This document shows positions 1 through 36,581 of a stretch of 36,581 nt of DNA, piece after piece (within the stretch, counting starts at the first letter, position 1; each line of letters starts with the position of its first letter). The notes under the pieces were generated by a model that worked only from the letters and a program-made list of their open reading frames with translations, had not been told where the DNA came from and ran no database searches. The DNA is from Burkholderiales bacterium (GTDB lineage: Bacteria; Pseudomonadota; Gammaproteobacteria; Burkholderiales; Burkholderiaceae_E), in contig CANKWX010000040.1 of assembly GCA_947487165.1 (NCBI GenBank), positions 1 to 36,581 of the forward strand, read 5' to 3'. The position numbers were made by a program, and so were the translations under genes.

Positions 1-1064
1 AACGCATGCGCGAAGAGAATGACTTCGCGCATATCGAACCCTTTTTCTTCAGCACCTCCAATGCTGGCGGCGACGCGCCGATGGGGATGGGCAAGCTTCA
101 CAATGCCGATGATCTGACGGCATTGGGCAAGATGGACATCGTGCTCACCTGCCAGGGTGGTGAATGGACCAAAGCGGTTTACGGGCCGCTGCGTGCGTCG
201 GGCTGGAAAGGCTACTGGATCGACGCTGCCAAGACCCTGCGGATGGCCGACGATGCAGTCATCGTGCTCGATCCGGTGAACCGTTCGGTCATTGAGTCAG
301 CCCTTGGCATGGGGGTTCGCAATTTCATCGGCGGCAATTGCACGGTCAGCCTGATGCTGATGGCCCTGGGTGGGCTCTTCAAGCACGACCTGATCGAGTG
401 GGTGTCGGCCATGACCTATCAGGCGGCCAGCGGTGCCGGTGCCCAGAACATGCGCGAACTGATTTCGCAGATGGGCGCGCTGCATGCGGCGGTCGCCGAT
501 GACCTTGCCGATCCGGCAAGTGCCATTCTCGAGATCGATCGCAAGGTTGCCGATGCGATGCGTTCACCAGACTTGCCGACCGCCAACTTTCGTGGCGTTG
601 CGCTGGCTGGAAGCCTGATTCCCTGGATTGATGTCCCGGTCGAGCATGGCCAGAGCATGGAAGAGTGGAAGGGTGGGGCCGAGTGCAACAAGATTCTCGG
701 ACGTCCGCCGTTTCGCTCGCCCGGCAGTATCCCGATCGACGGCCTTTGCGTGCGCATCGGCGCGATGCGTTGCCACAGTCAGGGTCTGACCGTCAAGCTG
801 CGGCGCGATGTGCCGCTTGCCGAGGTGGAAGCAATCATCGCCTCCGGAAACGACTGGGTGGATGTCATCCCCAATGAGCGCGAAGCCAGTGAGCAACGCC
901 TGAGCCCGACCGCCGTGACCGGCACCTTGCGCGTTCCAGTGGGTCGTCTTCACAAGCTCGCGATGGGTCCGGAGTATCTCGGTGCGTTTACGGTCGGTGA
1001 CCAGCTGCTCTGGGGCGCGGCGGAACCCCTGCGGCGCGTGTTGCGCATCCTTTTGGCGCGATAG
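1..1064 (+). CDS. asd: Aspartate-semialdehyde dehydrogenase (5' end outside window)
   Basis: This enzyme reduces aspartyl phosphate to aspartate semialdehyde with NADPH, the branch point to lysine, threonine, methionine and diaminopimelate, in the cytosol. The reading frame is already open at base 3 (an Arg codon before the Met at base 6). The family's N-terminal nucleotide-binding segment (about 19 residues before MREEND) is therefore missing because of the window edge, not truncation. The catalytic cysteine sits in GGNCTVSL (residue 112 counting from the Met at base 6). The substrate and acid/base motifs [13 protein letters not shown] and [10 protein letters not shown] follow, as in the gamma-proteobacterial-type Asd. 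Upstream leu genes are usual in this synteny but lie outside. The identification is very secure. Confidence 0.97.
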
Positions 1065-1094
1065 GTTGTATAAATGCCGATAATTTGCCTGAGC

Positions 1095-1123
1095 TTGCGC
1101 ACTTAAGTTACTGATGTTACGAT
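1095..1123 (+). promoter_or_regulatory. Weak candidate sigma70 promoter before fimV
   Basis: In the AT-rich 90-bp gap between asd and fimV, a TTGCGC hexamer (1095-1100) and a TACGAT hexamer (1118-1123) are separated by 17 bp. The match to consensus is only 3/6 and 4/6, so this rests mainly on spacing and on the local drop in GC content before a gene with its own good ribosome site. Confidence 0.25.
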
Positions 1124-1154
1124 TATTTTTGAATTTCCTAACTGGGGAAAAGCC

Positions 1155-3959
1155 GTGAATCGACCGGTGTCAGGCCTGCTCGCTCGCCGAATCTCGTTTC
1201 AACCCAAAGCGATCGCAGCGGCGGTCTTTCTGGCAGTTGCCTCGCTTTCCGGGGCTGCGCCGGCGGCAGGCCTGGGTCGATTGAGTGTGCTGTCCGGCAT
1301 CGGTCAGCCTTTGCGCGCCGAGGTTGAGATTACCGCTCTCGGTCGGGAAGAAGCCCAGTCGCTCTCGGCGCGGCTTGCCCCTCAGGAGGCGTTTCGCCAG
1401 GCCGGCCTCGAATTCAACCCGGCTCTCTCCGGGCTCCAGTTCGCGATCGAGTCGAGAGGTAATCGGACATTTGTTCGAATCACCTCGACCCGACCGATCA
1501 ACGAGCCCTTTGTCGATCTGCTGGTTGAGCTGAACTGGGCGACCGGCAAGCTGCTGCGCGAATACACCTTCCTGCTTGACCCGCCCGAGATGCGCAATTC
1601 GCGCGCTCAGGCCGACAACGTCGTTGGTACGGATGTCTCGCCGCAGGTTGGTGGTGTTGTGCGTGCCGCACCCGCAGCCGCAGCGCCCGCACCCGCAGCA
1701 CCCGCAGCACCCGCAGCACCCGCAGCACCCGCAGCACCCGCAGCCGTCTCGGCACCGCCGTCGCAGGTCGGGCGTGCAGGGCCCGCTCAGCAGGCGGTCC
1801 CGCCAGCACAGGTGCTCGCGACAACCAGTCCGGTCAGTGTCAGGCGTGGCGATACCCTGGGCCGGATTGCCGGGGCAGTGCGTCCCGAAGGGATCAGCCT
1901 CGACCAGGCCATGGTCGCAATTTATCGGGCCAATCCGCAAGCCTTCATCGGCAACATGAATTTGGTCAGGGAGGGGGCGACCCTTGCAATTCCCGACCGT
2001 GGCGCGATGGCGGCCATCGAGCCTTCCGAGGCGGTTCGCGAGTTGCGGATCCAGACCAGTAATTTTGCGAGTTACCGTCAGCGGCTCGCCGGTTCGCCGG
2101 CGCTCATCGATACACCTCGGTCGGGGCGCAGTGCCGCGGGCACCGTGGCTGGTCGGGTCGAAGACGGCTCGGGTGGTGCTGCAGGCGGTGACCGGCTGCG
2201 TCTGTCGAAGCCGGCTGCTGGCGGCGCTGCGGCAAGCGGCGGGACAGGATCCGCGGGATCCGGCAATGCGGCGGGCGGGAGTAGTTCGGCAGCCGAGGCT
2301 GGCGTTGCGCGAGACGCCGCGATGAAGGAGGCGATGTCGCGTATCGCTGACCTCGAAAAGAACGTCAGCGATCTGCAAAAGCTGCTCGAACTCAAGAACA
2401 AATCCCTGTCGGACACCCAGAAGCAACTCGACGATGCCCGGGCGGCGTCCAGGGCTGTCACGGGTCAGGTCACCGCACCGGTGGCTGTCGAGCCGCCCAA
2501 GCCTGACCTGCCCAAGCCGGAAGCGCCGAAGCTTGAAGCACCCAAGCCCGAGGTCGCCGCGGTCGAGCCGCCGAAGGCCGAGGTTCCTGCACCGGTTCCC
2601 GCACTCGAGCCCGCCAAGCCGGAAACCGCAGAGCCCGCAAAGGCTGAAGCAGGCGAGCCGGCAAAAGCTGAAACAAGCGAGCCGGCAAAGGCTGAGGCGA
2701 GCGAGCCCGCCAAAGCGCCTGCTCCGGCGCCTGTGCCGGTCGCCGAAACCGGATTCTTCGATGATCTGCTAGACAGCCCTTTCCTGCTTCCGGGTCTTGG
2801 CGGCATTGCCGCGGTTGCGGCCGGCTACGGTCTGTACGCGATGCGCCGTCGTCGCAAGGTCGATAAGTTCGAAGACAGTCTGATCGCTGCGGATGCCTTC
2901 AATTCGAACTCGCTCTTTGGCTCCACCGGCGGACAAAGCGTCGACACCAATAACAGCGTCTTCAATGCCGGCTCGTCAGCGGCCGCGGTCGATGTCGCTT
3001 CGACCGAGGTCGATCCGATCGCCGAGGCCGACGTCTACATTGCCTATGGACGCGAGTCGCAGGCTGAAGACATTCTCAAGGAAGCCCTGCGCCGCCAGCC
3101 TGAGCGCCAGGCGATTCGCAAGAAGCTGCTCGAGATCTATTCCGGACGCCGCGATCTGAAAGCCTTCGAGGGCGTCGCAAGCGATATGTACGCCATGACG
3201 GCAGGCACCAACGATGAATGGCCGCAAGTCGTCACGATGGGGTTGGCCATCGATCCGACCAACCCGCTTTATGGCGGCAGTGCTGATGCCTTGTCCGAGT
3301 CCTCATTCGAGGGTGCCGAGGCGGCGATGAAGAACGAGCTGTCGGCCAAGGAAATCGACGCGCTTGAGATCGGCGATCTCTCCGAGCCCGCATCGCAGCC
3401 GTTCACCAATGTGGTCGAGCAGGCCTTCGGTACGCCGGCACAAGCCGATTCCGATCTTGGTGGCCTCGACTTCGATCTGAATATCGACACGCAGCCCGGC
3501 ACTGCCGGATCGTCGGACGATGCCTCGATCGTGGCCGCGACCGATAGTGCGATAGATCAACCGCCTGCGCTCGACGACCAGTTTGATCTTCCCTCGCTCG
3601 ACTTGCCCGAACTCGAGAGCAAGCCGATCGTCGCGTCGTTTGATGCCCCCGAACTCGATCTCGATCTGTCGGATCTCGAAAGCCTGACTCAGCCTGTCAC
3701 GCTGACCGCTGACTCGGAGACGGCACTCGATCTGTCTGACGTGAGCCTCGAACTCGAGCCCGAAATGATGGCCCAGGAAGAGGGCGGCGAAACGGCTGGG
3801 GGGCGCTGGCAGGAGATGGCAACCAAGCTCGACCTGGCCTCTGCCTATGAGGAAATCGGCGACAAGGAAGGTGCTCGCGAATTGCTGCAGGAAGTCATCC
3901 AGGGTGGCGATGGCGGTCAGCAGCAAAAGGCGCGTGCCATGCTCAGCAAGATTGCCTGA
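1155..3959 (+). CDS. fimV: FimV-type polar hub / pilus assembly protein
   Basis: FimV is an inner-membrane peptidoglycan-binding hub that organises polar structures such as type IV pili. The GTG start at 1155 follows a GGGGAAAA ribosome site. In order there is a signal peptide (about 1-38), the conserved FimV N-terminal domain (LGRLSVLSGIGQPL through LLDPP, about 40-143), an Ala/Pro linker, and a LysM domain (about 226-282, VRRGDTLGRIAG). A Gly/Ser-rich stretch, a short coiled coil (around 400-430) and a Pro/Glu/Lys repeat region follow. A single transmembrane segment (about 544-564) ends in RRRRK. After that come a TPR-like segment (YIAYGRESQAEDILKEALRR), an acidic cytoplasmic region and the C-terminal FimV motif (about 884-934, KLDLASAYEEIGD). 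At 934 residues the length is normal for the family. The linker is built on a 9-bp tandem repeat. Confidence 0.95.
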   Translation: MNRPVSGLLARRISFQPKAIAAAVFLAVASLSGAAPAAGLGRLSVLSGIGQPLRAEVEITALGREEAQSLSARLAPQEAFRQAGLEFNPALSGLQFAIESRGNRTFVRITSTRPINEPFVDLLVELNWATGKLLREYTFLLDPPEMRNSRAQADNVVGTDVSPQVGGVVRAAPAAAAPAPAAPAAPAAPAAPAAPAAVSAPPSQVGRAGPAQQAVPPAQVLATTSPVSVRRGDTLGRIAGAVRPEGISLDQAMVAIYRANPQAFIGNMNLVREGATLAIPDRGAMAAIEPSEAVRELRIQTSNFASYRQRLAGSPALIDTPRSGRSAAGTVAGRVEDGSGGAAGGDRLRLSKPAAGGAAASGGTGSAGSGNAAGGSSSAAEAGVARDAAMKEAMSRIADLEKNVSDLQKLLELKNKSLSDTQKQLDDARAASRAVTGQVTAPVAVEPPKPDLPKPEAPKLEAPKPEVAAVEPPKAEVPAPVPALEPAKPETAEPAKAEAGEPAKAETSEPAKAEASEPAKAPAPAPVPVAETGFFDDLLDSPFLLPGLGGIAAVAAGYGLYAMRRRRKVDKFEDSLIAADAFNSNSLFGSTGGQSVDTNNSVFNAGSSAAAVDVASTEVDPIAEADVYIAYGRESQAEDILKEALRRQPERQAIRKKLLEIYSGRRDLKAFEGVASDMYAMTAGTNDEWPQVVTMGLAIDPTNPLYGGSADALSESSFEGAEAAMKNELSAKEIDALEIGDLSEPASQPFTNVVEQAFGTPAQADSDLGGLDFDLNIDTQPGTAGSSDDASIVAATDSAIDQPPALDDQFDLPSLDLPELESKPIVASFDAPELDLDLSDLESLTQPVTLTADSETALDLSDVSLELEPEMMAQEEGGETAGGRWQEMATKLDLASAYEEIGDKEGARELLQEVIQGGDGGQQQKARAMLSKIA
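1691..1744 (+). repeat. Six perfect 9-bp tandem repeats inside fimV
   Basis: The unit acccgcagc occurs six times without interruption, with degenerate copies just before it. It encodes a run of Pro-Ala-Ala triplets in the linker between the FimV N-terminal domain and LysM. Because the unit is a multiple of three, copy changes alter linker length without breaking the frame. Confidence 0.95.
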
Positions 3960-3961
3960 TT

Positions 3962-3985
3962 GCCGCCTTGATCGCCGCCTTGATC
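3962..3985 (+). repeat. Two 12-bp direct repeats in the fimV-truA gap
   Basis: The unit gccgccttgatc is repeated perfectly head to tail just after the fimV stop codon. No hairpin or U-tract accompanies it, so it is not a terminator. It is probably a simple slippage duplication. Confidence 0.8.
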
Positions 3986-4022
3986 CCGACTGGGTCGGTC
4001 TGATGGTCGCGCGCCGCCTGCT

Positions 4023-4865
4023 GTGAGGTTGGCGCTCGGTCTGGCCTACGACGGCGCCGGATTTCCCGGTTGGCAAACCCAACCGGCCGGCAACGCGATC
4101 CAGGATCTGCTTGAAGCATCGCTGACGGCACTTGCCGGCCACCGGGTGTCGACCATCTGTGCCGGGCGCACCGATGCCGGCGTTCATGCGCTGGCACAGA
4201 TCGTGCACTTCGATACCGAGGCATCACGCCCGCTGACTGCCTGGGTCCGAGGCGTCAATGCCCGTCTGCCTGAGGCGATCGCCGTGCAGTGGGCGCGCGA
4301 GGTTCCTGCCGATTTTCATGCGCGGTTCGGCGCGCGTGCACGAACCTATCGCTACCTCATTCGCCGGTCTGCTGTTCCCCATCCTCATTGGCGGGATCGC
4401 GCCGGCTGGGTTTTTCGCCCGTTGTCAGTCCCAGCGATGCGTGAGGCGGCCGCCGCGCTGATCGGCAAGCATGATTTCTCGTCTTTTCGCTCTTCGCAGT
4501 GCCAGGCAGCAACGCCGATTCGGACCATGTCCGGTATTGACATCAGCGAGCGCGGACAGTTCCTGGAAGTCACGCTGACAGCTAACGCGTTTTTGCATCA
4601 CATGGTTCGAAACATCGTCGGTGCGCTGGTGCATGTGGGCAGCGGCCGGCAGTCGCCGCAGTGGATGATCGATCTGCTGGCCGCACGCCGACGCGCCCTG
4701 GGCGCGCCGACTTTTTCGCCAGCCGGCCTGTATCTGGCCGGTGTTGACTATGATCCGTCGGTGGGGCTGCCGGGCGGCTCGCTGGATCCGCTCGACCCGC
4801 CCGCTATGCTGCCGGCGATGTTGCCCGCGATGTTGCCCGACGTGTCAGGAGGGTCGGACTCATGA
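4023..4865 (+). CDS. truA: tRNA pseudouridine(38-40) synthase TruA
   Basis: TruA isomerises uridines 38-40 in the anticodon arm of tRNAs. The GTG start at 4023 gives the standard N-terminus [11 protein letters not shown] followed by FPGWQ. The catalytic aspartate is D51 in [10 protein letters not shown]. The family motifs RTYRYLI and [12 protein letters not shown] are present further on. At 280 residues it is slightly longer than usual because of a C-terminal tail containing three AMLP repeats. Its last four bases (ATGA) overlap the trpF start, so trpF translation is likely coupled. The trpF ribosome site (AGGAGG at 4848-4853) lies inside truA. Confidence 0.96.
4803..4838 (+). repeat. Three 12-bp tandem units at the 3' end of truA
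   Basis: Units at 4803-4814, 4815-4826 and 4827-4838 (the last two identical, gcgatgttgccc) encode three consecutive AMLP tetrapeptides. They extend the TruA C-terminus just ahead of the trpF ribosome site. They look like a slippage expansion that keeps the frame. Confidence 0.9.
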
Positions 4866-5506
4866 GAACGCGCATCAAATTCTGTGGTCTTGTTCGAGCC
4901 GAGGATGTCGATACTGCGGTGGCGCTTGGTGTTGACGCGATCGGCTTCGTGTTCTATCCGCCAAGTCCCAGAGCGCTTGGCATCGATGACGCGCTCGTCT
5001 TGCGCAGACGCCTGCCGTCCTTCGTGTCGGCGGTCGGCCTTTTCGTCAATGAGTCGCCAGATACCGTGGCGGCCACCGCGAGTCGGGTTGGGCTCGATGT
5101 CCTCCAGCTGCACGGCGATGAGACGTCAGCCCAGGGTCGTGAGGTGTCATTGGCCTGCGGCCTTGCATGGTGGAAGGCCATTCGGATGCGCCAGCAGACC
5201 GATTTGTTATCATTGGCTACTGATTTTCATCACGCAGAGTGTCTGTTGCTGGATTCATTCAGCGAGGCTTTCGGCGGCAGCGGCAAGGTATTCGACTGGT
5301 CCTGGATTCCGGCCGGCCTGTCCTCCCGGATTATTCTTTCTGGCGGACTCGACTCGGACTCCGTGGCACCAGCCATCCAACACGTCAGGCCGTTCGCAGT
5401 CGATGTTTCAAGCGGGATTCAGGGGCATACGCCCCGACACAAAGATCCAGCACGTATGGAGCGATTCGTTGCTTCAGTGCTGTCAGCCGATGCAGGTACA
5501 CCATGA
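4862..5506 (+). CDS. trpF: Phosphoribosylanthranilate isomerase
   Basis: TrpF carries out the Amadori rearrangement of N-(5-phosphoribosyl)anthranilate to CdRP in tryptophan synthesis. It is a 214-residue TIM barrel. The catalytic base is C8 in IKFCG and the general acid is D131 in [19 protein letters not shown]. The phosphate-binding loops IILSGGL and VDVSSGIQG are intact. The start overlaps truA by ATGA and the stop overlaps the trpB start by ATGA (5503-5506). truA, trpF and trpB are thus translationally coupled. trpF stands apart from trpC here, as is usual in betaproteobacteria. Confidence 0.97.
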
Positions 5507-6702
5507 AACCCTATGACCTTCCCGACGCGCGCGGCCACTTCGGCCCTTATGGCGGAACCTTCGTCTCCGAGACGCTCATGCATGCGCTCGAAGACCTGCG
5601 CCAGGCCTATCAGCACTACCGCACCGATCCCGAATTCATTGCTGAATACAAGGACGAGCTCAAGCATTTTGTCGGTCGTCCCAGCCCGATTTATCACGCC
5701 AAGCGCTGGTCCGATCAGCTCGGCGGCGCGCAGATCTATTTCAAACGCGAAGACCTGAACCATACCGGCGCGCACAAGGTCAACAACACCATCGGGCAGG
5801 CGCTGCTGGCCCGTCGCATGGGCAAGCCTCGCGTGATTGCCGAGACCGGCGCCGGTCAGCACGGCGTGGCCACCGCGACGGTAGCAGCCCGGTTCGGCAT
5901 GAAATGCGTGGTCTACATGGGTGTCACCGACGTCGCCCGACAAGCCCAGAACGTCTATCGCATGAAGCTGCTGGGCGCCGAAGTGGTACCGGTCGAATCA
6001 GGCAGCAAGACCCTCAAAGATGCGCTGAACGAGGCGATGCGCGACTGGGTCACCAATGTCGAAGACACCTTTTACATCATCGGCACGGTCGCCGGCCCGC
6101 ACCCCTATCCGATGATGGTGCGCGACTTCAATGCAGTGGTCGGTCAGGAGTGCCTGTGGCAGATGCCCGAGCGCGTCGGCCGTCAGCCCGACTATGTGCT
6201 GGCCTGTGTTGGTGGCGGCTCGAATGCGATTGGCATTTTTCATCCCTACATTCCGCACGAGTCGGTCAAGCTGGTCGGTGTTGAGGCGGCCGGTGAGGGC
6301 ATCGAGACCGGTCGGCATGCGGCGTCGCTGTCGGCCGGCACGCCTGGCGTGCTGCACGGCAATCGCACCTATCTGCTGCAGGATGCCAATGGCCAGATCG
6401 TCGACACCCACTCGGTGTCGGCAGGCCTGGACTACCCCGGCGTGGGCCCCGAGCATGCCTGGCTCAAAGACAGCGGCAGGGCCAGTTATGTGGCCATCAA
6501 TGATGCCGAAACCCTCGACGCTTTCCATACCTGCTGCCGCATTGAAGGCATCATCCCCGCGCTCGAGACCAGTCACGCGCTGGCCTATGCCGCCAAGCTC
6601 GCGCCGACCCTGTCTCGCGACAAGGTCATCCTGGTCAATCTGTCCGGCCGGGGCGACAAGGACATGCATACGGTTGCCCAGGCCGGCGGCCTGGCGCTCT
6701 GA
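5503..6702 (+). CDS. trpB: Tryptophan synthase beta chain
   Basis: This PLP enzyme condenses indole and serine to tryptophan in an alpha2-beta2 complex with TrpA. I place the start at 5503 ([20 protein letters not shown]), which overlaps the trpF stop. An open frame extends further upstream but only through trpF in another frame. PLP binds K92 in HTGAHKVNN. The phosphate-binding loop [10 protein letters not shown] and the C-terminal NLSGRGDKD are present. At 399 residues it is full length. TrpA follows after 13 bp. Confidence 0.98.
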
Positions 6703-6715
6703 CAAAGGTCTTCCA

Positions 6716-7516
6716 ATGTCCCGAATCTCTGCCAGGTTCGAAGCGCTCAAAGCCGCCGGACGCAAGGCGCTGGTGCCGTATTTCACCGCAGGCCATCCGA
6801 GCCGCGAACACACCGTTCCCCTGATGCATTCCCTGGCGCGCAACGGCGCCGATGTCATCGAGCTCGGTATCCCGTTTTCCGACCCGATGGCCGATGGTCC
6901 GGTGATCCAGAAATCGAGCGAGGCGGCACTCGCGCTCGGTGTCGGCCTGGGCGATGTGCTCGAGTGGGTGCGCGAATTCCGCCGTGACGACGACGCTACG
7001 CCAGTGGTATTGATGGGTTACATGAACCCGATCGAACGCATGGGTGTGGCCATGTTTGCCGAGCGCGCTGCGCAGGCGGGCGTCGACGGCGTACTGGTGG
7101 TCGACCAACCGCCCGAAGAAGCACAGGCCTTCGTCCCGCTGATGCGCAGTCACGGACTCGATCCGATCTTTCTGCTTGCGCCAACCTCCAGCGCCGAACG
7201 CATCGCGCAGGTCGGCAAGCTGGCAAGCGGCTATGTCTACTACGTCTCGCTCAAGGGCGTGACCGGCGCAGGCAACCTTAATGTCGAGGAAGTGCTCGGC
7301 GCGCTGCCCGCGATCCGCGCCGCCACCGGCCTGCCGGTGGGGGTAGGCTTTGGCATCCGTGACGGTCAGACCGCCCGGGCGATCGCTGCCCGGGCCGATG
7401 CGGTGGTCATCGGCACGCGGCTGATCCAGGAAATCGAGGCAGCAGGCCCCGCGCACGCCGTTGAGAAGGCGGGCGCTTTTATCCTGTCGATCCGGCAGGC
7501 GATGGATGCCCCGTAG
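6716..7516 (+). CDS. trpA: Tryptophan synthase alpha chain
   Basis: TrpA cleaves indole-3-glycerol phosphate and channels indole to TrpB. The ATG at 6716 follows AAAGG at 6704-6708. The catalytic pair is E49 ([11 protein letters not shown]) and D60 (MADGP), at the same positions as in the E. coli enzyme. The phosphate-binding GVGFGIRDG segment is intact. It has 266 residues, a normal length. Together with trpF and trpB this gives the last steps of tryptophan synthesis; trpE, trpG, trpD and trpC are not in the window. Confidence 0.98.
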
Positions 7517-7551
7517 CAAAACCCGAATCAGGCAAACCAGGAGACTCATCG

Positions 7552-8433
7552 ATGAGTTGGCTTGAAAAGCTGCTACCCCCACGCATCAAGCGTTCTGTCG
7601 GCCGATCGGCAGAGGGGCGACGTACGGTGCCGGAAGGCGTCTGGCTGAAATGCCCGAGCTGCGATGAGGTGCTCTATCGCGCCGATCTGCTGGCCAATCT
7701 TTTCGTTTGCCCCAAGTGTGATCACCACATGCGTATCGATGCACGTGCGCGCATCGATGCCCTGCTCGATGCCGAAGGGCGTTACGAGATCGGCCATGAG
7801 GTGCTGCCGGTCGATGCCCTGAAGTTCAAGGACAGTCGCAAGTATCCCGATCGCCTTCAGGAGGCGATGGACGAGACCGGCGAGACTGACGCGCTGGTGG
7901 TAGTCGGTGGTGCCATGCGCTCGTTGCCGGTGGTGGTGGCCGCTTTCGAGTTCGATTTCATGGGCGGATCGATGGGCGCGGTCGTGGGCGAGCGATTCGC
8001 GCGCGGTGTACGCACAGCGGTCGAACAGAAGGTGCCCTTCATTTCGGTCGCGGCATCGGGCGGTGCGCGCATGCAGGAGGGGCTGATGTCGCTGATGCAG
8101 ATGGCCAAGACCACCGCGGCCCTGACCCATCTGTCTGAGGCGGGCCTGCCTTATATCTCGGTGCTGACCGACCCGACCATGGGCGGTGTCTCGGCGAGTT
8201 TCTGTTTTCTGGGTGATGTTGTGATCGCCGAGCCCAAGGCCCTGATCGGCTTTGCCGGCCCGCGCGTCATCGAGCAGACCGTGCGCAGCAAACTCCCGGA
8301 AGGTTTTCAGCGAGCCGAATTTCTGCTCGAAAAAGGCGCAGTCGACATGATTGTGCATCGCCGTGCAATGCGCGACGAGATTGCCCAGCTGCTTGCGTTG
8401 CTGTTGCGCCAGCCTTCGGAGGCTCTGGCCTGA
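7552..8433 (+). CDS. accD: Acetyl-CoA carboxylase carboxyltransferase subunit beta
   Basis: AccD forms the carboxyltransferase with AccA and makes malonyl-CoA for fatty acid synthesis. It has 293 residues with an N-terminal four-cysteine zinc ribbon (C34, C37, C53, C56 in CPSC and CPKC). The crotonase-like carboxyltransferase core follows, with [10 protein letters not shown] and [11 protein letters not shown]. An AGGAG ribosome site lies just before the ATG. The trpB-trpA-accD-folC order is conserved in proteobacteria. Confidence 0.98.
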
Positions 8434-8459
8434 GCCCGCAAAAAGACGAGCCTGCGACC

Positions 8460-9743
8460 ATGCTGGCCGCCTGGCTGGAACGCATCGAGCGCCTGCATCC
8501 GCGTCAGATCGAACTCGGCCTCGAACGGGTCCGTGTGGTGGCCGAACGCATGGCACTGCGGATCGAGGCGATCTCGATCATCGTCGGCGGCACCAACGGA
8601 AAGGGCTCGACCTGCGCGATGCTCGAGTCGATGCTGCTTGCCTCCGGCTACCGTGTGGGCTGCTACACCTCGCCGCATCTGGTGCAGTTCAACGAGCGTG
8701 CCCGCATCAACGGTGAACCGGCGAGCGATGAACAGCTCATCGAGCAGTTCGAAGCGGTCGAGGCGGCTCGCGGCGACGCGTCGCTGACCTGGTTCGAATT
8801 CACGACTCTCGCAATCTTGCGTCTCTTCGAGCATTCATCGCTTGATGTGGTGGTGCTGGAGGTGGGGATGGGTGGGCGGCTCGACGCGGTCAACATCATC
8901 GACGCCGACTGTTCGATCGTGACCTGCATCGACATCGATCATGCCGAGTTCCTTGGCGATACCCGTGAGGCGATCGGTTTCGAGAAGGCACATATTTATC
9001 GTCCCGGTCGTGCGGCAATCTGCACCGACCCGGTCCCGCCGCAATCGCTGATCGACCACGCGAGTCAGATCGGCGCCGATCTCTGGCGCTTCGGTCATGA
9101 TTTCAATTACTCCGGCGATCGCCAGCAATGGTCGTACGGCGGCCGATCGCAGCGGCGCAACAGCCTGGCTTATCCGGCCCTTCGTGGTGCCAATCAATTG
9201 CTGAATGCGTCGGGTGCGCTGGCTGCCCTCGAGGCCTTGCGCGCCCGGCTGCCGGTGAGCGCTCAGGCAATCCGTCAGGGGCTGGCCAGTGTTGAATTGC
9301 CGGGGCGGTTTCAGGTGCTTGCCGGGCGGCCCGCAGTGGTCCTCGATGTTGGTCACAACCCGCATGCCGCGGCGCACCTTGCGGCCAATCTCGACAATAT
9401 GGGCTTTTTTCCCTACACCTATGCGGTGTTCGGAATGCTTGCCGACAAGGATATCGACGCCACGATTGCGCATCTTCGCAGCCGCGTTGACCACTGGCTG
9501 TGTGTCGATCTGCCCGGGCCTCGCGGCAGCAGTGCGGCCGATCTCGCCGCCCGCCTCGAGAAGGTCGGTGTCGTGCCGGGCGTGGGTGTCGATGCCGAGC
9601 GCACTATCCGTTGCCATGCGTCGCCCAGCGAAGCGCTTGCCTCGGCCCGGGAACGGGCGGGTGAGAATGATAGGATCGTGGTTTTCGGGTCGTTCCTCAC
9701 GGTGGCCGATGTGCTGGCTGCGCGTGGCGGGCGAAGCTCCTAG
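8460..9743 (+). CDS. folC: Dihydrofolate / folylpolyglutamate synthase
   Basis: FolC adds glutamate to dihydropteroate and extends folate polyglutamates using ATP. The Mur-ligase-type P-loop GGTNGKGST is at residues 43-51. It is followed by TSPHLVQFNERARING and the catalytic-loop segment LEVGMGGRLDAVN. The C-terminal domain begins near LPGRFQV with VLDVGHNPHAA. At 427 residues it is normal. No ATG or GTG start exists between the accD stop and 8460, so the annotated start may miss only a few residues if a rarer codon is used. Confidence 0.96.
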   Translation: MLAAWLERIERLHPRQIELGLERVRVVAERMALRIEAISIIVGGTNGKGSTCAMLESMLLASGYRVGCYTSPHLVQFNERARINGEPASDEQLIEQFEAVEAARGDASLTWFEFTTLAILRLFEHSSLDVVVLEVGMGGRLDAVNIIDADCSIVTCIDIDHAEFLGDTREAIGFEKAHIYRPGRAAICTDPVPPQSLIDHASQIGADLWRFGHDFNYSGDRQQWSYGGRSQRRNSLAYPALRGANQLLNASGALAALEALRARLPVSAQAIRQGLASVELPGRFQVLAGRPAVVLDVGHNPHAAAHLAANLDNMGFFPYTYAVFGMLADKDIDATIAHLRSRVDHWLCVDLPGPRGSSAADLAARLEKVGVVPGVGVDAERTIRCHASPSEALASARERAGENDRIVVFGSFLTVADVLAARGGRSS

Positions 9744-9757
9744 GCGGCTCATCCCTC

Positions 9758-10609
9758 ATGGCCAAAGCGCAAACCGTCCGCTCGAGGGCCCGGTCCAGTC
9801 AGCGCAATGTCGGCGCTGATGAGCCCCCTGTCGATCCGGCCCTGCCGCAAAAGAAGCGGGCCCGTCATCGGCTGATCGGCGCGATCGTTTTGTGTGTCCT
9901 TGCGGCGGTCACCGTTCCGCTGTTGCTCGAGCCAGAACCGACGCGACCCTTGGCTGACCTGTCAGTCGTGATCCCGCCCAAGACGACGAGTCTGCCTTCT
10001 CGTGGGCTCGAGCCCCGTTCCGATGCCAAGCCAGAAGTCGCGCGCCGCGACTCGAAGACGCCACAGGCCATCGCGGGTGACAAATCGGCCGAGGTGTCCA
10101 AGTCCGAGATGCCCAAGCCTGCTGAGTCTCGCTCGGCTGATGTCGCGTCGCTTGAATCAGCCCCCGCATCAAACGCCGCGCCAGGCGCTCAGGCCGATAC
10201 TGACCGCACAAAGTCTTCCGTTGCAGCGGATATGCCGTCGGCGGCCTCGGGTTCGTCGACTGGTTCAGCGATTGTGCCCGTCTCCCCCGCCGTTCCCGCC
10301 ACGAAGGGGACTGCCGCCTCCAGCGTCTCGGCCAATCCGACGGTTGACGGCGGCAAGCAGCCTGGGGCCAAACCCGCCGGCAAATATCTGATCCAAGTCG
10401 GCGCGTTCAGTAGCGAGGCCGCGGCGACAACAGCACTTGAGCGGATTCAGGCCGCCGGCCTGCGCGGCTTCACCGAAAAAATCAAGACCGATCGGGGTGA
10501 GCGAATTCGGGTGAGAGCGGGGCCTTTTCCGACCCGTGACGTCGCTGACCAGGCCCGTGAAAAGCTCAAGGCCAGTGGCCTTGAAGCAGCCCTGATCGCA
10601 CCATCGTGA
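9758..10609 (+). CDS. SPOR-domain inner-membrane protein (DedD-like)
   Basis: This is a type II membrane protein of 283 residues. It has a basic N-terminus, one transmembrane helix (about 38-56, LIGAIVLCVLAAVTVPLLL), a long low-complexity Ser/Ala/Pro/Lys periplasmic linker and a C-terminal SPOR domain (about 207-283, YLIQVGAFSSEAAATTALERI). SPOR domains bind denuded septal peptidoglycan glycan strands, so a role at the division site is expected. The position between folC and cvpA is where the DedD-type gene sits in related genomes. The linker is not conserved enough to assign it more finely. Confidence 0.9.
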   Translation: MAKAQTVRSRARSSQRNVGADEPPVDPALPQKKRARHRLIGAIVLCVLAAVTVPLLLEPEPTRPLADLSVVIPPKTTSLPSRGLEPRSDAKPEVARRDSKTPQAIAGDKSAEVSKSEMPKPAESRSADVASLESAPASNAAPGAQADTDRTKSSVAADMPSAASGSSTGSAIVPVSPAVPATKGTAASSVSANPTVDGGKQPGAKPAGKYLIQVGAFSSEAAATTALERIQAAGLRGFTEKIKTDRGERIRVRAGPFPTRDVADQAREKLKASGLEAALIAPS

Positions 10610-10640
10610 TCAGTGCCGCGTGTGAACGGGATCTTTCTTC

Positions 10641-11129
10641 GTGACCGAGTTCGGGTTGACGGCATGGGACTGGTTTGTGCTGACGGTGGTCATCCTGTCG
10701 ATCGGCCTGGGCTTTATTCGCGGTCTGGTCAGAACCATTTTTGCGCTGGCCGCCTGGGTGGTGAGTCTGCTGGGTGTGCCGGTGGCGATGCACTGGCTTG
10801 TCCCCGTGCTTCCGCCGGAACTGCCGTATGCCCTGGTGGTGGTGGTGATCTTCCTGGCGCTGTTCATCGGGGTGCGCATGCTCGGTGCGTTGGCGTTTCG
10901 TGCGCTGCGCGGCATCGGCCTTGGCGGCGCCGACCGTCTGCTGGGGGGCGCGCTCGGTGCGGTCAGGGCCGCGGTGATCATTTTGCTGGTGGCGCTTGCG
11001 GCGCAGCTTGCCGGATATTCCAAGCGGCCCGACTGGCAGCAGGCGCATTGCCGCCCGCTGCTCGAGTGGCTGGTGCAGTGGGCAGAGCCTTTCCTGCCCG
11101 AGCGTTTGAGCGGCGTGCAGCGCACCTGA
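10641..11129 (+). CDS. cvpA: CvpA family membrane protein
   Basis: CvpA is a small inner-membrane protein first found by its effect on colicin V production and often linked to envelope stress tolerance. The GTG start at 10641 gives MTEFGLTAWDW, and the product is 162 residues. About four hydrophobic segments are visible, with the family signature GFIRGLVRTIFALAAW near residue 24 and GGADRLLGGALGAVRA near 95. It lies directly before purF, its standard neighbour. Confidence 0.93.
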   Translation: MTEFGLTAWDWFVLTVVILSIGLGFIRGLVRTIFALAAWVVSLLGVPVAMHWLVPVLPPELPYALVVVVIFLALFIGVRMLGALAFRALRGIGLGGADRLLGGALGAVRAAVIILLVALAAQLAGYSKRPDWQQAHCRPLLEWLVQWAEPFLPERLSGVQRT

Positions 11130-11183
11130 CAAGGTACATTGCACGAACTGGGTTTCAGTCCTGCTGATGATCGGAGAAGTTTG

Positions 11184-12710
11184 ATGTGCGGCATTCTGGG
11201 TGTAGTGGCACGTTCACCTGTCAATCAGCTTCTCTATGACGGACTGCTGCTGCTGCAGCATCGGGGGCAGGATGCCGCCGGCATTGCCACCTCCAATGGC
11301 AAGACTTTCTCGATGCACAAGAGCAGCGGACAGGTGCGGGATGTCTTTCGCACTCGCAATATGCGTGGATTGCCGGGGCGCAGCGGCATTGCTCATGTGC
11401 GTTATCCGACGGCCGGGTCGGCCGGAAACGATGAAGAGGCGCAGCCCTTCTATGTCAACGCCCCCTTCGGCCTGACGCTGGCCCACAACGGTAACCTCAC
11501 CAATTCGGCTCAGCTCAAGGAAGAGATGTTTCGCCTCGATCGGCGACACATCAATACCGAGTCGGATTCTGAAGTACTCCTCAATGTGCTGGCCAACGAA
11601 TTGCAGGCAGCCACCGGTGGTGTGTCGCTCGACCCTGATTCGATTTTCAAGGCGATCACTGAAGTCCACCGCCGGGTCAAGGGGGCTTATGCCTGTGTGG
11701 CCGAGATTGCCGGCTATGGGGTGATTGGTTTTCGCGATCCGCTTGGCATTCGTCCGCTTTGCTATGGCGTGTCCGAGACCGACCATGGCACCGAGTACCT
11801 GATCGCTTCCGAGTCGGTGGCACTTGAAGGCATGGGATTCTGGTTAGTGCGTGATATCGCTCCGGGTGAGGCGGTGTTTATCGATCTCGATGGCAATTTT
11901 CATTCGCGGGTGTGCGCACCAAACGCCTCGCTCAATCCGTGCATCTTCGAGTATGTGTACTTTGCACGTCCCGATTCGGTGATCGATGGCGTGTCGGTCT
12001 ACGACGCCCGCCTGAAGATGGGCGAATACCTTGCCGAGAAGGTGCGTCGCGAATTGCGAACCGGCGATATCGATGTGGTCATGCCGATCCCTGACACCTC
12101 GAGGCCGTCGGCGCTGCAGCTGGCCAATCGCCTCAACCTCGATTATCGCGAGGGCTTCATCAAAAATCGTTATGTCGGGCGCACCTTCATCATGCCCGGG
12201 CAGGCTATCCGCAGTCGGTCGGTGCGCCAGAAGCTTAACGCGATGAGCATCGAGTTTCGCGGCAAGAATGTGCTGCTGGTTGATGACTCGATCGTGCGCG
12301 GCACCACCTCGCATGAAATCGTCCAGATGGCTCGCGCGGCCGGCGCCAACAAGGTCTATTTCGCCTCGGCCTCGCCGCCGGTGCGCTACCCGAACGTCTA
12401 TGGCATTGATATGCCGACGCGTTCAGAGTTGATCGCCAATGGCCGCACCGATAATGAAATTCGGCTGGCGATCGGTGCCGATGCCCTGATCTATCAGGAC
12501 ATCGATGCGATGCGACGTTCGGTGCGCGACCTCGGGCGCCATCTCAATCGATTCGAGGCTTCGTGCTTTGATGGCGTTTACATCACGGGCGACGTGACGC
12601 CGGAGTATCTCTATCAGCTTGAGGCCAGCCGCCTCAATCCGGTGGAGCATGTGGAAGAGCCTGCGCAGAAAGCGCAGATGAATCTGCAGTTTTCTTCGGG
12701 TCGAAGCTGA
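11184..12710 (+). CDS. purF: Amidophosphoribosyltransferase
   Basis: PurF makes phosphoribosylamine from PRPP and glutamine, the committed step of purine synthesis. The start is fixed at 11184 because the N-terminal nucleophile cysteine must follow the initiator Met (MCGILGVV). The open frame upstream is not coding. The glutaminase domain (RYPTAGSAG, LAHNGNLTN) is followed by the PRPP-binding loop NVLLVDDSIVRGTTS (about residues 360-374). At 508 residues it is normal. The next gene expected in this synteny, metZ, is broken (see 12720). Confidence 0.98.
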   Translation: MCGILGVVARSPVNQLLYDGLLLLQHRGQDAAGIATSNGKTFSMHKSSGQVRDVFRTRNMRGLPGRSGIAHVRYPTAGSAGNDEEAQPFYVNAPFGLTLAHNGNLTNSAQLKEEMFRLDRRHINTESDSEVLLNVLANELQAATGGVSLDPDSIFKAITEVHRRVKGAYACVAEIAGYGVIGFRDPLGIRPLCYGVSETDHGTEYLIASESVALEGMGFWLVRDIAPGEAVFIDLDGNFHSRVCAPNASLNPCIFEYVYFARPDSVIDGVSVYDARLKMGEYLAEKVRRELRTGDIDVVMPIPDTSRPSALQLANRLNLDYREGFIKNRYVGRTFIMPGQAIRSRSVRQKLNAMSIEFRGKNVLLVDDSIVRGTTSHEIVQMARAAGANKVYFASASPPVRYPNVYGIDMPTRSELIANGRTDNEIRLAIGADALIYQDIDAMRRSVRDLGRHLNRFEASCFDGVYITGDVTPEYLYQLEASRLNPVEHVEEPAQKAQMNLQFSSGRS

Positions 12711-12719
12711 TCGCTCCTG

Positions 12720-12847
12720 ATGACCAAGCCGGCACCTCCGTCTGACCCGACGCGCGCCTGGCATCTCGATACGCTGGCGATTCGTGAAGGCATCGAGCGC
12801 ACCGCCATGTCGAACGCAATGAGCCGATCTTCCTGACCTCGAACTAT
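12720..12847 (+). pseudogene. metZ: metZ (O-succinylhomoserine sulfhydrylase) remnant, N-terminus only, frameshifted
   Basis: Ten bases after purF an ATG opens a frame reading WHLDTLAIREGIERTA, which is the MetZ N-terminus. That frame then runs into nonsense and stops at 12834-12836. A second frame from 12812 reads ERNEPIFLTSNY, the continuation expected in MetZ (family: EPIFLTSS.VF). This implies a lost base around 12800-12811. Homology ends at about 12847, overlapping the stop codon of dnaE2 on the other strand; the remaining roughly 350 codons of metZ are absent. metZ normally follows purF in related betaproteobacteria. This is a dead fragment left by a deletion or replacement that brought dnaE2 next to purF. 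Confidence 0.85.
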
Positions 12848-15800
12848 CGGAAGTCACGGCTGCGTGCAGTCAGTTCGCCCAGCATCGGGGTGTGATCGAC
12901 TACCCGCCTGGCGACCAGATGCATGACCTGCCCTCCGGTGGCGACATCGGCCTGCCACACACCGAAGACGGTCATCAGGCGCGAGCCGAGGATCTCCTTG
13001 CGGTAGCGCTCGAGCAGGTCGGGCCAGACGATGACATTGATCGTGCCGGTATCGTCTTCGAGGGTGATGAAGACCACGCCGCGGGCGGTCTCGGGCCGCT
13101 GGCGATGGGTGACCAGACCGCTCGCGCGGGCGAGCCGGCCATCGGGATAGCCGCGTAGCACCGATGCCGGCTTCACCTGAAAGGCATTGAGCGCCTCGCG
13201 CAGCAGGGCCAGCGGATGTCGCCCCATCGGGATGCCGAGCGCCGCATAGTCGGCCACGATGGTTTCGCCTTCGGTCAGCGGCGCGAGCGTGATGTCGGGC
13301 TCGGAAAAGCGGGCATCGGCGAGCAGCGCCGGCATCGGTTCGATGGCGGCGGCCTGCCAGGCCGCCTGAGCACGGTGACCGGCCAGCGCGGCGAGGGCAT
13401 CGGCATGGGCGAGCGCCTGCAGGTCACGGCGCTGCAGTTGCGCGCTGCGGGCCAGGTCTTCGACGCTGGCAAAGGCTGGTGCGATGCCTGCGGCCATGCG
13501 TCGATCGCGCTCGGCCAGCAGTCGATGGGCGGCCTGCTCGGACAGTCCGCTGATGCGGTTAAGCCCCAGACGCACCGCGGGTTGCGGTCGAAAATCGACG
13601 CCATGATCGATCTGCGCCGCGGCAGGCGTTTGCTCTTCAAGTTGTGAGTGCCAGCGGCTTTCGAGCACGCAGACGCCACGTACCTCGACGCCATGCGCGC
13701 GCGCATCACGCACCAGTTGGGCCGGTGCATAAAAGCCCATGGGTTGAGAGTCGAGAAGCGCTGCGAGGAAGGCCGCAGGCTCGTGGCGTTTGATCCAGCA
13801 ACTGACATAGACCAGCAGCGCGAAGCTGGCGGCATGGCTTTCGGGAAAGCCATATTCACCGAAGCCCTCGATCTGCTTGAAGATGCGCTCGGCAAATTCG
13901 AGCTCATAGCCGCGCGCGAGCATGCCGTCGATGACCTTGGTCTGGAAGGCATGCAGCCCGCCTTTGCGTTTCCAGGCGGCCATGGCGCGGCGCAGCTGAT
14001 CGGCTTCGCCGGGCGTGAAGCCGGCGGCGAGGATCGCGATCTGCATCACCTGTTCCTGAAAGATCGGTACGCCTAAGGTGCGCTCGAGTGCCGGTCGAAT
14101 TTCATCGCGCGGATAGTCGACAGGCTCGATTCCCTGGCGGCGTCGAAGGTAGGGATGGATCATGCCGCCCTGGATTGGCCCGGGCCGCACGATGGCGACT
14201 TCGATCACCAGGTCGTAGAAGCAACGGGGGCGCAGCCTGGGCAGCATGCTCATCTGCGCGCGCGACTCGATCTGAAAGACGCCCACGGTGTCGGCGGCGC
14301 TGATCATCTCGTAGGTGTCGGGGTCTTCGGCCGGGATGTCCTGAAGGCGAAAGCGCTGCGGGCCGTCGAGTGTGCCGTGGCGGCGCAAGGTGATGAAGTC
14401 AAGTGCGCGGCGGATGGCGCTCAGCATGCCGAGTGCCAGCACATCGACCTTGAGCAGACCGAGGGCATCGAGGTCGTCCTTGTCCCATTGGATGACGCTG
14501 CGTTCGGGCATGGCCGCGTTTTCGATCGGCACCAGTCGGGCGAGTGAATCGCGTGCGATGACAAAACCGCCGCTGTGCTGCGACAGATGGCGCGGAAAAC
14601 CCATCAGGGTTTGCGTGAGGGTCATCCAGTGCTGCACGGTGGCTGAGGCGGGATCGAAGCCGGCTTCGACGAAGCGCTCGGGCTGAATCGACCGCCCATC
14701 CCACCACTGCTGATTGCGGGTGAGCAGGTCGATGCGCTGTGGCTCGATGCCTAATGCCCGCCCGACATCGCGCAGTGCCGAGCGTGGTCGATAGGTGTTG
14801 ATGGCGCCGGTGAGCGCGGTGCGCTCGCGACCGTATTTGGCGTAGAGGTATTGAATGACCTCCTCTCGGCGCTGGTGTTCGAAGTCGACATCGATGTCGG
14901 GTGGCTCATTGCGCTCGCGGCTGATGAAGCGCTCGAAGAGCACGCTGGTGCGGGCCGGGTCGACCTCGGTGATGCCCAGGCAGTAGCAGACTGCCGAGTT
15001 GGCCGCTGACCCGCGGCCCTGGCACAGGATGCCTCGCGACCGCGCGAACTGCACGATGTCGGCGACCGTGAGGAAGTAGGGCTCGTAGTGCAACTCGGTG
15101 ATCAGCGCGAGCTCGTGCTCGATCTGGGTGCGTACAGTCTCGGGCAGCCCCTGCGGATAGCGCCCGACTACGCCTTCGTAAGCGAGGTGACGCAGCCAGC
15201 TGGCCGGTGTGTGGTCGCTTGGCACGATTTCGTCGGGGTATTCATAGCGCAGGGAGTCGAGCGAGAAGTGGCAATGTGCCGCGATCTCGAGGGTTTCTTC
15301 GAGGAGCTCGGGCGGATAGAGCTGGGCCAGGCGCAGCCGGCTTCGCAGATGCTGCTCGGCATTGGCTGCCAGCGAAAAGCCGAGGTCTTTGACTGGCTTG
15401 CCAAGCCGCGTGGCGACCAGCACATCATGCAGGCTGCGGCGCGATCGCAGGTGGTAATGCACATCGCCTGCGGCCACCAGCGGCAGGCCGCAGGCGTGGG
15501 AGGCCTCGCGCAGGCGAGCGAGCAGCGGCCCGTCGTGGCCGCGCGCGAGCAGCTCTGCCGCGAGCCAGGCGCGTACACCGAAGCGCTCGCGGATGAAGCG
15601 GGCCTGCTCATGCAATCGGGCGAGTGGACGGTGAGGGGTGCTGGCGTCGCTGCAGGGCTGAGCCGCTACCTCGGGGCAGGGCACCAGGAGTGCGAGACAA
15701 CCCGGCACGCCGGTATCCAGGTCTTGCTGCAGCAGACGGTAGTGGCCTTTGTCGGCCCGCATGCGCGCATGCGTGATGAGCGCCGACAGATTGCCGTAGC

Positions 15801-16176
15801 CTTCACGGTTTTGTGCGATCAGGACCAGGCGTGCGGGCGGGGCACGGGCATCGCGCGGCGCAGCGCGGGTATCGAGCGTGCGGCCGTCTTTGTGATCGGG
15901 CAGGTCGGTGGTTGAGGAGGGGGCAGGTGATGCCGGCGCATCGGGATGGCCGAAGAGACCATGCAGGCCGAACTCGGCGCCGATCAGCAGTGGCAGCCCG
16001 GTGGCCTTGGCCTGCAGATGAGCTCGCACTACCCCTGCGAGCGAACATTCGTCGGTGATGGCGAGTGCGGCATAGGACTGGGCTTTAGCGCGCTCGACAA
16101 GTTCTTCGGGATGCGAAGCCCCGCGCAGGAAAGAGAAGTTGCTGACGCAGTGAAGCTCGGCATAAGGGGCGATCAT
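12844..16176 (-). CDS. dnaE2: Error-prone DNA polymerase III alpha subunit DnaE2 (ImuC)
   Basis: DnaE2 is the SOS-induced translesion polymerase that normally works with ImuA and ImuB. The N-terminal PHP domain begins PYAELHCVSNFSFLRGAS, the DnaE2 form. The polymerase core has RGSAANS (about 388) and the catalytic aspartates D427/D429/D431 in PDIDVDF, with D578 in KVDVLALG. A C-terminal OB fold reads VVFITLEDDTGTINVIVW. I choose the ATG at 16174-16176 over an in-frame ATG at 16272 because a GGGAGG ribosome site precedes it and the earlier start would lie inside the LexA box. This gives 1110 residues. No imuA or imuB lies upstream, which is unusual. Confidence 0.95.
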   Translation of the reverse strand: MIAPYAELHCVSNFSFLRGASHPEELVERAKAQSYAALAITDECSLAGVVRAHLQAKATGLPLLIGAEFGLHGLFGHPDAPASPAPSSTTDLPDHKDGRTLDTRAAPRDARAPPARLVLIAQNREGYGNLSALITHARMRADKGHYRLLQQDLDTGVPGCLALLVPCPEVAAQPCSDASTPHRPLARLHEQARFIRERFGVRAWLAAELLARGHDGPLLARLREASHACGLPLVAAGDVHYHLRSRRSLHDVLVATRLGKPVKDLGFSLAANAEQHLRSRLRLAQLYPPELLEETLEIAAHCHFSLDSLRYEYPDEIVPSDHTPASWLRHLAYEGVVGRYPQGLPETVRTQIEHELALITELHYEPYFLTVADIVQFARSRGILCQGRGSAANSAVCYCLGITEVDPARTSVLFERFISRERNEPPDIDVDFEHQRREEVIQYLYAKYGRERTALTGAINTYRPRSALRDVGRALGIEPQRIDLLTRNQQWWDGRSIQPERFVEAGFDPASATVQHWMTLTQTLMGFPRHLSQHSGGFVIARDSLARLVPIENAAMPERSVIQWDKDDLDALGLLKVDVLALGMLSAIRRALDFITLRRHGTLDGPQRFRLQDIPAEDPDTYEMISAADTVGVFQIESRAQMSMLPRLRPRCFYDLVIEVAIVRPGPIQGGMIHPYLRRRQGIEPVDYPRDEIRPALERTLGVPIFQEQVMQIAILAAGFTPGEADQLRRAMAAWKRKGGLHAFQTKVIDGMLARGYELEFAERIFKQIEGFGEYGFPESHAASFALLVYVSCWIKRHEPAAFLAALLDSQPMGFYAPAQLVRDARAHGVEVRGVCVLESRWHSQLEEQTPAAAQIDHGVDFRPQPAVRLGLNRISGLSEQAAHRLLAERDRRMAAGIAPAFASVEDLARSAQLQRRDLQALAHADALAALAGHRAQAAWQAAAIEPMPALLADARFSEPDITLAPLTEGETIVADYAALGIPMGRHPLALLREALNAFQVKPASVLRGYPDGRLARASGLVTHRQRPETARGVVFITLEDDTGTINVIVWPDLLERYRKEILGSRLMTVFGVWQADVATGGQVMHLVARRVVDHTPMLGELTARSRDFR

Positions 16177-16258
16177 GACTGGCCTCCCACCGCGCCTTGT
16201 CGGTTGAGCAGACGGGGGCTCGGCAGCGCGGGCTGGGCCAGATTTGAAAATGCCTGAA

Positions 16259-16278
16259 TACTGTGCATACATACAGTA
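16259..16278 (-). promoter_or_regulatory. LexA (SOS) box controlling dnaE2
   Basis: The + strand reads TACTG TGCATACAT ACAGTA, i.e. CTGT-N8-ACAG with TA on both flanks. It differs from the enterobacterial consensus only inside the AT spacer. It lies about 83 bp upstream of the chosen dnaE2 start and there is no other gene between. This places dnaE2 directly under LexA control. Confidence 0.9.
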
Positions 16279-16500
16279 TCCGACTGAAACCCATCGGCTT
16301 CAAGAGCAACGAAAGTCTTAGGCTGAAGTCGGGCCTGCCCTTTGATTGACGGCCTGCACCTCAACCGGTAACCTCATTCCATTCAGTGTTGTCTGTCGGG
16401 GCTTGAAAGAAACGCGACTTAGTGTCGCCCCATCCGCCCCTTTCGACCTGCCGACATAAGTCTTTTCCCTTTTTTACCGCGAAATTTTTTCGCTCAGCCG
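16279..16500. other. Divergent intergenic region between dnaE2 and the efflux operon
   Basis: No gene was seen. The region must hold the efflux operon promoter. A 5-bp inverted repeat gcgac/gtcgc with a 5-base loop lies at 16414-16428, but neither a clear sigma70 pair nor a convincing regulator operator was found. No regulator gene adjoins the efflux genes. Confidence 0.5.
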
Positions 16501-18108
16501 GTGTTCCGCAGGTCCGTTTCCTTGATCCCACAGTTGTCAGCGCGAGTGCTCGGTCGAGCGTCGGTTTGCCTTGGCGGCTTGCTGTTGGCGGGATGCATGA
16601 TCGGCCCCGACTACAAGCAGCCCGCAGTCGATCTGCCCGATCGCTGGAAGGAGTCGGGCCAGCCCGCGGTACAGGCTGCCCAGATGCAGCGTGCAGACTG
16701 GTGGGCCGCGCTCAATGATCCGACGCTCTCCAGGCTCGTCGACATCGCATTTCGACAGAACCTGAGCTTGCAGGCCGCCGGCGTGCGGGTGCTTCAGTCG
16801 CGCGCGCAGCTCGGTATCGCGATCGGTGATTTCTATCCGCAGCAGCAGCAGGCGACTGCCTCGCTCTACCGTTCCCGAATGTCGACGTCCGCGCCCTATC
16901 AGGTCGTCAATCCCAATTACTGGTCGGCCAATTACGGTCTGCAGGCGGGCTGGGAGCTTGATGTCTGGGGAAAGATTCGCCGCGGTGTCGAAGCGGCCGG
17001 CAATGCCTACCTCTCGTCAGTGGCGGCTTATGACGATGTGCTGGTGACGCTGGTCGGCGATGTCGCCAGCGTCTATGTGCAGATCCGCACCCTCGAGGCC
17101 CGCACGCGCATTGCCAACGACAACATCGTGCGTCAGACACAGGCCCTCGGGATCGCGCGTGCGCGCTTCGAGGGTGGGGTGGTGACCAAGCGCGATGTCT
17201 ATCAGGCCGAATACGCCCTGGCAACGACGCAGTCGTCGATCCCCGAACTGGCCATCGAGCGCGGCAAGGCGGTCGACGCTTTATGCGTGCTGTTGGGCAT
17301 GCCTCCCTCGTCCCTCGATAGCCTGCTCGGTGGCGTGTCGGCCATCCCGAGCGCACCGGAAAGTCTGATGGTCGGCATCCCGGCAGACCTTCTGCGTCGC
17401 CGCCCCGATGTCCGTCAGGCAGAGCTGAACGCTGCGGCGCAGTCGGCCCAGATCGGCGTGGCGAAGGCCGCCCTGCTGCCCAGTTTCACGCTGTCGGGAA
17501 GCATCGGCATACAGAGCAGCACTGTGGGCCAGTCGAGTCTCGGCGCGGGGTCGCTCATCTATACCGCAGGCCCGGGTTTTCAATGGAACATCCTGAATTA
17601 CGGGCAGATCACCAACAACGTCCGGGTCCAGGATGCCAGGCTCCAGGAACAGCTCATCAATTATCAGAACACCGTTCTGAGCGCTCAGAAAGAAGTCGAA
17701 GACGGCATCCTGCAGTTCACTCAGTCGCGCATTCAGGCTGAATTTCTTCAGAAGAGTCTGACCGCCGCCACCGGGTCGCTGCGCATTGCGCTGCTGCAAT
17801 ACCAGGAGGGCACCGCCGACTTCACCACCGTGCTGACCGCCGAAGAGAACCTTCTGAAGGCCGGCAACAGTCTTGCGGTGGCGCAGGGAAACATTCCCCT
17901 TGGCCTCATTCAGACCTATCGCGCGATGGGTGGGGGCTGGGAGCTTTGGCAGGGTCAGGACAGGGTGACGCAGAAAGTCAAAGACGAGATGGCGGAACGC
18001 ACCGATTGGGGGACATTGCTCAAGCCCGAGGGTGGGGCCTGGCCGCCGGTGCGGGGCCTGCCGGCACCCGGTGATGTGACGCCGCTGATTCGACCGCCTG
18101 AGTGGTGA
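16501..18108 (+). CDS. NodT-family outer-membrane efflux lipoprotein
   Basis: This is the outer-membrane channel of a tripartite RND efflux system (TolC/OprM type). The GTG start at 16501 gives a signal peptide ending in lipobox LLLAGC (Cys at residue 32), followed by MIGPDYKQPAVDLPDRW, the classic N-terminus of NodT/OprM lipoproteins. Two OEP repeats follow, with the helical segments GWELDVWGKIRRGVEAA and RRRPDVRQAELNAAAQSAQIGVAKAALLP (split around residues 155 and 300). At 535 residues it is longer than OprM because of a Pro/Trp-rich tail after about residue 475. It is the first gene of the operon and ends 34 bp before the adaptor start. The substrate cannot be read from sequence. Confidence 0.93.
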   Translation: MFRRSVSLIPQLSARVLGRASVCLGGLLLAGCMIGPDYKQPAVDLPDRWKESGQPAVQAAQMQRADWWAALNDPTLSRLVDIAFRQNLSLQAAGVRVLQSRAQLGIAIGDFYPQQQQATASLYRSRMSTSAPYQVVNPNYWSANYGLQAGWELDVWGKIRRGVEAAGNAYLSSVAAYDDVLVTLVGDVASVYVQIRTLEARTRIANDNIVRQTQALGIARARFEGGVVTKRDVYQAEYALATTQSSIPELAIERGKAVDALCVLLGMPPSSLDSLLGGVSAIPSAPESLMVGIPADLLRRRPDVRQAELNAAAQSAQIGVAKAALLPSFTLSGSIGIQSSTVGQSSLGAGSLIYTAGPGFQWNILNYGQITNNVRVQDARLQEQLINYQNTVLSAQKEVEDGILQFTQSRIQAEFLQKSLTAATGSLRIALLQYQEGTADFTTVLTAEENLLKAGNSLAVAQGNIPLGLIQTYRAMGGGWELWQGQDRVTQKVKDEMAERTDWGTLLKPEGGAWPPVRGLPAPGDVTPLIRPPEW

Positions 18109-18142
18109 CGCAATGAAATTGCCCGATTTCGAGGGACGAAAC

Positions 18143-19384
18143 ATGAAGGTATCTGCCGCAATCAGCGGCCGCAGAACACTTGGCGCGCTGTTCGCTGGCG
18201 TGCTGATGCTGGGTCTGTCGATGGGTCTGTCGGGCTGCAAGGACGCAAAGGTTGTTGTGGCACCCGAGCCGCCTGCGGTGACGGTGGCCAAGCCGGGCCG
18301 AGAGGTCGTGGCCAACTATCTCGATTTCACCGGCAATACCGCGGCGGTCCGAACGGTGACCGTTGTGGCACGCGTAGAAGGCTATCTCCAGAAAATCCAT
18401 TTCGTGGATGGTCAGCCGGTGAAGAAGGGCGATCTGCTCTTTACGCTGCAGCAGGAGCAATACATCGCCCAGCTCAAGCAGGCCAAGGCGCAGCTCGATG
18501 GCCAGATGGCGTCCTACAAGCACGCCGAAATCGAATTGCCGCGCTACCAGCGCCTGGTCGCTCAGGATGCGGCCACGCAAACGCAGGTCGATCAGTGGCA
18601 GTCTAAAAAAGATCAGGCGGCGGCCGGCGTGGCCTCGGCCAAAGCACAAATTGATCTCGCCGAGTTGAACCTGAGTTACACGCTCATTCGTTCGCCGATG
18701 GACGGGCGCATCGGCCGCCACCTGATTGATGTCGGCAATCTGGTTGGGGGGGCCGGGCAACCGACCACCCTTGCCCAGATCGACCAGATCGATCCCCTTT
18801 ATGTCTACTTCACCATCGACCAGCGCGAGTTGCTGGCACTTGCCGGACGTCAGCGCACTGCCAATCCGCAGTTGCTGACGCAGGGCAGGATTCCGGCGAA
18901 CTTCGGGCTGGTGAACGAGGAGGGCTTTCCGCACAAGGGCTATCTCGACTTTGCCGCGCTCGATGTGTCGTCCACCACCGGGACGCTGCAAATGCGAGCG
19001 GTCTGGCCGAATCCTCAGCAGAAAACCCTGCCGGGTCTTTTCACGCGGGTTCGGGTCACGGCACTCGAGAAAACCGATGCCCTGCTGGTGCCGGGCGATG
19101 CGGTGCGATTTGATCAGCAGGGTGAATACCTGCTGGTGGTCGGTGCCAATAATGTCGTCGAGCGCCGAGGCGTCAAGGTCGGGCTGCAGATGGGCGACAA
19201 GCTCGTGATTCGGGATGGGCTTGGCGCGGATGATTCGGTGGTCGTCGAGGGCTTGCTTCGGGCAGTGCCGGGCCAGAAGGTCACGCCAAAGCCTGCTGTC
19301 AATGCAGCCGCCTCGGATAAGCCGGCGCCTGCCAGCCAGACTCAAGCCGCGGTCAGGCCAGCCGGCGAAGGCCCGGCGAAGTGA
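18143..19384 (+). CDS. RND efflux periplasmic adaptor (membrane fusion) lipoprotein
   Basis: The adaptor bridges pump and channel in the periplasm. I choose ATG 18143 over an in-frame ATG at 18113 because GAGGGA (18131-18136) precedes it and the protein then starts with a clean lipoprotein signal peptide ending LSGC. The lipoyl half-motifs VEGYLQKIHFVDGQPVKKGD and YTLIRSPMDGRIGRH flank an alpha-hairpin. A beta-barrel (IDQIDPLYVYFTIDQRE) and a membrane-proximal domain follow. It has 413 residues. The stop TGA overlaps the GTG start of the first pump gene (GTGA), so the two are coupled. Confidence 0.94.
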   Translation: MKVSAAISGRRTLGALFAGVLMLGLSMGLSGCKDAKVVVAPEPPAVTVAKPGREVVANYLDFTGNTAAVRTVTVVARVEGYLQKIHFVDGQPVKKGDLLFTLQQEQYIAQLKQAKAQLDGQMASYKHAEIELPRYQRLVAQDAATQTQVDQWQSKKDQAAAGVASAKAQIDLAELNLSYTLIRSPMDGRIGRHLIDVGNLVGGAGQPTTLAQIDQIDPLYVYFTIDQRELLALAGRQRTANPQLLTQGRIPANFGLVNEEGFPHKGYLDFAALDVSSTTGTLQMRAVWPNPQQKTLPGLFTRVRVTALEKTDALLVPGDAVRFDQQGEYLLVVGANNVVERRGVKVGLQMGDKLVIRDGLGADDSVVVEGLLRAVPGQKVTPKPAVNAAASDKPAPASQTQAAVRPAGEGPAK

Positions 19385-22300
19385 GTATCTCGGCATTTTT
19401 CGTCGAGCGGCCGATCCTCTCCAATGTCGTCGCGATCATTACGGTCGTCCTCGGCGTGGTCTGCCTGCTGACGCTGCCGGTCTCGCAATATCCCCAGATT
19501 GTTCCGCCAACGATCCAGATCACGACCTCCTATCCCGGGGCGAGTGCCGAGGTGGTCGCGACCACCGTCGGCATTCCGATCGAGCAGGCGGTCAACGGGA
19601 TCGAGGGATCGTTTGCGCTCAGCTCGAGCAGTGGCAGCGATGGCAGCTATGTTCTGACCCTGAGCTTCAATGTCGGCACCGACCTGAACAATTCGGTGGC
19701 ACTGGTTCAAAACGCGGTCAACAGTGCGGTCGCGCAACTGCCTCAGGCAGTTCAGACACAAGGTGTCATCGTCCAGAAAGTCAGCACGAATGTGCTGATG
19801 ATCGGAAGCCTCTATTCTAAGGACGGCCGCTACGACGAGACCTTCCTGAGCAACTACGCGATCATCAATCTGCAGAGCCCGCTTGCGCGGCTCCCCGGGG
19901 TCGGTCAGGTCCAGATTCTGGGGGCCGGCCCCTACAGCATGCGCATCTGGCTCGATCCCCTCAAGCTGCAGTTCTATGGCCTGACCGCGACCGATGTCCA
20001 GAATGCAATCCAGGATCAGAATCTGCAGGTCGCCGGTGGTCAGCTCGGCGCAGCACCGGTGGCCTCCGATCAGCTGTTTCAGTTCACCGTCCTGACGCTG
20101 GGGCGACTCTCCGATGTCGGGCAGTTCGAAGACATCATTATCAAGAGCAGCACGGCCTCCAGCAACAGCAAGCAAGTCCAGACCGCGCCGTCGGCCGCGA
20201 TCGTGCGCCTGAAGGATATCGGCAGGGTCGATCTGAGCCAGCAGTCCTTCGGAACCTTCTCCAGTCTGAGCGGCAAGAAAGCGGCGCAGCTCAACATCTA
20301 CACCCTGCCGGGGGCCAACTCGCTGAAAGTGGCGGCTGAGGTCAGGCAGCTGATGGACCAGATGAGCGAGAAGTTTCCGCCAGGCCTCGAATACACCGCC
20401 CTGCTCGACAGCTCGGCCTTCATCAACGACTCGATCAGCGGCGTGTATACCGCGCTGATCGAGGCCGGCGTGCTGGTGTTGCTGGTCATCATGCTGTTCC
20501 TGCAGAACTTTCGCGCGATGCTGGTGCCGGCGATCACGGTGCCGGTCACGATCATCGGCACCTTTGCAGCGATGGCGGCACTCGGTTTTACCGTCAATCT
20601 GATGACCCTGTTCGCGCTGATTCTGGCGATCGGCATCGTGGTCGATGACTCGATCGTCATCGTCGAAAACACCGCTCGCTACATCGAGAAAGGCTTGAGC
20701 CCCAAGGACGCCGCCATCAAGGCGATGAGCGAACTGACCGGGCCGATCCTCGGCATCACGCTGGTGCTCACCTCGGTGTTTCTGCCGGCATCGTTTCTGC
20801 CCGGCATCACCGGTCAGATGTTTCGCCAGTTCGCCCTGGTCATTGCAGCCACCGCGATCATCAGCGCCATCAATGCCCTGACGCTCAACCCGACACAGTG
20901 CGCGCTCTACATGAAGCCGCATGACGGGGAGCGAAAGCTGAACTGGTTCTTTCGCGGATTCAACCGTGTCTATGACGCGATCGAAAACCGGTATATCGGC
21001 GTGGTCCGCTGGATGACCGTGCATCCGCGCAGCATGGTGGCGATGTACCTGATGATCGTCGGGCTTGCGGCAGTCGGCTTTACACGGCTGCCGACGGCCT
21101 TCTTGCCGATCGAAGACCAGGGCTACTGCATGGTGGTCGCCCAGTTGCCGCCGGGTGCTGCGCAGCCGCGATTGCGCGAACTGTCTGCCCAGATCGATTC
21201 AACCCTGGCAAAGACGCCCGGGGTCAAGGGATGGATTACCAGCGGCGGTTATTCGTCGCTCGATTCGGCAACCCTGTCCAATGTGCTGTCGGTCTATGTG
21301 GTCTATGAAGACTGGGACAAGCGACCGGCAGGATTCACTCAGGAGAACCTGGTTCGCGCCTTGCGCGAGCAGTTCCGCGACCTCCGCAAGGCCGATTTTG
21401 CGGTGGTCGTTCCGCCGCCGATCCCGGGCTTGGGTCAATCGGGCGGATTCCAGATGGTGCTGGAGGACCGCGGTGGCCTCGGGTTGCGGCCGTTCCAGGA
21501 GGTGGTTCGCGATGTGCTGGCCAAGGCCAAGCAGAACCCTCAGCTGGCCGAGGTCACCACATCGTTCAGTGCCGACAGCCCGCAGATCTTTCTCGATATC
21601 GACCGCACGATGGCCGAGTCGCTTGGTGTGAGCATCGACAACGTCTTTCAGACCCTGCAGACCTACCTCGGATCAACCTACGTCAATCAGTTCAACAAGT
21701 TCAACCAGAGCTTTCAGGTCAGGGTGCAGGCCGATTCGACGCATCGGCGCCAGCTCGACGATATCCGCTCGCTGTATGTGGCCAACCGCTCGGGCCAGAT
21801 GGTGCCGATGGGCGCCATCGTCAGTATCCGCAAGGTGCTGGGCTCCGATCTGAACACCCGCTTTAACCTCTATCCGTCGGCTGCCATCGTCGGTGATCCG
21901 GCGCCGGGCGTCAGTCCCGGTCAGGCCCTCGATGCGATGCAAAAGGTGGTCGAGGATGCGTTGCCGGCATCGGCAGGCTTTGACTGGACCGGCTTGTCCT
22001 ATCAGGAACGGCTGGGGGGCAATCAGGTCTATTTCATCTTCGCGCTATCGATCATCCTGGTGTTCCTGGTGCTGGCCGGTCAGTATGAAAGCTGGTCGGA
22101 CCCGGCGGTGGTGATTCTCACGGTGCCGATGGCGCTGGTGGGTATCGTGATTGCGCTGACGATTCGCGGATTCCCGGCCGATCTCTATACCCAGATCGGA
22201 CTCGTGCTGATGATTGCGCTCGCTGCAAAAAATGCCATTCTCATCGTGGAATTTGCGAAAGAACTTCGCGCAGAAGGCATGAGCCCGCAGGAGGCAGCGG

Positions 22301-22581
22301 TCGAAGCGGCCCACAAACGGTTCCGCCCGATTGTGATGACCTCGATCGCGTTCATTCTCGGCGTGGTGCCCTTGCTCACTGCGCAGGGTGCCGGTGCCGC
22401 CAGCCAGCAGGCACTTGGCACGGTGGTGTTCGGCGGCATGATGGCCTCGACGCTGATCGCGATTCCCTTTGTGCCTGGCTTTTACGTGATCATCGAAGGC
22501 TTTGTCTCACGCAGGCGTGAGCGCAAGCAGGCGGCCAACGTGATGGTTGCTGTTCCCGACGCCTCGAAGCCCGGTCGCTGA
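19381..22581 (+). CDS. RND multidrug efflux permease (HAE1/AcrB type), first copy
   Basis: This proton-driven inner-membrane pump has 1066 residues, a normal length. The N-terminus FFVERPILSNVVAI and the stretch QYPQIVPPTIQ are typical of AcrB-like pumps. The proton relay is intact: D422 and D423 in IGIVVDDSIVIVEN (TM4), plus the lysine in LAAKNAILIVEFAKELR and RPIVMTSIAFILGVVPLL further on. The start is GTG, overlapping the adaptor stop. It is about two-thirds identical by my hand count to the second pump over the first 190 or so aligned residues. Confidence 0.95.
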   Translation: MSISAFFVERPILSNVVAIITVVLGVVCLLTLPVSQYPQIVPPTIQITTSYPGASAEVVATTVGIPIEQAVNGIEGSFALSSSSGSDGSYVLTLSFNVGTDLNNSVALVQNAVNSAVAQLPQAVQTQGVIVQKVSTNVLMIGSLYSKDGRYDETFLSNYAIINLQSPLARLPGVGQVQILGAGPYSMRIWLDPLKLQFYGLTATDVQNAIQDQNLQVAGGQLGAAPVASDQLFQFTVLTLGRLSDVGQFEDIIIKSSTASSNSKQVQTAPSAAIVRLKDIGRVDLSQQSFGTFSSLSGKKAAQLNIYTLPGANSLKVAAEVRQLMDQMSEKFPPGLEYTALLDSSAFINDSISGVYTALIEAGVLVLLVIMLFLQNFRAMLVPAITVPVTIIGTFAAMAALGFTVNLMTLFALILAIGIVVDDSIVIVENTARYIEKGLSPKDAAIKAMSELTGPILGITLVLTSVFLPASFLPGITGQMFRQFALVIAATAIISAINALTLNPTQCALYMKPHDGERKLNWFFRGFNRVYDAIENRYIGVVRWMTVHPRSMVAMYLMIVGLAAVGFTRLPTAFLPIEDQGYCMVVAQLPPGAAQPRLRELSAQIDSTLAKTPGVKGWITSGGYSSLDSATLSNVLSVYVVYEDWDKRPAGFTQENLVRALREQFRDLRKADFAVVVPPPIPGLGQSGGFQMVLEDRGGLGLRPFQEVVRDVLAKAKQNPQLAEVTTSFSADSPQIFLDIDRTMAESLGVSIDNVFQTLQTYLGSTYVNQFNKFNQSFQVRVQADSTHRRQLDDIRSLYVANRSGQMVPMGAIVSIRKVLGSDLNTRFNLYPSAAIVGDPAPGVSPGQALDAMQKVVEDALPASAGFDWTGLSYQERLGGNQVYFIFALSIILVFLVLAGQYESWSDPAVVILTVPMALVGIVIALTIRGFPADLYTQIGLVLMIALAAKNAILIVEFAKELRAEGMSPQEAAVEAAHKRFRPIVMTSIAFILGVVPLLTAQGAGAASQQALGTVVFGGMMASTLIAIPFVPGFYVIIEGFVSRRRERKQAANVMVAVPDASKPGR

Positions 22582-22612
22582 GCCGGGCCACTGTCTTGAA
22601 CGCCCCGGTCTG

Positions 22613-25600
22613 ATGTCCAAGTTTTTCATCGAGCGGCCGATCCTCGCGAATGTCATCGCGATTGTGATGCTGCTGATCGGTGGTGTCTGTCTGAGTCAGA
22701 TGCCGGTTGCGCAATATCCCCAGATCGTGCCGCCCACGATTCAGGTCTCGACGATCTATTTCGGTGCCGACGCCCAGACAGTTGCCGACACCATTGCGAT
22801 TCCGATCGAGCGCGCGGTCAACGGGCTGGAAAACTCGATCTACATGCAGTCGAGCAGCGGCAGCGATGGCAGCTACACGCTGACCATCACGTTCTCGATT
22901 GGCAGTGACCTCAACAAGTCCTTGTCGCTGGTCCAGAACGCGGTCAGCAGCGCGGTGCCGCAACTGCCGCCGTCTATCGCCGCCCAGGGGGTCAATGTCC
23001 GCAAGGTCAGCACCAATATCCTGCTGATCGAGAGTCTCTATTCCAAGGACAATCGCTACGACGAAGTCTTTCTGAGCAACTACGCCGGCATCAATCTGGT
23101 CAGCCCCCTGCAGCGACTGCCTGGTGTCGGGCAGGTCTCGGTGCTGGGCGCCGGACCCTATGCGATGAGGGTCTGGCTGGACGCCAGCAAGATGCAGGCC
23201 TTCGGTGTGACCCCGCCGCAGGTCCAGAACGCGATCGCCTCGCAAAGCAACCAGATGGTCGGTGGGCAGATCGGTGGCCCGCCCACTGCTGACGGGCAGC
23301 TCTACCAGTTCACGGTCACCGCGCTGGGGCGGCTGACCGAAGTGCGACAGTTTGAAAACATCATCGTCAAAAGCGTGCCGCCGGCGTCGCAGCCGTCGAC
23401 AGCCAGTGCGCAGACTGCCGCACTGGTGCGCCTGAAGGATGTGGCGCGCATCGAACTCAGTCAGCAGAGCTACACCGTGTTTTCCGGGCTAAGCGGCAAG
23501 AAGGCGGCGCATGTGGCGATCTATGCGCTGCCCGGCGCCAATGCGCTTGAGGTTGCCGATATCGCGCGGGCCAAGATGAAGGAGCTGAGCAAGGTCTTCC
23601 CGCCGGGTCTGGAATACACCTCGCTCTACGACACGACGGTGTTCATCCAGGAGTCGATCGGTGCGGTCTACACCACGCTGATCGAAGCCGGTGTGCTGGT
23701 GCTGGCGGTGATCATGCTGTTCCTGCAAAACCCGCGTGCGATGCTGGTGCCGGCGGTCTCGATTCCGGTGACCATTGTCGGCAGTTTTGCGGCGATGGCG
23801 GCACTGGGATTTACCGTGAATCTGATGACGCTTTTTGCGCTGATTCTCGCGATTGGCATTGTGGTGGACGATGCCATCGTCATTGTCGAGAACACCTCGC
23901 GTTATATCGAGAAGGGCCTGAGCCCCAAGGACGCAGCCATCAAGGCGATGGGTGAGCTGACCGGTCCGATCCTGGGGATCACCCTGGTGCTGACCGCAGT
24001 GTTTCTGCCGGCCTCTTTTTTGCCAGGCATCACCGGTCAGATGTTCCGTCAGTTTGCGCTGGTGATCGCGGCCACCGCGATCCTGAGCGCCATCAGTGCG
24101 TTGACCCTGCAGCCGGCGCAATGCGCGCTCTATCTGAAAGCGCGACCGGCAGATTTTCGCGAGAACTGGTTTTATCGCGGTTTCAACCGGGGGTTCGCAG
24201 CGTTCGAGAATGTTTATCTTCGCCTGGTCAACTGGATGACCCAACGGCCCAAGCGCATGGCCGGCTTGTTCTTTGCGCTCGTCGGTTCGGCAGCGGTGGG
24301 CTTCTCGCTTTATCCGACCTCGCTGATGCCGCTGGAGGATCAGGGCTATTGCATCCTGATCGCCCGATTGCCGGCCGGGTCGTCGCAGGAACGGGTTCGC
24401 GAAACCGCGGCGGCGGTCGATGCGGTGCTGGGCGAGGAAAAGGCGGTCAAGGGCTGGGTGAGCATCGGCGGCTTTTCGGCCATCGATTCGGCCAAGGTTT
24501 CGAATGTCCTCACCACCTTCGTTGTTCTGACTGACTTCGACAAACGCCCGAAGGATTTTTCGCTGGTCAACTATCTCGGTGAACTGAACAAGCGCCTTGC
24601 CGAGGTGCCGCAGGCCAGCTTTGTGGTGATGCCGCCATCGCCGATCCCCGGGCTCGGAACCGCCTTCGGCTTTCAGATGATGATCGAGGATCGCGGCAAC
24701 CTCGGCACACGAGAGTTGCAGACCGCCACGAATGCGCTGCTGGATCAGGCGCGCGAGGAGCCCGGTTTGCTGCGCATGGGCTTTACCACTTTCGATGCCA
24801 ACAGCCCCAAGATCTCGATCGATATCGACCGCACGGCCGCGCGCAGCCAGGGCGTGCCGATCAAGGAGGTTTTGAGTGCGGTGCAGACCTATCTCGGCTC
24901 GAGCTATGTCAATACCTTCAACCAGTTCAATCAGAGTTTTCAGGTTCGGCTTCAGGGAGAGGCCGAATTTCGACGGCGTATCGAGGACATCCGCAAGCTG
25001 AACGTGATGAATACAAGCGGTCAGATGGTGCCGCTCGGGTCCCTCGCAAAAGTGGTGCCGGTCAGCGGCTCGGACCTGATCTACCGCTACAACCTCTATC
25101 CGGCAGCAGCGCTGATCGGTATTCCGACGCCCAAGTACAGCTCGGGTGAGGCCATGGACAAGATGGCCGAGCTGTCGAAGGAGGCGCTCCCACCGGGCGT
25201 CAGCTATGAGTGGACCGGTCTGGCCTATCAGGAAAAGCTGATGGGCAATCAGTCGGCGCTGCTCTTTGGCCTGTCGATCGTGCTGGTCTTCCTGATCCTG
25301 GCCGGGCAATACGAGAGTTGGCTCGACCCTGCCGCAGTGATTCTCACCGTGCCGATGTCGCTGGTCGGCATCCTCGTGGCACTGGTCATCCGCAAGTATC
25401 CGGTCGATATCTACACCCAGATCGGACTTGTGCTGATGATCGCGCTGGCCGCGAAGAACGCCATCCTGATCGTCGAGTTTGCGCGCGAGTTGCGCGAGGA
25501 GGGGATGCCTTCGGCTGAAGCGGTGATCGAAGCCACCCGCCGGCGTTTGCGGCCGATCATCATGACCTCGCTGGCCTTCATTCTCGGCGTGGTGCCGCTG

Positions 25601-25795
25601 CTGCAGGCTGATGGCGCCGGTTCGGCCAGCCAGCGTGCCCTGGGAACGGTGGTCTTCGGCGGCATGCTGGCTTCGACCCTGTTTGCGATTCCTTTCGTTC
25701 CGGTGTTCTACATCCTGATGCATCGGATCGGTGACCGGCTGCGCTCGGGCGGTCGCATCGTGCTGCCGGCAGCGCTCAGACGCCGACGCGGCTGA
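22613..25795 (+). CDS. RND multidrug efflux permease (HAE1/AcrB type), second copy
   Basis: A second full-length AcrB-like pump of 1060 residues lies 31 bp after the first. I place the start at ATG 22613 (MSKFFIERPILANVIAI), since the 22-residue extension upstream is not pump-like. The relay residues D419/D420 (IGIVVDDAIVIVEN), the lysine in LAAKNAILIVEFARELR and RPIIMTSLAFILGVVPLL are intact, so this copy should be active too. Four genes in a row (channel, adaptor, pump, pump) with a single adaptor suggest alternative homotrimers or a mixed trimer as in MdtBC or MuxBC. The sequence does not decide between these. Confidence 0.95.
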   Translation: MSKFFIERPILANVIAIVMLLIGGVCLSQMPVAQYPQIVPPTIQVSTIYFGADAQTVADTIAIPIERAVNGLENSIYMQSSSGSDGSYTLTITFSIGSDLNKSLSLVQNAVSSAVPQLPPSIAAQGVNVRKVSTNILLIESLYSKDNRYDEVFLSNYAGINLVSPLQRLPGVGQVSVLGAGPYAMRVWLDASKMQAFGVTPPQVQNAIASQSNQMVGGQIGGPPTADGQLYQFTVTALGRLTEVRQFENIIVKSVPPASQPSTASAQTAALVRLKDVARIELSQQSYTVFSGLSGKKAAHVAIYALPGANALEVADIARAKMKELSKVFPPGLEYTSLYDTTVFIQESIGAVYTTLIEAGVLVLAVIMLFLQNPRAMLVPAVSIPVTIVGSFAAMAALGFTVNLMTLFALILAIGIVVDDAIVIVENTSRYIEKGLSPKDAAIKAMGELTGPILGITLVLTAVFLPASFLPGITGQMFRQFALVIAATAILSAISALTLQPAQCALYLKARPADFRENWFYRGFNRGFAAFENVYLRLVNWMTQRPKRMAGLFFALVGSAAVGFSLYPTSLMPLEDQGYCILIARLPAGSSQERVRETAAAVDAVLGEEKAVKGWVSIGGFSAIDSAKVSNVLTTFVVLTDFDKRPKDFSLVNYLGELNKRLAEVPQASFVVMPPSPIPGLGTAFGFQMMIEDRGNLGTRELQTATNALLDQAREEPGLLRMGFTTFDANSPKISIDIDRTAARSQGVPIKEVLSAVQTYLGSSYVNTFNQFNQSFQVRLQGEAEFRRRIEDIRKLNVMNTSGQMVPLGSLAKVVPVSGSDLIYRYNLYPAAALIGIPTPKYSSGEAMDKMAELSKEALPPGVSYEWTGLAYQEKLMGNQSALLFGLSIVLVFLILAGQYESWLDPAAVILTVPMSLVGILVALVIRKYPVDIYTQIGLVLMIALAAKNAILIVEFARELREEGMPSAEAVIEATRRRLRPIIMTSLAFILGVVPLLQADGAGSASQRALGTVVFGGMLASTLFAIPFVPVFYILMHRIGDRLRSGGRIVLPAALRRRRG

Positions 25796-25837
25796 ACCCT
25801 TGATTCAGCGATCAACAACACAACAAGTAACGAAAAA

Positions 25838-26575
25838 TCAGACGCGCTGCCCACCATCGATCGGTATTTCCGCGCCTGTGATGTAAGCGGCCTTGGGGCT
25901 GCACAAGAACTCGATCAGGTCGACCACCTCACTCACCTCGCCCAGGCGGCGCATCGGAATGTTGTTGTCAACGATGGTCTGGGTGCCCGGTGAAAGGATT
26001 GATGTATTGATTTCGCCCGGCGCGATGGCGTTGACACGCACATTGAGAGACGCCATGTCGGCTGCCATTTCGCGAGTCAGGGCCGCCAGGGCTGCCTTCG
26101 ATGCGGCATAGGCGGCGCCTGCAAAGGGGTGAACCCGATAGGCGGCGATCGAACACAGGTTGACGACAGAGCCCCGTGCGTTGGAGAGCTCCTGAGCAAA
26201 GCCACGCGTCAGGATCAGCGGCGCGTAGAAGTTGATGTTGTACATCTCTTGCCAGACCTTGAGGTCGGTGGTCAAAGAGTTGACGCGTTCCCCAGACGCC
26301 CCTTTAGGCGAGATGCCGGCGTTGTTGATCAGTGCGTGTAATTTAGAGCCGCCGAGCAGCGGGCGCAATGCGTCCACTGTCTTTGTAATCTGGTCCAGAT
26401 CCGACAGATCCAGCTCGACGTGTGTGTTGAACTCGTCGTTCCAGGGGCATTCCTTCGGCAAGGGGTATCGCGAGACAGTGATGACTCGCCAGTCCAGCGC
26501 ACGAAGCCGCTGCGCGACACCGTGTCCGATCCCACGGCTTGCGCCGGTGACGATAGCTGTCTTTTGTTCGATCAA
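25838..26575 (-). CDS. Short-chain dehydrogenase/reductase (classical SDR)
   Basis: This is an NAD(P)H-dependent oxidoreductase of 245 residues. Visible are the cofactor motif TGASRGIG (10-17), NNAG (84-87), catalytic S142, Y156 and K160 (AYAASK), and the C-terminal IPIDGG. The start is TTG at 26575, preceded at a good distance by AAGAGG. No better start exists before the cofactor motif. The start codon overlaps the stop of a possible 33-residue reading frame, which itself overlaps the flavoprotein gene, so the three appear coupled. It probably acts on the same substrate as the flavoprotein, but that substrate is unknown. Confidence 0.92.
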   Translation of the reverse strand: MIEQKTAIVTGASRGIGHGVAQRLRALDWRVITVSRYPLPKECPWNDEFNTHVELDLSDLDQITKTVDALRPLLGGSKLHALINNAGISPKGASGERVNSLTTDLKVWQEMYNINFYAPLILTRGFAQELSNARGSVVNLCSIAAYRVHPFAGAAYAASKAALAALTREMAADMASLNVRVNAIAPGEINTSILSPGTQTIVDNNIPMRRLGEVSEVVDLIEFLCSPKAAYITGAEIPIDGGQRV

Positions 26576-26673
26576 AGCAAAAGCCTCTTCACTTGGCGAC
26601 GCTGGCTCAGTACCTTGAACTCCTGGTGCTGAGGCAGGATCAGGTCGGGCGTCTCGCCTTTCGGCAGATTCAC
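26572..26673 (-). CDS. Possible 33-residue peptide between flavoprotein and SDR
   Basis: A GTG codon overlapping the flavoprotein stop (GTGA) opens a 33-codon frame beginning NLPKGETPDLILPQHQEF and rich in Arg/Lys near its end. It stops in the TTGA that starts the SDR gene. The exact stop/start overlaps at both ends argue that it is translated. I do not recognise the sequence. It could be a real small protein or the worn-down end of a larger gene. Confidence 0.4.
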   Translation of the reverse strand: MNLPKGETPDLILPQHQEFKVLSQRRQVKRLLL

Positions 26674-28100
26674 TGCCCGCTCAATAGTCTCTTCATGTTT
26701 CCCATCGCGCCCATCCCGTACTGCCTGATGTCCGCAACAGTGGCCAACTTCTCGGTCTCATCAGCGCTCAGATTGGCTGTCAGTTTGCCAAAGCCGTCCA
26801 GGCGTGTGTCGCGCATCCAATTGCGCAGGGACTTATCCGCGCTCCAGGCAAGCTGATTGGCCATGTTGCCCATCGTTGATTGCACCCAGCCGGCAATGTT
26901 GCGTGGGAATGGCACCGGCGTGCAGAGTTTGTTTTTGATGGCGTCATCGTCGTAATGGGCTTCCACATAGGCGCAAACCGCAGCGCTGAAGGTCACCATC
27001 GGCGCGCGCACGAGCTGGGGCACGATTTTGCCGGGTTGAAACATGGGCTCGGGGGCGTTGTAGCTGCCATCATTGGCTTGTACGGCCGAGGCAGTGCAAT
27101 CGATGTAGAGCGTTCCGCGCGGCATGGCCTGACGGCCTTGCTCCAGCACCACAGCGTCTGACTCGATAGCGCGCATGCGGCCTTTGCGAATCACTTGCGT
27201 GATCTGGCGCAGGATCTGTACCTCGCCTTCGGAGATCGTTGCGTAGTGAAACATGGTGGGTGTTTGCTTGCGGTCAATACGAAGCATTTGCCCGCAAGCC
27301 TCGAGACGCAAAAAAAGGTCCTCGATCGTTGCGGCCTGTGCAATGGCCTTGAGTTGCTGCGCCATGCCGCCAACCGAGTGCTGAAAAAACTCTTCGCCAG
27401 GTTGCGTGGTAAGGCGATTGACCAACCAGGAATCGCGCGGCACGACCCAGGAAACGGACCCCGCCGGAGCACCACAGCCCAGCAGCCACACCCCGACGTC
27501 CATCGCAGTTTTGCCGGCGCCGACAATGCAAAAGTGGGCCGGTGGCTCCTGGATGTTGTTCCAGATGTGGGTGAGTTGCGTGGGCGTAACGAGGCGCACA
27601 CCCTCTGCAACGCTGTACCTGGGCGCTGAAGTGGCGGGTACGTTGGGGCTGAAATAGCTTGCATCAACGCGCTTTTTGCGCACTTTCAGTGTCGTCACTT
27701 GCCCGGAGAGGATGGACTTCAGGTTTGCGCCATCAGCGCTCATTCCCATGAACATGCTGAGCGGCAGATAGCGCACCCTGCCACTAGGCAGCAACACCTG
27801 ATGCATCACTTTCTGAAAATAGCTGCTTACTTCGGCGCCGCTGGCCAGTTCGTAGAGTCCGGCGTTGTGACCGATGCTGTCTTTGCGGCCTGAGCCGAGC
27901 TCAAGCGAGTTCACACCATAAAAAGCCGATGGCTGATGCAGTCCAACAAATGGATAGGCATCGTTCCAGTGCCCGCCGGGTTGAGCATGCTTGTCTACGA
28001 TGGTGATGTGCGCGCCGCTTTCTTTCAGCAACGTGTCTGCAAACGACAGTCCCGTAGCGCCCGCACCAACAATCAGATAGTCAGTTTCAGTTGAGTGCAT
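26670..28100 (-). CDS. FAD/NAD(P)-binding flavoprotein (monooxygenase-like)
   Basis: This protein of 476 residues has two dinucleotide-binding motifs, YLIVGAGATG (8-17, FAD) and CIVGAGKTAMDVG (about 191-203, NAD(P)). PGGHWNDAYPFVGLHQPSAF lies between them, a layout like flavin monooxygenases and related pyridine-nucleotide oxidoreductases. The FMO fingerprint FxGxxxHxxxY/F is not clearly present, so I do not call it a Baeyer-Villiger enzyme. It is first in a coupled unit with the small frame and the SDR. The ribosome site is weak. The exact reaction is unknown. Confidence 0.85.
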   Translation of the reverse strand: MHSTETDYLIVGAGATGLSFADTLLKESGAHITIVDKHAQPGGHWNDAYPFVGLHQPSAFYGVNSLELGSGRKDSIGHNAGLYELASGAEVSSYFQKVMHQVLLPSGRVRYLPLSMFMGMSADGANLKSILSGQVTTLKVRKKRVDASYFSPNVPATSAPRYSVAEGVRLVTPTQLTHIWNNIQEPPAHFCIVGAGKTAMDVGVWLLGCGAPAGSVSWVVPRDSWLVNRLTTQPGEEFFQHSVGGMAQQLKAIAQAATIEDLFLRLEACGQMLRIDRKQTPTMFHYATISEGEVQILRQITQVIRKGRMRAIESDAVVLEQGRQAMPRGTLYIDCTASAVQANDGSYNAPEPMFQPGKIVPQLVRAPMVTFSAAVCAYVEAHYDDDAIKNKLCTPVPFPRNIAGWVQSTMGNMANQLAWSADKSLRNWMRDTRLDGFGKLTANLSADETEKLATVADIRQYGMGAMGNMKRLLSGQ

Positions 28101-28469
28101 AACGAGCTTTTGAATCCAGTTGCGAAATCATGTTGACGGCGTGGCGGATGCTACAGGCAAGTCAAAGCAAGCGCCGTGACGTGCCTTTTGATTCACCCAA
28201 ATTGGCCTGTCACGGTGGATGCGCGAAGCGCATGCAGTTCGCTCAGCCGGCGCCCAAGCGATGCCGGTCTCAAACAATACACAGGCTGCCCCGGGGAAGA
28301 CGGTGAACGATGCCATGGGGCGGCGCTCCAGCGCTGTAGCAGGGGTGGTGCTGCACGCCGTGTCCGGCGTCAGACCCGAGCAGTCGCTCAAGGTGAAGGT
28401 CAGCGATGTGCGGCACCTGAACGCGTGCGTTGTGGCGGCAGCTTGGATCTCGTCGCCTCAAGACGCTCA
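28101..28469. other. No gene recognised
   Basis: About 370 bp lies between the flavoprotein start and the 3' end of the integron integrase remnant. Short open frames exist on both strands but show no family motif or ribosome site. I see no attC-like core pair here. The flavoprotein promoter should lie near 28101-28200, but no convincing hexamers were found. Confidence 0.4.
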
Positions 28470-28850
28470 TCAAGGTCCGCTCTGGGGTCGCGCGCGAGCA
28501 ACCAGCGCGTCGAGCGGGCTGCGCACAGCGCCGCCGCCCATCTTCAATGCGTGTGTGTAGATCATGGTCGTTGCCACGTCCGCGTGACCGAGCAGGTCCT
28601 GAACTGTGCGGATGTCGTATCCGTCTTGCAGCAAGTGCGTCGCGAAGCAGTGGCGCAGCCCGTGAAGGCGGCTGAAGGCCTTGCACGAATGCGCGTATGC
28701 CTACTCAGTGCGCCGGCTGTAATGCAGGTAACGAACCCTTTCGCGCACCTGATCCAGCAGCCGAGGCGCACGCAAGGGCGGCATCGCATCGGCCGTGACG
28801 GGCCGCAGTGCTGCGCGCGGCTGCGCCGAACCAAGGTGAGTCTGTGGCAT
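28470..28850 (-). pseudogene. intI: Integron integrase (IntI family) pseudogene with internal deletion
   Basis: One continuous - strand frame begins at ATG 28850 and reads PRLLDQVRERVRYLHYSRRTE, the N-terminal SAM-like arm of integron integrases. It hits an amber codon at 28701-28703 where the family has Gln, resumes with AYAHS, then jumps to [22 protein letters not shown]. It ends with [18 protein letters not shown] and [12 protein letters not shown] before TGA at 28470-28472. The final RSPLD signature is typical of IntI rather than XerC/D. The H-x-x-R, second His and nucleophile Tyr (MIYTH) remain. About 200 central residues are missing, including the first catalytic Arg and the IntI-specific insertion. 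It is inactive. Its orientation, away from the cassettes at right, is the canonical integron layout. Confidence 0.88.
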
Positions 28851-28987
28851 CGCGTTGTCCTCGCGGCGGCGAGGCAATAGACAAACTTGTGCGGCGCCGA
28901 CAGGGCTGGCACATTAAGCGCGGCTGCTGCCGATTTACGCATTAATTCAGTACTGCACAAAATTACATTTCACGGAGCGCATGGCCC
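28851..28987 (+). other. Expected attI / Pc region of the relic integron
   Basis: In integrons the attI site lies between intI and the first cassette. The interval is partly AT-rich, but I find no GTTRRRY core; the only GTT (28854) continues as GTTGTCC. The attI site therefore seems eroded. A GGAG at 28973-28976 could serve the first cassette gene. Confidence 0.35.
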
Positions 28988-29767
28988 ATGCACCGAAGAT
29001 CTCTGGTTCTTGCTTTCCTCGCCGCAGCGCTGCCTGGAACTGCTTCCGCCGACAGCTCACTTGTGATCTCGTCAGAGGGATCGCTGCCTCTGCTTCTTAC
29101 CGTACCGCATGATGGCGAAGAGCCCATTGGTTCGGTTCCAGTTCGCACCGTCGGGGCCACCGTTCGAGATCTGGGAACCCGACCGCTTGCGGAGAAAGTA
29201 GCCTCGCTTCTGGAGCAGAAACTTAAAGCTAGGCCGAGACTCGTGATCGCCAAGTTCAGCCGCAAGTACCTAGATGCAAATCGAGCGGAACAAGATGCCA
29301 TGCAGTCGGCGGAGGCTCTACCCACCTATCAGGCTTACCATGCCGAAATTGCTCGCCATGTTTCCGAGCTGCGTGCGGCATTTCCTCAAGGCGCTTTGCT
29401 CCTAGACATACACGGACAATCAGAAGATTTAAACACCACCTTCCGAGGTACCCGCGCTGGACTGACGGCCAAGGCTCTTGTTCAGAAGCACGGCATAGAA
29501 GCAATCCAAGGTGAGAAGAGCATCCTCGGTGGGCTGGCCTCAAAGGGCTACAACGTCAACCCCAGTCTCGGTTCGGCATCGCCAGAAGAAGATCGCCGCT
29601 TTGCTGGCGGACACACCGTCTCCTTCTATGGCAGCCATCGGCCTCAAGGCATTGATGCAATCCAATTTGAATTTGGTAAAAATCAGCGCACAAGTTGGAG
29701 CTTGGCCGAGCATTTTGCGGAGGCCATCGCTACGTTCCTCACCCACTATGGCTACTTGGCAAAGTGA
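28988..29767 (+). CDS. Exported N-formylglutamate-amidohydrolase-family protein (cassette 1)
   Basis: This is a 259-residue zinc-hydrolase-fold protein related to N-formylglutamate amidohydrolases. Family landmarks are LTVPHDGEE near residue 40, SRKYLDANRAEQDA near 93 and LLLDIHGQSED near 142. A signal peptide (MHRRSLVLAFLAAALPGTASA) shows that it is exported, unlike the cytosolic HutG enzymes. The substrate is therefore more likely an envelope or environmental formyl/acyl-amino compound than a histidine-pathway intermediate. The stop codon lies 1 bp before an attC site and the gene points away from intI, so it is the first surviving gene cassette. Confidence 0.75.
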   Translation: MHRRSLVLAFLAAALPGTASADSSLVISSEGSLPLLLTVPHDGEEPIGSVPVRTVGATVRDLGTRPLAEKVASLLEQKLKARPRLVIAKFSRKYLDANRAEQDAMQSAEALPTYQAYHAEIARHVSELRAAFPQGALLLDIHGQSEDLNTTFRGTRAGLTAKALVQKHGIEAIQGEKSILGGLASKGYNVNPSLGSASPEEDRRFAGGHTVSFYGSHRPQGIDAIQFEFGKNQRTSWSLAEHFAEAIATFLTHYGYLAK

Positions 29768-29768
29768 A

Positions 29769-29826
29769 GCCTAACCATTCATTCCAACGGACTGCCTTCG
29801 GCGGCCGCTGAATTCGAACGTTAGAA
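29769..29826 (+). other. attC recombination site 1 (59-base element)
   Basis: The left core GCCTAAC (29769-29775, RYYYAAC) and the right core GTTAGAA (29820-29826, 6/7 of GTTRRRY) bracket an imperfect palindrome. Its centre is GCC TTC GGC (29794-29802). The 58-bp length, the stop codon immediately before it and the ATG 3 bp after it are all typical of a cassette junction. Crossover would fall between 29820 and 29821. Confidence 0.88.
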
Positions 29827-29829
29827 CTC

Positions 29830-30057
29830 ATGAACTACTTATGCCCACTATGTTCGTCCGATCTGAAAGGACTCAAGCTCGCCAAGGTACCTCGGCCTGG
29901 CGAGTCGCGGTTGCTCGCGCTTCGATGGCATCTTGAGTGCCCAAGGTGTTCTGGTGAGCTAATGCAGAATCAGCGCCCTAGCGAACGACAACTTTTACCC
30001 GGAATTATCTTAGTCGTTGCATTGCTTAATGGCTTTTGGGTGGATAACCGGCTGTAA
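29830..30057 (+). CDS. Zinc-ribbon plus membrane protein, N-terminal part (cassette 2)
   Basis: This is a 75-residue product starting right after attC1. It has two CxxC pairs (CPLC near residue 5 and CPRC near 38), which would form a zinc ribbon, followed by a hydrophobic helix LLPGIILVVALLNGF. The frame stops shortly after the helix. A second frame overlapping by 29 bases continues with another helix. Removing one T from the TTTT run at 30034-30037 would join them into a protein of about 116 residues. It looks like a frameshifted gene, or a sequencing error. No named family is recognised. Confidence 0.6.
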   Translation: MNYLCPLCSSDLKGLKLAKVPRPGESRLLALRWHLECPRCSGELMQNQRPSERQLLPGIILVVALLNGFWVDNRL

Positions 30058-30181
30058 GGCCTCCGGTGCGGTTGTGCTAGCAATGCTTGCCTCAATGGTT
30101 GTGGTCCCTTATGTAATCCTGCACTTCACTATTCCGAAAGACTGGAAGCGTTATGTCACTTGGAAAGAAGTCACGCTCTAA
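30029..30181 (+). CDS. Second part of cassette 2 membrane protein, shifted frame
   Basis: An ATG at 30029 inside the end of the previous frame opens 50 codons. They encode a hydrophobic helix (VVLAMLASMVVVPYVILHF) and a basic tail IPKDWKRYVTWKEV. The TAA stop falls inside the left core of attC2, as cassette genes often do. There is no obvious ribosome site, so I think it is the C-terminal half of the preceding gene rather than an independent protein. Confidence 0.45.
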   Translation: MAFGWITGCKASGAVVLAMLASMVVVPYVILHFTIPKDWKRYVTWKEVTL

Positions 30182-30235
30182 TTGTTCGGTCAACCGGATC
30201 TATCTTCGCCAGCCCGGTTACCTCCAACGCTGGGC
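30176..30235 (+). other. attC recombination site 2
   Basis: The left core is CTCTAAT (30176-30182) and the right core GCTGGGC (30229-30235), both one or two bases off consensus. Inside, GGT-C-AACCGG (30188-30197) pairs with CCGGTT-ACC (30214-30222), leaving C30191 unpaired. An extrahelical base in an otherwise complementary stem is a hallmark of attC folding. The length is 60 bp. Confidence 0.75.
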
Positions 30236-30247
30236 GGCACAAACCTT

Positions 30248-30529
30248 ATGTGCACCTTCGTTCGCAACTTCACCTTCGCTCTGGTCGCACTAACAATTGT
30301 CGCAGGCATCTTTGTCGAGTCGTTCTTGTCTATTCTTGGGGCACAAATCCCAAACATCACAGAACTTCGCTGGTCTTTAGTACTGGGCATGTCAATTGTT
30401 CTCTGCCTGTCGTACGCATGGCTCAATCGGCAACCGGCCACGACCCTGCTTACTGCCGCCGTACAGTCAATCGGATTGCTTGCTCTGTTTATTGCACCCG
30501 ATGGGTGGGTGGTGCGGCATGCCCAATAG
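30248..30529 (+). CDS. Small membrane protein (cassette 3)
   Basis: This is a 93-residue product with three predicted membrane helices (FALVALTIVAGIFVESFLSIL, then WSLVLGMSIVLCLSYAWL, then LLTAAVQSIGLLALFIA). The start is at ATG 30248, 12 bp after attC2; an earlier in-frame ATG lies inside attC2 and is unlikely. The TAG stop overlaps the left core of a possible third attC. I do not recognise a family. Small membrane proteins of unknown role are common in cassettes. Confidence 0.6.
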   Translation: MCTFVRNFTFALVALTIVAGIFVESFLSILGAQIPNITELRWSLVLGMSIVLCLSYAWLNRQPATTLLTAAVQSIGLLALFIAPDGWVVRHAQ

Positions 30530-30625
30530 ATTCGCCCCCAACACTACGGTCGAGGGCGGTCCCTTCGGTCGCTGTACGCTGTGCGATAAAGCGCCACGCA
30601 GCGCCCCTTACCTGAAACGTTGAAT
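30521..30625 (+). other. Possible degenerate attC site 3
   Basis: GCCCAAT (30521-30527, 6/7 of RYYYAAC) at the stop of cassette 3 and GTTGAAT (30619-30625, exact GTTRRRY) lie 105 bp apart. The interior contains several short inverted repeats, but the arms pair poorly by eye, so this is a tentative end of the cassette array. The 118 bp after it, to 30743, show no gene. Confidence 0.35.
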
Positions 30626-30743
30626 GACTGCTTCGGGGCGATGAATTCATGCCCATAGGCGACTGCAATGGGCCAAAAGCCGACGATGCAGGCGCATCGA
30701 TGGGCAGCGGTTGAGGGGCATGACCACTGTCACAAGCACTTGA

Positions 30744-31115
30744 TCAGCTTATACAAGCGGCAACCAGCATACCTGTCGAAATCGATAGACATGCCAGAAC
30801 AACCCCCAGTGCAACATTACCGGTCTCGACTCCATGGGCTTGCCTGCGAATTATCTGAAACAAGATGAACTGCATCGCACACGCAATCGCTGCCCAACGA
30901 ACCATTTCGATCAGATCATGTGTGAAGTAAATCGCGGATGCTATTGGTATAGCTTGCCCGATTGTCGCCCCGCCAAGCGAAAGTGACGCAGCAACATTGC
31001 CGTCGCGTATCAAAGCCAGTTCCCGATAGGGTGTTATCCAAAGATAAACTGAGATACAAATTCCAAGCAGGAGAGCTGCTGTAATCAAATAGGCGACTGA
31101 CATTAGAGCCGGCAT
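30744..31115 (-). CDS. DUF350 family membrane protein (YjfL-like)
   Basis: This protein of 123 residues has four hydrophobic helices. The DUF350 signature is clear: ITPYRELALIRDGNVAASLS after helix 1, then LGGATIGQAIPIASAI. DUF350 proteins are inner-membrane proteins of unknown biochemical role, often encoded next to glutathionylspermidine-synthetase-like ligases and DUF1190 proteins, as here. It is the last gene of the - strand operon, 12 bp after the ligase gene, and it converges with the cassette array. Base composition is AT-richer than the core block. Confidence 0.9.
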   Translation of the reverse strand: MPALMSVAYLITAALLLGICISVYLWITPYRELALIRDGNVAASLSLGGATIGQAIPIASAIYFTHDLIEMVRWAAIACAMQFILFQIIRRQAHGVETGNVALGVVLACLSISTGMLVAACIS

Positions 31116-31127
31116 CTTTTAATCCAA

Positions 31128-32246
31128 TTAAAAAACATGAGGGACAAAATGACTCATGTTGGTTGTTATAGGCGTAACATCTTCACGGATACATATTCCG
31201 GCAGGCTCACCGCCAACCACCCACGAGCCGATAACAGGGTACATGCCGTGAAAGCAAGGTAAAGAAAAAAGAGCCTGGTAAACATAACCCTCAGCTCCAT
31301 ACACGCCTTGACTACTGCGACAGGTCAACTGACCGTCTTCATAGAATTCGATATCTGCACCCTCTCTCGAAAACAAAGGCTTCTTCGCGAAAGCAGTCAA
31401 GTCATGTGGGTGTTCAAAATACGTCTCAAGCAGGTTCGGATGATTTGGAAACAGCTCCCACAATATTGCCAGCATGCCTTTGCAGGACAGGACTGACTTC
31501 CAGATCGGTTCGACGAAACGGGTTCCCGAGTCGAAAACATGTTCGCCAAAGGGTTCACGCATCATCCATTCCCAAGGATAAAGTTTGAACAGACATTTGA
31601 TGGACTTGTCCAGTTTATCAACGAACTGAGCTTTCGAGTCATCCCATCCGATATCCTCGAGAGACACGTGTTCAACCTGTTTTCCAGCCTGCATCGCAGT
31701 GTCCATCAGATAGGCAATTGCGACCCAATCTTCTTCATTATTGGATATGGACGCAAAATGGATAGGGCCATCGTCCGGCAAGGCTTTCCAGCGCGCGACA
31801 AGCTTTTCATGCAAAGAGTTGAACTGATCATCCTCGGCAAAAACATCTTCCAGCCAATACCATTGCGCGACAGCTGATTCGAGGATGGAAGTAGGCGTGT
31901 CTGCGTTATATTCCAACATCTTCGGAGGATTAATTCCGTCATACGCTAGATCAAATCGCCCATACAAACTGAAATCGTCTGCGAAAAACGAAGACTTGAT
32001 CAACGGATGAAAAGCTTCAGGTATTTTCAGGTCAAAAAGGCGATCATGTTCAATCGCATATTTGACGGCCTGAAGGCACAACCTGTGCAATTCGGCAGTC
32101 GCCGCCTCAAGGTCATCAATCTGAGCCGCAGTAAAGCGGTAGCAAACATCCTCCTTCCAATAACTATCCCACTCCCAGAACGAAAGTCCAATTGACTCCA
32201 GCTTTTTCCCGAAGTCGGGCCGAACTGCACTAGCCAACCTTTTCAT
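31128..32246 (-). CDS. Glutathionylspermidine-synthetase-like ATP-grasp ligase (YgiC/YjfC type)
   Basis: This is an ATP-grasp carboxylate-amine ligase domain of the Gsp synthetase family without the amidase domain. Family segments are RFDLAYDG then PKMLEYNADTPTSILESAV (about residues 95-125). The C-terminal block is YPVIGSWVVGGEPAGICIRE then PITTNMSHFVPH. ATP-grasp acidic residues (E in LEYN, N in YNAD) are in place. I choose ATG 32246 (372 residues), 4 bp after the DUF1190 gene; an in-frame ATG at 32285 would overlap that gene by 35 bp. Known relatives act on, or are proposed to act on, polyamines or peptides. The neighbouring homospermidine synthase points to homospermidine as the amine, which is an inference. 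Confidence 0.9.
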   Translation of the reverse strand: MKRLASAVRPDFGKKLESIGLSFWEWDSYWKEDVCYRFTAAQIDDLEAATAELHRLCLQAVKYAIEHDRLFDLKIPEAFHPLIKSSFFADDFSLYGRFDLAYDGINPPKMLEYNADTPTSILESAVAQWYWLEDVFAEDDQFNSLHEKLVARWKALPDDGPIHFASISNNEEDWVAIAYLMDTAMQAGKQVEHVSLEDIGWDDSKAQFVDKLDKSIKCLFKLYPWEWMMREPFGEHVFDSGTRFVEPIWKSVLSCKGMLAILWELFPNHPNLLETYFEHPHDLTAFAKKPLFSREGADIEFYEDGQLTCRSSQGVYGAEGYVYQALFSLPCFHGMYPVIGSWVVGGEPAGICIREDVTPITTNMSHFVPHVF

Positions 32247-32250
32247 ATCA

Positions 32251-32679
32251 TTACCCGCCGCGTCCAAGGGAACTGAACTGACCAAATCCGCCTCGGGTTA
32301 CAGTTCCCGCATCTCTAACGCCCAAGCTGTGTGAAAAGGCGGCACCATTGGGACGTGCAGAAGGCGCCGCTTGATGTAGTCCGCTATCGGCAACAATGAC
32401 TGGATGTCCGGCCTCCCTGTCCCAATAGTATCTGGGCCCGTTGTATCGCCCGGACTGATTGTTATCGCCGCTGTTCCCTCCCGAACTTGTCTCGCCATCA
32501 TTATTCTTAGTGCAGCTTTCCTCAGTTCCCCAATCCTGAATACACGCCGCCTTAGTTGCGTAATAATCTTGCTTCAAGTTTACGGTGCTTTTTTCGTCGG
32601 AACGCTGAGAGAGTTTAGAGCCGGCTATTCCAACCCCTATCATCAGCAAACATATGACTTCAGATCGTCTAATATTCAT
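32251..32679 (-). CDS. YgiB/DUF1190-family protein
   Basis: This is a 142-residue protein with one N-terminal hydrophobic segment (VICLLMIGVGIAG) but no lipobox cysteine. A cysteine-bearing segment ATKAACIQDWGTEESC follows, then a Ser/Gly/Asn-rich linker, PRYYWDREAGHPV, and the C-terminal TVTRGGFGQFSSLGRGG. The TVTRGGFG motif is the mark of the YgiB/YjfM (DUF1190) family. Its start overlaps the homospermidine synthase stop (ATGA). Its function is unknown. Its constant pairing with YgiC-type ligases suggests that it is a partner or target of the ligase. Confidence 0.82.
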   Translation of the reverse strand: MNIRRSEVICLLMIGVGIAGSKLSQRSDEKSTVNLKQDYYATKAACIQDWGTEESCTKNNDGETSSGGNSGDNNQSGRYNGPRYYWDREAGHPVIVADSGLHQAAPSARPNGAAFSHSLGVRDAGTVTRGGFGQFSSLGRGG

Positions 32680-34034
32680 GCTTTCTCAATTTGCTGGGAC
32701 GACTCGAATTGTTCGACGTGCGTAGCCAAAACACCACTGAAACCTGCGCCAGTGTCCGGACGCCAATCCGTTTCAACCATACTGACTTTTCCAAGGTAGG
32801 GTCGTGCAATATCGAGGACTTTCTCGCTGTCGAGCGACTCTGCCTCGACAACTCCGGCGCGAGGGTTATCGAACATCCATGTTAGTGCAGCGATTACACC
32901 TGCGACCACCTGCAAGGATGTCGCATTATTGAAAGGTACCAGCCGGCGCGCCTCAGAACAATTCAGTGTTGTACCGTGCCACAACGATCCGGTTTCGTGA
33001 ACCAGCAGAACTCCGACCTCATCAAAACCTTGCAGTGTCGGGCTGTTCATTACTCGAAAGTGTGTTACCGGTTGGCCCAACTGGAGGTTGCGCAAACTTG
33101 CCTTTGCCTTCAAGGAAGGGTTATAGACATAACCAACAGTGGGGCTATAATCAGCAGTATAGAGCAGTTCGCCGATCGAAATCACTTCGTGGTGAGTGAC
33201 CAATATTCCATTTTGTTCCCCCAGCGACGGAGTCCATGATTTAACTTGTATATTTGCTCCGTTTTTCGTCAGTCGAAGTGCATTATTATGCGTTGTTGAC
33301 TGAGCCTCGCCAGGAAAAAAATCTTCAGAACTCCCCCAGAATACTTCACTTTTTTGCAGCCATGCTTCACTGTATAAGCCTTCCGCAGACCATGTATTGA
33401 CGAATTCACCGTACTGCAGCGACTGATTGTCATCCTGAGTATCCCGTTCAACAATGTGAACGGCCCTGACCCCCAGTAACGAAGCAAGCTCACCCCAGGA
33501 TGGAGTCTGATCAACAGAAATATTTTTACGGCTTGCCAGACTTCGCAATGCTGCCTTGACGAAATGACTGATCAAGCCAGGATTCATTCCGTGTGCGATA
33601 ATTGCCGTTGCGGCGCCGGGCTCAAAGAGCGATAACGCCTGCCGGCGCAGCCAAGCGTTAGTCGATGCCAATGTTATGGAATCTTCGATGGTATAGCCGT
33701 TTGCCCAAGGCTCCACGCATGTATCCAGATACAGTACATCATTGGCCTTGCACCATGTGATTAGTGCGACCGAAGAAACATTGACCGACAGATTGATCAA
33801 CAAATCCCCATCCTGAAGATGACGGGCTAAAACATCGGAATAATTTGAAGGCGTAAGAGGCAGGAGAGTATGGCTGACCCCCAGATAATTAGCCGCAATA
33901 AGACCGTTATCATCTGCAGCAATAATTCTTATTTGTGACGGATGGACTGAAAAAGCGCTCAGAAATAAAGGCAGGAGCCCTTGTCCAACAGAGCCAAATC
34001 CAATCATCAGGACTTTTTTATTAAACTTGATCAC
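32676..34034 (-). CDS. hss: Homospermidine synthase
   Basis: This is a 452-residue enzyme of the saccharopine-dehydrogenase-like fold. It uses NAD to make homospermidine from putrescine (or spermidine plus putrescine) in the cytosol. The Rossmann motif GFGSVGQG is at 12-19. Family segments are LINLSVNVSSVALI, YLDTCVEPW, AHGMNPGLISHFVK, HIVERDTQ and GEFVNTWSAEG, in the order I know from bacterial homospermidine synthases. The GTG start at 34034 has a poor ribosome site. It leads an operon with the DUF1190, ligase and DUF350 genes and has an AT-rich composition (28 G/C in the 60 bases 33481-33540). Confidence 0.92.
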   Translation of the reverse strand: MIKFNKKVLMIGFGSVGQGLLPLFLSAFSVHPSQIRIIAADDNGLIAANYLGVSHTLLPLTPSNYSDVLARHLQDGDLLINLSVNVSSVALITWCKANDVLYLDTCVEPWANGYTIEDSITLASTNAWLRRQALSLFEPGAATAIIAHGMNPGLISHFVKAALRSLASRKNISVDQTPSWGELASLLGVRAVHIVERDTQDDNQSLQYGEFVNTWSAEGLYSEAWLQKSEVFWGSSEDFFPGEAQSTTHNNALRLTKNGANIQVKSWTPSLGEQNGILVTHHEVISIGELLYTADYSPTVGYVYNPSLKAKASLRNLQLGQPVTHFRVMNSPTLQGFDEVGVLLVHETGSLWHGTTLNCSEARRLVPFNNATSLQVVAGVIAALTWMFDNPRAGVVEAESLDSEKVLDIARPYLGKVSMVETDWRPDTGAGFSGVLATHVEQFESSQQIEKA

Positions 34035-34761
34035 TGAGTTCTGTCAAGTTGAGTTATTTTTGCCCGCAGATTCGACGATGAGTTTCAGCAAATACGGCCG
34101 CACAGAAGACGACTCGATGGGGTATCGTTTATTGCATGCAAACGAAATCTGGATGTGGGAATGGAATCTCAGTCTCCTAAAACCGAATCCTGCTCTGAAT
34201 AAATAAAGCCTGTCAATAAACGACTGCAAGATATTTATCACCGGTGATAACTGGCATTCAAGCCTGTCACATGTGGAGTCTGCAGACAATGCCTGGAGGG
34301 ACGAGCGTTGGCTATAAGGACATCTGCGGTGTCACGCTCCGTTCCATCTGGTTGCGTACTGATTTATGTTTTCCGATCACATTATGCCGTTAGCCGTTTA
34401 AGGACGTCTTCAGCGAATTCGAGCCGCCGGCCGATACACATCATCGATAGACCGCTTCTGGCTTGGAGTTGGTGGCCACGAACGGCTGCCCCGGGGAGGT
34501 AGAACCGGGAAGATGTCGGTCCGACGGTCGGGTTGCTTTGTCGAAACCTGAACGGATGCAATGGGTCGATCAGAGACATTCACGGCCCAAGCTGACACAT
34601 CGTTTCCCGATCACTGACGCGATAGCGCTCTTATTACCGATCGTGATGTTGTCGGCGAATTCGATCGTCTTAAATGTGCCATCGGCTACAGCAATCCACG
34701 CTGGTTATCTTCAGAGTTTGTGAGGGGTTGGAGTGCTGTATCCATTCAGGCTGTGCTTGCT
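34035..34761. other. Long non-coding or degraded stretch upstream of hss
   Basis: I see no supported gene. An 81-codon - strand frame (34044-34289) lies just before hss but contains a perfect palindrome and has no ribosome site or family match. The 34290-34761 half is a mosaic of short frames on both strands. A + strand frame ending near 34735 (RLKCAIGYSNP) vaguely resembles the C-terminus of IS3-type transposases but is too short to call. The hss promoter must lie in 34035-34300. Confidence 0.4.
34236..34251. promoter_or_regulatory. Perfect 16-bp palindrome, candidate operator for the hss operon
   Basis: TTATCACCGGTGATAA reads the same on both strands and lies about 200 bp upstream of the hss start. 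The half-site TATCACC resembles that of lambda-type helix-turn-helix repressors. No regulator gene is adjacent, so the binding protein is unknown. Confidence 0.5.
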
Positions 34762-35958
34762 TCAGGCTGCTGCCTTCAGGTGCACTGGTCTGCGTAACTC
34801 AGGCGCCAGGCCCTCGCCCATGAGGTCGATGAAATTGTCCGCATAGAATGCGTTGACCGCTGTCGCAGAGCAACCCTGCAAGGTTTCGTCAAAGCGCTTG
34901 AGCGGATGCCGCCCTCCTTCAATGTGCGGGAAGTCCGACGAAAACAGGCAGACCCCCTCGCCGCTGTTGCGAATGATCCAGCCGGTGTCCTCATGCGGGT
35001 ATGGCGTGACACGCAGTTGGCGCCGCGCAATCTCACTCGGCAGGCCAGACAGCTTCTGCAGACGGGTCTCGTTCTTGCGGAAAGCCAAGGCGGCCGAATC
35101 CATGGACCTCATCCATCCCGGCACCCAGGCGGCTCCCAGCTCGATGGCGCCCCACTTCAAGCGCGGAAATCGGTCGAACACGCCATCGAAGATCAGCGTC
35201 GACAAAGTCTGCATCGCCGAGTTCGGAATCGGCATGTAGCTGATCGACGTGAAGTTATCGTCCCCGCCATGAAAGTCCGGCACTGGCGGCCCGCCGTTGA
35301 CTTTGTAGGTCCTGGACATTTTCTCTTCGCCGCCGACGTGAAACAGAATCGGAATACCCGCTTCCTGCGCCAGCGCCCAGACCGGGTCGAGATCGACGTG
35401 GCTGGGCGCGTGCTGCATCGGGCAGCGTGAAGGCACCAGCAGCGAGCGTGCACCCAGCCGCAGGGCGAGCTCGGCAGTCTGCCGCGCCCTGGCGAAGTCT
35501 TCCAGCGGCACATAGCAACTGGACAGCAGCCGACGGTCGATAGAGCAGAAGTCGACCATCATGCGGTTGTGCGCGTCTGCGGCCGCATAGCACAGCGCCA
35601 TATCGTCGGTCTGGTCCAACCCGAAGTTGCCCAGGCAGTAGGTGGTAAACAACAGTTGGCTGGCAAAGCCGAACAGGTCCATCGCGTGCGAACGATCCTC
35701 ACGAATGAACGAGCCGTGGGCTTCGTGGTTTTTGCGCAGCAGGAGGTTCTCATCGACCCCGGCACGAAAGACCGGGTCGGCATGCGCGGCGCGCGAGCGT
35801 CCTGGCCGACTCACATAGCGCGCGGCCCGGGCGCGGTAATGCGTCGACGCATGAAAGCGCGCGAGCATGCTGCTGTCGAAATACGGATCGAGGCAATCGT
35901 CCAGCTCCATCAGATGGCTGTCGGCGTCGTGGATCAGGCGGCCGTTCGAGTAGGTCAT
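34762..35958 (-). CDS. Amidohydrolase family 2 protein
   Basis: This is a 398-residue metal-dependent hydrolase or decarboxylase of the amidohydrolase-2 family (TIM barrel). The first metal motif is the DADSHLME variant (11-18) found in many members instead of HxH. A mid-barrel histidine lies in IPILFHVGGEE, and the C-terminal aspartate is in LFSSDFPHIEGG. An AAGGAA ribosome site precedes the ATG. It follows a crotonase-fold gene by 51 bp on the same strand, suggesting a shared catabolic pathway. Family members with this layout act on aromatic, lactone or acyl substrates, and the substrate cannot be assigned here. Confidence 0.88.
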   Translation of the reverse strand: MTYSNGRLIHDADSHLMELDDCLDPYFDSSMLARFHASTHYRARAARYVSRPGRSRAAHADPVFRAGVDENLLLRKNHEAHGSFIREDRSHAMDLFGFASQLLFTTYCLGNFGLDQTDDMALCYAAADAHNRMMVDFCSIDRRLLSSCYVPLEDFARARQTAELALRLGARSLLVPSRCPMQHAPSHVDLDPVWALAQEAGIPILFHVGGEEKMSRTYKVNGGPPVPDFHGGDDNFTSISYMPIPNSAMQTLSTLIFDGVFDRFPRLKWGAIELGAAWVPGWMRSMDSAALAFRKNETRLQKLSGLPSEIARRQLRVTPYPHEDTGWIIRNSGEGVCLFSSDFPHIEGGRHPLKRFDETLQGCSATAVNAFYADNFIDLMGEGLAPELRRPVHLKAAA

Positions 35959-35995
35959 GGGAGATTCCTTTCAGAAGTGGACGTGGGGTCGCAAG

Positions 35996-36011
35996 GACTG
36001 ACGCGTCAGTC
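35996..36011. promoter_or_regulatory. Perfect 16-bp palindrome between crotonase and amidohydrolase genes
   Basis: GACTGACGCGTCAGTC overlaps the crotonase stop codon and precedes the amidohydrolase start by about 38 bp. There is no U-tract, so a terminator is unlikely. The symmetric GC-centred form is like operators of TetR-type regulators, which commonly control such catabolic genes. Confidence 0.4.
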
Positions 36012-36581
36012 AGGCTGGCCGGGGCTCGTTCGACTGAGGCTGGATTCGATCCGAATCCTGGTCCAGACCTGATTCGCGGGGCCGTTCGCGCGCAAGCTCC
36101 CGCTGGTAGCGCTCCAATGCAAGCTCCACCATCGGCAGGCGCTTGCCCTCGGTCGGCCAGGGCTTTTCATGGCCTGGGTCTGTCGAGCCGATACGGCGGA
36201 CCATGAAGGTGCTGAACGCGTTATGAATATGGGCCGTGAAACCTTGGGCATCCTGGGCCTGGTTGATCGCCATCTTGGTGGTGCGCAGATCGAAGGGGTC
36301 GTTGCGGGCAACATCGGCGGCATAGGCCAGGGTCTCGGCCTCCAACTGGTCGCGGCGCACCACACGGTTGACGAAACCCAGCTCGCGCGCCTGACGGGCG
36401 TCGATGAAGCGGCCCTGGAACAGCAGCTCCTTGGCCATGCGCGGGTGAATGTCATAGGGAATCGAGAAGTACTGGAAGGCTGAGCCCAGGAACAGCGCAT
36501 CGTCGGCCGCGAAGATGATGTCGGCGGTCGAGGCCACCATCCAGCCACCGAAGATGCAGTAGCCCTGCACCGCGCAGATCA
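36010..36581 (-). CDS. Crotonase-fold (enoyl-CoA hydratase/isomerase family) protein, 5' end outside window
   Basis: The frame is open to the window edge (residues ICAVQGYCIFGGW), so the first third of the protein lies outside; the GTG at 36570 is internal. The visible part has the oxyanion-hole segment QGYCIFGGW and STADIIFAADDALF. The C-terminal trimerisation part is GRFIDARQARELGFVNRVV. Compared with crotonase, the two catalytic glutamates appear replaced: Met in GGWMVAS and Ala in FLGSAF. Simple hydratase activity is therefore doubtful. It may be an isomerase, hydrolase or C-C lyase of this superfamily. It is probably in one operon with the amidohydrolase. Confidence 0.85.
   Translation of the reverse strand, partial: ICAVQGYCIFGGWMVASTADIIFAADDALFLGSAFQYFSIPYDIHPRMAKELLFQGRFIDARQARELGFVNRVVRRDQLEAETLAYAADVARNDPFDLRTTKMAINQAQDAQGFTAHIHNAFSTFMVRRIGSTDPGHEKPWPTEGKRLPMVELALERYQRELARERPRESGLDQDSDRIQPQSNEPRPA

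Follow-up and report, generated by a model that had tools for sequence, protein, structure and literature searches.

A minus-strand block of four genes, encoding homospermidine synthase (HSS), a DUF1190-like protein, a YgiC-type ATP-grasp ligase and a DUF350 protein, was confirmed in the window, that is, the whole 36,581-nucleotide stretch of Burkholderiales DNA analysed here (Table 1). Judging from gene content and sequence, we tentatively propose that this block could be a self-contained mobile module of polyamine conjugation, in which the DUF1190-like protein would have its terminal Gly-Gly capped with homospermidine. HSS would join two putrescines into sym-homospermidine; the ligase, at the expense of ATP, would activate a C-terminal carboxylate and join it to an amine of homospermidine, the likeliest acceptor being the Gly-Gly end of the neighbouring DUF1190-like protein. 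The product would be a protein anchored in the membrane and ending in a polycationic tip; DUF350 might either keep the complex at the inner membrane or move the product across it. The steps of this scheme do not carry the same weight: homospermidine is probably the amine used by the ligase, the DUF1190 tail is a possible acceptor, and the membrane role of DUF350 is a weak suggestion.

Table 1. Genes of the block, with positions in the window
Feature	Position	Strand	Description
hss, homospermidine synthase (HSS)	32676-34034	-	452 aa, GTG start, NAD-dependent, saccharopine-dehydrogenase type
DUF1190-like (YgiB/YjfM-like) small protein	32251-32679	-	142 aa; hydrophobic segment at N-terminus; C-terminus RGGFGQFSSLGRGG
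YgiC/YjfC-type ATP-grasp peptide-polyamine ligase	31128-32246	-	372 aa from ATG 32246; ORF opens TTG 32285
DUF350 (YjfL-type) protein	30744-31115	-	123 aa, four long helices, presumed membrane protein

Layout of the block and its homospermidine synthase

The genes are separated successively by an ATGA overlap, 4 bp and 12 bp, and both the positions and the tight packing given in the original prediction hold. Its title had spoken of a fused HSS, which does not describe the window, where HSS is a separate gene; it does describe one relative (L047), where HSS and a DUF1190-like part form a single in-frame ORF of 600 aa and where DUF350 was not found nearby. The suggestion that the block had been transferred gains support from its AT-rich composition (GC 48-52% and GC3 0.45-0.51 for the four genes vs 58-66% and 0.68-0.80 for 15 other measured genes); the block was not found in 12 sampled genomes of the window's family. 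Between 30000 and 34900, promoter-like sites (3 vs 4.9 in shuffles) and terminator-like sites (7 vs 4.8) stay near the shuffle level, and an Rfam search at gathering scores returned no matches. An N-formylglutamate amidohydrolase-like gene at 28988 is low too (GC 56%, GC3 0.54).

That an enzyme devoted to making an amine stands next to the ligase, as had been predicted, is borne out by three lines of evidence. The window HSS passes the cut-offs of both saccharopine-dehydrogenase domains (NAD-binding/N-terminal PF03435, 81.5 bits; C-terminal PF16653, 59.5 bits), its closest PDB relatives are homospermidine synthases (352 bits), and it keeps all seven catalytic residues, namely E108, N151, E196, W215, E223, H281 and E283, which correspond to Glu117, Asn162, Glu210, Trp229, Glu237, His296 and Glu298 in the B. 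viridis numbering of PMC8489232. On this sequence evidence the active site is intact. The same seven residues are present in 50/50 HSS compared, among the matches listed. The position of the ionic-slide Asp94 is occupied by Asn85 in the window; since Asp stands there in only 34 of these 50 proteins, again among the matches listed, we did not take it as HSS-defining. In a tree of 50 rows drawn from those matches, which left out the lower-scoring HSS of the order sample and L006 (a near-copy of L005), the HSS proteins of such blocks form a long-branched group with 98/95 support. The HSS region of G070 was left out of the sequences taken in.

The DUF350 assignment is likewise above its cut-off (PF03994, 101.1 bits against a gathering score of 26); the AlphaFold model (mean pLDDT 93) has four long helices and one short, and a fold search of this model against the PDB gave nothing at E below 2.

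The ligase and its possible acceptor

The window ligase is a stand-alone PF03738 domain (480 bits over residues 27-385; 372-385 aa depending on the start) without the amidase part of Gss, and it retains the residues that are near-invariant across 103 relatives. These loci were gathered in part by a search that gave 80 places, of which 65 were newly taken, two were already included and 13, all below 270 bits, were left out; the ligase tree has 101 rows, L149 (TGA inside the ligase frame) and L150 (a fragment) being omitted. The family had been described as lacking an assigned product, which has to be revised: E. coli YgiC and YjfC are named peptide-spermidine ligases (RefSeq names; Pederick 2023 as cited in PMC12568646) and therefore the family is no longer without an activity. 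Citing texts report for these E. coli relatives an ATP-dependent amide bond between carboxylate and polyamine, and the literature searched does not say what the YgiC/YjfC ligases, which occur in E. coli, naturally use as acceptor.

The candidate acceptor is encoded next door. By its Pfam score alone, the DUF1190-like protein stands below the cut-off (PF06693, 9.1 bits for a gathering score of 22, compared with 21.7 bits for the relative L044 and 187 bits for E. coli YgiB), and we assign it to DUF1190 because of its relatives, of an hhalign profile comparison (probability 96.7%, only 14 columns aligned) and of its RGGFG tail, which together with a Cys-aromatic-Gly motif is common to the window protein and DUF1190 relatives. 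Gly-Gly is the C-terminal end in 61/85 DUF1190-type proteins near ligases, compared with 21 of 952 internal dipeptides (2%) of the same tails; it is found in 22/35 clusters at 50% identity, and both YgiB and YjfM of E. coli terminate in this way, while 24 of the 85 proteins carry another tail. The count comes from a motif search that misses 19 of 103 ligase loci, one spurious ORF having been excluded (86 to 85). When the upstream neighbour alone is considered, the motif is missed at 22/103 loci, among which eight have a variant tail by eye (seven GG, one GS), five carry a gene with the motif elsewhere within 4 kb and two lie at contig ends. Leaving aside the contig-end cases, seven of the 103 loci (L175, L176, L181, L185, L187, L190 and L210) have no DUF1190-type gene by motif and eye, and PspA-type neighbours occur at five of these seven.

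The idea that DUF1190 could be the acceptor stands as plausible, on the strength of these Gly-Gly ends and of the single HSS-DUF1190 ORF in L047. We found no mention of the Gly-Gly end of ligase-adjacent DUF1190-type proteins in the literature searched; PMC11237479 describes DUF1190 as a metal-chelating lipoprotein, which is a different role. The positive N-terminus and the hydrophobic segment suggest that the tail is located outside the cytoplasm, where there is no ATP, and therefore the ligase would need to act on it before export. A precedent is fission-yeast SUMO, which with its LGG end is conjugated to spermidine (PMC12270671). On more speculative ground, DUF1190 proteins might be the bacterial equivalent of modifiers with Gly-Gly tails, the neighbouring ligase capping their C-terminal glycine with a polyamine and the operon's own amine-making gene setting the amine (homospermidine with HSS, a spermidine-type amine with SpeD/SpeE, the cell pool with neither). 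Should the acceptor prove to be the DUF1190 tail, then capping proteins with polyamines would be an activity of a widespread bacterial family, with a parallel in the SUMO-spermidine conjugates that fission yeast forms.

The pairing of HSS and ligase genes is itself already in print, and we do not claim the core linkage as new: clustering of hss with gss in beta-proteobacteria and phage Motura was reported in PMC9992855 (PNAS 2023), and the window, probably beta-proteobacterial too, has hss adjoining a gss-type, PF03738 ligase like those clusters. That paper proposes glutathionylhomospermidine, whereas we propose a protein C-terminus as acceptor. A small soluble conjugate, be it glutathionylhomospermidine or another short peptide-homospermidine, with DUF1190 and DUF350 as accessory carrier, sensor or exporter, would agree with this published suggestion, with the naming of PF03738 after glutathionylspermidine synthase and with the ligase loci where a DUF1190-type gene was not seen. 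We nevertheless consider it unlikely, though the strongest of the alternatives, as the window ligase scores 326 bits to E. coli YgiC (best chain 7uk8) vs 102 bits to E. coli Gss in the PDB comparison, the activity of YgiC is not that of Gsp according to PMC12506659, which cites Sui 2012, and a soluble product leaves the conserved DUF1190 tail and the HSS-DUF1190 ORF unexplained.

Recurrence of the linkage and choice of the amine

The recurrence of hss beside the ligase, which the original prediction put forward as its check, was found in the order, in a lake genome and in a phage. HSS and ligase lie at most 2 kb apart in 4 of the 19 sampled order genomes holding both (G000, G448, G545 and G679), against 0.019 linked genomes expected if HSS were randomly placed, by a simple Poisson estimate uncorrected for kinship. 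By-eye comparison places them on different contigs in 15 of these 19 genomes and apart in 20 of the 22 genomes with both genes in the phylum sample. A Betaproteobacteria lake MAG (L052) has all four genes in the window's order, and the jumbo phage Motura carries HSS, a DUF1190-like gene, the ligase, one small gene and a DUF350-like gene. A two-row alignment search gave three loci in genome contigs and zero in viral contigs, though Motura is in the phage collection, and a scan of the genome contig collection with the HSS protein singly gave no matches. No match was obtained by tblastn of the window ligase against the opened plasmid HSS genes (4/44 records), and of the four further ligase loci opened, one on a plasmid and three in phages, none has an annotated HSS.

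HSS is not the only amine-making enzyme at such loci. In the window's order, 36 ligase loci were sampled: SpeE lies upstream on the same strand in 11, 10 of which also have SpeD, while HSS occurs at four and none has both HSS and SpeE; Pfam confirmed the SpeD/SpeE-type genes at the five loci tested. HSS is held by 1/11 SpeE-linked genomes vs 18/25 others (p 0.0008, kinship not controlled). These loci share with the window the DUF1190-ligase-DUF350 core preceded by a triamine-type enzyme, but AdoMet decarboxylase and aminopropyltransferase, either separate or fused, replace HSS, and their ligases sit on a different tree branch. With the BLAST cut-off applied, no HSS or SpeD/SpeE gene lies within 6 kb at 87/103 ligase loci; the prediction that HSS would name the amine for the whole ligase family therefore fails on these 87 loci and on the 11 with a SpeE-type enzyme. 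The HSS and SpeD/SpeE versions nonetheless offer a natural swap by which genes and mass spectra could reveal the choice of amine. The HSS-linked ligases fall in at least two tree branches. Cys at ligase residue 365 occurs in 11/38 ligases of HSS-bearing genomes and 1/64 others; after a kinship-aware test we do not rely on it as proof of a mark of amine specificity.

Could HSS simply provide the cell with free homospermidine, its position next to the ligase being due to shared control or joint transfer and not to a shared reaction? The window's genome has an ornithine/lysine/arginine decarboxylase-family gene and no match to PF01564 or PF02675, the two spermidine-pathway families searched; HSS is the sole triamine-making gene found among the families searched, and therefore the cell may need it anyway. 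Moreover, linked HSS is a small minority (4/61 and 2/57 HSS-bearing genomes in two samples), and a Nitrotoga genome (L054) retains an HSS 94% identical to that of L052, in the same place, without the other three genes. Against this stand the two HSS genes of G679, one of them inside the ligase block, the SpeD/SpeE genes upstream of other ligases, the in-frame ORF of L047 and the carriage of the gene set by Motura, which together make mere supply improbable. A shifted HSS, which would hand its aminobutyl group not to putrescine but to the product of the ligase or to the DUF1190 protein, would suit the long branch, the in-frame ORF and the precedent of aminopropyltransferase-like proteins that are reportedly active on other substrates (Li 2019, as cited in PMC11237479), but with all seven catalytic residues unchanged we regard it as very improbable.

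Resemblance to known operons

In E. coli, the ygiBC and yjfIJKLMC sets resemble the block in that a DUF1190 gene, whose product ends in Gly-Gly, directly precedes a PF03738-type ligase, and the yjf set further contains DUF350 (YjfL). Unlike the window, no amine-making gene is annotated beside either; DUF350 lies upstream in the yjf set and none is annotated beside ygiBC. The PspA-like YjfJ, as well as YjfI and YjfK, belong to the yjf set, whereas none was found near the window ligase, where a YjfJ/PspA match is absent within 6 kb. This also separates the window from the PspA/CesT-linked polyamine operons, in which, according to PMC11237479, ATP-grasp ligase, DUF350, DUF1190 and polyamine genes occur together.

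A close likeness is with Achromobacter phage Motura, where HSS, DUF1190-like, ligase and DUF350-like genes follow the window's order and the two ligases are 57% identical, the difference being the additional small gene between ligase and DUF350-like gene. A further record filed as phage resembles host DNA by its gene names.

Composition and setting of the block

The four-gene block belongs to an already published kind of module. The accessible text of PMC9992855 describes hss clustered with a homologue of gss, a glutathionylspermidine synthetase-type gene, in phage Motura and several beta-proteobacteria, and suggests glutathionylhomospermidine as the product of such clusters. A title cited in PMC12568646 and PMC10948618 (Pederick 2023) assigns peptide-spermidine ligase activity to YgiC and YjfC, and excerpts of PMC11237479 list DUF350, DUF1190, ATP-grasp and polyamine genes together. 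The packing claimed in the original prediction, an ATGA overlap followed by gaps of 4 bp and 12 bp, is borne out by the ORF coordinates (Table). Three of the four gene names stand above cut-off in Pfam and PDB comparisons; the DUF1190-like gene, at 9.1 bits, does not reach its Pfam cut-off of 22, and its name is based on a profile comparison (96.7%, over just 14 columns) and on an RGGFG tail also present in E. coli YgiB.

Table. Features located in the window and in compared loci
Feature	Record	Positions	Strand	Basis
HSS, DUF1190-like, PF03738 ligase, DUF350, in that order	window	34034-30744	-	ORF layout
N-formylglutamate amidohydrolase-like gene	window	28988-29767	+	PF05013, 45 bits; GC3 0.54
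Tyrosine recombinase remnant, integron-integrase-like by eye	window	28496-28760	-	reading of sequence, not database match
HSS and DUF1190-like part as one predicted 600-aa open frame	L047 (G448)	6676-8478	+	ORF reading
AdoMet decarboxylase-aminopropyltransferase fusion near DUF1190-type, ligase and DUF350	L045	4177-5478		Pfam and tblastn
AdoMet decarboxylase-aminopropyltransferase fusion near DUF1190-type, ligase and DUF350	L136	9195-10454		Pfam and tblastn

The block had also been claimed to be AT-richer than the core genes, and indeed its genes have a GC of 48-52% and a GC3 of 0.45-0.51, versus 58-66% and 0.68-0.80 in 15 other window genes, with the N-formylglutamate amidohydrolase-like gene lying between the two. 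The recombinase remnant sits 2 kb past the DUF350 end; it is broken, reading upstream LLDQVRERVRYLHYSRRTE and then a stop, its middle part apparently gone. HSS and ligase are both absent from all twelve other same-family genomes listed in the order samples. The block of a Betaproteobacteria lake MAG, L052, is likewise AT-rich (GC3 0.36-0.40 versus 0.51-0.62 in adjacent ORFs). We conclude that the block is a real, recurrent and mobile module.

Recurrence and phylogeny of the linkage

Linkage of hss to the ligase in other genomes, on which the original prediction depended, was found in G448, G545 and G679 of the order sample, in L052 and in phage Motura. Within the order sample, HSS occurs in 61 of 399 genomes, the ligase in 36 and both in 19; the two adjoin in four of these 19, the window's genome included, and lie on separate contigs in the remaining 15. 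The phylum sample (HSS in 57 of 349 genomes, ligase in 71, both in 22) gave linkage only in the window's genome and G679, the lists being compared by eye. HSS was present in 15 of 369 class-sample genomes, and no ligase was found in the 14 HSS regions opened from 13 of them. Scanning genomes of 84,980 species with the two-row HSS alignment A2 added L052 and L054, and the closest named records of the block were Betaproteobacteria. Plasmid sequences best matching a stretch of G679, which is of the window's order, come from Burkholderia, Cupriavidus, Ideonella, Comamonas and Sphaerotilus (75-79% identity); from both observations the order is probably Burkholderiales, broadly defined. L052 holds all four genes in the window's order; L054 (Candidatus Nitrotoga) carries a 94% identical HSS next to the large upstream gene also seen in L052, and the DUF1190-like, ligase and DUF350 genes are all absent from the 13.3 kb examined around it. 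The arrangement varies: HSS shares a frame with a DUF1190-like part in G448 (public record JAJZTQ010000035, L053), it is flanked by two DUF1190-type genes in G545, and G679, which has a second HSS elsewhere, reads HSS, ligase, DUF1190-type, DUF350.

In Achromobacter phage Motura, a gene for a transporter-type binding protein comes first and HSS second, followed by a DUF1190-like gene (127 aa), the ligase, a gene of 91 aa and a DUF350-like gene recognised by blastp. HSS, DUF1190-like, ligase and DUF350-like genes are common to phage and window; the 91-aa gene before the DUF350-like one is an addition of Motura. Its DUF1190-like and DUF350-like genes are annotated as hypothetical. The 127-aa protein has the tail RGGFGSTGSSFSAGG and a start that reads as lipobox-like. 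Motura was left out of both trees; its ligase is 57-58% identical to five ligases of the window's group and at most 50% to the next two. That group (100/99 support) comprises the window's ligase and those of L052, L047, L124 and L044, the last with no HSS in cis. The ligase of G679 falls outside it, and therefore HSS-linked ligases come from at least two branches. All five block HSS proteins and that of L054 form one group (98/95), in which the placement of G679 is unsure because long branches meet there; one or more origins of HSS in the linked blocks are possible.

In the phage collection, 137 records match the ligase (96 from Acinetobacter or Aeromonas, and some look bacterial), and two match HSS, both of them Motura. 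HSS matches occur in 44 plasmid records, 17 of them from Pseudomonas. A P. aeruginosa conjugative plasmid (L049, 5497-6906) has an HSS-like gene, 40% identical, adjoining EamA and GNAT genes, and an Alteromonas mediterranea plasmid (L051, 7992-9416) has one within a non-ribosomal peptide cluster, beside a cyclic-peptide exporter.

Polyamine genes beside the ligase

We compared 103 ligase loci by tblastn, up to 6 kb from the ligase. The 36 loci of the order sample include HSS in 4, an aminopropyltransferase in 11, neither in 21 and both in none; L052 is a fifth HSS-linked case. AdoMet decarboxylase accompanies the aminopropyltransferase in 10 of the 11 loci; in all 11 these genes lie upstream of the ligase on the same strand, a mechanical ORF on the opposite strand intervening in L045. 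Pfam confirmed PF01564 in all five such neighbours examined, and in two it is fused to PF02675. At tblastn sensitivity, neither HSS nor SpeD/SpeE-type genes were seen at 65 fetched phylum-sample loci or at E. coli ygiBC. Mutual exclusion of HSS and SpeE is by itself not significant (0 seen versus about 1.2 expected by chance); at the genome level, HSS is held by 1 of 11 SpeE-linked genomes versus 18 of 25 other order ligase genomes (p 0.0008, kinship not controlled).

PMC8489232 names seven residues of B. viridis HSS as relevant to catalysis; all are present in the window HSS and conserved in 50 of 50 aligned sequences, the window's included. At 98% completeness and 3.6% contamination, the window's genome shows a single HSS, and searches with the models for spermidine synthase (PF01564) and AdoMet decarboxylase (PF02675) found nothing in it. 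Its one PF02784 gene reads like a diaminopimelate decarboxylase, and its one PF01276 decarboxylase could be the putrescine source.

The DUF1190 tail as candidate acceptor

A motif search near ligases gave 85 DUF1190-type proteins, 66 with a G end and 61 with a GG end; of the 952 dipeptides inside these tails, 21 are GG, and GG ends occur in 22 of 35 clusters at 50% identity. E. coli YgiB and YjfM both have a GG end. When only the gene immediately preceding the ligase is counted, 58 of 81 end in GG, against a background of 39 of 1031 mechanical ORFs of at least 200 aa from the same loci, partly the same proteins. By PDB comparison, window-type ligases are related to glutathionylspermidine synthetase, which attaches spermidine to glutathione at the carboxylate of its glycine. 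Fission-yeast SUMO, with its LGG end, was found conjugated to spermidine, according to the accessible part of PMC12270671. Because of these ends, this kinship and this precedent, we infer that the DUF1190 C-terminus may be the acceptor of the ligase, a proposal not found in the open-licence literature searched, as far as its text was available. Against this reading, 24 of the 85 proteins end otherwise than in GG, 7 of the 103 ligase loci have no visible DUF1190-type gene, an exported DUF1190 tail probably lies outside the cytoplasm, and another role, metal chelation, is proposed in the excerpts of PMC11237479, which term DUF1190 a metal-chelating lipoprotein. The main value of the block is that it would allow simple mass spectrometry to test which acceptor and which amine the YgiC family uses. 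At the position of residue 365 in the window ligase, Cys stands in 11 of the 38 ligases whose genomes carry HSS and in 1 of 64 others (raw counts, kinship not accounted for); phage Motura has Cys there too.
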